Assembly: GCA_012840085.1 (NCBI GenBank) | Contig: DUMB01000054.1 | Span: 1-64,000 of the forward strand | Direction of reading: 5' to 3' | Source of the DNA: Clostridiaceae bacterium | Lineage (GTDB): Bacteria; Bacillota; Clostridia; Acetivibrionales; DUMB01 | DNA length: 64,000 nucleotides | Shown: positions 1 through 64,000 of the stretch, piece by piece | Layout of the letters: each line of letters begins with the position of its first letter | Numbering within the stretch: the first letter of the stretch is position 1 | Translations under genes and position numbers: made by a program | The notes under the pieces: model-generated | Told to the model about the DNA's origin: nothing | The model's input: the letters and a program-made list of their open reading frames with translations, nothing else | Database searches by the model: none

Positions 1-605
1 AATTTTACTCATAGCGTAGATCCTTTCTTGTGTGTTGTTGGTTTGTGGTGAATTGATAATAACACAAAAAAGTATCTTTCGCTTTTTTTATTCAGTTTTC
101 ATGTAACACATCAATTGTAACTATACATATTTTATATCTCAATAGTACTGAAATCGTTCATTTTAGTTCGTTAGAAACATAAAACCCGCTTATCTGTATT
201 GAACTTTGCATTGAAAATACTACAGAATACTATAACTAATTTACTCCAATAGTCCCAAAATTAATTATGTTGTATAAATAAAAGCATTAAGCAATGATTT
301 AAATTAAGTTCTGTATGTTCGCAAAAAAGTTGGTTTAGTTGGATTATTGATATAAAAAAAGACATAATCTGCTGCATATATTGATATATTATCAGATAAA
401 AAATGCTATTTCAACCTTACCTTAGAAAAGAAAAAGAGATTTTTATGTAAATAATGCCTTTCTAAGGGCGAATAATACTGGTAAAACTTGAAGCTATTTT
501 ACAATAATTTATGTCGATGAACCTTAGCATGATGAATATATTAACTACGTTGAAGGAGAAAACGGATGCAGCCGTATGTATTGTAATATGCAAGTACCTT
601 GAAAA
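1..605. other. AT-rich intergenic DNA at left edge, no gene seen
   Basis: No open reading frame with a convincing ribosome binding site is present. One AAGGAG followed by ATG near 555-574 opens only a six-codon frame. The stretch is AT-rich without clear repeats. It lies downstream of thrC, so it may belong to a neighbouring gene outside the window. Confidence 0.5.
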
Positions 606-613
606 TTAAGAAA

Positions 614-656
614 GCCGGAGAACGGGCAGTGCCTGTTTCCCGGCCATTAATTTTTT
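614..656. terminator. Bidirectional hairpin terminator after thrC
   Basis: An imperfect hairpin at 614-644 has GCCGG/CCGGC at its base and GAACGGGC paired to GCCTGTTT above it. It is followed by a T-run on the plus side (651-656) and by a T-rich tract on the minus side. It lies about 70 bases after the thrC stop, where a rho-independent terminator is expected. Confidence 0.7.
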
Positions 657-711
657 GATCGTTAATATTTGGGTCTTCTATGTTTTCGGTCCTTAATATA
701 CAGAACGCCTG

Positions 712-2211
712 CTAAATCCCTAGAACCTTTCTGACTTCCTTCTCCATCTCTTCCTTTTTGCATACTGTCTTATGTCTTATCTCCTTTTTATCCAGGCCCT
801 GAAGCCCCTTGGGCACAGGTATACCGCATTTTTCAGAGAGTATCTCCAGCAGTTCAAATTCATTTTTGCCTGCTACGCCTTCTTCTCCAAATATCGCTCT
901 TACAACGCTCTCGTTGAATTTAAAAGGACTGGCGGTAGAAGCAATAATAGTTTTAGTCAGATCCCCTGTCGATATTACATACTTATCGTATACATCAATT
1001 CCAACGGCAGTATGAGTATCAACAACGTAGCCGTAATCGTTATATACAGATTTTATTGTTTCCAACGTTTCCTGCTCGGTGGAATATCCTGCCCAGAAAA
1101 TTTCAGAGATTTTGTTCATTGTATTCGCATCAACAGTATATCCCCCATCGTTTTTCAGCATATTCATCCATATATTTATTATGGCAGAATCATGTCCGGT
1201 CAGTTCATAAAGCAGTCTTTCAAGATTGCTGGAAATTAATATGTCCATAGACGGGGATATTGTCCGTTTAAACTCTCTTTTTCGATTATAGAAACCGGTG
1301 TTTATAAAATCAGTAAGAACATTGTTGTCATTTGAGGCACATATCAGCTTGTTTACAGGAAGGCCCATTGTTTTTGCATAATAAGCAGCAAGTATGTTCC
1401 CGAAATTTCCTGTAGGAACAACAATGTTTACTTTATCCCCGAGGTTTATTTCCTTATTCTTCAACATATCTACGTATGCCGAAAAATAATATACGACTTG
1501 CGGTACAAGCCTGCCCCAGTTTATTGAGTTAGCAGATGAAAACTTATAACCGCTGTTTTCCATAATATCAATCAGCTGTTCATTTGTAAAAATAGCCTTG
1601 ACACCGCTTTGGGCATCATCAAAATTACCTATTACACCTATAGAATTTACGTTTTTCCCTTCCTGTGTTATCATCTGCATTTTTTGAACTTCACTGACAC
1701 CATCCGAAGGGTAGAAAACAATTATTCTCGTACCGTCAACATCTCTGAATCCCTCAAGTGCGGCTTTACCGGTATCGCCTGATGTCGCGACGAGGATAAC
1801 AAGCTCATGGGTTTCTCCCGTCTTTTTCATTGCTCTAACCAGCAAATGAGGCAAAATCTGGAGGGCCATGTCCTTGAAAGCGCATGTAGGCCCATGCCAC
1901 AGTTCAAGCACATGTATGTTGTCAGTCAATTTATTTATTGGTGCAATTTCTTCACAGCCAAATTTTTCAAAAGTATACGCACTGTTTACACATTCTTCTA
2001 TTTCCTGATCTGAATAGTCGCTAAGATAGTATTTCAATATGGCTGCAGCCCGCTGCCGGTAATTCATGTGAGCGAGCTCTCCTATTTCGTCAAGGCTTAA
2101 TTTGATTTCCCCATCAGGCACAAATAATCCTCCATCAGGAGCTATGCCTCGTTTTATCGCTTCTGCGGATGATATTGACTTGAGCCCTCCCCTTGTACTT
2201 TCGTAAAACAT
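712..2211 (-). CDS. thrC: Threonine synthase
   Basis: Cytosolic PLP enzyme that converts O-phosphohomoserine and water to threonine and phosphate, the last step of threonine synthesis. The 499 residues match the long bacterial form. The N-terminus (STRG, then PDGGLFVPD) is typical. The PLP-binding lysine is Lys113 in WHGPTCAFKD, and an ATSGDTGKAA phosphate-binding loop follows. The ATG is preceded by a G-rich Shine-Dalgarno sequence six bases away. No hom or thrB lies next to it; the upstream neighbour is a patatin-like gene separated by about 300 bases. Confidence 0.95.
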   Translation of the reverse strand: MFYESTRGGLKSISSAEAIKRGIAPDGGLFVPDGEIKLSLDEIGELAHMNYRQRAAAILKYYLSDYSDQEIEECVNSAYTFEKFGCEEIAPINKLTDNIHVLELWHGPTCAFKDMALQILPHLLVRAMKKTGETHELVILVATSGDTGKAALEGFRDVDGTRIIVFYPSDGVSEVQKMQMITQEGKNVNSIGVIGNFDDAQSGVKAIFTNEQLIDIMENSGYKFSSANSINWGRLVPQVVYYFSAYVDMLKNKEINLGDKVNIVVPTGNFGNILAAYYAKTMGLPVNKLICASNDNNVLTDFINTGFYNRKREFKRTISPSMDILISSNLERLLYELTGHDSAIINIWMNMLKNDGGYTVDANTMNKISEIFWAGYSTEQETLETIKSVYNDYGYVVDTHTAVGIDVYDKYVISTGDLTKTIIASTASPFKFNESVVRAIFGEEGVAGKNEFELLEILSEKCGIPVPKGLQGLDKKEIRHKTVCKKEEMEKEVRKVLGI

Positions 2212-2226
2212 TACAATCCCCCTATT

Positions 2227-2334
2227 TTAATACACCTTGTATTTTGTCTTCAGCCAGTTCAATGTCCTGTAAAACATTAGTTTTAATGCAATTTTACGCA
2301 TAATGTTCAAGCTGTACTTGCATATAACTGCCAT
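2227..2334 (-). CDS. Possible 35-codon cationic small ORF upstream of thrC
   Basis: A short frame starting ATG GCA GTT and ending TAA, 15 bases before the thrC start. It encodes a basic peptide (MAVICKYSLN..., ending KTKYKVY) with no run of threonine or isoleucine codons, so it does not look like a classical attenuation leader peptide. The Shine-Dalgarno is weak (GGAAA). Its 5' end lies in a potential fold closed by AACTGCCAT (2326-2334) and ATGGCAGTT. It could be a real small protein, a coupling leader or chance. Confidence 0.2.
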   Translation of the reverse strand: MAVICKYSLNIMRKIALKLMFYRTLNWLKTKYKVY

Positions 2335-2513
2335 GTTGCAGTTTCCGAAAACAGAGCTCACAAGACCGCAACAAAAGCGTCAACGAAAGCTGGTCAATGG
2401 CAGTTTTACCTGAGTATTAAATGATATCTTGAGCACTAATAATATAATTAATAATAATACAAATCAATTAAAAATGAAAGTACAACTTTAATATCACTGC
2501 AATTTATACCGAA

Positions 2514-3617
2514 TTAGTAATAGAATGGTGGAAACAGCCTTCTCCTGTACATTCCCTGCTCAAACCTGTTAAGCACAATATTTGCTGTCTGCCTTCCGGA
2601 ATTGTATAGATATACTTTATCATCTTTGCTTAGGTTAAAGTTCAGGAAAGAAACTTTCGACGTATCTATAGCTCCTTTGTATTTGACTTTGCTTTCCAGA
2701 TTCTTTGGAACACCTATATTGTGAACAGCAGATATAATACTTTTTAAGATATCAAGAGAAGTATTGAGATTGAAGAAAGTTTCCTCTTTGCCTCCATCGA
2801 GTGTAAATCCAATTATCGGAAGTCTCTGGCTTGTTATCAGCCAATCCGGGAATCTGTCCAGGACACCTCCATCCACCAGATTGTACTTCTTTACTTTGTT
2901 TCCCTCTTTTTTCTCAATCACAACGGGTTTAAAGGCAAATGGAACACATGTACTTATTCTCACTGCTTTTGCAACTTCAAACTTATCAGGATCGATACCA
3001 TAGAATTTCATATCATCAGGCAGAATAACGACTTTTGCCCTGTTGCAATCCACACCCGTCATCCTTATCCTGTAGCCTCTGGGGTTTGAATCGTCAATAA
3101 TACCTCCTCTAAGGTCTGCAAATGTTCGTACTCCTTTTGAAGCCAGCTTTTTGTATACCCATTCTTCCAGGTAATCTCCATCAAATAAGCTGCCTTCTTT
3201 GCTGAATAAAATCAAGTTCTTAAAAAAGTTACCTCTTCTGTCCCAAATATCCGGCCAGTCGTCAAAATCATCGTTTCTTCCGAATATCGGTTGGCTTAGA
3301 AAATTTTCCACCGAATCCATTCCATAAATCAGATTGCTTCTTGAGTATGATACAAATCCGGTAACTACAGGAAGTCTCTGGGCTGCTTTCTCAAGCTGTA
3401 TCTCGTCAAATCCGAAGCTTTCCATTGCTTTCCACATTTCGTATGCGCTGAATCCTGAGGCTGCAAAAGAACCTGCAAGTGCACCTGCCGAAACACCTGT
3501 AATGTTTACAAATCCGTATCCCCTTCTGTAAACAGCATCAAATACTCCAATATATGCAATACCCTTAACTCCCCCGCCGCCTAGCACAAGATTCAGAGGC
3601 TTTCTGAAGAAAGGCAT
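2514..3617 (-). CDS. Patatin-like phospholipase
   Basis: Predicted serine acyl-hydrolase of the patatin family, acting on phospholipid or other acyl esters. The oxyanion-hole motif GGGGVKG is at residues 13-19, the nucleophile elbow GVSAG places the catalytic serine at Ser43, and the DGG motif places the catalytic aspartate at Asp249. The Ser-Asp dyad is therefore intact in 367 residues. No signal peptide or membrane segment is visible, so it is probably cytosolic. GAGGTGG precedes the ATG. It is separated from the upstream TPR gene by a terminator. The substrate cannot be told from sequence. Confidence 0.88.
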   Translation of the reverse strand: MPFFRKPLNLVLGGGGVKGIAYIGVFDAVYRRGYGFVNITGVSAGALAGSFAASGFSAYEMWKAMESFGFDEIQLEKAAQRLPVVTGFVSYSRSNLIYGMDSVENFLSQPIFGRNDDFDDWPDIWDRRGNFFKNLILFSKEGSLFDGDYLEEWVYKKLASKGVRTFADLRGGIIDDSNPRGYRIRMTGVDCNRAKVVILPDDMKFYGIDPDKFEVAKAVRISTCVPFAFKPVVIEKKEGNKVKKYNLVDGGVLDRFPDWLITSQRLPIIGFTLDGGKEETFFNLNTSLDILKSIISAVHNIGVPKNLESKVKYKGAIDTSKVSFLNFNLSKDDKVYLYNSGRQTANIVLNRFEQGMYRRRLFPPFYY

Positions 3618-3655
3618 AAAACCACCTCAAAATATATTCTTGTTGCTAATATATT

Positions 3656-3687
3656 AAAAAAACACTTCATATATGAGAAGTGTTTTT
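3656..3687 (-). terminator. Rho-independent terminator between TPR gene and patatin gene
   Basis: AACACTTC (3661-3668) and GAAGTGTT (3677-3684) form a stem flanked by A- and T-runs on both sides. It ends the secA-folC-TPR run on the minus strand. Confidence 0.75.
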
Positions 3688-3738
3688 AATAAAGATTGGG
3701 GGACAAGCATTTTGAGCGATAAATGCTAAATTATGCCG

Positions 3739-4848
3739 CTAAGGCAGCTTGGTAAGTTCATCTATTCTTATCTTTGCCCACTTAACATAACTGCTGTTCG
3801 GATATTCCTCAATTAGTTTTTGATAGGTTCCGAGAGCATTTCTGCTGTCATCCATCTGCTGATAACATTTTCCTATGTAATACAATACCGCATCCATTTT
3901 TTCAAAATTATCTGTATACATCTGTATTTTATTCAGCTTTTCCAGAGCTTCACTATATTTCTTACTTGAATTGACAAGCACAGTTCCTTCTTCAAACAGC
4001 TTTTTTGCAGCCTGGGGCATTATCTTGTCATACAGTGTCTGAAACCTTTCCTTTTCATCACCTTCCAATTCAACGGTTTTCAGTATTAAGAGCATATCAG
4101 CAGCTTTTTCCAGTTCTCCCTCACGGAAAAGGCTTTCTGCTTCATAAAGCTTTATAGCAATCTTATAATAGTCCACATATTCATTTGCAGCTTCAAGATT
4201 TTTTTGTAATTCATTGTAATCATCGTTGAGCTTATTATACTGCTCTTCGAGTTCAAAGTTTTTTTGTGCAAGCAGATTTTTCTCATTTTCTATTTTCTCC
4301 AGTTCTTTAGTGCTCACACCGGTGCCCTTCATAAAAATCAGGCACAGCACCAATACAATCAATGCACCTGCTGCAAAGCATAATGCATTTCTAATAACTT
4401 CTTTTTTGGAATCTATATTACTTAAATTCTTATTTTTGTTAATCCGAAATTTTTCTTTAAAAGATTTCTCTTTCTTTTTCAGTTTTCTGGCATCAGGATG
4501 AGCCGTCTCGCCTTCATTAAGCATATCCAGGTACTTCATAGCCATTACACTGTTTTTCTCAGCTTCTATTACCCTGTTGAACATTTCAACGGCTTTTGAT
4601 TTATCATTTACATAACTGTAACAAATTCCAAGAAGATTAACTGCCTCATAAAACTCCGGATTCAGAGAAATCGCTTTCTTAAGTTCAATTATGGCAATAT
4701 CTTCACTTCCCATATTGAGACTGTCCAGAGCTTTATTATAAAGCACAATGGAATTTCTCGCATTGATGCTGAGATTGGTACCCTTGGCCTCCAGGCTTTC
4801 AATATCAATTTTCTGAAAATTTTTCAGTTCCTCTTTTAAGTTAATCAT
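3739..4848 (-). CDS. TPR-repeat membrane-anchored protein
   Basis: 369-residue protein. Tetratricopeptide-type helices occupy about residues 30-110 (ALDSLNMGSEDIAIIELKKAI, FYEAVNLLGICY). A basic linker and one hydrophobic segment at about 153-173 follow. Next come a coiled coil rich in E, K, N and L at about 178-225 and a second TPR-like region at about 225-360 (YIGKCYQQMDDSRNALGTYQKLIEEYPNSSYV). The layout suggests a cytosolic N-terminal TPR, a membrane anchor and an extracytoplasmic TPR scaffold. It directly follows folC with 40 bases between, so co-transcription is likely. The partner is unknown; envelope assembly is only a guess. Confidence 0.8.
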   Translation of the reverse strand: MINLKEELKNFQKIDIESLEAKGTNLSINARNSIVLYNKALDSLNMGSEDIAIIELKKAISLNPEFYEAVNLLGICYSYVNDKSKAVEMFNRVIEAEKNSVMAMKYLDMLNEGETAHPDARKLKKKEKSFKEKFRINKNKNLSNIDSKKEVIRNALCFAAGALIVLVLCLIFMKGTGVSTKELEKIENEKNLLAQKNFELEEQYNKLNDDYNELQKNLEAANEYVDYYKIAIKLYEAESLFREGELEKAADMLLILKTVELEGDEKERFQTLYDKIMPQAAKKLFEEGTVLVNSSKKYSEALEKLNKIQMYTDNFEKMDAVLYYIGKCYQQMDDSRNALGTYQKLIEEYPNSSYVKWAKIRIDELTKLP

Positions 4849-4888
4849 TGCCCCCCTCCTCCATATTTATTTTTATTTTTTATAGGGG

Positions 4889-6166
4889 TTACTCCCTTAA
4901 CATGCTTCTGATTATGCCAATATAATATAAAGACCCAAAAGCACAAATAATATCATTTTCAGAAGATAATTCAAGAGCTTCCTCAACTGCACTTTCAATT
5001 GTATCACTAACAAGTGTATTTTTACAATATGGCTTTAGCAGTATTGCCAATTCTTCTGCAGGCAATGCCCTGTCACTGGCAGGTGTAACCGTTATAACCA
5101 CATCCGCCCCGGGTATTACCGTTTTTATTATTGCCATATAATCCTTGTCCTTCAAAACCCCAAAAATAAATATTCTTCGCCTGTCAGGGAAATACGTGTC
5201 AAGAGCCTCCCGCAATATCCCGGCACCTTGTGCGTTATGTGCACCGTCTATTATAAACAGTGGCTCCTTTTTTATTATTTCCATTCTGCCAGGCCACTTG
5301 GCATTTCCCAATCCCTTTCTGACGGCAGTTTCACTTATTGGAAACCCTTTTTGAGAAACTATTTTACATGCTTCGACGGCCATTACTGCATTTCTGGTCT
5401 GGTGATGCCCAATAAGAGAAATTTTAAGATTTCTCAGCTGTTTATAATGAAAAACTTGTCCATCTGCGGACCAATCAGCAATTTCAATATTGCTGAAGTC
5501 CACTTTATGCAGTTTTGCTCCCCTTTCAGCACACACATCCTCAATAACTTTCTCCGCTTCACGAGGCTGGGAATACAGCACTACTTCTCCGGATGGCTTG
5601 ATTATCCCTGCCTTCTCGAATGCAATCTCTGAAAGTGTATTGCCCAGTATTTTCATATGGTCGTATCCTATGGCTGTTATTACGGACACCAGAGACGAAT
5701 CTATGACGTTGGTTGAATCAAACCTTCCTCCAAGACCTACTTCAAGAACTACTATGTCACAGCTTTTCTCATAAAAATACTGCATGCCCAGTGCCGTTAC
5801 AATCTCAAATTCCGTTGGGTGATTGTATCCCCGTTCAATCATTACATTGACCTTATCCCTTATAAATTCGGTAATTCTGGCAATATCACTTTCAGATATC
5901 TCGTCAGCGCCTACCCTTATCCTCTCTGTAAAACGTTCCAGGTAGGGGGATGTGAACACCCCTACCCTGTAACCTGCCTCCATTAATATGCTGCTTATAA
6001 AGGCTGCTGTAGACCCTTTTCCATTTGTACCCGCTATGTGCACAAATTTCAGCTTTTTTTGAGGGTTTCCCATCAGGTCCAGCAGTACAGTTATATTTGA
6101 AAGTCCCAATTTTACTCCAAACTTTAAAGTTCCGTGTATATATTCAAGTGCTTCGGTATAATTCAT
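4889..6166 (-). CDS. folC: Folylpolyglutamate synthase / dihydrofolate synthase
   Basis: ATP-dependent Mur-ligase-family enzyme that adds glutamate to dihydropteroate and to reduced folates. The P-loop HIAGTNGKGSTAAF is near the N-terminus, followed by FTSPYLERFTERIRV, GLGGRFDSTNV and GYDHMKILG, all characteristic of FolC. The start chosen here is the ATG encoding MNYTEALEYIHG at 6166: it has a GGAGGT ribosome site just upstream and avoids the secA coding end. The longer frame to 6304 would overlap secA. The resulting 425 residues are the usual FolC length. The gap to secA is 13 bases. Confidence 0.95.
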   Translation of the reverse strand: MNYTEALEYIHGTLKFGVKLGLSNITVLLDLMGNPQKKLKFVHIAGTNGKGSTAAFISSILMEAGYRVGVFTSPYLERFTERIRVGADEISESDIARITEFIRDKVNVMIERGYNHPTEFEIVTALGMQYFYEKSCDIVVLEVGLGGRFDSTNVIDSSLVSVITAIGYDHMKILGNTLSEIAFEKAGIIKPSGEVVLYSQPREAEKVIEDVCAERGAKLHKVDFSNIEIADWSADGQVFHYKQLRNLKISLIGHHQTRNAVMAVEACKIVSQKGFPISETAVRKGLGNAKWPGRMEIIKKEPLFIIDGAHNAQGAGILREALDTYFPDRRRIFIFGVLKDKDYMAIIKTVIPGADVVITVTPASDRALPAEELAILLKPYCKNTLVSDTIESAVEEALELSSENDIICAFGSLYYIGIIRSMLRE

Positions 6167-6179
6167 GCATTGACCTCCG

Positions 6180-8924
6180 TCAGTTGGCTCCACAGCACTT
6201 CTTATATTTCTTTCCGCTTCCGCATGGACAGGGATCGTTTCTTCCGACTTTTGCATTGCTTCTTGCCATAGGCTTCCTGGATTCTTCACCGGATTGCCTT
6301 CCATGTCCTGCTTTTAACGGTTCTGCAACTTTCTCACGTTGTGGTGCCTTCTCCCTGTTTAGTTTTGCCCTCAGAATCAGTTTTACTGCATCCTGCTGTA
6401 TACTCCTGATCATCTCCTCAAACATTTCAAATCCTTCAAACTTGTATTCAACAACAGGATCCCTCTGACCGTATGCACGCATTCCTATTCCATACCTTAA
6501 CTGATCCATCGCGTCTATATGATCCATCCATTTTTCATCTACTACCTTGAGCAGTACGACTCTCTCAACCTCACGCATCATTTCAGAGCCCAGTTCTTTT
6601 TCTTTTTCTTCATACAACTCTAGTGCAATATCTTGAAGTTTTTCCTTTAAGTCATCCTTAGTGAGGTTTTCCATGTCCTTCTTTATTTCATCCATGGCTC
6701 CCTGAGGCAGGAAAATATTCATCAGATAAGCTTCCATACCTTCCCAGTCCCAGTAGTCCGGATACTGGCTGTCATGGCAGAACAGTTCGACAATGCTGTC
6801 AACCATTCCCTTGATCATTTTAACAAAATGATCCTTCAGGTTCTCACCGTCAAGCACTTTGCGTCTCTCACCGTAAATAACCTCTCTTTGTTTATTCATA
6901 ACATCATCGTACTGCAGGACGTGTTTTCTTATGTCAAAGTTCTTGCCTTCAACTCTCTTTTGTGCCCCCTCAATAGCATTGGAAAGCATCTTGTGTTCAA
7001 TAGGCTGGTCATCCTCCAGTCCAAGAGCATTTACAATGCCCGTTAACCTGTCTGAGCCGAAGAGCCTCATCAAATCGTCTTCAAGTGAAATATAGAAGCG
7101 GGATGAGCCAGGGTCTCCCTGACGGCCTGAACGTCCGCGCAGCTGATTGTCTATACGCCTTGATTCATGCCTTTCGGTACCGATGATATGAAGGCCTCCT
7201 ACTTCTATTACCTTTTCCTTTTCAGCATCAGTCTGAATTTTATATTTTTCATAAAGTTCCCTAAAAGTCTTTCTTGCCTCAAGCACCAGCTCATCTTTTG
7301 TATCATCAAATCCTGTAGCTGCATTTATAAGCTCTTCCGGATATCCCGACTTGCGCATTTCCTGCTTTGCAAGATATTCCGGATTTCCTCCCAGCATTAT
7401 ATCCGTACCACGGCCTGCCATGTTGGTGGCAATGGTAACTGCACCATATTTACCGGCCTGTGCAATAATTTCAGCTTCCTTGTCATGATATTTTGCGTTC
7501 AGGACATTGTGTGGTATTCCCCGTCTTTTCAGCATGCTGCTGAGAAGTTCAGATTTTTCTATTGATATAGTACCTATCAGAACAGGCTGCCCTTTCTTGT
7601 GGCATTCCACTACTTCATTTATTACAGCATTGAATTTCGCTGCTTCTGTCTTGTAAACGCAGTCAGGATAGTCAACCCTGATCATTGGCCTATTTGTAGG
7701 TATTACAATAACATCCATATTATAAATTGCCCGGAATTCTTCTTCCTCGGTCTGAGCAGTACCGGTCATACCTGCAAGCTTTTTATACATTCTGAAATAA
7801 TTCTGATAAGTTATGGTGGCAAGGGTCTTGCTTTCCCTTTCCACCTTTACGCCTTCCTTGGCTTCTATTGCCTGATGCAGGCCGTCACTGTATCTTCTGC
7901 CGTACATCAGTCTTCCTGTAAACTCATCAACGATAATAACCTCATCATCTTTTACTACATAGTCCCTGTCCCTTTTCATCAGTCCATGGGCTTTCAATGC
8001 CTGGTTTATATGATGAAGTATTGTCATATTGTCAGGATCTGAAAGGTTTTCAATACCGAAAAATTCCTCGGCTTTTTTTACTCCTTTTGCTGTCAGGACT
8101 GCAGTATGGGCTTTCTCGTCAACAATATAATCTTCATCAATTTCATCATTGCTTTCCTTATCATCAGTTTGAACAAATACCCTGGCTTTAAGCCTGCGAA
8201 CAAAGGAATCAGCCTTTTTATACATATCGGTGGATTTGTCGCCTGCTCCTGAAATTATCAGCGGGGTTCTGGCCTCGTCTATCAGTATGCTGTCAACCTC
8301 GTCCACGATGGCATAATTTAACTCCCTCTGGACCATGTTTTCCTTATATATGACCATGTTATCCCTGAGATAGTCGAAACCGAACTCATTATTTGTTCCA
8401 TAGGTAATGTCACAGTTATATGAATGTCTCCTTTCATCGCTGTTCAAGCCATGCACAATTAAACCCACAGAAAGTCCCAGGAATCTGTATACCTTACCCA
8501 TCCATTCACTGTCACGCTTTGCCAGATAATCGTTAACCGTTACAACATGCACTCCTTTGCCTTCCAATGCATTCAGGTAAACAGGCAGCGTAGCAACGAG
8601 AGTCTTACCTTCACCTGTCTTCATTTCTGCAATTCTGCCCTGATGAAGAACAATTCCTCCAATTAATTGAACCCTGAAATGGCGCATTCCAAGCACTCTG
8701 CGCGAAGCTTCCCTCACCACGGCAAATGCTTCGGGCAATATATCATCCAAAGTTTCCCCTTTTGCAAGTCTCTCTTTAAATTCAGGTGTCTTTGCTTTAA
8801 GCTGCTCGTCAGTTAAAGCCTGGATTTCAGGCTCCAGACTCTCTATTTTATCAACAATAGGCATAATTCGTTTCAGTTCTCTGTCACTGTACGTTCCAAA
8901 AATTTTTTCCAATAATTTAGCCAT
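6180..8924 (-). CDS. secA: Preprotein translocase ATPase SecA
   Basis: Motor ATPase that drives secretory proteins through SecYEG. At 914 residues it is full length. Visible are the Walker [12 protein letters not shown], the DEAD-like [16 protein letters not shown], the helicase motifs [10 protein letters not shown] and [15 protein letters not shown], and a C-terminal zinc-binding SEC-C motif [14 protein letters not shown] that binds SecB or ribosome. AGGTAG-type sequence lies upstream of the ATG. folC and the TPR gene follow closely, so a three-gene transcript is likely. The SEC-C tail is nearly identical to that of the protein at 33480-33980. Confidence 0.98.
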
Positions 8925-8979
8925 TATAACTACCTCCGTCCGTAATTATTGTTCAGGTCTTGTTTCCTACTTTTTTTTC

Positions 8980-9180
8980 AAAGTTTTATTTCTTCTATCA
9001 GTTTAAAGTTTTATTTCTTCTATCAGTTTTAAAGTGCTATTTTCTTCTGTTAGTTTCAATGTCTTATTTTCTTCTGTGTCTTATTTTCTTCTGTTATCTT
9101 CAAATTCTTATTTTATATCATCTGCTCCAAAATCTTGTTTTCTGTCATTAGTTCCAAAAATTTTTCTTCCTGTCACTAGC
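8980..9180. repeat. Degenerate 21-27 bp tandem repeat upstream of secA, entering the DUF5317 gene
   Basis: Two identical 25-base copies starting AAAGTTTTATTTCTTCTATC lie at 8980-9004 and 9005-9029. Progressively diverged copies (TCTTATTTTCTTCTGT and similar) follow to about 9180. The last copies lie inside the 3' end of the DUF5317 coding sequence (stop at 9108), so the repeat spans the gene border. Confidence 0.8.
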
Positions 9181-9713
9181 TCCACCGTCAAAATAAATAT
9201 TCCAACCAATATGACCAGATCTCCTATGCTTACAACCTGCATCATTGAACCTAAAAAACCCGGTATCGGTATTATATCCGCAAGAAATTTCATCTTTGTG
9301 CCACTGTTCATTATTACATGCTTTATATCCTTCCCTGTCTTTATATTATCTATAAAGTGGGAAATACTTGTGGCTGCAAGCACTTTTTCACTTACAGGCA
9401 TTCTGCCTCCGTTTGCTGCCATTACAACCGTATTCATAAGATAACCGATTCCAATAAAAACCATTCCTGAGTAGTACCTGTTGAACCAAAAACACGCAGC
9501 CATCAGTAAAAATACCGCTAATTGTATGACAATAGCACTTTCAGCCGGCATCTGTATACCTTTTGCTCCTATTATACGGGCAACAGCCTGGATTAAGAAA
9601 GCAAGGATAATCAGCCATACTTTTTTTATCTTGATTTCTGCAAGATTAGAAATCCTGCCTTTCATAATAAGGCCTATTATTATACCCAGACATACCGTAA
9701 GAATATATAGCAT
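9108..9713 (-). CDS. DUF5317 family membrane protein
   Basis: 201-residue integral membrane protein with about five hydrophobic segments (residues about 3-15, 30-48, 60-78, 83-100 and 155-178) separated by short basic loops. The pattern IGLIMKGRISNL, FWFNRYYSGM and MAANGGRMPVS is what I recall of the DUF5317 family, whose function is unknown. An AGGAGG-like site precedes the ATG. The last 20 or so codons (TGRKIFGTNDRKQDFGADDIK) are encoded by a degenerate DNA tandem repeat that continues past the stop, so the C-terminus is probably non-conserved. Confidence 0.75.
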   Translation of the reverse strand: MLYILTVCLGIIIGLIMKGRISNLAEIKIKKVWLIILAFLIQAVARIIGAKGIQMPAESAIVIQLAVFLLMAACFWFNRYYSGMVFIGIGYLMNTVVMAANGGRMPVSEKVLAATSISHFIDNIKTGKDIKHVIMNSGTKMKFLADIIPIPGFLGSMMQVVSIGDLVILVGIFILTVELVTGRKIFGTNDRKQDFGADDIK

Positions 9714-9832
9714 GGGCTTTTCCTCCTTTTATGAATCAGGTCAATAATGCCCTGGAACTCACTTTCCTTACCAATAGGTAATTGTAAAGGAAGCTTAATA
9801 AATTATAAATAAACCCAGGCATAATATATTAT

Positions 9833-10312
9833 TTATATTATTGCAGGCGGTGAAAGATCTGATGTTTGAAGAATAATATCTTCGTTTGGCAGAACGATAG
9901 AAAGAGGATATGAAAGATTAAATGTATTTTGCAGCTGTTTTTCGTTATATATCTGTAATACACTGATATTTTTATCTACCAACCCTGTATGTTCTGTTTT
10001 GCCGTTTACTGTTTTATAAATAGAGCCAACATTACTGCTTATATCTGAATCATAAAAGCAGCTTTCACCGGTATAACCCTTAAGCTGTTCAGACAGCTGT
10101 TTATCAATCTGTTCAGAAAACTCCTCAGAAAGCTTTTTAGAAAGCTTTTCAGCAAGTTCTTCATTATGTTGTCCGGAAAAATCCTCAAAATAAGCAGACA
10201 AACTGCTTTCAGCATGAGAATATATCAAGCAGTACAAATTCTCATAAAGATTTATTGCGCTTTCTGAAGATAGTGCCGATAAAATTAGTATACTGATAAA
10301 AAACCTTCTCAA
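9833..10312 (-). CDS. Unknown protein with tandem LSEE-type tetrapeptide repeat
   Basis: 159 residues from a TTG start with an AGGAAGG site eight bases upstream. The N-terminus (MRRFFISILILSAL) is hydrophobic and could be a signal or anchor. Residues about 48-80 are a run of four-residue units with a hydrophobic residue in every fourth place (SKKL SEEF SEQI DKQL SEQL), encoded by a 12-bp DNA repeat. The C-terminal half (about 85-159) is non-repetitive and matches no family I know. It may be an exported helical protein; the function is unknown. Confidence 0.6.
   Translation of the reverse strand: MRRFFISILILSALSSESAINLYENLYCLIYSHAESSLSAYFEDFSGQHNEELAEKLSKKLSEEFSEQIDKQLSEQLKGYTGESCFYDSDISSNVGSIYKTVNGKTEHTGLVDKNISVLQIYNEKQLQNTFNLSYPLSIVLPNEDIILQTSDLSPPAII
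10085..10168. repeat. 12-bp tandem repeat inside coding sequence
   Basis: Seven consecutive units with an exact 12-base period, for example CTGTTCAGACAG, CTGTTCAGAAAA, CTCCTCAGAAAG and CTTTTCAGCAAG. They keep the reading frame and encode the LSEE-type tetrapeptides. Confidence 0.85.
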
Positions 10313-10451
10313 TAATTCAACCTTCCTCTTTAACTTGCGTTAATTTTCATAACTTATAAAGCTAAAATTGCTATCGGGCTGATATTTCGATAGCATATGT
10401 TACAAGTTACAGTCATAATAACTTATTTTTTAAATTAAATCAAGCTCCTGG

Positions 10452-10745
10452 TTACTCTTTACCTTCGAGCCTGTCGAGCACCAGTTTGTAACCATCTGCT
10501 CCGTAATTGAGATATCTGTTCACTCTGCTTATTGTCGCAGTACTTGCACCGGTCTTTTCACTTATTTCCGAATAAGTAATACCATTGCGCAGCATCTTTG
10601 CCACTTCAAGGCGCTGTGCAAGTGCTTTGATTTCAGTTATTGTGCACAAATCCTCAAAGAACATGTAACACTCATCAATGTTTTTCAAAAGCAGAATAGC
10701 TTCAAAAAGCCTGTCTATATGCTCATCTTTTATCTTGGAATTCAT
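10452..10745 (-). CDS. YerC/YecD family TrpR-related regulator
   Basis: 97-residue DNA-binding protein of the TrpR-like YerC/YecD family, common next to housekeeping genes in Firmicutes. A four-helix N-terminal part (LFEAILLLKNIDECYMFFEDLCTITEIKALAQRLEVAKML) is followed by a helix-turn-helix (TYSEISEKTGASTATISRVNRYLNYGADGY) that is the family signature. Length is standard. Its ligand and operator are unknown. The downstream neighbour is the repeat-containing unknown protein. Confidence 0.9.
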   Translation of the reverse strand: MNSKIKDEHIDRLFEAILLLKNIDECYMFFEDLCTITEIKALAQRLEVAKMLRNGITYSEISEKTGASTATISRVNRYLNYGADGYKLVLDRLEGKE

Positions 10746-11139
10746 AGCTTGTTAACCGCCGCTTCCCTCTCTAAAATATTATATTATCCTGCAATATTGA
10801 CAGGATATATTTCTAAAAATTACAATATCAGCTTTTTCATAAATCGTCAAGAATTCTTGATTTTTGAAATAATTTTTTCAACAATTTTAATTTTTTATAA
10901 TTGCATTTTTCTATAATCACAATATTTTTATAAGTTCTTACAAGTTTTATAAGTAAATTTTTTGGTTTACTAGTAATTTTTTTGGTTAATTTTGAATAAC
11001 ATGGCATTTTCTTTAAATTTTCAAATTCCAATGCTATAATTATCGTGATTATACTCAATATTTTATGCTATAATTATCGTGATTCCATTTAATGTTATTA
11101 TATATATACAATTCAATATTATATTTGAGGAGGGCTATA
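10746..11139. other. AT-rich regulatory gap between yerC-like and AraC genes
   Basis: About 395 bases separating divergently transcribed genes. It contains the 20-bp direct repeat described separately and runs of T and A. A 73-codon minus-strand frame here is low-complexity and lacks a good ribosome site. Confidence 0.5.
11031..11084. repeat. Perfect 20-bp direct repeat upstream of AraC gene (candidate operator)
   Basis: ATGCTATAATTATCGTGATT occurs at 11031-11050 and again at 11065-11084, 34 bases apart and on the same strand. Each copy contains a TATAAT-like -10 hexamer. AraC-family proteins usually bind direct repeats, so autoregulatory binding is an inference. Confidence 0.7.
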
Positions 11140-12024
11140 ATGCAACCCAAATATACAAATTCTGCAAGGTATAAATGTCTTGAGTATCTTAAAAAACATA
11201 CCGTTGATTTGTACCTTAGCTATTGCGGCATTGAAGAATGCGACCCGGGTCATTCCTATGGCCCAACAGTCCGTTCCGAATTCTTGCTTCACTACATATT
11301 AAGCGGTAAGGGAATATTCCAGGTAGACGGCAGGACCTATTTTCTTAAAGAAAATCATGCTTTTCTGATATATCCGGATGAAATCACCTATTACAAAGCT
11401 GACGAAAAAGATCCATGGTCATACATATGGATAGGATTTGGCGGAGCTAAAGCTGAGATATGTCTTAATCATGCTTCCTTTGACAGAAAAAACAGGGTAA
11501 ATGTATTCAATTGTAAAAACAAACTTCTGGAATGTGTAAAAGGTATGTTAAATGCCAGTAAGCTTACATACGCAAATGATCTGAAAAGGTCGGGTTTTCT
11601 GTTCATGTTCCTTGCACATCTTATAGACGACAAGATAAGTTCAGGAACTCAAAATGTCATCTATGACTATCCCTATCAGGTATATGTTGAGCATGCATTG
11701 GAATTCATCGACCACAATTATGAAAAAGATATTAAAGTGAGTGATATTGCCAATTATATCGGTATAGACAGAAGTTATTTCACTAATATATTCAAGAAAG
11801 TAATGAATATTTCCCCCCAACAATACATTATAAACTACCGCATGGAAAAAGCATGCAATCTGTTGAAAACGACTACACTCCCAATAAGAACAATAGCATA
11901 CCAGGTAGGTTATTCAGACGCCCTGTCGTTCTCAAAGGTTTTTAAAAATATTTATCAGGTTTGTCCGAAAACCTACCGTATGCAAAATGAAAAGCTTATA
12001 CAATCAAACAAAAAGGGAAAATAA
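11140..12024 (+). CDS. AraC family transcriptional regulator
   Basis: 294-residue regulator with an N-terminal cupin-like sensor domain (HYILSGKGIFQVDGRTYFLKENHAFLIYPDE) and a C-terminal AraC/XylS double helix-turn-helix (IKVSDIANYIGIDRSYFTNIFKK, then SPQQYIINYRMEKACNLL and IAYQVGYSDALSFSKVFK). The start is the ATG at 11140, nine bases from the strong site GAGGAGGG; the longer frame from 11092 lacks one. It converges on the alpha-galactosidase gene (34 bases between stops). It probably activates the adjacent glycan locus in response to a sugar. Confidence 0.92.
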   Translation: MQPKYTNSARYKCLEYLKKHTVDLYLSYCGIEECDPGHSYGPTVRSEFLLHYILSGKGIFQVDGRTYFLKENHAFLIYPDEITYYKADEKDPWSYIWIGFGGAKAEICLNHASFDRKNRVNVFNCKNKLLECVKGMLNASKLTYANDLKRSGFLFMFLAHLIDDKISSGTQNVIYDYPYQVYVEHALEFIDHNYEKDIKVSDIANYIGIDRSYFTNIFKKVMNISPQQYIINYRMEKACNLLKTTTLPIRTIAYQVGYSDALSFSKVFKNIYQVCPKTYRMQNEKLIQSNKKGK

Positions 12025-12058
12025 TAATTCAACATGGATTAAATATACAGGTAATTAT

Positions 12059-14269
12059 CTATTTCTCTTTCAGATAAAATATTATTGATGAAAAATCTGA
12101 ACCATTGCAGCATAGTTCATTATCATCTATGGCTATTCCTATGTTCATTAATTCATCTCCATAAAATTCGTCCTGTTTAGTTCCGTTAATTATGTATCTC
12201 TTATCAGGGTCAAGGCCAACCAGTTTAAATCTCTTAAAGCTTTCATTTGCCCTGTTAAGTATTTTATAGTACCCCGCCATTGCTTCAGATTTGTCTTCGG
12301 ATACAATAATCCATGATGCAACATTGCTATTGAAGGGACTTGTTATCCGATAAAAATTACCTGTAAGTATCAATTCACGATGAGCTTTATAAAATTCAAT
12401 CTGTTCTTTTACCTTTGATTTTTCCTCATCGGTCAATTCCGTAATGTCAAGTTCATATCCGAAAACACCGAAAAACGCAACATTGGCACGTGTTTCAACA
12501 GGTGTAACTCTTCCAACCTGTTGATTAGGCACAGCTGATATATGTGCTCCCATGCTGCTGATTGGATAAACCATGGACGTACCGTATTGTATCATAAGGC
12601 GCTCTATAGCATCAGTATTATCGCTGGTCCAGGTCTGGGGTGCATAGTACAGGATTCCGGGATCAAATCTTGCTCCGCCGCTTGCGCAGGACTCGAAAAG
12701 TATATGTGGAAATCTTGATGTAAGCCTGTCGTACAGGTCATAAACACCCAGGATGTATTCATGGAATACCTTCCCCTGACTTTTCTCATCCTTATCTACA
12801 GAATAGCATTCGGTAATATATCTGTTCATATCCCACTTAATATAAGATATATTAACTTCACTAAGCAATTTCTCCATTACGGAATATATATAATCTACGA
12901 CTTCTTTTCTTGAAAAATCCAGCACATACTGATTCCTCGAAGGAGAAGTTCTCCTTCCGGGTGTATGAATAATCCAATCCGGATGAGCCCTGTATAAATC
13001 GCTGTCTTTGTTTACCATCTCAGGTTCAAACCACAGGCCGAATTTCAATCCCATTGCATTGATTTTATCCGCCAGTCTTGCAATGCCTCCCGGAAGTTTA
13101 CTAAAATTAGTTACATGCCAGTCACCCAACCCGCTTTTATCAGTATTACGTTTGCCAAACCAGCCATCATCCAGAACAAACATCTCTATGCCCAGCTCTT
13201 TTCCGGCTTTGGCTATGCTCAGAATCTTCTCTTCGGTAAAATTCATTCCGGTAGCTTCCCAGTTATTGATCAGGATGGGTCTTGGCCTGTCTCTCCACTG
13301 GCCTCTGACAAGCCGTTTGCGATAGAGGCTGTGATAGGTCTGACTCATTTTGTTAAGGCCTTCGTCAGAGTAGGTCATTACTACTTCCGGTGTTTGAAAA
13401 GCTTCTCCTTTACATAGCGGCCATTCGAATGTATCCGGATGGATGCCCATCATCACACGGGTCATATCATGAGTGTCAACTTCAACCTGGGCAATGTGGT
13501 TACCGCTGTATATCAGGCTAAATCCATATACTTCACCGGTAAATTCATCTGCAGTCGGGCGCTTTAACGCGATAAAAGGGTTGTGTTCTGCGCTGCTGAT
13601 GCCACACATACTGTATATGCCCTGTATTCCCTGTTCAAGTTTCCTGCATTTTATATGGCGCTCCCTTGCCCATGCACCGGAAAGATGGATTAATTCAAAG
13701 TCACTGTCAGGAAGATCAATGCTGGCACTCATGGCTCTTTCAAGGATTACTGTATTGTCACCCTTGTTCAGGAACCTGACATTGCGTGCAATAGCAGGAT
13801 AGTCACTAAATATCGTATAGCACAGAGTCAACTCCATATTAATAACGCTGTCATACAGGTAGATTTCAAGACTGTATGCTTCTTTTTCATCTTCAACATA
13901 AGTAGCAGGAAGTCCGGTTAACTTCTTTTTTCCCATGTAAATCGAATGGCCAATGTATTCAAAACATGTTATCCTGCTTCCGTTTTCCTGCTTCAGCTCA
14001 AACGCCGGATAGCGGAAATCTGTTGTCCCATAGGATGGGTACTCCTGCATGGTATGTTGAAGAGAAAATCCCGGGTCATCTTCAAAAACACATGCAGCCA
14101 TAGATCTTGGCTTACCCTTCACCAGATATCCGAAGGATTCCTTATCGTTGACTTTTTTACCAAAATATATATTACCCGGTTGATTATTCTTTAATACCTT
14201 GATAATATAACTTATTTGATTATTGTATAAGTGAAACTCTTTGCTATTTTCATGATAGATAATTGGCAT
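12059..14269 (-). CDS. Alpha-galactosidase, glycoside hydrolase family 36
   Basis: Retaining exo-glycosidase that removes alpha-linked galactose. 736 residues are typical of bacterial GH36. The nucleophile is Asp480 in YIKWDMNR and the acid/base is Asp536 in SCASGGARFD. Other family motifs are NNWEATGMNF, VLDDGWFGKR and LWFEPEMVN. There is no signal peptide, so it acts in the cytoplasm on imported oligosaccharides. AGGAGG lies just before the ATG, and the permease gene ends 14 bases upstream. It is the last gene of the import operon. Activity on raffinose-type or galactomannan side chains is plausible but not shown. Confidence 0.95.
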   Translation of the reverse strand: MPIIYHENSKEFHLYNNQISYIIKVLKNNQPGNIYFGKKVNDKESFGYLVKGKPRSMAACVFEDDPGFSLQHTMQEYPSYGTTDFRYPAFELKQENGSRITCFEYIGHSIYMGKKKLTGLPATYVEDEKEAYSLEIYLYDSVINMELTLCYTIFSDYPAIARNVRFLNKGDNTVILERAMSASIDLPDSDFELIHLSGAWARERHIKCRKLEQGIQGIYSMCGISSAEHNPFIALKRPTADEFTGEVYGFSLIYSGNHIAQVEVDTHDMTRVMMGIHPDTFEWPLCKGEAFQTPEVVMTYSDEGLNKMSQTYHSLYRKRLVRGQWRDRPRPILINNWEATGMNFTEEKILSIAKAGKELGIEMFVLDDGWFGKRNTDKSGLGDWHVTNFSKLPGGIARLADKINAMGLKFGLWFEPEMVNKDSDLYRAHPDWIIHTPGRRTSPSRNQYVLDFSRKEVVDYIYSVMEKLLSEVNISYIKWDMNRYITECYSVDKDEKSQGKVFHEYILGVYDLYDRLTSRFPHILFESCASGGARFDPGILYYAPQTWTSDNTDAIERLMIQYGTSMVYPISSMGAHISAVPNQQVGRVTPVETRANVAFFGVFGYELDITELTDEEKSKVKEQIEFYKAHRELILTGNFYRITSPFNSNVASWIIVSEDKSEAMAGYYKILNRANESFKRFKLVGLDPDKRYIINGTKQDEFYGDELMNIGIAIDDNELCCNGSDFSSIIFYLKEK

Positions 14270-14283
14270 CTTTTCCTCCTAAA

Positions 14284-15114
14284 TTACATTGTCAAACCTG
14301 ATGTAACAACACTTTCCATAAACTGCTTCTGGAATACGAAGTATAATATTAACATTGGACATACAGCGAGAACGGATGCTGCCATCAATCTGGGATAATT
14401 TACTGAATAAGCGCTCTGTATCTTGGATAAAGCTGAAGACAACGTTGCCGCATCGGGACTGGGGTTGATAATCAAAGGCCACATTAAGTTTTTAAAAGCA
14501 AATAATGCTGTAAATATAGCTAATGCCACCAATCCCGGCTTTACTAACGGGAGCATGATTCTGACAAACATCTGTCCAATATTGCACCCATCAATTCTGG
14601 CAGAGTACTCCAATTCTTTTGGTATCATTTTAAAGAATTGGCGTAGCAAAAATGTTCCAAATGCGCTTACCAGGCCGGGGAAAACCAAAGCAAAAATTGT
14701 GTTGCGGGCACCGAGTTTATCAACCATCAAATACTGTGGTACTATAAAAATTTGTGTAGGTATCATCATTTGAAATAACACAATCCCGAAACAAAAATCC
14801 CTGCCTGGAAACTCCAGCCTCGCAAAAGCAAATGCAGCCATGGAACTGAACACAATTGCACATAAAACATTAATTGCTATCATGGAAAATGTATTAAAAT
14901 ATAATTTTAAAAAATTGAACTGCTCAATTACACCTTGATAATTTTCAAATCTTAACTGCGACGGGAAAAATCTAAATGGGTTCATAGCTGTTGCTTCCGT
15001 TACTGTCTTAAAAGAAGTTATTATCATCCATATAAACGGCCAAATCATGACACTTGAGCCTATTATAAGTAATGTATGTACTACAACAAGATATACTTTG
15101 CTTTTGGTCTGCAC
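14284..15114 (-). CDS. Carbohydrate ABC transporter permease, MalG type
   Basis: 276-residue inner-membrane permease with six hydrophobic segments. The EAA loop that contacts the ATPase is at about residues 183-210 (EYSARIDGCNIGQMFVRIMLPLVKPG). The N-terminal pattern IMIWPFIWMIITSFKTVTEA is characteristic of MalG-type sugar permeases. It forms a heterodimer with the permease encoded 16 bases upstream. No ATPase gene is nearby; such importers in Firmicutes usually share an MsmK-type ATPase encoded elsewhere. Confidence 0.93.
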   Translation of the reverse strand: MQTKSKVYLVVVHTLLIIGSSVMIWPFIWMIITSFKTVTEATAMNPFRFFPSQLRFENYQGVIEQFNFLKLYFNTFSMIAINVLCAIVFSSMAAFAFARLEFPGRDFCFGIVLFQMMIPTQIFIVPQYLMVDKLGARNTIFALVFPGLVSAFGTFLLRQFFKMIPKELEYSARIDGCNIGQMFVRIMLPLVKPGLVALAIFTALFAFKNLMWPLIINPSPDAATLSSALSKIQSAYSVNYPRLMAASVLAVCPMLILYFVFQKQFMESVVTSGLTM

Positions 15115-15130
15115 TGCAATTCCTCCTATT

Positions 15131-16045
15131 TTACAAATAATTTACCCACTTCTTCTGAAGTTTTACTTGTATTACCGTGATTATTGAAATAATAACAAGA
15201 AGCAGCATCACGATTGCAGAACCATAACCTTCGTCATAATACTTAAAAGTGTTGTTGTAGAATAAATATACCAGGGATACAGTTTTGTCGTATGCCGGAT
15301 TTGATACATTTATCATCATATAAACCACATCAAACACCTGCATACATTGAATTATCGATGTAATCATAACAAAGAATATGGTTGGTGAAACCATTGGCAG
15401 TATTATTTTAAAAAACATCACAATGCTGTTTGCACCGTCAATTGATGCGGCCTCATAATATGTTTTTGGTATTTCTTGTAATCCCGCCAGTATCAGTACC
15501 ATATTATAACCTACTATACTCCATATTCCTATAATCGCTATAGATAGCATTGCAACATTAGGATCATCCATCCACTTTACAGGCTGTAAACCTATTTTTT
15601 TAATAACAAAATTTATTAATCCATAATGATAGTTATAAAGCCATCTCCAAACCATGGTAACAGCAGCCGGTGTTGCAACAACAGGAATAAAATAAATTGA
15701 ACGGTATATATCCTGACCCTTTATATTGCTATTTAATATAACTGCTATCACTGCGGAAAGAAAAATACTAACAGGCACAACCAAGACAGTATATCTTAAA
15801 GTATTTATAACAGCCCGCCAGACTTGAGGGTCATTAAACATTTTCTCATAGTTGGCAAGACCGACAAATTCATTGTTTACACCAAAATCACCAATCTTAA
15901 AAAAACTCATATAAAATGACTGAATCGCCGGTATTATGTTTAAAATTATAAGGCCAATAGTAGTAGGGGCGATTAAAAACCAACCCCATAACCATTCACT
16001 AATTCTATTTTTGCCTATTCTCTTTTTAGTACGCTGTTCTCCCAT
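15131..16045 (-). CDS. Carbohydrate ABC transporter permease, MalF type
   Basis: 304-residue permease with a basic N-terminus (MGEQRTKKRIGKNRISEW), six membrane segments and an EAA loop YEAASIDGANSIVMFFKIILPMVSP near residue 208. It pairs with the MalG-type permease. The phrase FLIAPTTIGLIILNIIPAIQSFYMSFF is typical of the family. AGGAGAG lies upstream of the ATG. It is separated from the binding-protein gene by a stable hairpin that probably lowers its expression relative to the binding protein. Confidence 0.93.
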   Translation of the reverse strand: MGEQRTKKRIGKNRISEWLWGWFLIAPTTIGLIILNIIPAIQSFYMSFFKIGDFGVNNEFVGLANYEKMFNDPQVWRAVINTLRYTVLVVPVSIFLSAVIAVILNSNIKGQDIYRSIYFIPVVATPAAVTMVWRWLYNYHYGLINFVIKKIGLQPVKWMDDPNVAMLSIAIIGIWSIVGYNMVLILAGLQEIPKTYYEAASIDGANSIVMFFKIILPMVSPTIFFVMITSIIQCMQVFDVVYMMINVSNPAYDKTVSLVYLFYNNTFKYYDEGYGSAIVMLLLVIISIITVIQVKLQKKWVNYL

Positions 16046-16086
16046 ATGTTATTTCTCTCCTTTGACAGGACTATGACTGTATAAAT

Positions 16087-16114
16087 GTGCGGCAGCTTAA
16101 AAGGACTGCCGCAC
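16087..16114 (-). promoter_or_regulatory. Intercistronic hairpin between binding-protein and permease genes
   Basis: A perfect 9-bp stem, GTGCGGCAG (16087-16095) with CTGCCGCAC (16106-16114), has a ten-base loop and no strong T-run on the minus strand. In sugar ABC operons such hairpins protect the binding-protein mRNA or partly terminate, giving excess binding protein. Confidence 0.7.
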
Positions 16115-16149
16115 TATTTTATCACCCTTTGGTTTCGTGTAATAATCAG

Positions 16150-17475
16150 TTACTCTTGTGCCAGGCACTCATTCATAACTCTTGCAGCATCCTTGCATGC
16201 CTGCTCGACTGTCTTTTCTTCGGTAAATGCACCCCTCAATTCTTCATAAACCTTGTCTTCCCAGACGGTTGTAGTATTTGAATAAGGACGGATTACGGCA
16301 TAATCAAGCATATCAATAAAGCATTTAATGCTAAATGTTTTGTTTGACTCAACCCATGCATCTGCAGTGCCGTTATATGCGGATATTGCAATACCCAGCT
16401 CAGCCTGTCTTGTCTGGCCTTCTTTGGAACCAAGGTATTCAATCCATTTCCAGGCTGCATTTTCATCCTTGGTATTAGGTGCTATGGCATATCCTAAACC
16501 ATTATATATTGAGGCTCTTCCTCCTCCGGGTGATGCCGGAAGCACAGTAACATCACAGTTCTGAGCCATGAACTCATTTGCTGCAAAGCCGGACAGGTTC
16601 CATGAACCAAACAGTCCCATTGCAACAAGACCGTTCTGCATAAGCTGAGCACGTTCAGCATCATCAAATACTTGTGGGGATAGTCCTTCTTTGACGAAGC
16701 GTACATAGTATTCCATTGCCTCAATTGTTTTTGGATCATCATAACCGGATTTCTTATCAGGTGTTATTACAGTACCGCCGTTTTGATAAATGAAATTGTA
16801 GAATCCTTCCTGATTGTGCAAAGCTGCAAGGAAACCGTACTGTGACTTGTCAGGTTTAGTAAGCTTTTTGGCGGCTTCATACAAATCATCCCATGTCCAT
16901 GTCTCATCAGGGTATTTCAATCCTGCTTCATCAAATGCTGTCTTGTTGTACCATAAGCCAATGGTATCAAAATCTTTTGGTACACAATATTGTTTTCCGT
17001 TATATTTAAAAATCTCTACCAAGCCTTGCGGGAAGTTATCCATACTGACCTTATCGCTTTTTTCTATTTTATCTGTCAGATCCATAATTCTTTCCTGAGA
17101 TGTATACTTGTAAATACTATTGGTATGCATCCAGAACGTATCCGGCAATGTGCCTGAGCTTGCTGCTACGTCAAGAGCCGTCCAGTATTCAGCCCAACCG
17201 GTAACCTGCATTTCAATTTTAATGTTCGGGTTTTCTTTCTCGAATTCACTGATCATTGTTTTAAAACCTTCTGCCTGATTTGTATCCCAAAGTCCATATG
17301 TAATAGTTACAGGTCCTGAGCTGCTCTTGGATGAATTATCTTCTTTGCTGGCAGGCTTATCTGTCTGTTGAGTCTGTCCACTGGACTGATCAGTTTTAGA
17401 CCCTCCGCAGCCGGTAAGCATTACGACAAACATCATTATTAATGCCAATCCAAATGCTAAAATTCGTCTTTTCAT
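16150..17475 (-). CDS. Sugar-binding lipoprotein of ABC importer
   Basis: Extracellular solute-binding protein (family 1), 441 residues from the ATG encoding MKRRILAFG. That start has AAAGGAGGAT six bases upstream; the frame extension to 17508 has none. The lipobox LTGC puts the lipidated Cys at residue 23, followed by a Ser/Lys/Asp-rich tether (about 25-55). Typical motifs are TITYGLWDTNQAEGFKTMI, GLWYNKTAFDEAGL and NGLGYAIAPNTKDENAAWKWIEYL. It delivers an oligosaccharide to the two permeases. Specificity is unknown; the GH36 neighbour suggests galactosyl oligosaccharides. Confidence 0.93.
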   Translation of the reverse strand: MKRRILAFGLALIMMFVVMLTGCGGSKTDQSSGQTQQTDKPASKEDNSSKSSSGPVTITYGLWDTNQAEGFKTMISEFEKENPNIKIEMQVTGWAEYWTALDVAASSGTLPDTFWMHTNSIYKYTSQERIMDLTDKIEKSDKVSMDNFPQGLVEIFKYNGKQYCVPKDFDTIGLWYNKTAFDEAGLKYPDETWTWDDLYEAAKKLTKPDKSQYGFLAALHNQEGFYNFIYQNGGTVITPDKKSGYDDPKTIEAMEYYVRFVKEGLSPQVFDDAERAQLMQNGLVAMGLFGSWNLSGFAANEFMAQNCDVTVLPASPGGGRASIYNGLGYAIAPNTKDENAAWKWIEYLGSKEGQTRQAELGIAISAYNGTADAWVESNKTFSIKCFIDMLDYAVIRPYSNTTTVWEDKVYEELRGAFTEEKTVEQACKDAARVMNECLAQE

Positions 17476-17542
17476 AAAATATCCTCCTTTTTTTATAATC
17501 TTAGCCATTTGATATGATTATTGTATACCAAAGGGTGTATTA

Positions 17543-20500
17543 TCAAAATAGATTCATGTGATTCCAATATGGAAAAATGTGATTGACTCTGTAGATTATT
17601 ACTGCAGCTTCGGCCCTTGTAACATTCTTCTTCGGTGCAAAACTGCCGTCTCCGGTTCCCTTGATAATTCCTGCTTTCTGTATTGCTACTACTGCTTCTT
17701 TTGCATAACCGGATATTTCTGCTTCATCAGTGAATGGTACTACATCTTTGTCATCATCCAGGTCTATACCCAGCAACTGTGCTGTCCTGTAAATCATTAC
17801 TGCCATATCCTGCCTGAGTATTTCATCATTTACTCCAAAGGTTCCGTCTCCCTTGCCTTTTACTATGCCAAGCTTTTGAGCTGCAGCTATCGGTTTATAG
17901 TACCATGCTCCTGCCTTTACATCACTGAATGTACATTCTGCTTCTTCATCTTCAAGTTCAAGTGCCATCATCAGCATCTTTATAAACTCTGCCCTGGTCA
18001 CTTTATCACTTGGCCTGAATGTACCGTCTCCCGGTCCGCTTATTATTCCCCTTGCTGCAAGATATTCTATAGCTTCCTTAGCCCATTTTACATTTGAAAT
18101 ATCACTGAAGGTCACATCATTATATGATGCAGTATACATGCTCAGGTGCTCCGGTCTGAATTCAACCATGCCTGTTTCAGGATTGTATCTTCCGTTTGTG
18201 ACCACTTGAATGCTACCATTGTCGTCTATATAGTACACCACTACCTTATTGGGATCCTCGCCTGGTTTTAACGTATACTTCATTGATATAGCCACATCAC
18301 CTTTATTAAAGCTGCCAATCTTTTTTCCGTCTACGCTCAGTGTGAAGTCGTATACAGTGTTATCTCCCACCGCATTTCTTACTTCTTCAGGCAATGAAGA
18401 TATATCAACTTTCCTGACTGAAAGCTCTATATTGGATGGATACTCACCTTTATTGTTTTTAAGTATCTCGGGATTGATTGAGAAAACAACATCGCCCGAC
18501 TCTATTTCAATCGCCTTGATGCCGTTTTCCATGGCCAGGTCCAAACCTTCAGCAGGTATGTTGATCAATATCTCTCCCGCCTCTTCAGTGCCCGTTATCT
18601 TTAACCTTGCAATACCATCCTTTTCACTTTCTATTGCTTTTCTGAGAGCTCCTTTGCCGAACCTGGCAGTATATTTCAGACCTGCATAATGTTCTGCTTT
18701 AATTTCTGTTGAATCATCTTTGGAATCATCTTCAGTCAGTATAGGCATTACATAGCCGCTATCAGCAGCAGTAACCCTTACCCTTGCTATTGCCTTTATA
18801 TCTGTTCCTTCTACAGTACCTTCTACTGTGAATGTACCTGCCTTTGCGTATTGTGCCGGATCTATCTCATCCCATACTACCGCTACATTCTTGCTGCTTC
18901 CATCGCTGTACCTTGCCGTCACCTCTGCCGGAAGTACCGGTGCAGTGCCTGCCTTAGTTGTCACATTTACCTCGTCTATGCTTACTATCGTTGGTGGAAC
19001 AATTGCCTCTACTTTGAATGTTGCAGTCGCCACTGTAGAACCCACACCTGCAACAATTTCATACACACCTGGTTTCGCATCCTTTGGAAGTGTGAACGTC
19101 TTTGTGAAGTTACCTCCTTTTGCCGTACCAATGTATAATACGGTTTTATTAGGGGCAATCACCTTTATTGTTATTTCTCCAAAAGTTGTCGTACCCGTTA
19201 TCGTTACTGTGTCTCCCGGTTTTTTATCGGGTATACTGTCAAGTTTTACCTCATTTACTATCAGAGGCGTTACAATTACAGTTGCCTTTGCCTTTATGCT
19301 TGTTCCCTCTACCGTACCTTCTACTGTGAATGTGCCTGCCTCTGTATACTGTGACGGGTCTATCTCATCCCATACCACTGCTACACTCTTGCTGCTTCCG
19401 TCGCTGTACCTTGCTGTCACTTCTGACGGCAGTACTGGTGCTGTGCCTGCTTTGGTCGTCACACTTACTTCGTCTATACTTACTATCACAGGAGGAACTT
19501 CGACTTCTTCCACAGTTACAGTTGCCTTTGCTTTTATGCTTGTTCCCTCTACCGTACCTTCTACTGTGAATGTGCCTGCCTCTGCATACTGTGATGGCTC
19601 TATCTCATCCCATACCACTGCTACACTCTTGCTGCTTCCGTCGCTGTACCTTGCTGTCACTTCTGCCGGAAGTACAGGTGCTGTGCCTGCTTTGGTCGTC
19701 ACATTTACTTCATCTATACTTACTATCGTCGGAGGAACTTCATCTTCTTCTACCTTAAATGTTGTAGTTGCTACTATTGAACCCACTCCCGCTACAACTT
19801 CATATATGCCCGGTTTTGCATCCTTTGGAAGTGTGAACGTCTTTGTGAAGTTGGCTCCTTTTGCCGTACTAACGTATAATACAGTTTTATTGGGGGCAAG
19901 CACCTTTATTGATATTTCTCCAAAAGTTGTCGTACCCGTTATCGTTACTGTGTCTCCCGGTTTTTTATCGGGTATACTGTCAAGTTTTACCTCATTTACT
20001 ATCAGAGGCGTTACAATTACAGTTGCCTTTGCTTTTATGCTTGTTCCCTCAACTGTACCTTCCACTGTAAATGTGCCTGCCTCTGCGTACTGTGATGGCT
20101 CTATCTCATCCCATACTACTGCTACACTCTTACTGCTTCCGTCGCTGTACCTTGCTATCACCTCTGACGGAAGTACTGGTGCTGTGCCTGCCTTGGTTGT
20201 CACATTTACTTCATCTATACTTACTATCACAGGAGGAACTTCGGCTTCTTCCACTTTAAATGTCGCGGTTGCTACTGTCGCTCCTACTCCTGCCACGACT
20301 TCATATGTGCCTGGCTTTGCACCCTTTGGAAGTGTAAACGTATCTGTAAAGCTTTTACCTTTAACTGCGCTTACATATAGTATGGTTTTGTTTGGATCAA
20401 GCACCTTTATTGATATCTCTGAAAAGATTGTAGTACCTGATATCGTCACAACATCACCCGGTGCTTTGTCAGATATGCTGTCAAGTATAACAGCATCATT

Positions 20501-20626
20501 TGTTGCTGGTGAGTTCTCTGCATAAACAGGTGCTATAATTGATGCCAAAACCATAGCAATAATAATGGTGCTTATATACAATCTTTTAACAATTGCCAGA
20601 GTTCCTCTTAATCTCAGTATTCTCAT
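17543..20626 (-). CDS. SLH-anchored surface protein with seven tandem Ig-like modules
   Basis: 1027 residues. A signal peptide ends at about Ala36 (PVYA). Two module types alternate: B (about 80 residues, core PDKKPGDTVTITGTTTFGEI) and A (about 75 residues, core SIDEVNVTTKAGTAPVLP, like bacterial Ig group 4). The order is B-A-B-A-A-B-A from about 44 to 625. A domain at about 640-838 follows, then three S-layer-homology domains (about 840-900, 897-955 and 960-1020) that bind cell-wall pyruvylated polysaccharide. No catalytic domain is seen. AAGGAGGT precedes the ATG. It is probably a surface scaffold or glycan-binding protein of this locus. Confidence 0.9.
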   Translation of the reverse strand: MRILRLRGTLAIVKRLYISTIIIAMVLASIIAPVYAENSPATNDAVILDSISDKAPGDVVTISGTTIFSEISIKVLDPNKTILYVSAVKGKSFTDTFTLPKGAKPGTYEVVAGVGATVATATFKVEEAEVPPVIVSIDEVNVTTKAGTAPVLPSEVIARYSDGSSKSVAVVWDEIEPSQYAEAGTFTVEGTVEGTSIKAKATVIVTPLIVNEVKLDSIPDKKPGDTVTITGTTTFGEISIKVLAPNKTVLYVSTAKGANFTKTFTLPKDAKPGIYEVVAGVGSIVATTTFKVEEDEVPPTIVSIDEVNVTTKAGTAPVLPAEVTARYSDGSSKSVAVVWDEIEPSQYAEAGTFTVEGTVEGTSIKAKATVTVEEVEVPPVIVSIDEVSVTTKAGTAPVLPSEVTARYSDGSSKSVAVVWDEIDPSQYTEAGTFTVEGTVEGTSIKAKATVIVTPLIVNEVKLDSIPDKKPGDTVTITGTTTFGEITIKVIAPNKTVLYIGTAKGGNFTKTFTLPKDAKPGVYEIVAGVGSTVATATFKVEAIVPPTIVSIDEVNVTTKAGTAPVLPAEVTARYSDGSSKNVAVVWDEIDPAQYAKAGTFTVEGTVEGTDIKAIARVRVTAADSGYVMPILTEDDSKDDSTEIKAEHYAGLKYTARFGKGALRKAIESEKDGIARLKITGTEEAGEILINIPAEGLDLAMENGIKAIEIESGDVVFSINPEILKNNKGEYPSNIELSVRKVDISSLPEEVRNAVGDNTVYDFTLSVDGKKIGSFNKGDVAISMKYTLKPGEDPNKVVVYYIDDNGSIQVVTNGRYNPETGMVEFRPEHLSMYTASYNDVTFSDISNVKWAKEAIEYLAARGIISGPGDGTFRPSDKVTRAEFIKMLMMALELEDEEAECTFSDVKAGAWYYKPIAAAQKLGIVKGKGDGTFGVNDEILRQDMAVMIYRTAQLLGIDLDDDKDVVPFTDEAEISGYAKEAVVAIQKAGIIKGTGDGSFAPKKNVTRAEAAVIIYRVNHIFPYWNHMNLF
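19174..20030. repeat. Long near-identical internal DNA repeats in SLH gene
   Basis: About 115 bases around 19174-19289 recur almost unchanged around 19915-20030, an offset of 741 bases (247 codons). Module-A copies near 19305-19445 and 19545-19685 are also nearly identical. The high DNA identity implies recent duplication or gene conversion and makes copy-number change likely. Confidence 0.8.
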
Positions 20627-20835
20627 ATTGACACCTCCTTCGTTTTAATTATTTAATCTTTTCATATCTTTTCGTACATATTACAGCTTGTAAACATGCC
20701 CTGACACACTTGCCAATATATGCATCAGCGCATACATTTGCAGCAAATACCACCGCTGCATATTGCATGTTTTCTCTATCTACTATTGATGGAAAATATC
20801 TGCTATTTAATGTAAACAAATACAAAGGAAGGTAT

Positions 20836-22107
20836 TTACTGATTAAATATTTTATATAGTCTGTAAATTATTACAGCAGCCTCCGCTCTTGTTGCATTAC
20901 TCTTTGGGGAAAACCTGTTATCTCCAACTCCCTTAATGATGCCATTTTTCTGCATTGCTGCTACTGCTTCCAATGCATATGCAGATATATCGTCCTTATC
21001 GGCAAACAGGACCTCGCCCGAGTCAACACTTAAATTCATACCAAGGATTAGCGACGTCCTATATACCATTACTGCCATATCCTGTCTGCTTATGTGTTGG
21101 TTTACTCCGAAGCTGCCATCTCCCTTGCCCTTGACTATGCCTAGCTTTTCGGCTGATGCAACCGCTTCGTAATACCACATTCCTGCTTTTACATCACTAA
21201 ATGTGCCTTGGGCGTCTTTATCTACAAGATCAAATGCTGTCAAAAGCATTTTTAAAAATTCAGCTCTTGTAACTTTGTTGTTTGGCCGGAATGTTCCATC
21301 TCCTGGCCCATTAACAATTCCCTTTGCGGCAAGTGCCTCTATGCTTTCTTTAGCCCATGGAACACTCTCCAAATCACTGAAATACACCACTTCATCTGCC
21401 GGTTTTTCCGATTCTGGTATTTCTCCTTCTGGTTGATCAGTTTCCGGCACATCTGTTTTTGGCTGATCATCTTCCGGTGTGGAAGGGAGTATCGGAATTG
21501 CGCCTCCGCCTGTATTTCCACCACCTGTATTGCCGCCGGAAGCAGTTACAGTTACTGTTGCTTTCGCTTTTAAGCTTGTTCCTGCAACTACACCTTCTAT
21601 GATAAAAGTACCCGCCTGTGCATACTGAGCTGGAGTTATGGAATCCCATTTTACAGCCACCTGCCCACTGGTATCATTATCGTACCTTACTGTTACTTTA
21701 GAAGGAAGCACAGGTGCTTTTTTTGCTTTGGTTGTTACATGCACCTCATCAATGCTTATTATTTTGGGTTGAGCTGTTGATATTACTTTAAATGTTGTAG
21801 TGTCTATCGATGATCCCACTCCTGCCACAACTTCATATGTGCCTAGCACTGCATCCTTTGAAAGTGTAAATTCCTTTGTAAAGTCACCGCCCGTTGAAGT
21901 ACTGATGTATAGCACTGTTTTGTCCGGGGCTATAACCTTTATGGAAATTTCCGGGAAGGTGGTGCTTCCCGATATTGTAACGCTGTCACCCGGAGCCTTG
22001 TCAGATATGTTATTAAGTTTAACTATCTCGTTTGCAAAAACACTGGAAAATGTTAATGCGAATACCAGAATTGTAATCAGTAAAGCACTGATTATTCTAA
22101 GTTTCAT
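20836..22107 (-). CDS. SLH-anchored surface protein, short paralogue
   Basis: 423 residues with a signal peptide ending near Ala26 (VFANE). One B module (about 28-108, NNISDKAPGDSVTISGSTTFPEI) and one A module (about 112-190, SIDEVHVTTKAKKAPVLP) are followed by a Gly/Asn then Pro/Glu/Asp-rich linker (about 195-245) and three SLH domains to the C-terminus. It is a minimal version of the 1027-residue neighbour and lies 209 bases upstream of it. No catalytic domain is seen. The two probably share a wall-attachment mode and a ligand or partner; this is inferred from shared modules. Confidence 0.9.
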   Translation of the reverse strand: MKLRIISALLITILVFALTFSSVFANEIVKLNNISDKAPGDSVTISGSTTFPEISIKVIAPDKTVLYISTSTGGDFTKEFTLSKDAVLGTYEVVAGVGSSIDTTTFKVISTAQPKIISIDEVHVTTKAKKAPVLPSKVTVRYDNDTSGQVAVKWDSITPAQYAQAGTFIIEGVVAGTSLKAKATVTVTASGGNTGGGNTGGGAIPILPSTPEDDQPKTDVPETDQPEGEIPESEKPADEVVYFSDLESVPWAKESIEALAAKGIVNGPGDGTFRPNNKVTRAEFLKMLLTAFDLVDKDAQGTFSDVKAGMWYYEAVASAEKLGIVKGKGDGSFGVNQHISRQDMAVMVYRTSLILGMNLSVDSGEVLFADKDDISAYALEAVAAMQKNGIIKGVGDNRFSPKSNATRAEAAVIIYRLYKIFNQ

Positions 22108-22197
22108 CCTATCAATCCTTTATAAAATCTAATTGATGCAATAATGTAAGAGAAAAATACAATTGTTTTAATATGATTCTTTTAATATGATTGTTTT

Positions 22198-22242
22198 ACT
22201 ATGATTATTGAACCTGGTAAAACCAGGTCCAATAATCATAGT
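22198..22242. terminator. 45-nt near-perfect palindrome after the large glycosidase gene
   Basis: ACTATGATTATTG (22198-22210) pairs with CAATAATCATAGT (22230-22242). One A/C mismatch is followed by ACCTGGT and ACCAGGT closing an AAA loop. Twenty of 21 possible pairs form. It begins 16 bases after the stop at 22258 on the minus strand. There is no T-run, so it may be an mRNA-stabilising or processing hairpin rather than a simple terminator. Confidence 0.65.
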
Positions 22243-22257
22243 CACATTTACGACTGA

Positions 22258-25200
22258 TTACTGTATTACAATATCGTCTGCCAGTATTATAGGTGCGCTT
22301 TGGTTGCTGTTATCAAATTTGTCAAATACATATACTTCTACGATATAATCACCTGCTTCAGGATCTACATTAAAGAATGCTGTCATTTTTTCTGTTGTCG
22401 TAATATCCTTTTCAAGAGCTATAATGCCTAAAGGTGTATTTCCGTCCAGCAGCTGGAACACAACCACCTCAGTGCCGGGGTGTATATCTGCTCCAGGATT
22501 CAGGCTGATACTTGCGGTAGCCTGAACGCCGTTTTCTTTCACCAGTCCGCCAACAGGTGTGATGATAAACGGCTTGCCTTCTTGCGGCACTTCTCCGGCA
22601 ACAAAAGCAGGAGTGATAATGAACTTGTCAAATCTTGGTGCTGCGTCATTTACAAGAGAGCTGAATCTGTAAGTATTGTCATTGTACATTACTATAGTGT
22701 TTTCGCCTTCTTTAAGTTCTACGTTGATAACTACGGTTTTAATCTTATCCCAACTGAATGTATTTCTGCAGTAAACTGTTTCCGGTTCATTATCATTAAC
22801 CACAACTTGTACATAGCGCTCTACAAGGTCGGTATTGTACGGATGTACATACATTCCAGGTGAAGAGACTCTTGGCTGTACAGGTGCAGGCTCATTATTC
22901 GAGTAGAACATTGTCAAAGCATACATTCCTGCTTTTTCTACATTAACTTTAAACATTATGTTATTGTCTTCAGCAACCGCACCTTCCGGTACATTTGCAG
23001 GATCTCTTCCTATGGTTATGTTATCAACCATTTTACCGCCGGATGCGTACTCGTTATCAATCACAACAGGATTGCCATTCAGTTCGCAATCTTCGGCTTC
23101 AACGACAATTCCCAGGTCTGTCGTGGTTTGTGCGTCGTAGCTGAATACAATCTTATCTAAAGCTATCTTGCTTGAGCTTGAAATGGTGAGCGTGTTTGCT
23201 CCTTTTGCAAGATAAATCTTCAAGTTGTCATCCAAAGTTCCGATCCTGAAGTTTTTAGTTGTTATATGCGATGTTGCTTTTGCATCTTTGCCATAATCAA
23301 CCATTTGTTTGTAAAGTACAGCATCAGATGCTTTACCTTCCAGTACACTGCTTTGTACATCATACAGTCCGTCTTTCGGTGCAACTACCGTAAATTTGAA
23401 ATCGCCCTGTCCTTCTACATATCCTCCTCCGGTAAATCCGGACAGTTCATTGTTAAATGAGTAACCTGAGTTTTCTCTGATTACTTCTTCTGCTTCGATT
23501 ACTACATCTCTTATAACTGGTGCAGAATTTATTTCTGTATTATATATGAGGTCAATCTTGTCAAGTCTTGCTGCCTCTCTTATATTGCTGTTCTTTGAAG
23601 ATTGATTTTGGCCATAATGCATTAAGCGGATTTTATGTTCTCCTTTTGTAAGATCTACATATGTGATTACATTACCTACATATCCGAATTTAACCGTTGA
23701 ATCATAAGTGAGTATCTCAGTTGCTATGTCGTCAATAAACAATTGATGCTTAACAAGTTTTCCTATTGCCCTGTTCTGGCCGCTGGGATCTATTTCCAAG
23801 GTCAAAGCATTAACCGTCGGTGCAGGTACTGTATAGTGAACCCTCAGCTCATATTTTCCGTCCACCGGCACATTTACAGTAAATTCCACGCCATCTGTAG
23901 TATCGAATATATCGGCCACTTCACCTCTGCCGGAACGTGCCAGATCAGAATCGCCAGAATATCTCATTGCTCTTGCTTTACCTATCAACCTGGCATCTTC
24001 AGCTTCATAAGAAGCTTTCCATATCTTGTTATACTCATTAATATTTATAACATCATCGCTTGTAGCAGGTGTTATGATAGCATAGTAGACATCCATAGGA
24101 TCGCAATCTTTCAATGAAATCCTTAAGCTTCCGTTATCACGTAAAGCCATATTGCCTTCGAATTCGACGTAAGGCTGAGTATATTCTCCATGTTGCCCGG
24201 AGTATGAGGTACTGTACAATTTTACATGAACACTTTTAGCTCCATTGAAAGCATTTGTATTTGCCAGCCCGTTGATATATGCAGTCTGAATGCCGTCATC
24301 TCCGCCAAAGATTGCATATACTGTTTTATTTGCTTCATCGATTGCTCCTATGCCATAGAGTTCATTCACAGTCGTGTTACTGGTCGAAACAGTCATTCTT
24401 TCGCCAGTCATATCGGCATACCATTTGTACAGCCACCATCCGCTATTAGGAACATTGGCATCTGCGGCCAACTCATTTAGTGAGTTTGCCAGTCCCCAGA
24501 AAGCAAGGCATGCATAAACTCCTTCTTCTTCAAACATAGCCAGCCATGGAATTAATGACCCACCGGCACCCATATTCTTAAACATTGCATATTCATTAAT
24601 GATTATAACAGGTTCATCTCTGCCCTCATCTGTGTAGTATTGCTTTATTAATGGTTTGACCTGGGCCAGATTTGAGCGGAAATTGCTTACTGAATTTCCA
24701 CTTAGCTCATGCCAGATAACATATTCGGGAAGACAGTTGTTCTGGTAGCAATAAGTCAGGAAATTATTAACCCATTGTGTTGAATAGTTTGAAGCAGCAG
24801 AACCACCGACTTTTATATTCGGATTCAGTTGTTTTACTTGTGTATACAGTTCCTTCCATGCTGCATAGAAACCTGATACGTTTCCGCTAAACCAAATCCC
24901 GTTTGGCTCGTTGAATAAAACGAAACAGTAATTTGACAATTCCGGGTCTCCGGTAAGATCCTGCATTTTTCTCAGCATATTGATAACTCTTGCATTATAA
25001 TCAGCTAAAGTTTCCGCCATTGTGCTTTTTTGTTCATATGGCCATTCCAGATACATGTCCTGAGGATTAACCAGGATATGCTCTACACCGGATTCAAGCA
25101 GTGTTGCCTCTACTCTGAATGCATCACCGGAAGGATGCTGCAAACCATCTAATGGCTTTTGGTCTACTGCACCAGGTTTTAATGGGCTCAACAAGTCGAT

Positions 25201-27450
25201 TGTCGGTACATTAGGTTCACTTACACCGTATAAATGACCCGCTACTCTCTGGAATAAAGGCTTTCTATCTAATGCATTAAAGTTGATTACCGCTCCATCC
25301 ATTTCATTGACACATTCTAATGTATAAACAAGTTGTGCACCCTTTCTGGATGTAACAGTTATTATGAATAAGTTAGGATTTCCGGGATCTACAGTAATTT
25401 CGGCTGTGGAAGATTCGACTGCTGTAGTTACTGTAATATCATCAACAGTTACCTCTGATTCACCTTTTTCATAAATGTATCTGTATTGTCCGCCTATGAT
25501 GGGGATATCAGTACCTTTTACGTTTATATTGGTCAGCAGTGCATTGATATCGTCGCCTTCAGATGAATTGATTGCTGCAATCTCTTCACTTGACAGTGCT
25601 CTCTTATAGAACCTTATGTTGTCTATCCTTGCAGGAGTGTCATTATCTGATGTGTAGATTGACTGACCAATTGCATTATATTTCCATTCATACGTTGCAA
25701 GATTTTCAAAGAATGCAGTCAAAGCACGGCTTAAATTATTATTCTTATCGCTATAAGAGATTCTTTCTCCGTCAATGTAAATATCATAGCTTGTGCCTGT
25801 TACCCTTAATACCACATGCTGCCATAATCCTCTTGTGATTCCTTTGTTCCAAACCAGCTTGCAATCAATGCTGGCGGATTGGCCTGGATTACCCACCATG
25901 ATTGCAGAATTCCATACAGATGGTGTCTGACCTGCTCCGTCTTTACCTAATGCAAAGGCAAATTCCGGATCACGCCAGTTACCGCTGTTTCCATAATATG
26001 ACTGTCCTAAAGGCCCGTTGGACGATGTAAAGATACGTGCATATTCATCCGCATTCCTATTAGCATACATCCACAGTGAAAGTGTAAAACCTGTCTCCGC
26101 GGTAACACCTTCAAACAATTTTTCACTCAGCGTAATATGTCCGGCACCAACTGATCCTCCAGGTAAAACTGCCACCTTGCTGTTTGTGATAGGGTCGGTT
26201 TCGATAGTCGCTCTGTTTGTCAATATTGCGTCCTCGTCTTTTCTGCTACCCTGATTGTGAACAGTTTTATCTGTATAAGTCCCATCTTCAAAAGTGTAAA
26301 AGTAATCCGCTTCGGGCAATTCATCTGAAGCATATATTATTTTTACTGTATAAGTTTTTATATTCTTTCCATTTCCTGATGTAACTGTTATAATGAATGT
26401 ATTTGCTTCAGATTCAGATATATCTATGGTAGCAAGATCTGATGTTGCAACCGCCACGAAATCGTCTTTTGCATATCTTACTGATGAATTCTTTTCGGTA
26501 TATTCATAATAGGTTACATCTTCCACTAACTTGATTTCATTACCTCCCACAGTTAGTGACGATAAGCCTGCTTTACTTAATTCAATATCAGATCCAAACA
26601 ACTTACTGACCTGTTCTTCTGTCAAAGCCTGGTTAAATAATGTTATATCATCCACATAACCTATGAAATCACTGTCTGATGTATAGTATGATTTACCAAT
26701 GGATGCATATTTTAATGTGTTTATATATAATGACCCTTCTGATTCAGCAAATAATGCTGTCAAGACTTCACCAACAGGGCGTGAGTTTTGTTGTGCATCC
26801 CGATAGCCAAGCTTTTCCCCGTCCATATAAACTGAATATTCACTCGGACTCATACTAACGACAACATGTTTCCATTCAGATGTGCTGCCTTTTATGTGTT
26901 TATCCCAGTTAATTTTTGTTGCGACATTAGTAGATTGTTTTGGTGCACCTACATATATTACATGGTCATAGACGCCTCCCCCCGCTGCAATGGCAAAATC
27001 AGGGTCTGACCAGTTTGATGCTCCTGAATATGTTTCTCCTAAAGGAGCATTGGATGCATCAAACAGCTTTGTATACGTTCCTGTGCTGGTATCTGCTTTT
27101 ACTAAAATGGATAATGTTAAACCATTGGCCGTAACTTCACTGAACAGGCTCTCAGGCAAAGTTAACGAGCCATTCCCGGGCAGCATCAAAACGCTGCTTC
27201 CCTTTTCAGCGTCTTCAACTATTTCTGCATTGCCTATGAGTGTAGCTGCGTCTGACTTTGAGCCTATACTGTATACGCTCTTGGTAGCCGGATCAACTGT
27301 ATCTTCCTCAAAGTTCCATTTGTATACAGGATCAGGCAGCTCATCAGACGCAAAAGCCTGAACCGGCACCGCCAGTATTGATGACATAACCATTACCAGC
27401 GATAGCAAAACTGATAATACTACTTTTGACCTTTTAAAAAAGTGCTTCAT
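22258..27450 (-). CDS. Secreted multidomain glycosidase (LamG x2, clan GH-A-like catalytic domain, CBM-like x3)
   Basis: About 1730 residues. The start is the second ATG (MKHFFKRSKVV), which is well spaced from AAGGAGG. A signal peptide ends near residue 35 (VQAFA). LamG-like domains lie at about 40-290 and 380-630, each followed by a small cadherin-like sandwich (about 295-375 and 640-715). The catalytic domain at about 725-1145 has the likely acid/base Glu848 in FNEPNG and nucleophile Glu953 in IIINEY, resembling GH39 or a related clan GH-A family. Three CBM6/35-like domains beginning EAED or EAEE (about 1150, 1320 and 1450) and a C-terminal sandwich follow. There is no SLH domain or dockerin. 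The substrate is unknown. It probably releases oligosaccharides for the downstream importer. Confidence 0.85.
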   Translation of the reverse strand: MKHFFKRSKVVLSVLLSLVMVMSSILAVPVQAFASDELPDPVYKWNFEEDTVDPATKSVYSIGSKSDAATLIGNAEIVEDAEKGSSVLMLPGNGSLTLPESLFSEVTANGLTLSILVKADTSTGTYTKLFDASNAPLGETYSGASNWSDPDFAIAAGGGVYDHVIYVGAPKQSTNVATKINWDKHIKGSTSEWKHVVVSMSPSEYSVYMDGEKLGYRDAQQNSRPVGEVLTALFAESEGSLYINTLKYASIGKSYYTSDSDFIGYVDDITLFNQALTEEQVSKLFGSDIELSKAGLSSLTVGGNEIKLVEDVTYYEYTEKNSSVRYAKDDFVAVATSDLATIDISESEANTFIITVTSGNGKNIKTYTVKIIYASDELPEADYFYTFEDGTYTDKTVHNQGSRKDEDAILTNRATIETDPITNSKVAVLPGGSVGAGHITLSEKLFEGVTAETGFTLSLWMYANRNADEYARIFTSSNGPLGQSYYGNSGNWRDPEFAFALGKDGAGQTPSVWNSAIMVGNPGQSASIDCKLVWNKGITRGLWQHVVLRVTGTSYDIYIDGERISYSDKNNNLSRALTAFFENLATYEWKYNAIGQSIYTSDNDTPARIDNIRFYKRALSSEEIAAINSSEGDDINALLTNINVKGTDIPIIGGQYRYIYEKGESEVTVDDITVTTAVESSTAEITVDPGNPNLFIITVTSRKGAQLVYTLECVNEMDGAVINFNALDRKPLFQRVAGHLYGVSEPNVPTIDLLSPLKPGAVDQKPLDGLQHPSGDAFRVEATLLESGVEHILVNPQDMYLEWPYEQKSTMAETLADYNARVINMLRKMQDLTGDPELSNYCFVLFNEPNGIWFSGNVSGFYAAWKELYTQVKQLNPNIKVGGSAASNYSTQWVNNFLTYCYQNNCLPEYVIWHELSGNSVSNFRSNLAQVKPLIKQYYTDEGRDEPVIIINEYAMFKNMGAGGSLIPWLAMFEEEGVYACLAFWGLANSLNELAADANVPNSGWWLYKWYADMTGERMTVSTSNTTVNELYGIGAIDEANKTVYAIFGGDDGIQTAYINGLANTNAFNGAKSVHVKLYSTSYSGQHGEYTQPYVEFEGNMALRDNGSLRISLKDCDPMDVYYAIITPATSDDVININEYNKIWKASYEAEDARLIGKARAMRYSGDSDLARSGRGEVADIFDTTDGVEFTVNVPVDGKYELRVHYTVPAPTVNALTLEIDPSGQNRAIGKLVKHQLFIDDIATEILTYDSTVKFGYVGNVITYVDLTKGEHKIRLMHYGQNQSSKNSNIREAARLDKIDLIYNTEINSAPVIRDVVIEAEEVIRENSGYSFNNELSGFTGGGYVEGQGDFKFTVVAPKDGLYDVQSSVLEGKASDAVLYKQMVDYGKDAKATSHITTKNFRIGTLDDNLKIYLAKGANTLTISSSSKIALDKIVFSYDAQTTTDLGIVVEAEDCELNGNPVVIDNEYASGGKMVDNITIGRDPANVPEGAVAEDNNIMFKVNVEKAGMYALTMFYSNNEPAPVQPRVSSPGMYVHPYNTDLVERYVQVVVNDNEPETVYCRNTFSWDKIKTVVINVELKEGENTIVMYNDNTYRFSSLVNDAAPRFDKFIITPAFVAGEVPQEGKPFIITPVGGLVKENGVQATASISLNPGADIHPGTEVVVFQLLDGNTPLGIIALEKDITTTEKMTAFFNVDPEAGDYIVEVYVFDKFDNSNQSAPIILADDIVIQ

Positions 27451-27543
27451 TTGCATACCTCCTTATTATTTTTAAATTTTTATAATGTTCTTGAAAACTT
27501 CAAAGGTTTTCGGCATCTATGTTTCAAGGTATGAAATTAACAC

Positions 27544-28020
27544 ATACCCGAACATATTCTGAATGTTTATGTTTTCAGGAATATTTACCGGAGTTTTATA
27601 TTTATCTGAATACTTCGGGTATTGATAGGCATAATAATACAATTATGGTTCATTATTCCATGATTTTTCCAAAAAAAGCCCATACTCAAAAGTAATTATC
27701 TTTTGATGAACAGAGTAATAAATGTTTTCAGTTCAATCTGATCTGACCCAAAGATTCAAACTAGCTAAACACTTTACCGAATTTTATAAATCTTCAAAGC
27801 AGTGTAGAATTTGTCTTTATTAGTTCACCTAAGATGAAAGTTATATTTTTCATAGATAAGAGCCCCCTATTGATTATTTTTGTGATATAATTCTATTTTG
27901 AGGGACAATTCTTACATATAGTTACGTTATTTAATGAGCTGATTTATTACTTTTAACTTTGCCAAGATTAATGTTCATACGAATATTGCGTATTTTCACT
28001 TAGATTATATGTTCGGGTAT
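27544..28020. repeat. 14-bp inverted repeat pair, candidate operators
   Basis: ATACCCGAACATAT at 27544-27557 is exactly the reverse complement of ATATGTTCGGGTAT at 28007-28020. A third partial copy, TTCGGGTAT, lies at 27614-27622. The sites lie upstream of the large glycosidase gene. A shared protein-binding site is an inference. Confidence 0.6.
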
Positions 28021-28238
28021 ATTATTGAGTAAATGGATTTATGTGAAAAATACATGGAATAATGTGAAGCTGTCAATTCAATTATAAGAAACATTCTTTT
28101 ATAAACAAAAAGCATTTTTTTCTATACTTTTAAAGTATATAGAGAAAATTAAAAACACAGTGAAACGTGAATTCATCACTTATGTAACCCATATAACCTA
28201 AAAAAATCGGCATTTTTCACCTTTTTTTTAGTTGCATA

Positions 28239-28267
28239 TTGCAAATATATGTAAACGGTAGTATAAT
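28239..28267 (+). promoter_or_regulatory. Sigma-A-type promoter for candidate small RNA
   Basis: TTGCAA (28239-28244) and TATAAT (28262-28267) have a 17-base spacer. The same hexamers and spacing occur upstream of guaA. Confidence 0.65.
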
Positions 28268-28273
28268 TATTCT

Positions 28274-28358
28274 AGATTAGTATTAACTAATAACTCCCCT
28301 AGATCCCGTGCTGATATCTCCTCCAAAGAAAGGCACGGGTACTTTTTACCCTTTTTTA
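28274..28358 (+). ncRNA. Candidate small RNA with C-rich anti-Shine-Dalgarno loop
   Basis: A promoter is followed within about 85 bases by a short hairpin (ATTAGT/ACTAAT), a single-stranded CTCCCCT, and a terminator-like stem CCCGTGC (28305-28311) with GCACGGG (28333-28339), then T-runs. The 21-base loop carries CTCCTCC (28318-28324), complementary to the ribosome binding site core. No start codon or frame is evident. It could be a trans-acting sRNA or an orphan attenuator. Confidence 0.45.
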
Positions 28359-28641
28359 AGCAAATATTTGAACATTTTCCTCCAATTATACCCAGCAAAA
28401 TATCTGCTTATATCTACTAAAGCATTTACTTAAAAAATACAATTTAATACAATATGTACTTTTTCGGTTGCTGTGATATAATTTTTTTATAGAACGCTCC
28501 AAGCAGCAATACTGTCATCATAAAAGTATTGTGAATTAAATGATATCATAACATAAAATTGTTTGCTTTACAGTATTAATTTTATTTTAGTTCAGTGTCT
28601 GTGTGTAATATTACTAATGGTAGGGTTTATGGGAGGTAAAA

Positions 28642-29769
28642 ATGAATTTGGAAATTATTAATGTAAGATCAAAAAAAGATTTGAAAAGGTTTATTATGTT
28701 GCCCTGGAGCATATATGAAGGTAATGACTGCTGGGTTCCTCCTCTTATAAGTGATATGAAAAAAACTTTAAATTTTAAGAAAAATCCCCTTTTTGCACAA
28801 GGCAACGGCGAAATATTTCTTGCCCGGTACGGTGACAAAGCCGTAGGCAGAATTATGGTAGGTATTGACGCAAATCTTAATCAGAAGAAAAATGCCGCAA
28901 TGGGATACATCTCATTGTTTGAATGTATAGATGATTTTGAAGTAGCCAAAGCGTTGTTTGATACAGCTATTAACTGGTTAAAGAACAAGGGCATAAATGT
29001 TGTCAGAGGACCTGTTTCACCTTCAGGGGCAGATGCAGATGACTATAAAGGACTTCTCATCGATGCATTCGATAAACCTCCTTTTCTGATGAACTCCTAT
29101 AATCCGCCATATTACAAGGATCTATTTGAAAAATACGGTTTTAAAAAGGATAATGACCTTTTTGCATATTATCTTGATGCCGATAGCGTATTTACCAAAG
29201 ATCCCTCAAAAGCTATCCAATATGCAATGAAAAAATACAATTTCCGCATAGACACCTTCGATCTAAAGAATCTGGACAAGGAAATTAAAGATCTAAAGCA
29301 TGTCCTTGATCTTTCCATTCCCGATGAATGGCCTGATCTTGTTCCGCCGACCATGGAAGAAGTAAAAGAAATGGCCCGCAATTTGGTATCATATGCGGAC
29401 CCTGATATCGTACTGATTGCCCGTTCAGGTGATGAACCCATTGGTTTTGGCATTGCCCTGCCCAATTATAACATAGCCTTGAAGCATATGAACGGTAGAA
29501 CAAATCCAATATCGCTGCTGAAATTCTTAAAATACAAGAAAAAAATTGACTGCATAAGGTTTTTTGTAATGTTTGTAGTTCCTGCTTTCAGGAAAAAAGG
29601 AGTTTCTTATGCAATATACTATCAAACCTTTTTAAACAGCAGCAAAAAGGGCTACACCTGGGGGGAAGGTTCAACAATAGGAGAAGACAACCTCAGGATG
29701 CGTGCTGATATTGAAAGCTTTGGAGGCAAACGAATCAAGACTTACCGCATGTATATAAAAGAAATATAA
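28642..29769 (+). CDS. GNAT-fold acyltransferase-like protein
   Basis: 375 residues with GGGAGGT upstream of the ATG. The opening (RSKKDLKRFIMLPWSIYEGNDCWVPPL) and the segment FFVMFVVPAFRKKGVSYAIYYQTFLNS near residue 310 are typical of a GNAT subgroup I associate with YghO-like proteins. The central SGADADDYKGLLIDAFDKPPFLMNSYNPPYY is also characteristic. The substrate is unknown. Some members of this broader group are proposed to acylate long-chain amines. It converges with a ceramide-glucosyltransferase-like gene, only two bases between them. Confidence 0.75.
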   Translation: MNLEIINVRSKKDLKRFIMLPWSIYEGNDCWVPPLISDMKKTLNFKKNPLFAQGNGEIFLARYGDKAVGRIMVGIDANLNQKKNAAMGYISLFECIDDFEVAKALFDTAINWLKNKGINVVRGPVSPSGADADDYKGLLIDAFDKPPFLMNSYNPPYYKDLFEKYGFKKDNDLFAYYLDADSVFTKDPSKAIQYAMKKYNFRIDTFDLKNLDKEIKDLKHVLDLSIPDEWPDLVPPTMEEVKEMARNLVSYADPDIVLIARSGDEPIGFGIALPNYNIALKHMNGRTNPISLLKFLKYKKKIDCIRFFVMFVVPAFRKKGVSYAIYYQTFLNSSKKGYTWGEGSTIGEDNLRMRADIESFGGKRIKTYRMYIKEI

Positions 29770-29771
29770 TA

Positions 29772-30935
29772 TCATTCATTGTCATCGTCTCCGAAGCTGA
29801 CATCTTCTATATAGCCGCCGGCTTTGACCTCATACCTTATTCCTCTCCAATCCACATATGGCTTGTTGAAGGCATAAATAAGGTAAAACATTCCAAACAG
29901 GTCAAAGAACCATCCCATTATAAAGTCTACGGGCATTACTTTATTTTTGGTAACTATCCTCATGGCAACGCCTTGCAGGCATCTCAAACCCATAAACAAT
30001 ATTGAAAGCAGCATTATGTTAATATTTACAAAAACAAGGGACAATGCAAACAGTATCCAGTACCACGAAAGCATTAATAAAAAGAACGGCAATTCATATA
30101 GAATATGGGATTTTATGCCTACAGCAATCCTTTTTGCGTAGTTAAGGGATTTCTCCCTTGCCAGCTTATCAACATGGCATTCTAGAAAAGGTCCCAAAAC
30201 AAGCTTATAACCTAACCTGTACAGAGTATTTCCCAAATACAGGTCTTCAAGCAGCGAACCGCCAAAAGCTTCCAGTCCGCCAAGCTCTTCCAGAAGCTTC
30301 TTTCTCATGGAAAAGGCTGCGCCCGTAGCTCCCACGTCTACACCAAGCTTGGTTAAAAATGCCCATATAAAGTCAGTTTCGCTATTCTGCATAAATGTGA
30401 AGAACCTCGTCCAGAAGTCCCTACCACCTATATTTATCTGGCCGCAGGTAACTATTCCAACTTTTTTATCCTTCAGGGGTCTTACCATTTTTACAAGAAA
30501 ATCAGGCTTGATCCTGATGTCACTGTCTCCGAAAACAACAATATCATATTTTGCAAGTTTCATGCCATGTACCATATTGGAGCTTTTTCCGTTCAAACCC
30601 TCAATAACAGGATTTACAGTTATTGTCATATCTATTTCCGGGTACTTTTTCATAAATTCCCTTACCACTTTAATTGCAGGGTCATCAGCTTCCTGGAAAC
30701 TAAAAATATGCTGAACTTTTCCTTTATAGTTCTGGTGCATCCAACTTTCAAGATTTTTCTCAAACTCAAAATCCAGATCCTTTATTGGATGTATGACACT
30801 AACGGGAACTTCAGCATCTCTTTCATCAGATTCTATAATTGTGTTTGTCCATTTAAGATGGGTCCTCACAAAGATAAGCTGCGCTATCCAGAAAGAGCAA
30901 AATAAAATTCCTACAACAGCAGCCAAGTACATCAT
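29772..30935 (-). CDS. Membrane glycosyltransferase, GT21/ceramide glucosyltransferase-like
   Basis: 387 residues. An N-terminal hydrophobic segment (residues 2-22) is followed by a GT2-type fold with VSVIHPIKD, FGDSDIRIKPDFL (DxD-like metal site) and GATGAAFSMRKKLLEELGG, then EDLYLGNTLYRLGYK. C-terminal membrane segments lie at about 280-340. This arrangement resembles ceramide glucosyltransferases and HpnI. GGGGG lies eight bases before the ATG. It probably transfers a sugar to a membrane lipid. The opposing GNAT gene may act in the same lipid pathway, but this is inference. Confidence 0.78.
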   Translation of the reverse strand: MMYLAAVVGILFCSFWIAQLIFVRTHLKWTNTIIESDERDAEVPVSVIHPIKDLDFEFEKNLESWMHQNYKGKVQHIFSFQEADDPAIKVVREFMKKYPEIDMTITVNPVIEGLNGKSSNMVHGMKLAKYDIVVFGDSDIRIKPDFLVKMVRPLKDKKVGIVTCGQINIGGRDFWTRFFTFMQNSETDFIWAFLTKLGVDVGATGAAFSMRKKLLEELGGLEAFGGSLLEDLYLGNTLYRLGYKLVLGPFLECHVDKLAREKSLNYAKRIAVGIKSHILYELPFFLLMLSWYWILFALSLVFVNINIMLLSILFMGLRCLQGVAMRIVTKNKVMPVDFIMGWFFDLFGMFYLIYAFNKPYVDWRGIRYEVKAGGYIEDVSFGDDDNE

Positions 30936-31042
30936 ATACTCTATACCCCCAGAATTAATAATAATTGCCTGTTTTTATTATATTACTTTTGAGACATACT
31001 TACAACTACATAATGGACTATATTATCCGGCATACACCGCCG

Positions 31043-31633
31043 TTAATCCAGTTCATCCAGCGATAATGAGAAACTTGGTATGAAATTTTCCATAAAGTAC
31101 TTTACTTCCGGGAGATCAATATCCATAATTGTCTTAAGTATGCTCTCCCCGGCTTTTTTAAATTCACGGTTGCCTGCCTTGGCCTCTTCAATACATTTAA
31201 TATAAGCAGATATTCTGTCGGCTGCTTTAACCAGTCTCCAATGCTCCTCATCATCATTACCATGAAAAAGAATTGAAGCATACTCTTCTTTTAATTCGTC
31301 AGGAAGCATATTCAGGATTTTTTTCTTTGAAACACTCTCTAAATTTTTATAGGCATTCATAATTTCAGGGCTATAATATTTGACAGGTGTAGGCATATCA
31401 CCTGTAATTATTTCATTGCAATCGTGAAACATGGCCAGCACAGCAGTTCTTTCAGCATTGACATTTCCGCCGTAAATCTTGTTCTTTATTTTGGCAAGGG
31501 CATGAGCAATAATAGCTACCTGAAGGCTGTGCTCCTGTATGTTTTCACTTTGGGTGTTCCTCATAAGCCCCCATCTGGTAATATATTTCATCCGGGAAAT
31601 AAAAGCAAAAAAATGGTAGCCTTTCTGTGACAT
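31043..31633 (-). CDS. HD-domain 5'-deoxynucleotidase, YfbR-like
   Basis: 196-residue HD phosphohydrolase. The motif NIQEHSLQVAIIAHAL, then AMFHDCNEIITGDMPTPVKYY and DRISAYIKCIEEAKAGN match YfbR, which dephosphorylates deoxynucleoside 5'-monophosphates. The metal-binding His and HD residues are present. It lies 11 bases after the dGTPase-like gene on the same strand, so the two form a dNTP-breakdown pair. Confidence 0.88.
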   Translation of the reverse strand: MSQKGYHFFAFISRMKYITRWGLMRNTQSENIQEHSLQVAIIAHALAKIKNKIYGGNVNAERTAVLAMFHDCNEIITGDMPTPVKYYSPEIMNAYKNLESVSKKKILNMLPDELKEEYASILFHGNDDEEHWRLVKAADRISAYIKCIEEAKAGNREFKKAGESILKTIMDIDLPEVKYFMENFIPSFSLSLDELD

Positions 31634-31644
31634 AATCCTTACCC

Positions 31645-32796
31645 CTACATCCAGAATATTTCATTGAAACAGTTTATTGCATAGTTATCAGTCATTCCTG
31701 CAATAAAATCAATTACCTTTTGTTCGTCTGTATCATTTTTATCATAGCCCACGTCTTGAATAAAATTGTAGAATTGCTTATGAACCTTTAGATTGCTCGA
31801 TTTTAACTTCTCAATATCCTTCACGCTCTCCAGAAGTTCAAAGAATAGCCCTTCCAATATATTCTTTGCCATCTTTTCATATCTCTTTATCCTGTTTGAC
31901 TGATAAATAAGCCGCATATTCTCCTTGATGAGACTCTCAAGGGCTTCACCTTTTTCAGGGCTCAATTGTATGCAGTCTCTGTCGTAACTGTTTTCTATAA
32001 TATCACATACAAGAGTATTTATTATTTCACTGTTTGTATCTCCCAGCTCTTTTCTTATCTCAACAGGAATATCGTTTATATCCATAAGATTAACCCTTAA
32101 AGCGTCTTCAATATCTCTTCCGACATATGCAATCTTATCTACAAGCCTTACAATACATGCTTCAAGAGTATAAGGCATGCAGTCTACCGTTTTTATGCCA
32201 TTCATCCAGTTGACATCTTTATTGGGATCTCTGGTAAGCCGGTATTCCTCGTAATTCTCGCCGCAGTGGCATACAATGCCGTCCCGTACTTCAAATGTAA
32301 GGTTAAGACCGCGCTTTTTAACTGGCTTGCTCGGTGCCACCCTTGTCGCCAGCCTGTCAACCACTCTTAAGCTGTGGAGTTCATGCTTAAAAAAATAGTC
32401 AGGATTAATTTTTTTCAGGCAACAGTCAAGAACTCTCTCCCCGCTGTGCCCAAAAGGAGCATGCCCTAAGTCATGCCCCAGTGCTATTGCATTGGTCAAA
32501 TCCTGATTTAAATTTAAAGTCCTTGCTATTGTGACCGAAATTGCCCCTACATACAATACGTGCTCCATTCTGGTGCATATATGGTCGTTTTTCGCATTGA
32601 AAAAAACCTGTGTCTTATGCCTCAAGCGTCTGAACTCCACAGAATAAAGTATCCTGTTTGCATCCCTCTCGAAGTCAGTCCGTACAGGACATTTTTCTTC
32701 ATAAATCAACCTGCCTTTTGAGCAGATGTTTTTTGAAGAATAAGGACTAAGTGTTTCTTCCTGTCTTTCTTTTATTTTTCTCCATTCCATAGACAT
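31645..32796 (-). CDS. dgt: Deoxyguanosine triphosphate triphosphohydrolase-like protein
   Basis: 383-residue HD-domain dNTPase that splits dGTP (or other dNTPs) to the deoxynucleoside and tripolyphosphate. Motifs are RRLRHKTQVF, TRMEHVLYVG, ALGHDLGHAPFGHSGE and VDKIAYVGRDIEDAL. The length fits the short dGTPase-like class. The start may be the first or third codon (both ATG); a GAGAG-type site fits either. It is followed closely by the YfbR-like gene. Confidence 0.9.
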   Translation of the reverse strand: MSMEWRKIKERQEETLSPYSSKNICSKGRLIYEEKCPVRTDFERDANRILYSVEFRRLRHKTQVFFNAKNDHICTRMEHVLYVGAISVTIARTLNLNQDLTNAIALGHDLGHAPFGHSGERVLDCCLKKINPDYFFKHELHSLRVVDRLATRVAPSKPVKKRGLNLTFEVRDGIVCHCGENYEEYRLTRDPNKDVNWMNGIKTVDCMPYTLEACIVRLVDKIAYVGRDIEDALRVNLMDINDIPVEIRKELGDTNSEIINTLVCDIIENSYDRDCIQLSPEKGEALESLIKENMRLIYQSNRIKRYEKMAKNILEGLFFELLESVKDIEKLKSSNLKVHKQFYNFIQDVGYDKNDTDEQKVIDFIAGMTDNYAINCFNEIFWM

Positions 32797-32903
32797 GCAG
32801 CTCTCACCTTTATGTTCAGGATACTTACAGCCCTGGCAGACACATATGTATTACGCAAGGCATGTTAATTCAGCTATACGATTGCTATACGATAATTTAA
32901 AAA

Positions 32904-33353
32904 TTAAAATAACGTATTTGTCGCAAAAATAATTGCCCCAAGAAATATAAATACATCAGCAAAATTAAGTACGGGACATCCATTAAACTTAAACGTAAAA
33001 AAATCCACAACATAGCTGAATCTGAATCTGTCTATCAGATTGCCTGCCGCTCCACCCAGCACAAAGGCCAGCGAAAGGGCAATTGTGATACAAAATTCTA
33101 TAATAGTAAAATATATCAGGAAATATGCCAGCACTACTATTATAGAAACGGTTATTATTTTCAACAGCAGCTGCCTGCTCTTTAGTATTCCGAAAGCCGC
33201 CCCTGGATTTTTGACAAGGGTCAGTTTTACAACATTATGACAGCAGCTGACAACCTCTCCGGCCTTTAGCTTTGAAAGTGCAACTTTCTTGGTCGCCTGA
33301 TCAAAAAAGATTATTAGAGGTATAATCAAATACAATATTACACTTTTATACAT
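32904..33353 (-). CDS. lspA: Lipoprotein signal peptidase (signal peptidase II)
   Basis: 149-residue membrane aspartyl protease that removes signal peptides from prolipoproteins. It has four membrane segments. The catalytic aspartates are Asp108 in GNLIDR and Asp133 in NFADV. FDQATKK and VKNPGAAFGIL are conserved. No clear Shine-Dalgarno precedes the ATG. The binding-protein lipoprotein at 16150-17475 would be a substrate. Confidence 0.93.
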   Translation of the reverse strand: MYKSVILYLIIPLIIFFDQATKKVALSKLKAGEVVSCCHNVVKLTLVKNPGAAFGILKSRQLLLKIITVSIIVVLAYFLIYFTIIEFCITIALSLAFVLGGAAGNLIDRFRFSYVVDFFTFKFNGCPVLNFADVFIFLGAIIFATNTLF

Positions 33354-33479
33354 ACTTTATATATTATTACAGTCTTCGTATACTTATGGCATAACCCGTT
33401 TTATCAATTTATAATATATTTATGATACATTTATTTGCAATATAATAATACTGCTTTTTTTGCTTTTAATAAATGCCGA

Positions 33480-33980
33480 TTAATTGTTCTTTCCACAGCA
33501 TTTCTTATATTTTTTCCCACTTCCACAGGGACAGGGGTCATTTCTTCCAACTTTGTTGCTGACAGCTATTTTTGACTGTCTGAAATTTTTTGTTATTTCA
33601 GCCCTTTTCTCAGCAGAAAGAATATCATCCCACTGAGGAAGGTTGTAGAGCCAGTCTGCCTTTGCATCCAGCATATTCCAATAGAGTTTCTCGAAATCAA
33701 CCTCAAGACTTATTTCAGAATCCTCAGTCAGCTCTTCCAGGTCCAACGGCTTAACAAGGCTTGTGTTTATTCCATCCAGAAAGCCGGTCATTGTAACTGT
33801 ATCCATGTTAAACTTTTCAGCCAGTTCGCTGAGCTTGCCGCTAATAACTTCATTGTGTTTCTCAAGTATTGTTATATAATTCTCCTTTTCCTTTTCAAGA
33901 TATTCATCCCAGAATTTTTTAAAATTTCTTTTTTGACTTTCTTCTTCAATTTTCTTTGTCCATTCCTGGTATAAACCCAT
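33480..33980 (-). CDS. SEC-C zinc-motif protein
   Basis: 166 residues. An alpha-helical, acidic N-terminal part of about 140 residues ([48 protein letters not shown]) is followed by a C-terminal SEC-C motif [14 protein letters not shown] nearly identical to that ending SecA. The preceding KVGRNDP is also shared. The role is unknown; SEC-C proteins outside SecA are thought to bind ribosomes or zinc. It is a single gene with AGGAGA upstream. Confidence 0.85.
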
Positions 33981-34138
33981 ATTTCTATCTTCTCCTTTTG
34001 CTGTTATTAAAAATTATAATATTTTATGTCATAAATGATTTTATTTAAAATGTAATGTATTGTCAATAAAAGTGAAAATCATATCATGTGTAACATATCG
34101 GCATTCTGCTTACTATGATAGTATGAGGAGGGAAAAAC

Positions 34139-34564
34139 ATGTTTATGTTTAGACGAAGACGGGCAAGAATTACAAAAAAATCAAAGCCGGATAAACCAGC
34201 AAAAACTGAAACAGCCACAGCATATTTCAGTTCAGCGGCATCTTTCAGTTCTCATATATCAAAATATATCGGTAAAACCGTTACTGTGTTTGTAAATGCA
34301 GGAGGACCATCCGGTTGTGGATTTACCGGCATATTGTCTGATGTAGACAATACTGCTTTAAAGCTTATTGTAAGTATTGGTCCTCCCCCATCCTGTAGTC
34401 TGAAAAACTTATGTTATCCAAACTATTATCATAACCCGTACTTTATCGTAAAACATTACAACGGTTTCTATATGCCACAGGCATGCAAACCCATTTTACA
34501 AATAGGCTCTGTAGCACACATACTCCTGTCATCCATCACGGCTTTTGTACATAATTCTATTTAG
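34139..34564 (+). CDS. Small unknown protein, possibly spore-surface or Sm-like
   Basis: 141 residues with an ideal GAGGAGGG site six bases before the ATG. A very basic start (MFMFRRRRARITKKSKPDK) is followed by a Ser/Ala-rich stretch and a beta-rich core: GKTVTVFVNAGGPSGCGFTGILSDVDNTALKLIVSIGPPPSC, then GSVAHILLSSITAFVHN. The core reads like a small barrel (Sm-like: turnover of a short hydrophobic strand, ligand loop, final strand). I recall similar uncharacterised clostridial proteins but no function. It sits alone on the plus strand between minus-strand genes. Confidence 0.65.
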   Translation: MFMFRRRRARITKKSKPDKPAKTETATAYFSSAASFSSHISKYIGKTVTVFVNAGGPSGCGFTGILSDVDNTALKLIVSIGPPPSCSLKNLCYPNYYHNPYFIVKHYNGFYMPQACKPILQIGSVAHILLSSITAFVHNSI

Positions 34565-34622
34565 TTTTTTTATGCTTTTTATCATTATGCTTTTTATTTT
34601 TAAACTTTTGTTATTGTGCTGC

Positions 34623-37031
34623 TTATTTTACTACTATATTAACCAGCTTGCCCGGAACTGCAATAACCTTTACTATATTTTTCCCCTCTATCAGTGCAGT
34701 AACCTTTGGATCCTTCATGGCAGCATTTTCTGTTCCCTGCCTGTCTAATCCTGAAGGTATTGTAATTCTTTCCCTTACTTTACCATTGATTTGTATAGCA
34801 ATTTCTACCTGGTCTTCAACAGTTTTGCTTTCATCCCATTCCGGCCACTTCTGGTTATGAAGCATTCCGGGGAATCCGGCAATTTCCCATAATTCTTCGG
34901 TTATATGCGGAGCAACAGGATTCAGAAGAATGAGGAAAGTCCTGAATTCTGCTTTATTTACTCTTTCCTTGCTGTAAAATTCATTGATCAGTGACATCAT
35001 GGCTGCTATAGCAGTATTAAATTTCAGACTTTCGAAATCTTCACTGACCTTCTTTATTGTTCTGTGCATGCTGGTTTCAAGGTCTTTGGAGTATTCTTCA
35101 CCATCCACCAGGAAGTTCTGCAGCCTCCATACACGGTCAAGGAACCTTCTGCAACCTTTTATACCGTTATATGACCAGGGAACAGCTTTTTCAAAATCTC
35201 CTATAAACATTTCATACATCCTGAGAGTGTCAGCTCCGAATTCATTTACCATGTCATCCGGATTCACAACATTGCCTCTGGATTTGGACATCTTCTCATT
35301 GTTCTCACCAAGGATCATTCCGTGGGATGTCCTCTTCATATATGGTTCAGGAGTTGTAACCACACCTATGTCGTAGAGGAACTTGTGCCAGAACCTCGAG
35401 TAAAGCAAATGCAATGTAGTATGTTCCATTCCTCCGTTGTACCAATCTACAGGCATCCAGTATTCAAGGTTTTCCTTGCTTGCAAGGGCATTTTTATTAT
35501 GCGGATCAACATATCTCAGGAAATACCATGAAGAACCGGCCCATTGAGGCATTGTGTCAGTTTCTCTTGTAGCCTTTCCTCCGCACTTGGGGCATGTGGT
35601 GTTTACCCATTCAGTTATATTTGCCAGCGGAGATTCGCCTGTATCGGTTGGCTCATAGGATTCAACCTCAGGCAGAAGCAATGGGAGCTCGTCCTCAGGA
35701 ATAGGTACCCAACCGCATTTTTCGCAATATACAAGGGGTATTGGCTCACCCCAGTATCTCTGCCGTGAAAATACCCAGTCTCTCAATTTATAATTTACTT
35801 TTCTTTTGCCAATTCCTTTTTCTTCCAACCAGGCAATTATTTTCTCTTTCGCCTCTTTTACTTCAAGACCGTTAAGGAAATCGGAATTTACCATTCTTCC
35901 GGTTTCAATGTCGGTAAAAGCTTCTTTTTCAATATCTCCTCCGGCCACAACTTCAATTATGGGAAGACCGAACTTCTTTGCAAATTCCCAGTCTCTTGTG
36001 TCATGCCCCGGAACAGCCATTATTGCTCCAGTTCCATATGACATCAATACATAATCTGAAACCCATATTGGAATTTCTTTGTTATTTACAGGATTTACGG
36101 CCATTATGCCTTTAATCTGTACACCTGTTTTTTCTTTCGAAAGTTCCGTTCTTTCGAAATCTGATTTACGGGCAGCTAAATCCCTATAGTTAAGAAGTTC
36201 ATCCATGTTTTCTATCTTGTCCTTGAGCGTGTCAATCATTGGATGCTCAGGAGATATAACCATATATGTAGCACCAAAAAGTGTATCAGGTCTGGTAGTA
36301 TAAACCTTCAGAACATAATCTTCGGTGGTACGGAAATCGACTTCAGCTCCTTCTGAGCGTCCTATCCAGTTTATCTGCTGAACTTTTACCCTTTCAATAA
36401 AATCAACGGTTTCGAGATCATTTATAAGCCTTTCGGCATATTCCGTAATCTTGAGCATCCACTGGTTTTTTACTTTCCTTACCACTTCTCCGCCGCAGCG
36501 TTCGCATACACCGTTTACAACCTCTTCATTGGCAAGACCTACCTTACACTCTGTACACCAGTTTATTGCAGCCTCTTTTTTATAGGCCAGTCCTTTTTCA
36601 AACAGTTTCAGGAAAATCCACTGGGTCCACTTATAATATTCAGGATCCGTCGTATTAATCTCTCTTGACCAGTCAAAGGAAAAGCCCAGTGATTTCAACT
36701 GTGATTTAAATCTTTCTACATTCTTCTCCGTAACCAGCTTTGGGTGTACTTTGTTCTTTATCGCGTAATTTTCGGTAGGCAGACCAAAGGCATCCCAACC
36801 AATTGGAAACAGTACATTATATCCCTGCATTCTCCTCTTTCTGGATACTATGTCAAGAGCAGTATACGGCCTTGGATGCCCGACATGCAAACCCTGTCCC
36901 GATGGATACGGAAACTCAATCAGTGCATAAAATTTCGGCTTTGACTTGTCGTTTGAAGCCTCAAATACGTGATTTTTTTCCCAAATATCCTGCCACTTTT
37001 TCTCAATCTCTTTTGGATTATATTCCCGCAT
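34623..37031 (-). CDS. leuS: Leucyl-tRNA synthetase
   Basis: Class I aminoacyl-tRNA synthetase. HIGH motif in [17 protein letters not shown] motif in [17 protein letters not shown], an inserted editing domain ([35 protein letters not shown]) and a zinc-type CPKCGG segment are visible. The start used is the ATG at 37031 ([13 protein letters not shown]), ten bases from AGAGGA; the ATG eight codons upstream has no site. The roughly 800 residues are standard. The 5' leader does not contain a recognisable T-box. Confidence 0.97.
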
Positions 37032-37339
37032 AACATTCACATCCTCTACATACATATTAATTTCATTCTTCTGTATATTTCAACTAAAATATATAACAAC
37101 TAAATATTTAAACTAAATATTTAAACTAAAATATTTAACTAATACAATACTTAACTAAAAGTTTTTAATTAAAATTTAACTAAAATAATATCTAACCAAA
37201 ACATTCGAATAAGTGTTAAAAATATTTCGGCTGGGTATTTACTTTGCTTATAACTTCACCCCTTATAACTTCACCCGGATATCCCCAACTTTTTCAGATA
37301 ACCGGGTGACCGGGACTGTTTGCCGCAATCAGGTAAAGC
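37032..37339. other. Gap between rsfS and leuS: AT-rich repeats and a hairpin
   Basis: The leuS-proximal part (about 37080-37205) is a degenerate tandem repeat of AACTAAATATTT-like units. A hairpin with CACCCGG (37272-37278) and CCGGGTG (37302-37308) plus an inner GATA/TATC helix lies 30-70 bases after the rsfS stop. It lacks a T-run, so it may be a processing or weak termination site. Confidence 0.55.
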
Positions 37340-37690
37340 CTAATCCTCAGCCGATTTTGAAGTTATGATACCGTCAGCCCACAATCTCTCCAGATTATAA
37401 AAATTCCTGTCCTCTTCGTGGAATATGTGTACAACTACATCACCATAATCAATTAATATCCACCTTGCGCTATTGTAACCTTCCTTACGAAGGTGCTGGT
37501 GTCCGTCATTGACCAGCTTTTCTTCCAGCTCGTCAGCAAGAGTCCTGATATGAGTAGTTGAAGTTCCACTGCAAATTACAAAGTAGTCGGCAAGTGTTGA
37601 AATTTTAGTTATATCAATAATATCTATATCCCTTGCCTTCTTGCTCTTCAGCGTTTCAACAATCTTATCAACTAAATTTTTTGAATCCAA
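37340..37690 (-). CDS. rsfS: Ribosomal silencing factor RsfS
   Basis: 116 residues of the RsfS/Iojap family, which binds ribosomal protein uL14 and blocks subunit joining in starvation. Motifs DIDIIDITKISTLADYFVICSGTSTTHIRTLADELEEKL and EGYNSARWILIDYGDVVVHIFHEEDRNFYNLERLW are diagnostic. AGGAAGG-type site upstream. It belongs to the nadD-yqeK-rsfS-leuS order common in Clostridia. Confidence 0.96.
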   Translation of the reverse strand: MDSKNLVDKIVETLKSKKARDIDIIDITKISTLADYFVICSGTSTTHIRTLADELEEKLVNDGHQHLRKEGYNSARWILIDYGDVVVHIFHEEDRNFYNLERLWADGIITSKSAED

Positions 37691-37739
37691 TAACCTATCC
37701 TTCCTCTCTAATTTGCTAATTAAAATATAATATTTCTAA

Positions 37740-37860
37740 TTTTTAATAAAAAATAATATATGATTTACTAATAATAATCTAATAATAATAATCTAATAAA
37801 AACAATCCAATCAAAATAGTCCAATCAAAAATAATATAATCAAAAATCAGCTTATTGTCA
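37740..37860. repeat. Degenerate AT-rich tandem repeat upstream of rsfS
   Basis: Short words AATAATAATCTAAT and CCAATCAAAA recur in imperfect tandem across the gap between rsfS and the next gene. No coding potential is seen. Confidence 0.6.
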
Positions 37861-37925
37861 AAAAATGTTTATAAATAACATAACAAATAATTCGAATAGT
37901 ATTATATCCTAAAAAAAAACATATG

Positions 37926-38129
37926 TTAAGCATAAATTTGACACAATAATATTGTGCCTCTGTCTGCGTCAGAATTCAAATAGGCAGTGCTCTCTGTTGC
38001 TTCTTTCGGTGAATTGTTAAAAATTCTGGCATCATTTTTAAAATTAATGACTATAAAAACGCTCATTGTTATAAGAATTATTGTTCCTATTATATAAAAG
38101 ACAATACTAAATCCTGATTTTTTGTTCAC
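37926..38129 (-). CDS. Small single-TM protein between yqeK and rsfS
   Basis: 67 residues from a GTG start with AAGGAAGGTG seven bases upstream. Residues 9-29 (IVFYIIGTIILITMSVFIVIN) form one membrane helix after a short basic N-terminus. The remainder is polar (KNDARIFNNSPKEATESTAYLNSDADRG) and ends LLCQIYA. In many Clostridia a LytR-CpsA-Psr wall-ligase gene sits at this position, so this could be a truncated remnant or an unrelated small membrane protein. Function unknown. Confidence 0.55.
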   Translation of the reverse strand: MNKKSGFSIVFYIIGTIILITMSVFIVINFKNDARIFNNSPKEATESTAYLNSDADRGTILLCQIYA

Positions 38130-38166
38130 AGCAATTCACCTTCCTTCTTTATGTTTCTTGATCTGC

Positions 38167-38769
38167 CTACATTTTATCTGCCTTCCTGCCGGCAGCCTTA
38201 TTTTTAATCAGCTTTGCCGCAAGTAAGCTGTTTCTGGCAGAGATTGAAAGAGGATGAATCAGTGCACGCTTTGAAGTAACATATATAAGTGTACTGTCCA
38301 GCGCCATTATAATAGCTTCATCCAGATCTTCAAACACTGTTTTTCTTATATTGTCAATGTTCGAAAAATTTCTTCCGGGTTCTATATAATCCGCTATGAA
38401 TATAATCTTATCCAAAAGGTTCATATTTTCATACCCGGTAGTATGATAATATATAGCATTCAACACACATTTGTCTGTTACGCCAAAATCCCTCTCAGCC
38501 AGCTTTGCTCCAATATAACCATGAAGGAGTTCAGGCTGAAGCTTTGTAACTTCGTCAGTTTCAATCCCGAACATTTCACACATTTTAAATATTTCTTCAC
38601 CTTTGATGCCTTTTGCACAGTCATGTAAGAGCCCCGCGACAGCGGCTTTATCCACATCGGCTCCGTATCGTTTTGCAAGCTGTACAGCACTTTCCATCAC
38701 ATTTACCGAATGTATAAACCTTTTTTCTGTGACCATCTTTTTTAATTTTGTTTTAAAGCTTTCAAGCAT
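38167..38769 (-). CDS. yqeK: HD-domain diadenosine tetraphosphate hydrolase YqeK
   Basis: HD-family phosphohydrolase that cleaves Ap4A symmetrically. Motifs are KRFIHSVNVMESAVQLAKRYG, AGLLHDCAKGI, HGYIGAKLAE and FIADYIEPGR. The start at 38769 (MLESFKTKLKKM) has AGGTG eight bases upstream and lies seven bases after nadD; the longer frame to 38829 would overlap nadD. The 200 residues match the family. Confidence 0.93.
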   Translation of the reverse strand: MLESFKTKLKKMVTEKRFIHSVNVMESAVQLAKRYGADVDKAAVAGLLHDCAKGIKGEEIFKMCEMFGIETDEVTKLQPELLHGYIGAKLAERDFGVTDKCVLNAIYYHTTGYENMNLLDKIIFIADYIEPGRNFSNIDNIRKTVFEDLDEAIIMALDSTLIYVTSKRALIHPLSISARNSLLAAKLIKNKAAGRKADKM

Positions 38770-38776
38770 TCCGTCA

Positions 38777-39394
38777 TCACCTGTATAGCCCGTTTGCATA
38801 TATATATTCTTCAACACTCTCCGGGACAAGATATTTTATTGACCTTGATTCTCTTATCCGTTTTCTTATATCCGTCGATGAAATTTCTATCAACGGTGTA
38901 TCTATAATATCAATTTTAGCTGAAAAGCAACGTTCAAGCCGTCTGGCTTCGCTACATATTTTTTCACTGTCGAAACCAGGTCTCATAACCGCAACAAATT
39001 GGCACAATGTGAACACTTTCCTGTATTCCTTCCATGTAACTAATTGCGGTACTGTATCTGCACCAATGATGAAATAAAATTTACAATTCTCAGGGTATTT
39101 TTCTTTTAGCTCCATAAGCGTATCTACGGTATATGTATATCCTGGCCTGTCAACCTCAATACTTGATACTTCAAAAAAAGGGTTACTCTCAATAGCTTTC
39201 TTTACCATATTTAGCCTATGTATAGAGCCGGTAACTTCTATATCCGTCTTATGTGGCGGATCTCCAACCGGTATAAATATTATCTTGTCAAGATTAAGCC
39301 TTTCCCTGATCTCCTGAGCAGCTATAAGATGTCCATAGTGGATCGGGTCAAAGGTTCCTCCTGATATACCTATTCTTAAACATTCAGATTTCAT
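38777..39394 (-). CDS. nadD: Nicotinate-nucleotide adenylyltransferase
   Basis: Transfers AMP from ATP to nicotinate mononucleotide in NAD synthesis. It has the nucleotidyltransferase motif GISGGTFDPIHYGHL, FIPVGDPPHK and ISSTDIRKRIRE. The start used is the second ATG (MKSECLRIG) at 39394 with AAGGTG seven bases upstream; the ATG eight codons earlier lacks a site. Length about 205 residues is usual. It is followed directly by yqeK. Confidence 0.95.
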   Translation of the reverse strand: MKSECLRIGISGGTFDPIHYGHLIAAQEIRERLNLDKIIFIPVGDPPHKTDIEVTGSIHRLNMVKKAIESNPFFEVSSIEVDRPGYTYTVDTLMELKEKYPENCKFYFIIGADTVPQLVTWKEYRKVFTLCQFVAVMRPGFDSEKICSEARRLERCFSAKIDIIDTPLIEISSTDIRKRIRESRSIKYLVPESVEEYIYANGLYR

Positions 39395-39439
39395 GATAAA
39401 ACACCTTTTGTACTGCATTAATCCGGCAGCAGTATATTA

Positions 39440-39600
39440 TTGCTCCTTTGAATATTACATGTATTTTTGTTTTTTTGTATTGTATATTACATATATTACT
39501 TTCATTTTTTATACTATATAATACTTATATTTTCCTGTATTTTATATTACTTACATTAGTGTATTAAATTTTATTTACGTATTACATATATATAAAGCAG
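39440..39600. repeat. Degenerate AT-rich tandem repeat upstream of nadD
   Basis: Imperfect copies of a TGTATTATATTACATATATTAC-like word fill the gap upstream of nadD. No gene is seen. Confidence 0.6.
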
Positions 39601-39620
39601 GTTGCATTACTGTGTTTTGT

Positions 39621-39698
39621 ACAAAAAGTCATATTTTGACTTTCCTCAAGATAAGCCCATTATAACACAAGAAAGGTTTTTCTTAAAGAAAAACCTTT
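39621..39698 (-). terminator. Two hairpins downstream of purD
   Basis: A perfect 13-bp inverted repeat, AAAGGTTTTTCTT (39672-39684) and AAGAAAAACCTTT (39686-39698), lies 17 bases after the purD stop. About 30 bases further downstream a second stem, AAAGTC/GACTTT (39625-39643), is followed on the minus strand by TTTTT. The second fits a rho-independent terminator of the purine operon. Confidence 0.65.
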
Positions 39699-39714
39699 AC
39701 TTCTCCATTTCCTC

Positions 39715-40974
39715 TTATTTAATTCCTATATCCCTTCTATAATGTGCATCCTTGAAGTTTATTTTTCCTACGCCTTCATATGCCTTTTTGATAGCGCCAT
39801 CCAACGTATCATCCATAGCGGTTACACCCAGCACGCGTCCGCCGGCGGTATAATACCTGCCGTTTTCAAACCTGGTTCCGGCATGGAACACAATTATATC
39901 TTGTTCTTTCTCAGCTTCATTAATACCCTCTATCTCATATCCGGTCTGATATTTCTGGGGATATCCGCCGGATGCCATTATTACACACACAGCAGCCCTG
40001 TCGTCCCACTCAACCTTTACCTCATCAAGTCTTTCATCAATTACTGCATTAAATATTTCAAGCAAGTCACTTTTTAATCTGGGCAGAACAACCTGTGTCT
40101 CCGGATCTCCGAACCTTGCATTATATTCAAGCACCTTTGGTCCGTCATCCGTCAATATCAGGCCAAAATACAGAACTCCTTTAAATTTTCTGTTTTCCAT
40201 GTTCATTGCATTGACTGTAGGCCTAAAAATGTTTTCCATACAGTATTGTGCAATTTCGGAAGTGTAAATCCTGCTGGGTGAGAAAGTACCCATACCTCCC
40301 GTGTTGAGCCCTCTATCCCCGTCCAAAGCTCTTTTATGATCCTGGGAGCTCACCATGGGGACTATTGTCTTACCGTCAGTAAAGGCAAGTATTGAGACTT
40401 CCTGTCCTACAAGAAATTCCTCAATAACTATTCTGTTTCCTGCTTCTCCGAAAGTTTTTTCGTCCATTATACTGTATACGGCCTCACGGGCTTCCTCAAA
40501 GTTTTGAGCAATTATTACACCCTTGCCGAGGGCAAGTCCGTCAGCTTTAACGACAATAGGAAATTTCTGATGGGACAGATATCCAATTGCATCTTTACTA
40601 TTGTCAAATACCTCATACCTGGCAGTAGGTATGTTATATTTTTTCATCAAATCCTTTGCAAAGGACTTGCTCCATTCGATTATTGCGGCATCTTTTTTAG
40701 GTCCGAATGCCCTTATTCCTTCCTTCTCCAGTTCATCCACCATTCCCGCTGCAAGAGGGTCATCAGGTGTAACAACAACCAGATCAATATTATTTTCCTT
40801 TGAAAAAGCCTTAATCCCCTCAATATCAGTTGCCTTAATGGAAATGCACTGTGCAAGGGAAGATATACCTCCGTTTCCGGGAGCACAATAAATTTTTTCA
40901 ACCGAAGGGTTCTGAGCCAGTTTCCATACAACTGCGTGTTCCCTTCCTCCTCCGCCGACAACAAGTATCCTCAT
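39715..40974 (-). CDS. purD: Phosphoribosylamine-glycine ligase (GARS)
   Basis: ATP-grasp enzyme for the second step of purine synthesis. Motifs VVGGGGREHA, CAPGNGG, VKADGLALGKGV, GTFSPSRIY and LEYNARFGDPETQVVLP are diagnostic; 419 residues are normal. GAGGAT lies upstream of the ATG. It is the last gene of the purine run, 24 bases after purH. Confidence 0.97.
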   Translation of the reverse strand: MRILVVGGGGREHAVVWKLAQNPSVEKIYCAPGNGGISSLAQCISIKATDIEGIKAFSKENNIDLVVVTPDDPLAAGMVDELEKEGIRAFGPKKDAAIIEWSKSFAKDLMKKYNIPTARYEVFDNSKDAIGYLSHQKFPIVVKADGLALGKGVIIAQNFEEAREAVYSIMDEKTFGEAGNRIVIEEFLVGQEVSILAFTDGKTIVPMVSSQDHKRALDGDRGLNTGGMGTFSPSRIYTSEIAQYCMENIFRPTVNAMNMENRKFKGVLYFGLILTDDGPKVLEYNARFGDPETQVVLPRLKSDLLEIFNAVIDERLDEVKVEWDDRAAVCVIMASGGYPQKYQTGYEIEGINEAEKEQDIIVFHAGTRFENGRYYTAGGRVLGVTAMDDTLDGAIKKAYEGVGKINFKDAHYRRDIGIK

Positions 40975-40998
40975 GTTATCATCCTCTCATTAAACATA

Positions 40999-42543
40999 CT
41001 AGTGCTTAAAATGCCTCATGCCCGTAAAAATCATTGCAATCCCGTGTTTATTGCAGGCTTCGATTGACTCCTTGTCCTTTATCGAACCGCCCGGCTGAAC
41101 TATTGCAGTAATTCCTGCCTTTGCCGCAGCCTCTACACAATCAGGGAACGGGAAAAATGCATCGGAAGCCATAACCGCTCCTTTTGATCTTTCCCCGGCA
41201 TACTCTATTGCAATTTTAGCAGCCATTATCCTGTTGGTTTGCCCGGGCCCGACTCCAAGAGTCTGCTTACCTTTGGCGACAACAATACCGTTTGATTTAG
41301 TGTGTTTTACAACCTTCATGGCAAAAACAAGATCTTCGAGTTCAGCTGCTGAAGGCTTTTTATCTGTCACATACTCAATATTGTCAATGTCAATAAGCTT
41401 ATCGTTGTACTCCTGTACGAGCAGTCCTCCAACTACCTTCTTCATGTCGTAAGTATCTTTTGAAACTTTCGATGATATATTTTCAAGCTCCAGAATCCTT
41501 ATGTTTTTCTTTTGTGACAGAATCTCCAGGGCTTCTTTGGTATAGGAAGGAGCAATTACTATTTCCACGAATATCTTGTTTATCTCTTCCGCAGTTCTTG
41601 CATCAATTTCTCTGTTAGCCGCAATTATGCCGCCAAATATTGATACAGGGTCTGCCTCGTAAGCTTTTATGTAGGCTTCATATATGTTTTCAGCACTTGC
41701 AACTCCGCATGGATTTGCATGCTTTACTGCCACAACTGTAGGTTCGTCAAACTCCTTAAGAAGTTCCAGCGCTCCATTGGCATCATTAATGTTGTTATAT
41801 GACAATTCCTTGCCGTGAAGCTGCTTCGCTGCAGTAATACTGCCGGTGCATGAACCCACTTCTTTGTAGAAAACTGCTTTCTGATGCGGATTTTCTCCAT
41901 AGCGCATATCCTGAACTTTTTCAAAAGTAAGGGAAAGTGTTTGCGGGAAAACCTTTTCATCAAGTTTGTCCCTGAGATAGTTTGCAATAAGTGTGTCATA
42001 GTGGCTTGTGTGTTCGAATACTTTATAGGCGAGCTTGAACTTCGTCTTTAAGGATATTTCCCCGCTTTGTTCAAGTTCTTCCAATACGACAGAATAGTCA
42101 GCAGGATCTACAATTACCGCTACATCCTGATAATTCTTTGCAGCAGCTCTCAACATTGTCGGGCCGCCAATATCAATGTTTTCAATTGCTTCCTCTAGCT
42201 GAATGTTTTCTTTAAGAATTGTTTGTTTGAAGGGATAAAGATTAATAACAACCAGATCAATGGTTTCAACACCTAGCTCATCAAGCTGCTTCATATGTTC
42301 CGGATTGCTTCTCATTGCCAAAATCCCGGCATGAATCTTGGGGTGAAGAGTCTTAACCCTTCCGTCCAGGCATTCCGGAAATCTTGTAACATCCGACACG
42401 TTTATTACATTTATGCCTGCATCACTTAATGCCTTTGCAGTGCCTCCTGTGGATATTATCTCTATACCCTTGCTGTCCAATGCCTTTGCGAACTCTACAA
42501 TTCCAGTCTTGTCAGACACGCTAATCAACGCACGTTTAATCAC
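40999..42543 (-). CDS. purH: Bifunctional AICAR transformylase / IMP cyclohydrolase
   Basis: Performs the last two steps to IMP. The N-terminal IMPCH half ([44 protein letters not shown]) is followed by the AICAR transformylase half ([41 protein letters not shown]). The GTG at 42543 gives the usual beginning of [13 protein letters not shown] ten bases after AGGAG; a GTG three codons earlier is too close to that site. About 514 residues. Confidence 0.97.
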
Positions 42544-42589
42544 TGGTCTCACACTCCTATTCGTTTTATTCTGTATAGCTGTTTCACAA

Positions 42590-42740
42590 TTTTATTTCAG
42601 CCGTTTTTGATTCTATCGGTATTTGCTTTCGTCTTTTTTGCTTCTATCGTATTTGTTTCCGTTTTTGTTTATTTCATCTGATGTCTCTATCATTCGCTAT
42701 CTTTGGCTTTTATCTTGTTATGATTATTATCTTGCATGTT
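42590..42740. repeat. Degenerate tandem repeat between purN and purH
   Basis: Imperfect copies of TTTTGCTTCTATCGTATTTG-like words fill the gap inside the purine operon. The DNA is T-rich on the plus strand, A-rich in the transcript. No gene is seen. Confidence 0.6.
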
Positions 42741-42750
42741 TCAAGCAATA

Positions 42751-43377
42751 CTAATCTGTTATAGTAACCTTTCTTCCATTTAACACAAGCCTTCCTTCTG
42801 AAAAAAGCTTAATGGCCTGCGGCAGTATCTTCCATTCCGCCTCCTCCATCACCCTCTTTTGAAGAGTTTCAGGTGTGTCATCATCTCTTACTTCTACAGC
42901 TTTTTGCAAAATAATAGGGCCCGAATCATATTCAGGCTCGACAAAATGGACAGTTGCTCCGGTAATCTTAACTCCGTATTCCAGCGCCTTCTGATGAGGA
43001 ATAATTCCATAATAGCCCTTTCCGCAGAAGGAAGGTATGAGAGAGGGATGTATATTCATTATCCTGCCTCTGTATTTTTCAATGAATTTCTCTCCAACCA
43101 TTGTAAGAAAACCTGCCATTACAACCAATCCCACACCATGACTTTCGAAACATTGTATAAGGGCATCATCATATGCTTCTATTGACTCATATGCTTTCCT
43201 TGAGATAACTATAGAGGGTATATTGTGCTTTTTTGCCCTTTCCAGGGCAAATGCACCGGATCTGCTTGAAACCACTACAGCTATGGAACAATCCTTTAAG
43301 TATCCGCTTTCAATACTGTCTATTATAGCTTGCAGGTTTGTTCCACCACCTGAAACCAGTATGCCAAGGTTCAGCAT
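42751..43377 (-). CDS. purN: Phosphoribosylglycinamide formyltransferase
   Basis: Transfers a formyl group from 10-formyltetrahydrofolate to GAR. Motifs [39 protein letters not shown] and [13 protein letters not shown] are diagnostic. 208 residues. It overlaps the end of purM by seven bases, indicating translational coupling. A repeat-filled gap of about 200 bases separates it from purH. Confidence 0.97.
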
Positions 43378-44387
43378 ATATCTACACCAGCCTCTCCCTT
43401 AACTATTTCACCTATCAGATATGCCTGCTTCTCCTGGCTGTTAAGGTAGGACAGTATTTCATCTGCAGCATCCCTGTCTACCGCAATAACCATACCTATG
43501 CCCATATTAAAAGTATTGTACATATCTTCCTCGGGTACGTTTCCTACGTTTTGCAAAAGGCCGAATATAGGAAGTACAGGCCATGTACCTTTGTTTATCT
43601 TTACTCTTAATCCTTCAGGGAGCATTCGTGGAATATTTTCAATGAATCCTCCGCCTGTAATATGGGATATTCCTTTTATATTAAATTTGCGTATCAAATC
43701 AAGAATGGTCCTGACATATATTTTAGTAGGCTTCAGGAGTTCTTCTCCAAGAGTACAGCCAAGGCTCTCTATAAATTCCTGCAATTTCTTTTCATTGGGA
43801 TTTAGTATCTTTCTGACCAGTGAATACCCATTGCTGTGTATTCCCGATGACGCAAGCCCTATAAGCCTGTCCCCTTCTCTTATGCCACTTCCGTCGATAA
43901 TTTTGCTTTTCTCAACAACACCCACGGCAAATCCTGCAATATCATATTCATCCTCGGTATAAAACCCCGGCATTTCAGCAGTTTCACCACCGATTAAAGC
44001 ACAGCCTGCCATTACGCATCCGTCCGCTACTCCTTTTACTATCTCCGCCACTTTCTGAGGCCTGTTCTTTCCAATGGCGATATAGTCGAGGAAAAACAGC
44101 GGTTCTGCTCCACTGCACACAATATCGTTAACACACATTGCAACGCAATCTATTCCCACTGTATCGTGCTTATCCAGGTAAAAAGCAATCTTCAGTTTTG
44201 TACCAACTCCATCGGTACCTGAGACAAGTACAGGTTCATTGTACTTTCCAAGGGCAAAAAGCCCTCCAAATCCACCAATATCAGTAAGCACTTCCGGTCT
44301 GAATGTCCTCTTTACGTCTTTTTTCATTAGGCGCACAGCCTCATAACCGGCTTCAATATTGACACCGGCTTCTTTATAGGTAGTCAT
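43371..44387 (-). CDS. purM: Phosphoribosylformylglycinamidine cyclo-ligase (AIRS)
   Basis: ATP-dependent ring closure that makes AIR. Motifs [62 protein letters not shown] and [16 protein letters not shown] are diagnostic; 338 residues. Its ATG overlaps the purF stop (ATGA), so it is coupled to purF. Confidence 0.97.
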
Positions 44388-45808
44388 ACTGCTCCCCCTT
44401 TACAGCTATTTATTTCCTTGTCAGGCACCTCAACCGGATAGCCCCCGTCAAAACATGCAGTGCAAAATCCACATCTTGCTCCTCTCGGAGTCTTAAGCAA
44501 ACCTTCCAGACTCAGGTATCCAAGGCTGTCTGCACCTATCATTTCTCTAATTTCTTCAATGGAATTATTGGATGCAACAAGCTGTTTCCTTGTGGCAGTA
44601 TCTATGCCAAAATAACAAGGATACTTATATGGAGGTGAGCTGACTCTCATATGTACCTCTTTTGCCCCTGCACTTTTAAGTATTTGTACAATCCTTCTTG
44701 TAGTTGTGCCTCTGACTATGGAATCATCCACCATCACGACTCTTTTTCCTTCAATTTCACTTCTCATTGCATTAAATTTAATTCTTACTCCAATTTCCCT
44801 CTTATCCTGAGTAGGTTGTATAAATGTTCTGCCGATATATTTGTTCTTTAGAAGTCCCTGACCATAAGGTATGCCTGATTCCCTTGAAAATCCCAAAGCA
44901 GCATTCAGTCCGCCATCCGGTGCTCCTATAACAATATCTGCATCGACTGGATGTTCTCTTGCCAGCTGGCGTCCTGCCTCTACTCTTGCGTGATGTACAC
45001 ATGCACCGTCAATTACACTGTCAGGTCTTGCAAAATATACAAACTCAAAAATACAAAGTTTTGACTCTCTGCAGCTTCCCGAATTAACAGATCTTAGTCC
45101 ATCTTTATCAACAATAACAATTTCTCCGGGATTTACGTCGCGAATAAACTCTGCTCCTATGGCATCAAGAGCACAGGATTCTGATGCAAGCACATATGAA
45201 TTATTCAGCTTTCCAATGCACAATGGCCTTATTCCAAAAGGATCCCTGATTCCTACAAGGCTATCGGGCGTAAGTATAACAAGCGCATAAGAGCCTTTAA
45301 TTTCCTTAACGGTATTAGCAAAGGTTTCCTCAATATTTGAACTTGTCAGACAGTATCTTGAAATGAGGTTTGCTATTACTTCTGTATCATTTGTGGATTG
45401 AAAAATTGCTCCGTTCTCTTCCAGTTTGTTTCTAATCTCAGCAGCATTCACCAGGTTGCCGTTGTGAGCAAGGGCAATCTGTCCGCCTCTGTACTTTACA
45501 ACCATAGGCTGTGCATTCTCTCTTAAACTTGCGCCCGTCGTTGAATACCTTACATGGCCTATGGCAATTTTCCCTTTAAGATGATTCAGTACCACATCAT
45601 TGAATATTTCAGGCACAAGCCCCATGTCCTTGTGGTACAAAATAGTTCCTCCGTCATTTACGGCTATCCCGGCACTTTCCTGTCCCCTGTGCTGAAGTGC
45701 ATACAGGCCGAAATAAGTCAGTCTTGCAATATCATGATTATCGTTGTCATATATACCGAATACTCCACATTCTTCTCTTAATTTATCCAATCTAAAATCG
45801 TATGCCAT
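44384..45808 (-). CDS. purF: Amidophosphoribosyltransferase
   Basis: Committed step of purine synthesis: PRPP plus glutamine to phosphoribosylamine. The N-terminal Ntn glutaminase nucleophile is Cys14 (EECGVFG), so residues 1-13 are a propeptide. RHRGQESAG, the PRPP-binding [11 protein letters not shown] and cysteines in [13 protein letters not shown] and GFCTACFDG suggest the Fe-S-containing Bacillus-type enzyme. 474 residues. AGAGGTC precedes the ATG. Confidence 0.97.
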
Positions 45809-45888
45809 TATTGACCTCTCCCAAAATAACTATAATTTTCTACGACTATAACCTGAATTACTGCAAATATAAACTGTCAAGTTGAAAT

Positions 45889-46416
45889 CTAGCAAGTCGG
45901 ATTGAATTCATCTCTAATCTTCTTCTGAAGCGCTGTATTTTTTTCTTCGACTTCCTTGGCTAAGTCTTCCTTGAATTTTTTCATTTTAGCTCTCAGTTCC
46001 TCTGATGAAAGGGAAAGTATCTGAATTGCTAGAAGTGCTGCATTTTTTGCTCCGTCTATTGCGACTGTCGCAACAGGTATACCACTGGGCATCTGAACGA
46101 TGGAAAGCAGTGAATCCAGTCCATCCATCGTACTTGACTTTACAGGTACTCCTATAACCGGTAAAACGGTGTATGCCGCTAATACCCCCGGAAGATGGGC
46201 TGCCTTTCCTGCTGCCGCAATTATTACGCCAAATCCCTTTTCCTCAGCGGTTTTTGCAAACTCTGCAGCCTTTTCAGGTGTCCTGTGGGCAGAGCAAACT
46301 AAAACTTCAACATCGATACCGAATGCCTTAAGAGTCTTAATACAAGACTCAAGTACCGGATAGTCGGAATCACTTCCCATTACTACTGCAACCTTAGGCA
46401 AGTTAGAAATATACAT
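45889..46416 (-). CDS. purE: N5-carboxyaminoimidazole ribonucleotide mutase
   Basis: Class I PurE that rearranges N5-CAIR to CAIR. Motifs VVMGSDSDYPVLE, SAHRTPEKAAEFAKTAEEKGFGVIIAAAGKAAHLPGV and GVPVKSSTMDGLDSLLSIVQMPSGIPVATVAI are diagnostic. 175 residues. GGAGG lies ten bases before the ATG. It heads the purE-F-M-N-H-D run; purC, purB, purQ, purL and purK are not in the window. Confidence 0.97.
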   Translation of the reverse strand: MYISNLPKVAVVMGSDSDYPVLESCIKTLKAFGIDVEVLVCSAHRTPEKAAEFAKTAEEKGFGVIIAAAGKAAHLPGVLAAYTVLPVIGVPVKSSTMDGLDSLLSIVQMPSGIPVATVAIDGAKNAALLAIQILSLSSEELRAKMKKFKEDLAKEVEEKNTALQKKIRDEFNPTC

Positions 46417-46462
46417 GTTCTTTCATCCTCCATATCAAACCTGATAACTTACGTCATTGCAG

Positions 46463-46572
46463 CGAAACTATACTAAATATAGTCTCACAAATGAAATATC
46501 CTGCCAAATCCGAACAAATCCCATTCCCTCTCATCGAGATTAAGAAATCGAAATATGTCGGATATTGGCAGG
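46463..46572 (-). promoter_or_regulatory. Structured 5' leader of the purine operon
   Basis: Two hairpins lie in the purE leader. The first has TCGGATATTGGCAGG (46558-46572) paired with CCTGCCAAATCCGA (46500-46513), 14 pairs with one bulged base. The second has GAAACTATA (46464-46472) paired with TATAGTCTC (46478-46486). The aptamer core of the known purine riboswitch is not recognisable. Function unknown. Confidence 0.5.
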
Positions 46573-46634
46573 CAACAACAAAAACATATTAAACTTCAAC
46601 ACACTGAAAAGCTTGTTGTTATCAGTCATTTCCC

Positions 46635-46722
46635 AATGTTCGCATTATTAAGTTATTACATTAATTATACTATCAGACATGAATAATATTGTCAATCTTT
46701 AGAAGAAAAAAATACGAACATT
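46635..46722 (-). promoter_or_regulatory. purE promoter flanked by inverted CGAACATT words
   Basis: On the minus strand TTGACA (46690-46695) and TAGTAT (46667-46672) have a 17-base spacer; TATAAT overlaps at 46664-46669. CGAACATT at 46715-46722 and AATGTTCG at 46635-46642 flank it as inverted copies, resembling the core of the Bacillus PurBox (CCGAAC). Regulation by a purine repressor is inferred. Confidence 0.5.
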
Positions 46723-46749
46723 TTATGATAATTTTTTATGAATATTCGC

Positions 46750-47724
46750 CTATTTAAGTATAAACAACAATAAAGGCAATGTAATAACACTTAAAACTGT
46801 TGAGATGAAGACACCTTCAGTAGCATACTGATAGTCAGAATTGTATTCTGCAGTGAGTGCAGAGACAATTGTTCCAGCCGGCATAGCCAGCTGAAGCACA
46901 ATAACATTAAGCACCAAAGGATCAAGATTCCTGCCTGCAAACTGAAGAACAATATATGCCACTACAGGTATAACCAACAGCTTGACAAAGGAAAAAATGA
47001 AAATTGAATATTTTTTAAAGATATCTGAAACACTCCGAAAAGTGGCTTTTGATAAAATCAAACCAATAAATATCATTGAAATATATGTTGTAGATTTGCC
47101 TAAAGGATTTAATGCATCAAAAACCATCTTGTAGACTGTTCCAAGCAGACCAAACCTGCGTGTAAGTTCCTGGAAATTAACAGCAATAGCCACAATACCT
47201 ATGGCAAAAGCCAGTGTATTTATATTAAACAGATGCTTAATATTGTCCCTCCAGCTTTTCGTGTTTTGCCTGTTAACAAGATAGATGCCCAATGTCCAAA
47301 GCAATGTGTCATTTGCTAATTGGAAAAATATTGCATAAATTAGCCCTCTGTTTCCATATAGGGATTCCAGAAGGGGAAAGCCCATATAAGCTATATTCCC
47401 AAAAGTTGAAAGCATTTTATAAATACTTTTCTGTGCATCGTCAATTTTTAACCTGTCTGAAATCAACTTTGCTATAACAAAGGAAAACAATATAAATACC
47501 AGACCGCAAATGTATACTATGCAACCATCTATTATTTCCTGTTTGGAAAAGTCGTACCCCGTAAGTGTTGTGAATATAAGAGACGGAAGTGTAACTTTTA
47601 CTACAAATTTTGAAAGTACAACTCCAGAGTTCTCAGGAAGATGTTTTTTCTTTCCTGATATAAAACCTACCAAAGCCAATATTACAAGTATTACGATTTG
47701 TCTTATAATAGTTATCTGCTGCAA
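46750..47724 (-). CDS. AEC (auxin efflux carrier) family transporter
   Basis: 324-residue membrane protein with about ten hydrophobic segments in two halves. Motifs GFISGKKKHLPENSGVVLSKFVVKVTLPSLIFTTL, FGNIAYMGFPLLESLYG and QLAMPAGTIVSALTAEYNSD match the AEC family (permease of malate or other organic anions). The start is a TTG with GGGGG eleven bases upstream; no better start is visible. Substrate unknown. It is divergent from guaA. Confidence 0.88.
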   Translation of the reverse strand: MQQITIIRQIVILVILALVGFISGKKKHLPENSGVVLSKFVVKVTLPSLIFTTLTGYDFSKQEIIDGCIVYICGLVFILFSFVIAKLISDRLKIDDAQKSIYKMLSTFGNIAYMGFPLLESLYGNRGLIYAIFFQLANDTLLWTLGIYLVNRQNTKSWRDNIKHLFNINTLAFAIGIVAIAVNFQELTRRFGLLGTVYKMVFDALNPLGKSTTYISMIFIGLILSKATFRSVSDIFKKYSIFIFSFVKLLVIPVVAYIVLQFAGRNLDPLVLNVIVLQLAMPAGTIVSALTAEYNSDYQYATEGVFISTVLSVITLPLLLFILK

Positions 47725-48238
47725 TGATTTATTAACCCCCTTGTTAATTCCTTGTGCGGCATCTTTTAATTCGCTTACAGAATATAAATTAAGCTTACTG
47801 TGCCTTTTATCTTTATTCCCGGTTTATACCAACTTAAATCATTGAGTTACTTTTAGTAATAATATAAACATAATATATCAGCATTTTACTATATTATTGC
47901 GATAAGTCAAAATAAAAATTTAAAAAAATTAAAGTGAATTAATGAATTAAAATTGATAAAAATAGAAGTTAATGCATGTAGTAGTTTCAGTTAAAAAATG
48001 CTTTTTGATATGCCATATCCCGTAATACAGGCTGATTTTAGCTCATTACACAGCATTAACTGCACTAAAGATGCTTATAAAATTTTTCTTTGCAATGGGA
48101 AGTTAATTCCTTTATAATATGATTATTCTTGTTATGATTATTCTTGGGTTATTCTCTTGAATCAGCATCAAAGTTGATCTTGTGGCTAGACTATATTTTT
48201 TATGGAAAAACTATATTTACCGGGAGGAGGTTGTTGCT
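47725..48238. other. Intergenic region between AEC transporter and guaA
   Basis: About 515 AT-rich bases. It holds the guaA promoter and a 14-base direct repeat TATGATTATTCTTG (48118-48131 and 48133-48146). No purine riboswitch aptamer is recognisable. Confidence 0.5.
48090..48118 (+). promoter_or_regulatory. Sigma-A-type promoter of guaA
   Basis: TTGCAA (48090-48095), a 17-base spacer and TATAAT (48113-48118), giving a leader of about 115 bases. Confidence 0.65.
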
Positions 48239-49774
48239 TTGAATAATGAAATGATAATTGTTCTTGACTTTGGAGGACAATATAATCAGTTGATTGCAAG
48301 AAGGGTAAGAGAGTCTGGTGTATACTGCGAAGTACTCCCTTATACCGCTTCTATTGATAAAATAAAATCCATAAATCCTAAAGGAATAATATTTACAGGA
48401 GGTCCGGCATCAGTATCTGATCCTGGAGCACCAAAATGCGATAAGGAGATATTCAACCTTGGTATTCCCATACTGGGCATTTGTTACGGAATGCAGCTTA
48501 TGAGCGTAATGTTCGGTGGCAGTGTTAAAAAAGCTGAGCAAAGGGAATACGGAAGAGTGGGTGTAAATGTTGATACAAGCAGTAAGCTCTTTAATGGTAT
48601 CGATAGCAATATTACTTGCTGGATGAGTCATACATATTATGTGGACAAGCTTCCGGAAGGTTTTGTAAATATTGCAGAGTCATCAAACTGCCCGTCCTGC
48701 GCAATGGAAGACACTAACAGAAATTTTTATGGTGTACAGTTCCATCCTGAAGTACTTCACACAAACAAAGGTAAAGAAATATTAAACAACTTTCTGTTCA
48801 AGATATGTAATTGCAAAGGCGATTGGAAAATGTCGTCTTTTATTGAGCAATCCATAGAGAACATCAGACAAAAGGTTGGCAATGGAAAAGTTCTTTGCGC
48901 CCTGTCAGGAGGAGTCGATTCCTCAGTAGCAGCTGTTCTCATACACAGGGCTGTTGGAAAGCAGCTTACGTGCATATTTGTTGACCATGGACTTTTGAGG
49001 AAAGACGAAGGGGATCAGGTGGAAGAAGTGTTCCGCAATCAATTCGATATAAACATGATAAGAGTCAATGCCCAGGAACGCTTTTTAAACCGCCTGAAAG
49101 GTGTAACAGATCCTGAGAGAAAGAGAAAAATTATCGGTGAGGAATTTATAAGGGTGTTCGAGGAAGAGGCGAAGAAAATCGGTACAGTTGATTTTCTGGT
49201 TCAGGGAACCATATACCCCGATGTTATTGAAAGCGGAACCGGTGACGCTGCCGTAATCAAAAGCCATCACAATGTAGGAGGGCTTCCCGATTACGTTGAT
49301 TTCAGAGAAATAATAGAACCTCTTCGCAACCTGTTTAAGGATGAGGTGCGCAAAGTAGGAAAAGAACTGGGTATTCCTGACAATATTGTAATGAGACAGC
49401 CTTTCCCGGGACCGGGACTTGCTATAAGGGTTATAGGAGAAGTAACAAAGGAAAAGCTTGATATTTTAAGAGAGGCAGACGCCATCTTCAGAGAAGAGAT
49501 TGCAAATGCAGGACTTGACAGAGAGATAAACCAGTACTTCGCAGTACTGACAGATATGAGAAGCGTGGGCGTCATGGGCGATGAAAGGACATATGATTAC
49601 ACTCTTGCACTCAGAGCTGTAACAACTACAGATTTTATGACAGCTGACTGGGCAAGAATCCCATACGATATATTAGAAAAAGCATCCAACAGAATTGTCA
49701 ATGAAGTAAGCCATATAAACAGAATTGTTTACGATATTACCAGCAAGCCCCCTGCAACAATCGAGTGGGAATAG
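48239..49774 (+). CDS. guaA: GMP synthase (glutamine-hydrolysing)
   Basis: Converts XMP to GMP. The N-terminal class I amidotransferase carries the nucleophile in GICYGMQ and FHPEVLH; the ATP-pyrophosphatase P-loop is [12 protein letters not shown]; the C-terminal [16 protein letters not shown] completes the enzyme. The start is a TTG at 48239 ([13 protein letters not shown]), eight bases after GGGAGGAGG; the ATG four codons later is too far from it. About 511 residues. It is on the opposite strand from the pur run, with its own promoter. Confidence 0.96.
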
Positions 49775-49782
49775 GCAAAATT

Positions 49783-49820
49783 CCCCGGATTCCTTTTTAT
49801 AGGTTTCCGGGGTTAATTTT
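49783..49820 (+). terminator. Rho-independent terminator of guaA
   Basis: CCCCGGA at 49783-49789 pairs with TCCGGGG at 49806-49812, followed by TTAATTTTT. Confidence 0.85.
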
Positions 49821-49853
49821 TGACCAGGTTATTAGTAAGCCTGCTTATCATCA

Positions 49854-50852
49854 TCAGTAAGCAGGCTTATCATTAGCCAAGAAAGTAAATTTCCCACCTA
49901 GATAGTCAAACTTCGAACCCTGGTGCCTACCTTCCGCCTTCATTTTTTCCTCAATCATATCACGAATTTTCCACCAGCTGGTATTCCAATTGCAAAAAAG
50001 TGTCCTTTCCTCTGGTGCACGTCCCAATAACCTTTGTATGACAATGTCGGGGGAAAGATACTCAAGGAAAGTTATAATCCTTTCCAGATATTCTTCAAGG
50101 CTCACAGGCTTAATTTCGCCTCTCTCATACATTTCCCCCAATCTTGTATCCTTCAGAATGTAAAGTGAGTGGCATTTTACCTGTTCGATACCAAGGGCTG
50201 ACAATATCTTTGCGCCCTCTATAACATCTTTTACAGTATCCACGGGCAAATCAACTATATAGTGGGCACACGTACCCAGCCCATGTCTTTTCGTACGAAT
50301 AACAGCATCGATAAATTCAGCAAGAGTGTGTCCCCTGTTAAGGAACTCCAGTGCTTTATAGTTTACTGTCTGTAATCCCAGTTCCAGGACAATGTCTACA
50401 TCTTTTTTGCTTTTTACTTCCTCTAAAAATTCCAGGTGCTCATCACCGACACAGTCCGGCCGGGTGGATATATATACGGCAACGATACCTTCCATACAAG
50501 CTTCCAGTACATATCTTTGAAAGTCGTTGAATGGAAGATAGGTATTGGAATAGTTCTGAAAATATGCAATAAACTTATTGCTGCTATAGTTTTTGCTTAT
50601 ATAAGCAGAATTCTTCTCAAGCTGTTCTTTTACGCTGAGGGTGCTGGGAAGGCACTCAAAATCAGCCCCTTCCTCGCCACAGAATATGCACCCTCCCCTA
50701 TCCTTCTTTCCATCTCTGTTTGGACAGGTTGCGTTCAGATTTACCGGCAGCTTGTATACCTTTTGGCCATATTTATTTTTTAAGAAATCAGAAAACTTGT
50801 AGTAACTCAATAAACCGTTCCTTTCCAAATTGATTTTATGTTTATTTTTCAA
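49854..50852 (-). CDS. Radical SAM protein, TIGR01212/YtqA-like
   Basis: 332 residues. The cluster-binding cysteines are in CPNRDGKKDRGGCIFCGEEG, the variant spacing of the TIGR01212 family rather than plain CxxxCxxC. Also visible are STRPDCVGDEHLEFLEE, LGLQTVNYKALEFLNRGH and IVDLPVDT. The start is probably the TTG at 50852, which overlaps larC by 11 bases; the ribosome site is weak, so coupling is likely. Its reaction is uncharacterised in most bacteria, although relatives modify tRNA. The stretch AAGCCTGCTTA/TAAGCAGGCTT (49838-49868) forms a hairpin across its stop codon. Confidence 0.88.
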   Translation of the reverse strand: MKNKHKINLERNGLLSYYKFSDFLKNKYGQKVYKLPVNLNATCPNRDGKKDRGGCIFCGEEGADFECLPSTLSVKEQLEKNSAYISKNYSSNKFIAYFQNYSNTYLPFNDFQRYVLEACMEGIVAVYISTRPDCVGDEHLEFLEEVKSKKDVDIVLELGLQTVNYKALEFLNRGHTLAEFIDAVIRTKRHGLGTCAHYIVDLPVDTVKDVIEGAKILSALGIEQVKCHSLYILKDTRLGEMYERGEIKPVSLEEYLERIITFLEYLSPDIVIQRLLGRAPEERTLFCNWNTSWWKIRDMIEEKMKAEGRHQGSKFDYLGGKFTFLANDKPAY

Positions 50853-52266
50853 TATGTTTCATTACCATGTCATATACATCTCTCAGCGGAATTCCGGTCT
50901 TTTCAGCTATATGCCTGCAATCTTCATATTCTGCCGATACTTTTGAGAAGTTGCCCCATGAAGCTACTTTAACCCTGACATCTCCATACTGAGTATTTAC
51001 TGTTTTAACCTTCCTGTCCATGCAATACCTGTTAATAACCTTCCTTCTGACACCCAGGGTAGATGTCTCCTTCATTATGATTTCAACAAGTTCTTTCTCC
51101 TTTTCAGGCTCACACAGCACCGACAGCATTACAGCAGGCCTGTTCTTCTTCATATAAACCGGCGTATAGAAAGCATCCAGGGCACCGCTTTTCAACAGTT
51201 TTTCAATTGTGTATCCCATAATTTCCGGACTCATGTCATCAATATTTGTCTCAAGAAGCGCCATTTCCTCCATCATCATGTTCTCATGAGGTATGGTTCC
51301 CATTATAACCCTGAGTGCATTAAATCTTCCCGTTTTCCTTTTTCCCATCCCATAGCCTATCCTGTCAATAAACATCGCAGGCATATTGCCAAAATCAGAT
51401 GCGAGGCATTTTATTAATCCCATGCCCGTAGGTGTTATCAATTCGGTATCTACGTCTTCGGTTATTAAAGGTATGTTAGTGCCGCTTAACATCTCCATTA
51501 CAGCAGGTACCGGTACAGGAATAATACCATGCGCACACGTGATAAATCCACGGCCGTCATGGAGAGGTGACGAATAAACCTTGTCTATTCCAAGCAAATC
51601 AATACATATAGCTGTACCTACTATGTCAATAATGGAATCTACAGCACCTACTTCGTGAAAGTGAATTTCATTTATATCCTTGTTGTGAACCTTGGCTTCC
51701 GCTTTTGCAATTTCCCTGAATACTTTTTTGCTTAATTCCTTAACGCTATGCTTTAAGCCGCTTTCGTCTATCAATTCTTCAATAGTTTTCAGATTTCTAT
51801 GGTTTTTATGATCATGATGTTTATGCTCGTGATTATGTTCGTAGTGATGTTCATGATTATGTCCATGCAGATGTTCATGGCTATGATCATGATGGTCATG
51901 ATTATGTTCGTGGCTATGTTCGTGATTTTGCCCATGATGATGTTCATGGCTATGTTCATGGTAATGTTCATGATAATGCTCATTGCCGCTGCAATGGCTG
52001 CCGGTATGATGGTCACCATGTTTGCCGCCATTATTATAGCCGTGATCATGGCTTCCTGCGTTATCATCTTTATAAATCAATACCTGCACATCCGTTCCAT
52101 AAATTCCATTAATACTTTTTTTCTGAATCACAATATCATATCCGCTTAAATTAAGTTTTTTAAGCTCACTCTTAAAAAGTTCGCTGTCAATTCCCAAATC
52201 AAGCAAAGCACCTAAGGTCATATCTCCGCTTATTCCGGAAAAACAGTCAAAATACAGTACTTTCAT
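50842..52266 (-). CDS. larC: Nickel-pincer cofactor nickel insertase LarC, with His-rich insert
   Basis: 474-residue LarC, which inserts Ni into pyridinium-3,5-bisthiocarboxylate mononucleotide using CTP. It begins FDCFSGISGDMTLGALLDLG and contains EIHFHEVGAVDSIIDIVGTAICIDLL, TPTGMGLIK and ETNIDDMSPEIMGYTIEKL. Residues about 73-152 are a His-rich insert of HEH/HDH units, presumably a nickel store, encoded by a repetitive stretch at about 51810-52050. It follows larB after a gap of about 270 bases filled with repeats. Confidence 0.95.
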   Translation of the reverse strand: MKVLYFDCFSGISGDMTLGALLDLGIDSELFKSELKKLNLSGYDIVIQKKSINGIYGTDVQVLIYKDDNAGSHDHGYNNGGKHGDHHTGSHCSGNEHYHEHYHEHSHEHHHGQNHEHSHEHNHDHHDHSHEHLHGHNHEHHYEHNHEHKHHDHKNHRNLKTIEELIDESGLKHSVKELSKKVFREIAKAEAKVHNKDINEIHFHEVGAVDSIIDIVGTAICIDLLGIDKVYSSPLHDGRGFITCAHGIIPVPVPAVMEMLSGTNIPLITEDVDTELITPTGMGLIKCLASDFGNMPAMFIDRIGYGMGKRKTGRFNALRVIMGTIPHENMMMEEMALLETNIDDMSPEIMGYTIEKLLKSGALDAFYTPVYMKKNRPAVMLSVLCEPEKEKELVEIIMKETSTLGVRRKVINRYCMDRKVKTVNTQYGDVRVKVASWGNFSKVSAEYEDCRHIAEKTGIPLRDVYDMVMKHIEK

Positions 52267-52406
52267 CTATTAAGAAACCTCCGACTTCCTTTATTCTGGA
52301 ATTATTCTGGAATACCTGTTGCTATTAATATACAAGCTCCGCTCTGATGCTAACTATTTGTAATTTGCTAATTGAGATTTTTTAGTTGTAATTTACAATT
52401 TGCAAT

Positions 52407-52448
52407 TTACTATTTGTATCTTACTATTTGTATCTTACTATTTGTTAT
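52407..52448. repeat. 14-bp tandem repeat between larB and larC
   Basis: TTACTATTTGTATC occurs at 52407-52420 and 52421-52434, with a third diverged copy at 52435-52448. Looser variants (TTGCTATTTGTGATTC) extend over about 52370-52500. Confidence 0.85.
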
Positions 52449-52539
52449 TTGCTATTTGTGATTCATTATTTGTAAGTTGCTAATTATAATTAATCAACTA
52501 ATTAACTTGTTGTGTTTGATAGTGAGGCAGCATTGTTAT

Positions 52540-53301
52540 TTACAATTTATTTATCATGCTGGCCAGATATCCCGCTCCAAAGCCATTATCAATGTTTACG
52601 ACACCAACACCGCTGGCACAGCTGTTCAGCATTGCAAGAAGAGCTGAAAGGCCTCCAAAATTCGCACCATATCCAACGCTTGTAGGAACTGCTATAACAG
52701 GCTTGTCAACAATTCCTCCCACGACACTTGCCAAGGCTCCCTCCATGCCTGCCACTACTATAAGCACATTTGCTCTCGACAATACCTCTATATTGGCCAG
52801 CAGCCTATGTATCCCTGCAACGCCTACATCATAAAGCCTCTCCACTTTGTTACCCAGTACTTCAGCAGTTACGGCAGCTTCTTCTGCTACCGGCATGTCA
52901 GAAGTACCTCCGGTAACAACAGTAATTATCTTATCAGTTGCAAGTATTTCTCTCCTTTTTACCACAACGATCCTTGCGATTTCATAGTAAATCACGTCAT
53001 CCGTTATCTCTTTTATTCCTTCATAAACCTGGGGCTCGGCCCTTGTTGCCAATATGTTGTTGTCTTTTTCCATAAGCTTTTGCACAATAGCTTTAATTTG
53101 CTCAACAGTTTTACCCTGGCAGTAAATAACCTCCGGATACCCGTTCCTTAAATTTCTATGGTGATCGACCTTAGCAAAACCAAGATCTTCAAAAGGCAGT
53201 TTCTTTAATTCATTTAATGCGCTGTCAATATCAATCTGGCCTGATTTGACATTCTCAAGCAATTGTCTCAGACTATCTTTATTCAAATTACCAGCTCCCA
53301 T
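52540..53301 (-). CDS. larB: Pyridinium-3,5-biscarboxylic acid mononucleotide synthase LarB
   Basis: 253 residues; LarB carboxylates and hydrolyses nicotinate adenine dinucleotide in the first step of nickel-pincer cofactor synthesis. The C-terminal half resembles PurE-type mutases (VTGGTSDMPVAEEAAVTAEVLG; VVAGMEGALASVVGGIVDKPVIAVPTSVGYG). The Cys in LNSCASGVGVVNIDNGFGAG corresponds to the conserved reactive cysteine as I recall it. A TTG five codons in (53286) is better spaced from GGGAG and may be the true start. Confidence 0.93.
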   Translation of the reverse strand: MGAGNLNKDSLRQLLENVKSGQIDIDSALNELKKLPFEDLGFAKVDHHRNLRNGYPEVIYCQGKTVEQIKAIVQKLMEKDNNILATRAEPQVYEGIKEITDDVIYYEIARIVVVKRREILATDKIITVVTGGTSDMPVAEEAAVTAEVLGNKVERLYDVGVAGIHRLLANIEVLSRANVLIVVAGMEGALASVVGGIVDKPVIAVPTSVGYGANFGGLSALLAMLNSCASGVGVVNIDNGFGAGYLASMINKL

Positions 53302-53305
53302 CTGG

Positions 53306-53480
53306 TTCTAATTGTTTTATTGTTCTAATTGTTTTATTGTTCTAATTGTTTTAATTTTGTAATGGTTCCAGTTTTTCTGGTTGTTCTTGCTGCTCTGGTT
53401 ATTATTCTTGTAGCAAATCTTGTGATAAAACTTGTAATAAATCTTGAAATAAATTTTGTAATAAATATTTTGTGATAAAT
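53306..53480. repeat. 17-bp tandem repeat and CTTGTAATAAAT repeats upstream of larB
   Basis: TTCTAATTGTTTTATTG occurs at 53306-53322 and 53323-53339, with a partial copy from 53340. Beyond about 53395 a second family of CTTGTAATAAAT-like units runs to about 53480. Confidence 0.85.
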
Positions 53481-53583
53481 CTTGCAACAGCTCTTGTAAT
53501 AATTCTTGCCGTTTAATATTCAATTAGATACAAATAATTCATTATTATTCATTTCTCCTGTAAACTATATATCAGGCTATTTT

Positions 53584-54450
53584 CTACTGCAGCAATTCAC
53601 GCAGTCTCCTCTCTTTTTCCTCATTAATACTGCCATTTTTCAGCGCAATCTCAAAAGCTGTTTTCCCTAATGTTCTGTATATATCAATAAATTCCGGGCA
53701 CCTCTTGCTCATTGCATCCAGGTGCTGTGCAATCACACCGGAATCACCTCTTGAAACGGGGCCTGTAAGAGCGCCTTCCGGCCCCAGGAGCTCTATATTT
53801 TTTATTGTCTTTGCAGCCAAAGGAGCAAGAGCCTTTATTCCCGTTTCTTTATCAAGGCCTGCAGCTTTAAGCAAACCACCTGCTATATATGACAGTACAA
53901 CCGTATAATTGGAAAGCACACACGCAGCTGCATGGTAAAGCGGTTTTGCCTCGCTGTCTATTATAAGCAGCCGGCCGTTAAAAGCCTTCACTATAGTTTC
54001 AGCGGCTTTTTGAGCTTCATAAGAGCCTTCGAATCCATAATATATATTATATAAACCTCTCCAGCTTTCTGTTCTGTCTGCAAAAGTCTGTATCGGATGT
54101 AAAGAACCTGTAAATCCGCCTTTTTCAGAAATTGCACCCAATACTCCGGAAGTGCATGCCCCGCTGCAGTGCAGAAATACCTTGCCCTTTATGACTTCAC
54201 TGCTTATTTTCTCAGAAATAAATAACGACATTTTTTCCAGGATATCATCAGGTACGGTAATAAAAACAGTATCTGCTTTACTGACCACTTCTTCCAAACT
54301 GTTATTAAAACTTACACCTATTTTTTCACCAAGAGTCTTCACTGGATTGTCAGTCTTGTTGAAAACACCCTCAATCGGAAACTTTTCTTTTGCAAGACCG
54401 ATTGCAAGAGCACTGCCGACTCTCCCGGCACCTATTATTCCGATTTTCAA
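53584..54450 (-). CDS. Rossmann-fold DUF2520 protein
   Basis: 288 residues with an N-terminal NAD(P)-binding motif GIIGAGRVGSALAIGLA and a C-terminal DUF2520 helical domain (YHAAACVLSNYTVVLSYIAGGLLKAAGLD; GPVSRGDSGVIAQHLDAM). The family resembles ketopantoate or F420-linked reductases, but its reaction is not established. Its ATG overlaps the larE stop (ATGA), so it is coupled to larE inside the lar operon, an unusual neighbour that may act in the same pathway. Confidence 0.88.
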   Translation of the reverse strand: MKIGIIGAGRVGSALAIGLAKEKFPIEGVFNKTDNPVKTLGEKIGVSFNNSLEEVVSKADTVFITVPDDILEKMSLFISEKISSEVIKGKVFLHCSGACTSGVLGAISEKGGFTGSLHPIQTFADRTESWRGLYNIYYGFEGSYEAQKAAETIVKAFNGRLLIIDSEAKPLYHAAACVLSNYTVVLSYIAGGLLKAAGLDKETGIKALAPLAAKTIKNIELLGPEGALTGPVSRGDSGVIAQHLDAMSKRCPEFIDIYRTLGKTAFEIALKNGSINEEKERRLRELLQ

Positions 54451-55274
54451 TCAGAATCACTATCCTTCCTCAAGATACTTTCATTCAAACTTCCCATTCT
54501 ATATCCCGCAAGATCTAATGCAGTATATTTATACCCAATTTCTTTAAATCTGGTGCTGACCATGTCCATAAAAGCCTCATCAAAAAACCTTCTCCTATCT
54601 TCCGGTGCCACTTCTATTCTTGCCACATCCCTGTGATGTCTAACCCTCAACTGGCGAAATCCCAGGCTGAACAGATACTCCTCAGCCTGTTCAATCATCT
54701 TCAGTTTTTCTTTTGTTATTTCATCTCCGTATGGTATTCTTGACGCAAGACATGCAAAAGCCGGCTTGTCCCAGGTTGGAAGCCCCATTTCCTTCGATAC
54801 TTCTCTGACTTCTTTTTTTGTAAAACCGGCTTCTCTTAACGGACTAAATACTCCCAGCTCCCTAAGCGCCAGCATACCAGGTCTGTAGTCATCCAGGTCA
54901 TCAACATTTGAACCGTCGGCAACATTGCTGATTCCATGATCTCTGGCTGCTTTCTGTATTCTCGAAAAAATCTCCTTCTTACAGAAATAGCATCTGTTCT
55001 CGGGATTTTTTCTAAAGCCTTCAATATCAGTAATATTTATGTCTATAACTATATGCTTTATCCCCAGCTTTTTTGTAAACTGAACAGTTTCACTGTATTC
55101 CCATTCCGGGCTGACTGATGAATGGGCTGTTATAGCAATGGCATTTTCTCCAAGTACATCATGCGCAACCTTGAGAAGAAAGGTGCTGTCCGTTCCCCCC
55201 GAGAATGCAATTGCGACACTTCCGTATTCTCTTAATATCACCTTTAATCTTTCAAGTTTTCTGCCAATTTCCAT
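54447..55274 (-). CDS. larE: ATP-dependent sulfur transferase LarE
   Basis: 275-residue PP-loop enzyme that adenylates the cofactor precursor carboxylates and donates sulfur. The PP-loop AFSGGTDSTFLL is at about residues 23-34. Further motifs are NPENRCYFCKKEIFSRI, ADGSNVDDLDDYRPGMLALRELGV and KPAFACLASRIPYG, whose Cys is a candidate for the sacrificial or cluster cysteine. It heads the lar operon. No larA or other nickel enzyme is in the window. Confidence 0.93.
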   Translation of the reverse strand: MEIGRKLERLKVILREYGSVAIAFSGGTDSTFLLKVAHDVLGENAIAITAHSSVSPEWEYSETVQFTKKLGIKHIVIDINITDIEGFRKNPENRCYFCKKEIFSRIQKAARDHGISNVADGSNVDDLDDYRPGMLALRELGVFSPLREAGFTKKEVREVSKEMGLPTWDKPAFACLASRIPYGDEITKEKLKMIEQAEEYLFSLGFRQLRVRHHRDVARIEVAPEDRRRFFDEAFMDMVSTRFKEIGYKYTALDLAGYRMGSLNESILRKDSDSD

Positions 55275-55941
55275 TTATTAATCTCCTTACTAAAAAAATT
55301 CTTACTCTCTTTACCATGTATAAAATGTTAAGCCATAAAGTGTTAAGTTCTATAATTATTTCAATAAAATTGATATACCATGAAATATTATATAAAATAC
55401 TTATTATGCAATGTTAACAGTATTTTAGGTATGGAATAATTATAAAGCATGTGAATGACTTCCAGCAAGTGATTCACATTTACTCCTTTTTCACCAAAAA
55501 GCGTCCTGTTTTTCTTAAAGCTATACTATGCTCCATGCTAGAAAAGATATACCCCTGGATATACTTTTTATGCGCTCTAATCAAGGTTTCGCTGTATATT
55601 AAGCTAATATTTCACTTTCTTTACAATTCTCTTACATCAATTGTAGGTACTACAACATTTTGATATATTAAAGTTGGAATATTATATTACGTTGATTTGT
55701 TATGCCGGGTAATGAGACAGTATTGTGAAAAGCTTAAGATTTGGTCAGCGCAGTGGAGGATAAGGCAAATCTCCAGAGCGCAGCGAAGTAATTTGCCCCG
55801 CAACAAGCTTGTTATCTGCTAAGCCCGGAAGTCGTGCCATAATAATACCCGTGCAATTGTAATGTTAGTACTTAAGTTATACATGTAAGTTGCAGCAGTA
55901 TTCAGGTATATTATAGCAATTAAGTTTGTATAGGAGTCACT
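55275..55941. other. Intergenic region with a nested structured element
   Basis: About 670 bases between divergent genes. Most is AT-rich, but 55700-55830 is GC-richer and shows nested complementarity: CCGGG (55705-55709) with CCCGG (55824-55828), AAGCTT near 55730 with the AACAAGCTTGTT palindrome (55802-55813), GCGC/GGAG with CTCC/GCGC, and GGCAAAT with ATTTGCC. It could be a structured RNA. Strand is uncertain, and no known riboswitch is recognised. Confidence 0.4.
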
Positions 55942-57969
55942 ATGAGAAAAATAATAACAATATTTGTTATAGCAGTTATAGTTTTTATCATACCAATGGC
56001 AGCTTTTTGTGAAAATATCAAAGAAAGCAAAGAGCCGGAAATTCGTTTTAGCTTAGGTAATGCAGCACTTAGCCTTGGAGATGAGTTTTCTTTTCTTAGA
56101 AATGAAGACTCTTCCATTGAGATTTACCACAAAAGCGGATTGCTCTCTGCAGTTGTATCATATGACCGTATGGACAGTGAAACTCTGGAACTACTAAGGA
56201 AATACTATAATGATTACTCTTCAGACGATAATTACATGTTCAGCAAGTTTATAGAATTCAGAATGAGCTTTTTTAATTCCATGGAAGAACTTTTCCGCAG
56301 CAAATTCCTTTACCCTGATGGAAATCAGCTTGAAGAATCAAACATGAAGATTTTTGGCAAATACACCGAAAGCACATTAACTAAAAGCTCATATTCTATT
56401 CTTTATAATACAATATATTCTGATAAGACAGTTTCACTGGAAAATACGCATATTAATATTGATATACCCATAACTTCAGAGAAAACAGTTTATTCAATAT
56501 ATTTTACCTGTCAAAAAGGTGCTTTGGATGAATTCGTTATAGAGGAAATGATTTCACTCATTAACTCATTGAAAATCCCCGGTTCATATAAGCAGGTAAA
56601 AACCCTGAATGTTTTCAGTGATGTCCGTTCAATAAGCCTCGCAAACCAAGGTATTTATCCCGACCTTGATCCCGAAAATATTACATATGACACATTTTCA
56701 AACCAAAATGGCGGATATAGCATTAAATATCCTTCTACTTTTATTCAATACAGAATAAACAATATTACAGACGTACTGAATTATGTCAGTTTTAAAATCA
56801 ACTACAACCATACTGTTTCTATAACGGCTGAAAAGCTGCTGCAGCCCTTTTCTTTTGAAAATATAATTAATTCATTAAAAATTTCAAAAGGTGGCAACCT
56901 GACAATACGAAAAGAAGGAACGCTTAGTATTGGTAATGACAGCAAAAGTTTTAAATATATCAATTATGAAATTAATTCTCCGGAAGGCATTATATATGCT
57001 CAGGATTATTTTATCATAAACGATTCCTGCCTCTATAATATTAAATTGGAAAGCCGGTTTGAACAACCATCCGGAGTAATTGAAGAAGTATTACTTAATA
57101 TGCTCAAATCTCTTAAATTCACGAATAACAGCATAAAATACTCTGCTGATGTTTCTTATACCCCATCCGAATTTACATACAAAGATGATGGATTTACAGT
57201 GCTATACCCGAAAGACTGGAAGACTGTTAAGAACACATCAGCTGATTTCAAATATAATACTTTTATCATGCAGCCTCCCGGAAACTTTTCGGCTCTGGAA
57301 GTCCTGATGACAGAAAGCGAACTTGCTGAGGCAGTCCTGTTATCCGATGCAATAGATTTATGTGCAAATGAAAATCCCCTTAACATTAAATATCTTTCTA
57401 CAGGGTATAAAGCTCCATATATAGATAAAACCTTTACTTCACTTTATACAAGTTCATATAAGCTTGGAGATACCTTATACATAAAGAGACTCGTCAACTA
57501 TCTTGACGATGCAGGCAGAAACAGAATGTGTTACTCAATGGATATCATAAGGGGAAGGAATATTTACTCTTTATTCATATCTTCGCCGGACTATATTTAT
57601 TCTGCAGACGGCAAACAATTAAATGAGAATGCAACTTCGGCCGCCAGCCTTATCAGCAATTCCTTCCGCCTGATGAATGCGCCGAAATATGAAAAGGCGC
57701 AAAACAGTGAAACAGATAAAAAGAGTGAAATTTTAAACCAATGCATTATATATCTTAAAGACACTTTGGGAACTGATGTGAAGGGATATTTCCCGCATTA
57801 TGATATGATAGAGCCTGTTGGCATGGAAAAAAATGAATATTATGTAACTGTATATGCGGAGTTTTACAATACTTCTGGATACTTTGTCCTGCGGGTAAAC
57901 ACCGCTGACGATTCTGTAACTATAGTTAATTATACTCCGATAGACAGCAAATTGAATGACGGCGTATAA
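55942..57969 (+). CDS. Secreted protein with three PsbP/DUF1795-like domains, function unknown
   Basis: 675 residues with a signal peptide (MRKIITIFVIAVIVFIIPMAAFCE, cleavage near residue 22-24) and AGGAG five bases before the ATG. Three comparable domains of about 180-200 residues follow. Two show the pattern of a GYSIKYPSTF or GFTVLYPKDW motif followed by beta-strands and a C-terminal helix (VLLNMLKSLKF; AASLISNSFRLM), as in PsbP/DUF1795-type proteins. A short C-terminal domain at about 590-675 ends it. Extracellular or membrane-associated; role unknown. It stands alone on the plus strand. Confidence 0.75.
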   Translation: MRKIITIFVIAVIVFIIPMAAFCENIKESKEPEIRFSLGNAALSLGDEFSFLRNEDSSIEIYHKSGLLSAVVSYDRMDSETLELLRKYYNDYSSDDNYMFSKFIEFRMSFFNSMEELFRSKFLYPDGNQLEESNMKIFGKYTESTLTKSSYSILYNTIYSDKTVSLENTHINIDIPITSEKTVYSIYFTCQKGALDEFVIEEMISLINSLKIPGSYKQVKTLNVFSDVRSISLANQGIYPDLDPENITYDTFSNQNGGYSIKYPSTFIQYRINNITDVLNYVSFKINYNHTVSITAEKLLQPFSFENIINSLKISKGGNLTIRKEGTLSIGNDSKSFKYINYEINSPEGIIYAQDYFIINDSCLYNIKLESRFEQPSGVIEEVLLNMLKSLKFTNNSIKYSADVSYTPSEFTYKDDGFTVLYPKDWKTVKNTSADFKYNTFIMQPPGNFSALEVLMTESELAEAVLLSDAIDLCANENPLNIKYLSTGYKAPYIDKTFTSLYTSSYKLGDTLYIKRLVNYLDDAGRNRMCYSMDIIRGRNIYSLFISSPDYIYSADGKQLNENATSAASLISNSFRLMNAPKYEKAQNSETDKKSEILNQCIIYLKDTLGTDVKGYFPHYDMIEPVGMEKNEYYVTVYAEFYNTSGYFVLRVNTADDSVTIVNYTPIDSKLNDGV

Positions 57970-58036
57970 ACACAGCGAATAGAGAATAAGCCGCTTTTCA
58001 AAATGGATACTCTCATCCTCATTCCGGTATAAATAT

Positions 58037-58082
58037 AGCAAAAGAAAGGAGATTGACCTTTGTCAATCTCCTTTCTTTTGCT
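58037..58082. terminator. Bidirectional terminator with perfect 21-bp stem
   Basis: A 46-base perfect inverted repeat with loop CTTT is centred near 58059, with T-rich flanks in both directions. It serves both the plus-strand gene ending at 57969 and prfB on the minus strand. Confidence 0.9.
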
Positions 58083-58177
58083 TTTATAATTGCTTTAAAA
58101 ATATTGTATTCATCACATGTTTTATAAGTTTTTTCATTACTCTTAATGTCTGACCTCAATGTTCAACCTGTTATTCT

Positions 58178-59282
58178 CTATTTGTTGTTGCCGGCAAGAT
58201 ATGAGTTTATAAAACCGTCAATCTCACCATCCATTACAGATTCAACATTTCCTTCTTCATAATTGGTTCTGTGGTCCTTTACCAACGTATATGGGCAAAA
58301 GACATATGACCTTATCTGGCTTCCCCAGGCAATTTCCTTCTGAACACCCTTCAAATCCTCAATTTTTTCCTTCTGTTCCCGCTCCTTTAATTCAAGGAGT
58401 TTTGCTTTCAGCATCTTCATAGCCGTTTCCCTGTTCTGATGCTGTGAACGTTCGGTCTGGCATGACACTACAATTCCTGTAGGTATATGGGTAATTCTTA
58501 CCGCTGAATCAGTTTTGTTGATATGCTGCCCTCCTGCACCACTCGACCGGTAGGTATCCACACGCAAGTCATCAGGGTTTATTTCAACCTTTATATCTTC
58601 ATCCAATTCAGGCATTACTTCTACAGAAGCAAATGAAGTATGCCGTCTGCCGGATGCATCAAAAGGTGATATTCTTACAAGCCTGTGCACTCCCTTTTCA
58701 GACTTCAGGTAGCCATAAGCATTTTCACCTATGACGTGTATGGTAACACTTTTAATACCGGCTTCTTCTCCATCCAGAATATCGAGAATTTTCACCGTAT
58801 AGCCTTTCCTTTCCGCCCAGCGGGTGTACATTCTCAGCAACATCTCAACCCAGTCCTGTGCCTCGGTTCCTCCCGCTCCGGCATGAAGGGTAAGCATTGC
58901 ATTGTTTTTATCATATTCCCCGGTAAGAAGAGTTTCTAATCTCAGCTCATTATAGCTTTTCTTTAATTTTCTTAAGCCTTCTTCCACTTCAGGAATCAAA
59001 TCCGCTTCTTCCTCTTCAATTCCCAGCTGATTAAGCGTATTTAAGTCTTCCCAGTCATTCAGCAATTTTTGATATCTCTCAACTTTTGACTTTAATGATT
59101 TTATCCTCTGCAGTACCTTTTGGGAATTTTCAATATCATTCCAAAAATCGGGGTCCGCCGACCTCTGCTCAAGTTCTTCAATTTCATTGTTCAGTCTGGC
59201 GATGTCAAAGAGAAGCCCCCATTTCATCCAAATTTTCCTTAAGAGCTTCTATTTCCAGCCTGAACTGCTCAAATTCAATCAC
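58178..59282 (-). CDS. prfB: Peptide chain release factor 2, programmed +1 frameshift
   Basis: RF2 recognises UGA and UAA and releases the peptide; full length about 367 residues. Frame 0 begins at the GTG at 59282 (AAGGAG eight bases upstream), reads 25 codons and meets TGA at 59207-59205. A +1 shift at CTT-TGA-C continues with D-I-A-R-L-N. The specificity motif SPF is in [12 protein letters not shown] and the catalytic GGQ in [14 protein letters not shown]. Ordinary ORF calling would start it at an internal ATG (59227) and lose the first 25 residues. Confidence 0.95.
59204..59220 (-). promoter_or_regulatory. prfB frameshift site
   Basis: On the minus strand GGGGGCTTCTCTTTGAC: a Shine-Dalgarno-like G-run, then CTT TGA C, the conserved RF2 autoregulatory slip. 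Low RF2 lets the ribosome pause on UGA and shift +1. The G-run ends five bases before CTT, against three in E. coli. Confidence 0.9.
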
Positions 59283-59378
59283 TCTATCATCTCCTTCATT
59301 TCCTGCTTGTATATTTAAATACTGTTGTGCCGGTGATTCGACAGCACAATCAACAAATAACATTCTACAGTTATTATT

Positions 59379-60557
59379 CTAAATATGCAAGCCTCGATGC
59401 CTGTCAACAAACCTCTTTATTCTCTTCATAGCTTCAATAATGTTTTCAACCGAGCTTGCATACGTTGCCCTGACAAAACCGGCACCGCAATTTCCGAAGG
59501 CTGTTCCTGGCACTACAAGCACCTTTTCCTCCATTAATAATTTCTCACAGAACTCATCTGAACTCAATCCTGTAGATGCTATGCAGGGAAAAACATAAAA
59601 AGCTCCAAGTGGTTCAAAGCAATCCAGACCGGCCTTTCTGAAGCCATCCACCATCAGTCTTCTTCTTCTGTTATATTCCCTTACCATCATGGAAACATCA
59701 TCATAACTGTTCCTCAAGGCCTCAATTGCAGCATGCTGTGCATTTGTCGGAGCACACATTATTGCATATTGATGGATTTTCTTCATATTGTCTATCAGAC
59801 AAGGATGTCCGCATGCGTATCCAATTCTCCAGCCTGTCATGGCATAAGCTTTTGAGAATCCGTTAATTACAAGAGTCTTTTCCTTCATTTCAGGGTAACT
59901 TGCTATAGACACATGCTCCCCTTCGTAAGTAAGTTCAGCATAAATTTCATCTGAAATTACAACTATATCTTTATTCTTTAGAACTTCCACAATGCCTTCA
60001 ATATCTTTTTTTGTCATGATGGCACCAGTCGGATTATTGGGAAAAGGTATTATTACAACTTTCGTCTTTTCCGTTATCGCCTTTTCAAGTGCCTCCGGTG
60101 TGAGCCTGAACTGGTCCTTTGCCTGAAGCTCAATAACTACCGGAACAGCACCGGCAAGTAAAGCACAACCCTTATATGCCACAAAACTCGGCTCAGGGAT
60201 AATAACCTCATCCCCCGGAATTATCAGAGACCTTAAAGCCAAATCAATTGCCTCACTTGCCCCTACGGTAACCAGTATTTCTTCCCTCGGGTTATATTTT
60301 AACCCGAATCTGTATTCCATATATCTTGCAATTTCGCTTCTCAATTCTATTAAGCCGGCATTTGAGCTGTAATGGGTCTGGCCTTTTTCCAAAGAATAAA
60401 TACCTGCTTCCCGTATATTCCACGGTGTAACAAAATCAGGCTCACCTACGCTCAAAGATATTGCATCTTTCATTTCATTCAGCAAATCGAAGTATTTGCG
60501 TATTCCTGACGGAGGTATATTCTTAACAGTTGGTGATATCATGTCATTCATGTTCAT
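59379..60557 (-). CDS. Class I/II PLP aminotransferase (PatA/AspC-like)
   Basis: 392 residues. Motifs ISLSVGEPDFVTP, HYSSNAGLIELRSEIA, PNNPTGAI and the PLP lysine in GFSKAYAMTGWRIGY define the aspartate-aminotransferase-type class I fold. The exact amino donor is unknown. Its ATG overlaps the stop of the Lrp-type gene, and a T-box leader precedes the pair, so the enzyme probably serves an amino acid whose tRNA charging is sensed; alanine is one possibility. Confidence 0.9.
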   Translation of the reverse strand: MNMNDMISPTVKNIPPSGIRKYFDLLNEMKDAISLSVGEPDFVTPWNIREAGIYSLEKGQTHYSSNAGLIELRSEIARYMEYRFGLKYNPREEILVTVGASEAIDLALRSLIIPGDEVIIPEPSFVAYKGCALLAGAVPVVIELQAKDQFRLTPEALEKAITEKTKVVIIPFPNNPTGAIMTKKDIEGIVEVLKNKDIVVISDEIYAELTYEGEHVSIASYPEMKEKTLVINGFSKAYAMTGWRIGYACGHPCLIDNMKKIHQYAIMCAPTNAQHAAIEALRNSYDDVSMMVREYNRRRRLMVDGFRKAGLDCFEPLGAFYVFPCIASTGLSSDEFCEKLLMEEKVLVVPGTAFGNCGAGFVRATYASSVENIIEAMKRIKRFVDRHRGLHI

Positions 60558-61033
60558 AAGACAATTGCCTCCCTGTCGTCTTTCTCTTTTTTCTCAAAAA
60601 TGACACCGTCATCCTTATATCTTTTCAGTACAAAATGAGTTGACGTACTAAGGACGGACTCAAGCGGTGCAAGCTTTTCAGCTACAAAAGAAGCAACCTC
60701 TTTTAAACTTTTTCCCTCTACTATAACTGTAAGGTCAAAGCCTCCGGACATAAGATAGCATGCCTTGACTTCAGGGAACCTGTATATTCTGTCCGCAACT
60801 TTATCAAAGCCCTCACCCCTCTGCGGAGTCACTTTTACTTCTATCAGGGCTGTTACCATTTCTCTGTCTGTCTTTTCCCAGTTTATCAATGTATTGTATC
60901 CTACTATAACACCCTCATCTTCAAGCTTTTTAATAGCGTCTTTTACTTCTTCAACGCTTTTGCCCAACATTACGGCAATCTCTTCGCAGTTCAACCTGCT
61001 GTTGTTTTCTAATACTTCCAGGATTTCTTCCAT
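60554..61033 (-). CDS. Lrp/AsnC family transcriptional regulator
   Basis: 159 residues from the ATG at 61033 (MEEILEVLENNSRLNCEEIAVMLGKSVEEV), which has GGAGGT eight bases upstream; the longer frame to 61153 runs into the T-box leader. An N-terminal helix-turn-helix (about 10-55) and C-terminal AsnC ligand-binding domain (VTALIEVKVTPQRGEGFDKVADRIYRFPEV; GGFDLTVIVEGKSLKEVASFVAEKLA) are typical. It probably regulates the coupled aminotransferase or a wider amino-acid regulon. Confidence 0.93.
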   Translation of the reverse strand: MEEILEVLENNSRLNCEEIAVMLGKSVEEVKDAIKKLEDEGVIVGYNTLINWEKTDREMVTALIEVKVTPQRGEGFDKVADRIYRFPEVKACYLMSGGFDLTVIVEGKSLKEVASFVAEKLAPLESVLSTSTHFVLKRYKDDGVIFEKKEKDDREAIVL

Positions 61034-61064
61034 GCAAATCAACCTCCGATTTTCTATATATATT

Positions 61065-61366
61065 AAAAAATCCCTCGTCCAGTAAGGGACGAAGGAATAT
61101 TTCGCGGTACCACCCTGATTGGCACATAAATTGTGCCCTCTCTGCCAGTACAAAATGGCTATGCCATCAGATACTGCTCCTCTGTAACGTGAGGTTACGT
61201 CTTCCTCTAATATGAAGTTGAAAAATCAAGGCACCTATCCCTTATCTTCAACTTCAGTTCTCAAGGAGAAACTCCAGGGCTGCCTTCCATACCTTCTTTC
61301 TCCGGACTTGCACCATACTCCGGCTCGCTTTGGAAAGTACAGTATGTACTCTTCCCTTTCATCGCT
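61065..61366 (-). promoter_or_regulatory. T-box leader controlling Lrp/aminotransferase operon
   Basis: On the minus strand the T-box sequence GGGTGGTACCGCG (61115-61103) is followed by a terminator, TCCTTCGTCC with GGACGAGGGA and TTTTTT (61096-61065). Stem I features are AGTA (loop E), AGCGAGC and GGTGCAAG (about 61301-61358). The specifier region is GGAAGGCAGCCCTGGAG (61288-61272), where GCA (Ala) is the most plausible codon but GGC (Gly) is possible. Uncharged tRNA binding would favour readthrough. Confidence 0.92.
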
Positions 61367-61373
61367 GCATTCT

Positions 61374-61401
61374 ATATTAATAATTGGTATTTTTGGTTCA
61401 A
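61374..61401 (-). promoter_or_regulatory. Promoter of the T-box operon
   Basis: Minus-strand TTGAAC (61401-61396), a 16-base spacer and TAATAT (61379-61374), placing the transcript start just before stem I of the T-box. Confidence 0.55.
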
Positions 61402-61452
61402 TTAAATAAAATTATATATTAAAAATAAGTTGATGGCAATAGCTAAAGCAAT

Positions 61453-61896
61453 TTATTCTTCAATTCCCTTATTTATTAAATTGCCCAGCTGCATCTCATA
61501 TTTTTTAAGAACATTAGCCGCCTCAGACTTAAGCACTCTTAACTCTTCCTTTATATCTATCAGCTTTTCCTTTTCCTTTTCAATCAGTTCTTCTATGCTT
61601 TTCTTTTCCTGCAAAGCCTGGTTTCGCGCATCCTCCAGTATGCGTTCGGCCTTTTCCTGAGCCTGAATAAGTGCATCAGCAACCTTTGCCCTGTCAGCGT
61701 TTATCTGCTCAGACTTGCTTAAAAGCTCATTATATCTTTCCTTTATATCTTCGTTCTGGCTTTTAATTTTATTTATCTCATTTTCCTTTTCTTTTAGCAT
61801 ATTGTCAAACTCTCTGAGTATTTTTTCAACATATGAATTTACATCTGACTTTTTGAAACCGAAAAGTGAAGTTCTAAAACGTTTTTCGCCAGGCAT
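61453..61896 (-). CDS. DivIVA-like coiled-coil protein
   Basis: 147 residues. The N-terminus RFRTSLFGFKKSDVNSYVEKILREFDNMLKEKENEI is the DivIVA-type membrane-binding turn followed by a long coiled coil (about 25-140) rich in E and K. DivIVA-like proteins mark curved membranes at poles and septa and recruit partners. GGGGG precedes the ATG. Shorter than DivIVA, it might be a paralogue such as GpsB or SepIVA-like. Confidence 0.8.
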   Translation of the reverse strand: MPGEKRFRTSLFGFKKSDVNSYVEKILREFDNMLKEKENEINKIKSQNEDIKERYNELLSKSEQINADRAKVADALIQAQEKAERILEDARNQALQEKKSIEELIEKEKEKLIDIKEELRVLKSEAANVLKKYEMQLGNLINKGIEE

Positions 61897-62070
61897 TCGG
61901 ATCCCCCTTGCAAATCATATTCAAACTTTTATTTGATATGATAACGAAACTTAAATATTAACGGCATACGTATATTAATTCAATACTTGTTGGAAAAATC
62001 CTCTTTTTTCTAAAATTATTCATGACAGAAATTGCCTGTGAACAGCCAGAATTGCACGAATATAAAGGAA

Positions 62071-62097
62071 AAACCCCGGTCGTGCCGGGGCAATTTT
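62071..62097 (-). terminator. Rho-independent terminator of trxA
   Basis: CCCCGG (62075-62080) and CCGGGG (62086-62091) form a stem followed on the minus strand by TTTTTCC. Confidence 0.85.
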
Positions 62098-62138
62098 TAC
62101 GAAAATACTTATTTTACTAAAACACTTATTTATTGATA

Positions 62139-62468
62139 TTAGAGATTCTTCTCAATAAGCGCTGCAAAATCCTCCTTGGGTCTTGCTCCAACCACTTTTT
62201 CAACTGACTGGCCGCCTTTGAACAACATAATGGTAGGAATACTCATTATCCTGAACTTTTGTGCAAGTTCTCCCTGTTCATCTACATTAATTTTGCCTAC
62301 TTTAGCCTTTCCGGAAAAATCATCTGCCAATTCATCAATAATTGGTGCAATGGCTCTGCAGGGGCCGCACCATGATGCCCAAAAGTCGACAAGAACAGGT
62401 ATATCTGACTTTAGAACTTCCTCCTCAAAATTTTCCTTTGTTATAGTTAAGACTTTATCACCCGCCAT
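62139..62468 (-). CDS. trxA: Thioredoxin
   Basis: 109-residue redox protein with the active site WCGPC (Cys34, Cys37) in LVDFWASWCGPCRAIAP and the cis-proline region SIPTIMLFKGG. AAGGAGG lies upstream of the ATG. Cytosolic reductant for ribonucleotide reductase and others. Terminated by a GC hairpin, so it is probably a single-gene unit. Confidence 0.97.
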   Translation of the reverse strand: MAGDKVLTITKENFEEEVLKSDIPVLVDFWASWCGPCRAIAPIIDELADDFSGKAKVGKINVDEQGELAQKFRIMSIPTIMLFKGGQSVEKVVGARPKEDFAALIEKNL

Positions 62469-62698
62469 TTTAATCCTCCTTATGTATAATAAATTTTACT
62501 AATTCTATTATATTTTACCCCTTTAAGGAGATAAAAAACATTTAATTCATTACATTTAATACATAAATTCTATAAAATTCAATTTGATAAATTTGATTCA
62601 ACTGGCCGTGATAACATTTTCAAAGGCAAAATAACGCTGTCTCGCTGCCTTAGGCAATGCATATTAAGTAAAAGATATAAGATGAATCGTATATAAGC

Positions 62699-63025
62699 TT
62701 AATCAACAAAATTCAGGAATTTCTGTACAGTGTCAATAAGTTCCTTTAATCCCTGCTTCTTATCATTATTAATGATAGCATCTTCAATACATGTTTTTGA
62801 GTGGTGCTCAAGTATGATAGCCCCGACTTTGTTAATTGCCGCACGCACCGCTGCAACTTGAGTCAGTATATCAATACAATTTTTATCCTCCTCAACCATT
62901 CTCTGTATACCCTTTATCTGGCCTTCAATTCTCTTTAACCTCACAAGAACGTTATGCTTCTCATTAACGCTGTCCATTACCATATTACCATTACTGTCTT
63001 TTTCTTCTCTGTATATATCTGCCAT
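62699..63025 (-). CDS. CsoR/DUF156 family metal-responsive repressor
   Basis: 108 residues from the ATG at 63025 (MADIYREEKD), seven bases after GGAGGT; six further codons upstream lack a site. The all-helical core VLVRLKRIEGQIKGIQRMVEEDKNCIDILTQVAAVRAAINKVGAIILEHHSKTC has Cys, His and Cys at the CsoR Cu(I) positions (25 and 4 residues apart). This suggests copper sensing, although persulfide-sensing CstR and others share the fold. No copper exporter gene is adjacent in this window. Confidence 0.9.
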   Translation of the reverse strand: MADIYREEKDSNGNMVMDSVNEKHNVLVRLKRIEGQIKGIQRMVEEDKNCIDILTQVAAVRAAINKVGAIILEHHSKTCIEDAIINNDKKQGLKELIDTVQKFLNFVD

Positions 63026-63177
63026 ATCAAATACCTCCGGCATGTAATCTGACCTGTAATAATGCTGAGCATTTTTTATCTAATTTCAGATAAATTGTAT
63101 GCCGTAAAAAACAGGCTGTCAATTGCTTATACATTTTTTATAGGATAAAGCCGTAAATTATTATTTGCTGTTATCCG

Positions 63178-64000
63178 CTATAGGCCTATATCAGTGTTTA
63201 TAAGTTTAAGCATAAGCTGGTCTTTTTTCCTTGTAACGATATAATCATCCGTTATTTCAACCAGTTCACCGGTATATTTATATTCTCTGCCTACATCTAT
63301 GGCCATTACACGGCTTTCTTCGGGCATATTCATATATATAACGCCACCTCTCGAAATAATAATCCTTTCAGGGTAAACGGCTTTATTTAAATAAATTTTT
63401 GACCATGTGCTGACGTCAGAAGTATCTGCTTCGCCATAGTAAACATAAACCGCCTTGCCATCCTGATTTAACTCCGCTGCATATACCTTGTCCTCAGAGT
63501 CGATTCCCAACAGCGCCATTTTCCCAGGAAATTCTAATACATACTCTTTTTTATTACTTCCATCTTTCACAACAATCATATAATTTCCTTTCTGGTAAAT
63601 GAGCTTATCACTGTAATTTGTTTCTCTTATAACAGCCCCAAGCTCTGTATTCGCAACAAGTTCACAGTCATCCATAATATTGAACTTGTATATCAGCGCT
63701 CTTTCATCACCTGTCTTTATCTTGACATACACAATATTTGTTATGGGTGAAAGCTCTATCCCCACAGCCTTGCTATATAAAGGCAGCCGTGAGATGTCAG
63801 GATAATGGCGTATGTCTCCGGTCATTACATCGTAAGTTGATATAGTAACAGTACTATGTTTTTTAACATAGGAACATGAAGCATATATAAGCATTCTCCT
63901 GTCCGGCAGCCATCTGTAGTAAGTCAGCTCACCTTCTTCTGCAGTAATTGCTGCTATTTCCTTTTTCTTAACGGCATCCATAACCATAAGTTTCCCGTCA
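63178..64000 (-). CDS. Beta-propeller-like unknown protein, 5' end outside window
   Basis: At least 269 residues. The frame remains open to the window edge (DGKL before the first ATG), so the true start is beyond 64000. Repeating strands with YYRWLPDRRMLIYASC, GIELSPITNIVYVKI and GIDSEDKVYAAEL suggest a WD/TolB-like propeller. Function unknown. Confidence 0.7.
   Translation of the reverse strand, partial: DGKLMVMDAVKKKEIAAITAEEGELTYYRWLPDRRMLIYASCSYVKKHSTVTISTYDVMTGDIRHYPDISRLPLYSKAVGIELSPITNIVYVKIKTGDERALIYKFNIMDDCELVANTELGAVIRETNYSDKLIYQKGNYMIVVKDGSNKKEYVLEFPGKMALLGIDSEDKVYAAELNQDGKAVYVYYGEADTSDVSTWSKIYLNKAVYPERIIISRGGVIYMNMPEESRVMAIDVGREYKYTGELVEITDDYIVTRKKDQLMLKLINTDIGL

Follow-up and report, generated by a model that had tools for sequence, protein, structure and literature searches.

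Anatomy of the predicted small-RNA gene

Does the stretch at positions 28239 to 28358 of the analyzed DNA encode a small regulatory RNA, and which of its parts would matter for function? An earlier note on this DNA had read it as a candidate small RNA with a transcript of about 85 nt. In what follows, the window is the whole 64,000-nucleotide stretch of clostridial DNA that was analyzed. The elements on which the note had built, namely a TTGCAA-17-TATAAT promoter, C-rich single strands and a CUCCUCC loop on a terminator stem, were all found where it had placed them (Table 1). The reading as a free-standing gene with its own promoter and terminator was supported as well, with a slightly shorter predicted transcript of 74-84 nt.

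Table 1. Coordinates of the features at the small-RNA locus (window positions).
Feature	Position	Strand	Basis or remark
Predicted small-RNA gene	28274..28357	+	~74-84 nt; start ~28274 predicted from promoter spacing, predicted end 28347-28357; basis: promoter spacing, terminator, homology
Sigma-A-type promoter	28239..28267	+	10/12 consensus positions
-35 box TTGCAA	28239-28244	+	17-nt spacer to the -10 box
-10 box TATAAT	28262-28267	+	Sequence
Perfect inverted repeat TTGCA-TAT-TGCAA over the -35 box	28232..28244	.	Read from sequence
AU-rich 5' hairpin AUUAGU-AUUA-ACUAAU at transcript start	28276..28291	+	Folding
Single-stranded C-rich seed AACUCCCCUA	28292..28301	+	Homolog comparison, folding
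Terminator hairpin, 8-bp stem, arms CCCGUGCU (28305-28312) and GGCACGGG (28332-28339)	28305..28339	+	Sequence, folding
CUCCUCC in terminator loop, possible second pairing site	28318..28324	+	Not conserved as such
U5 tract of first terminator	28343..28347	+	Sequence
Second terminator-like hairpin GGGUA/UACCC with U6 tail, overlapping the first	28337..28357	+	Sequence, terminator scan

The seed of the window copy is predicted to be unpaired with a probability of 0.91, and the loop of the terminator hairpin, which contains the CUCCUCC motif, comprises 19 nt. Between positions 28292 and 28347, the seed CUCCCCUA is followed immediately by a terminator stem with a CCCG/CGGG base and then by a U tract, which is the layout of the RNA family described below. 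The inverted repeat over the -35 box is possibly an operator or repressor site; none was noticed in the homologs, and it would be special to the window copy. Translation of the transcript into a small peptide was dismissed, since there is no ATG and the sole GTG frame crosses the terminator and lacks a Shine-Dalgarno (SD) sequence.

Homologs and conserved elements

Taken singly, the promoter, the terminator, the CTCCTCC motif and the fold are unimpressive, each being near chance in AT-rich DNA. The window contains 13 promoter-like sites (8.8 expected), one terminator-like site (0.4 expected) and nine copies of CTCCTCC (5 expected), and the folding z-score of the locus is -2.3. It is homology that places the locus far above chance. 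A leave-out covariance model (R3), built from 23 copies from other genomes with the window copy excluded, was run against the 4.09-Mb source genome and returned the window locus as top match (33.5 bits, E 6e-5); the runner-up, at 22 bits, was a terminator without the seed. Recovery as the best match in the genome indicates that the window copy is a true but diverged, single-copy member of the family. Under a second model (R2, 31 sequences) it scored 49.8 bits, compared with 50-77 bits for the better copies. Two weak matches in the source genome were rejected or set aside: one has a similar terminator and no seed (C2:56046), the other has CTCCCCTAAATCC beside an inverted repeat and no terminator stem (C76:74117). 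The inverted repeat at the second site (L151, ~2518-2545) is AT-rich and lies 5' of CTCCCCTAAATCC. The best match in G001, the only other sampled genome of family f1, lay inside an ORF and was not accepted as a convincing copy.

A model made from the window sequence alone already picked up clear relatives elsewhere in the order, in families other than the window's own. A pattern combining seed, stem base and U tract was scanned against 85,000 species genomes and matched 26 stretches. Apart from one GC-rich chance match, all of these came from Bacillota records that were either clostridial or unclassified, with Acetivibrio mesophilus, A. straminisolvens, A. alkalicellulosi and Herbivorax among them. 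A GC-rich Anaerotruncus locus (L062) that matched the strict pattern was judged to be due to chance. With R2, at E up to about 0.005, each of the 14 f13 genomes (Acetivibrio/Herbivorax) had between one and nine copies, and there were further copies in families f5, f17, f7, f2 and f10. The order was represented by 58 genomes, and 24 of these, spread over 7 families and including the window's own, had clear members. Elsewhere in the class, about 370 genomes yielded no convincing member, and neither did 398 genomes sampled across the phylum. BLAST of the locus DNA against relatives, phages and plasmids recovered only the locus itself, and the pattern was absent from the viral contigs scanned.

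Rfam 15 gave nothing relevant at the locus, either at the gathering threshold or at E up to 10, where only unrelated sub-threshold matches appeared; for the homologs, there was no match in three subfamilies, nor at the gathering score for ten loci. Absence of the family from Rfam implies that automatic annotation misses it. No published description was found in the literature searched, and single copies may have been listed before in subscription papers or in supplements with predicted clostridial sRNAs. Judged by sequence comparison, there is a true sRNA gene at the locus. It belongs, as a diverged and non-syntenic member, to a multicopy family that is unregistered and confined to the order.

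The earlier note had put its emphasis on the CUCCUCC loop, which the homologs did not bear out. Across 73 copies, the near-invariant part was the stretch 5' of the terminator stem, UACUCCCCUA. It was identical in 67 of the 73 and differed by one or two bases in the remaining six (AACUCCCCUA in two of them). Part of this constancy stems from the search itself, as the pattern and the models both use the seed. The copies at the rpoD locus were located via rpoD protein synteny, and they carry CUCCCCUA in every f13 locus read and also in G017, G010 and G002, which belong to three other families. The seed was predicted to be unpaired with a mean probability of 0.77 over the 73 homologs.

Below the loop, the stem usually reads CCCG/CGGG. 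Subfamilies with other stems retain the pairing (CCCAUGUAUUC/GAAUGCAUGGG, ACCGUGCAUUC, CUCGUAU, CCUUGG), and in a 23-sequence alignment both sides had changed in 6 of 11 pairs (17 such cells), a level reached in none of 500 shuffles. The 5' hairpin keeps its position in many homologs while its sequence changes (GUAA/UUAC, GAGC/GCUC, AGUAUA/UAUACU). The loop was C-rich in 43 of the 73 copies, typically AUUCUCCCUUCUC, and mostly AU-rich in the rpoD-locus subfamily. This variability suggests that CUCCUCC is the local version of a secondary, optional element. The covariance-model search of related genomes that had been proposed as a check returned homologs with preserved stem pairing but a variable loop. 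A CC close behind the U tract (often AUCC, ACCC or GCCC) was present in 26 of 71 distinct homologs, compared with 16% of T tracts in general, a count that is not independent because the copies are related. By pairing with this CC, the run of G in the first stem could give rise to another terminator in tandem.

Neighbours and promoter classes

Several subfamilies have settings of their own. Subfamily A, with 14 loci, lies 48-304 nt upstream of the gene for CCA tRNA nucleotidyltransferase, subfamily B points toward the 3' end of the sigma-A gene rpoD, and another subfamily is placed between hpf (hibernation factor) and a P-II gene. Most copies face convergent or unrelated genes. The window copy is not syntenic with the rpoD, CCA nucleotidyltransferase or hpf/P-II subfamilies, synteny not being required for membership; rpoD of its genome is located elsewhere and has no sRNA copy. 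It is flanked by a large secreted gene of GH39/lectin/CBM35 type and, 284 nt downstream on the same strand, by a GNAT gene (28642), with a GT21-like glycosyltransferase gene further on. The earlier note had pointed to the adjacent glycan locus; a link to it found no backing among the homologs. None of them shares the neighbourhood, and none of the 13 GNAT orthologs examined in relatives has the sRNA upstream.

The copies fall into two promoter classes. About 50, including the window copy, have sigma-A-like or unclear promoters. A further 21 match TAAAGT-N15/16-CGATAT at 11 or 12 of 12 positions, which is the signature of sigma-D, the flagellar sigma factor. The same pattern stands upstream of a flagellin gene in the window's genome. 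In G045, which we take to be Acetivibrio thermocellus ATCC 27405 and which carries three copies of the sRNA, it precedes a flagellin gene, a candidate chemoreceptor-like gene and the sRNA copy at 2,704,047. The other two copies of G045 are at 1,071,093 (rpoD) and 1,695,629 (CCA gene). The flagellin ORFs were named from our own reading of the protein sequences.

Seven good copies were found in G033 (L035/L061, L051, L052, L053, L142, L048 and L097). Several have identical cores at unrelated places and a common upstream AAAATAGAAC element, suggesting recent duplication. Two members from other genomes, L141 (G050) and L161 (G039), have two or three tandem seeds, UUUACUCCCC...UUUACUCCCCUAAUUACUCCCC, located at and immediately upstream of 2531-2593 and 2548-2615, respectively, and sigma-D-type promoters.

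Putative mode of action and competing explanations

The proposal that the C-rich strands can pair with ribosome-binding sites (RBSs) held up in computed energies. They were computed for 578 genes, on stretches that cover roughly one fifth of the window's genome. At a cut-off of -10 kcal/mol or better, the seed region paired with 128 RBS windows vs 33 windows in coding sequence; for the loop the numbers were 338 vs 135. Same-composition shuffles paired on average with 75 (seed) and 184 (loop) RBS windows, and 6 of 60 and 1 of 60, respectively, reached the observed numbers. Such modelled, RBS-biased pairing shows an ability rather than targets, and any anti-SD-like sequence would do likewise. 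Among the strongest predicted partners were the gene for a putative dipeptidase (L296; TAGGGGAGCAAAG), a neighbouring pair of sugar-ABC permease genes (L308:7658 and 8686) and several response regulators. A CpaF-like ATPase gene (468063) is a candidate target in G035. A 10-mer search for the full complement of the seed, TAGGGGAGTA, found no enrichment outside the sRNA genes themselves, TAGGGGAG-N-ATG sites were not clearly commoner than a reversed control, and no target was confirmed as conserved. All seven carrier genomes tested have a gene for Hfq, whereas none was found in G001, a genome without the sRNA; the parallel is only suggestive.

An exposed C-rich single-stranded motif, as predicted for the window copy, is the hallmark of C-rich anti-SD sRNAs, to which this family would add a new member among the Firmicutes. 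The closest likeness in layout is to LhrC of Listeria, whose three UCCC motifs pair with the ribosome-binding region of lapB (PMC4132741). LhrC1-5 of L. monocytogenes are multicopy RNAs with a 5' hairpin, a single-stranded CUCCC and a terminator with a C-rich loop (PMC4132741), and the present family has a 5' hairpin, an exposed CUCCCC and a terminator with a C-rich loop. However, no homology to LhrC was seen, as judged from Rfam and the 398 phylum genomes rather than from direct alignment. The LhrC copies are also near identical and all LisRK-dependent, whereas the present family diverges except in the seed and has two sigma classes. FsrA of Bacillus subtilis and IsrR of Staphylococcus, which are Fur-controlled in their own hosts, likewise have exposed C-rich regions that pair with G-rich RBSs (PMC9410917), but no homology to the window family was seen. 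RoxS/RsaE represent the same C-rich anti-SD class of low-GC Gram-positives (PMC4132741) but differ in sequence and layout, the window locus and its homologs being without an Rfam match. By analogy, the mechanism is most likely that of an LhrC/FsrA-type C-rich sRNA, not homologous as far as the searches show.

We infer that the locus is probably a gene for a trans-acting sRNA. Its sigma-A promoter would give rise to an RNA of 74-84 nt, the end of which is probably protected by the 5' AU hairpin. The exposed seed, UACUCCCCUA or AACUCCCCUA, assisted in some copies by the loop, would pair with G-rich RBSs such as UAGGGGAG in several mRNAs and block their translation, probably with the help of Hfq.

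We weighed this reading against four others. The repeated seed UACUCCCC might instead act as a sponge or decoy for a protein or another RNA, as CsrB-type RNAs do for CsrA. Its presence in up to nine genes of one genome, its repetition within single RNAs (L141, L161) and the lack of enrichment of its full complement elsewhere in the genomes would fit such a role. We nevertheless regard it as unlikely, since the seed is single-stranded and C-rich, in contrast to the GGA loops bound by CsrA, and in known Firmicute sRNAs the UCCC motifs have SD sequences as their pairing partners (PMC4132741; PMC9410917). Slightly less likely is a cis-acting leader or attenuator, in which the transcript would be the 5' end of the GNAT mRNA and termination at the hairpin would be conditional. 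The position and strand of the GNAT gene would allow this, and a cis-acting role is conceivable for subfamily A with its place ahead of the CCA tRNA nucleotidyltransferase gene. Against it stand the GNAT orthologs without the element, the majority of copies that face convergent or unrelated genes, the second terminator behind the first with no anti-terminator partner seen, and a separate promoter-like site at 28425-28453.

The two remaining alternatives question the function of the locus itself. The family might be real and the window copy a decaying, non-functional relic, in keeping with its single, diverged and non-syntenic state, its modest score in the leave-out model and the lack of a convincing copy in G001, the sole other sampled f1 member. 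With promoter, seed, stem and both terminators intact, we consider decay improbable. That the locus makes no regulatory RNA and is a mere terminator, or a promoter and a hairpin that stand together by chance in an AT-rich gap, accords with promoter and terminator scans that alone are near chance; it is hard to reconcile with the leave-out match, the near-invariant seed and the compensatory stem changes across many genomes, and we hold it to be highly improbable for the window copy. Applied to the family as a whole, the chance reading is largely refuted.

For the trans-acting sRNA, the two promoter classes suggest that in multi-copy genomes, where sigma-A would drive some siblings and sigma-D others, a common set of targets would receive input from different signals. 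Tentatively, and with clearly less confidence than for the sRNA gene itself, we propose that sibling sRNAs with one fixed 10-nt seed, fired by sigma-A or sigma-D, could jointly restrain translation in cellulolytic clostridia, A. thermocellus among them, which would tie growth, motility and exoprotein or sugar-uptake genes together via a single pairing code. No sRNA regulon for cellulosome-forming clostridia was found described in the literature searched, and a family with one to nine copies per genome, a near-fixed seed and two sigma inputs offers a testable entry to their regulation.

One other structured RNA was noted in the window. A T-box leader (RF00230, 125.9 bits) at 61082-61371 on the minus strand was the sole Rfam match within it.
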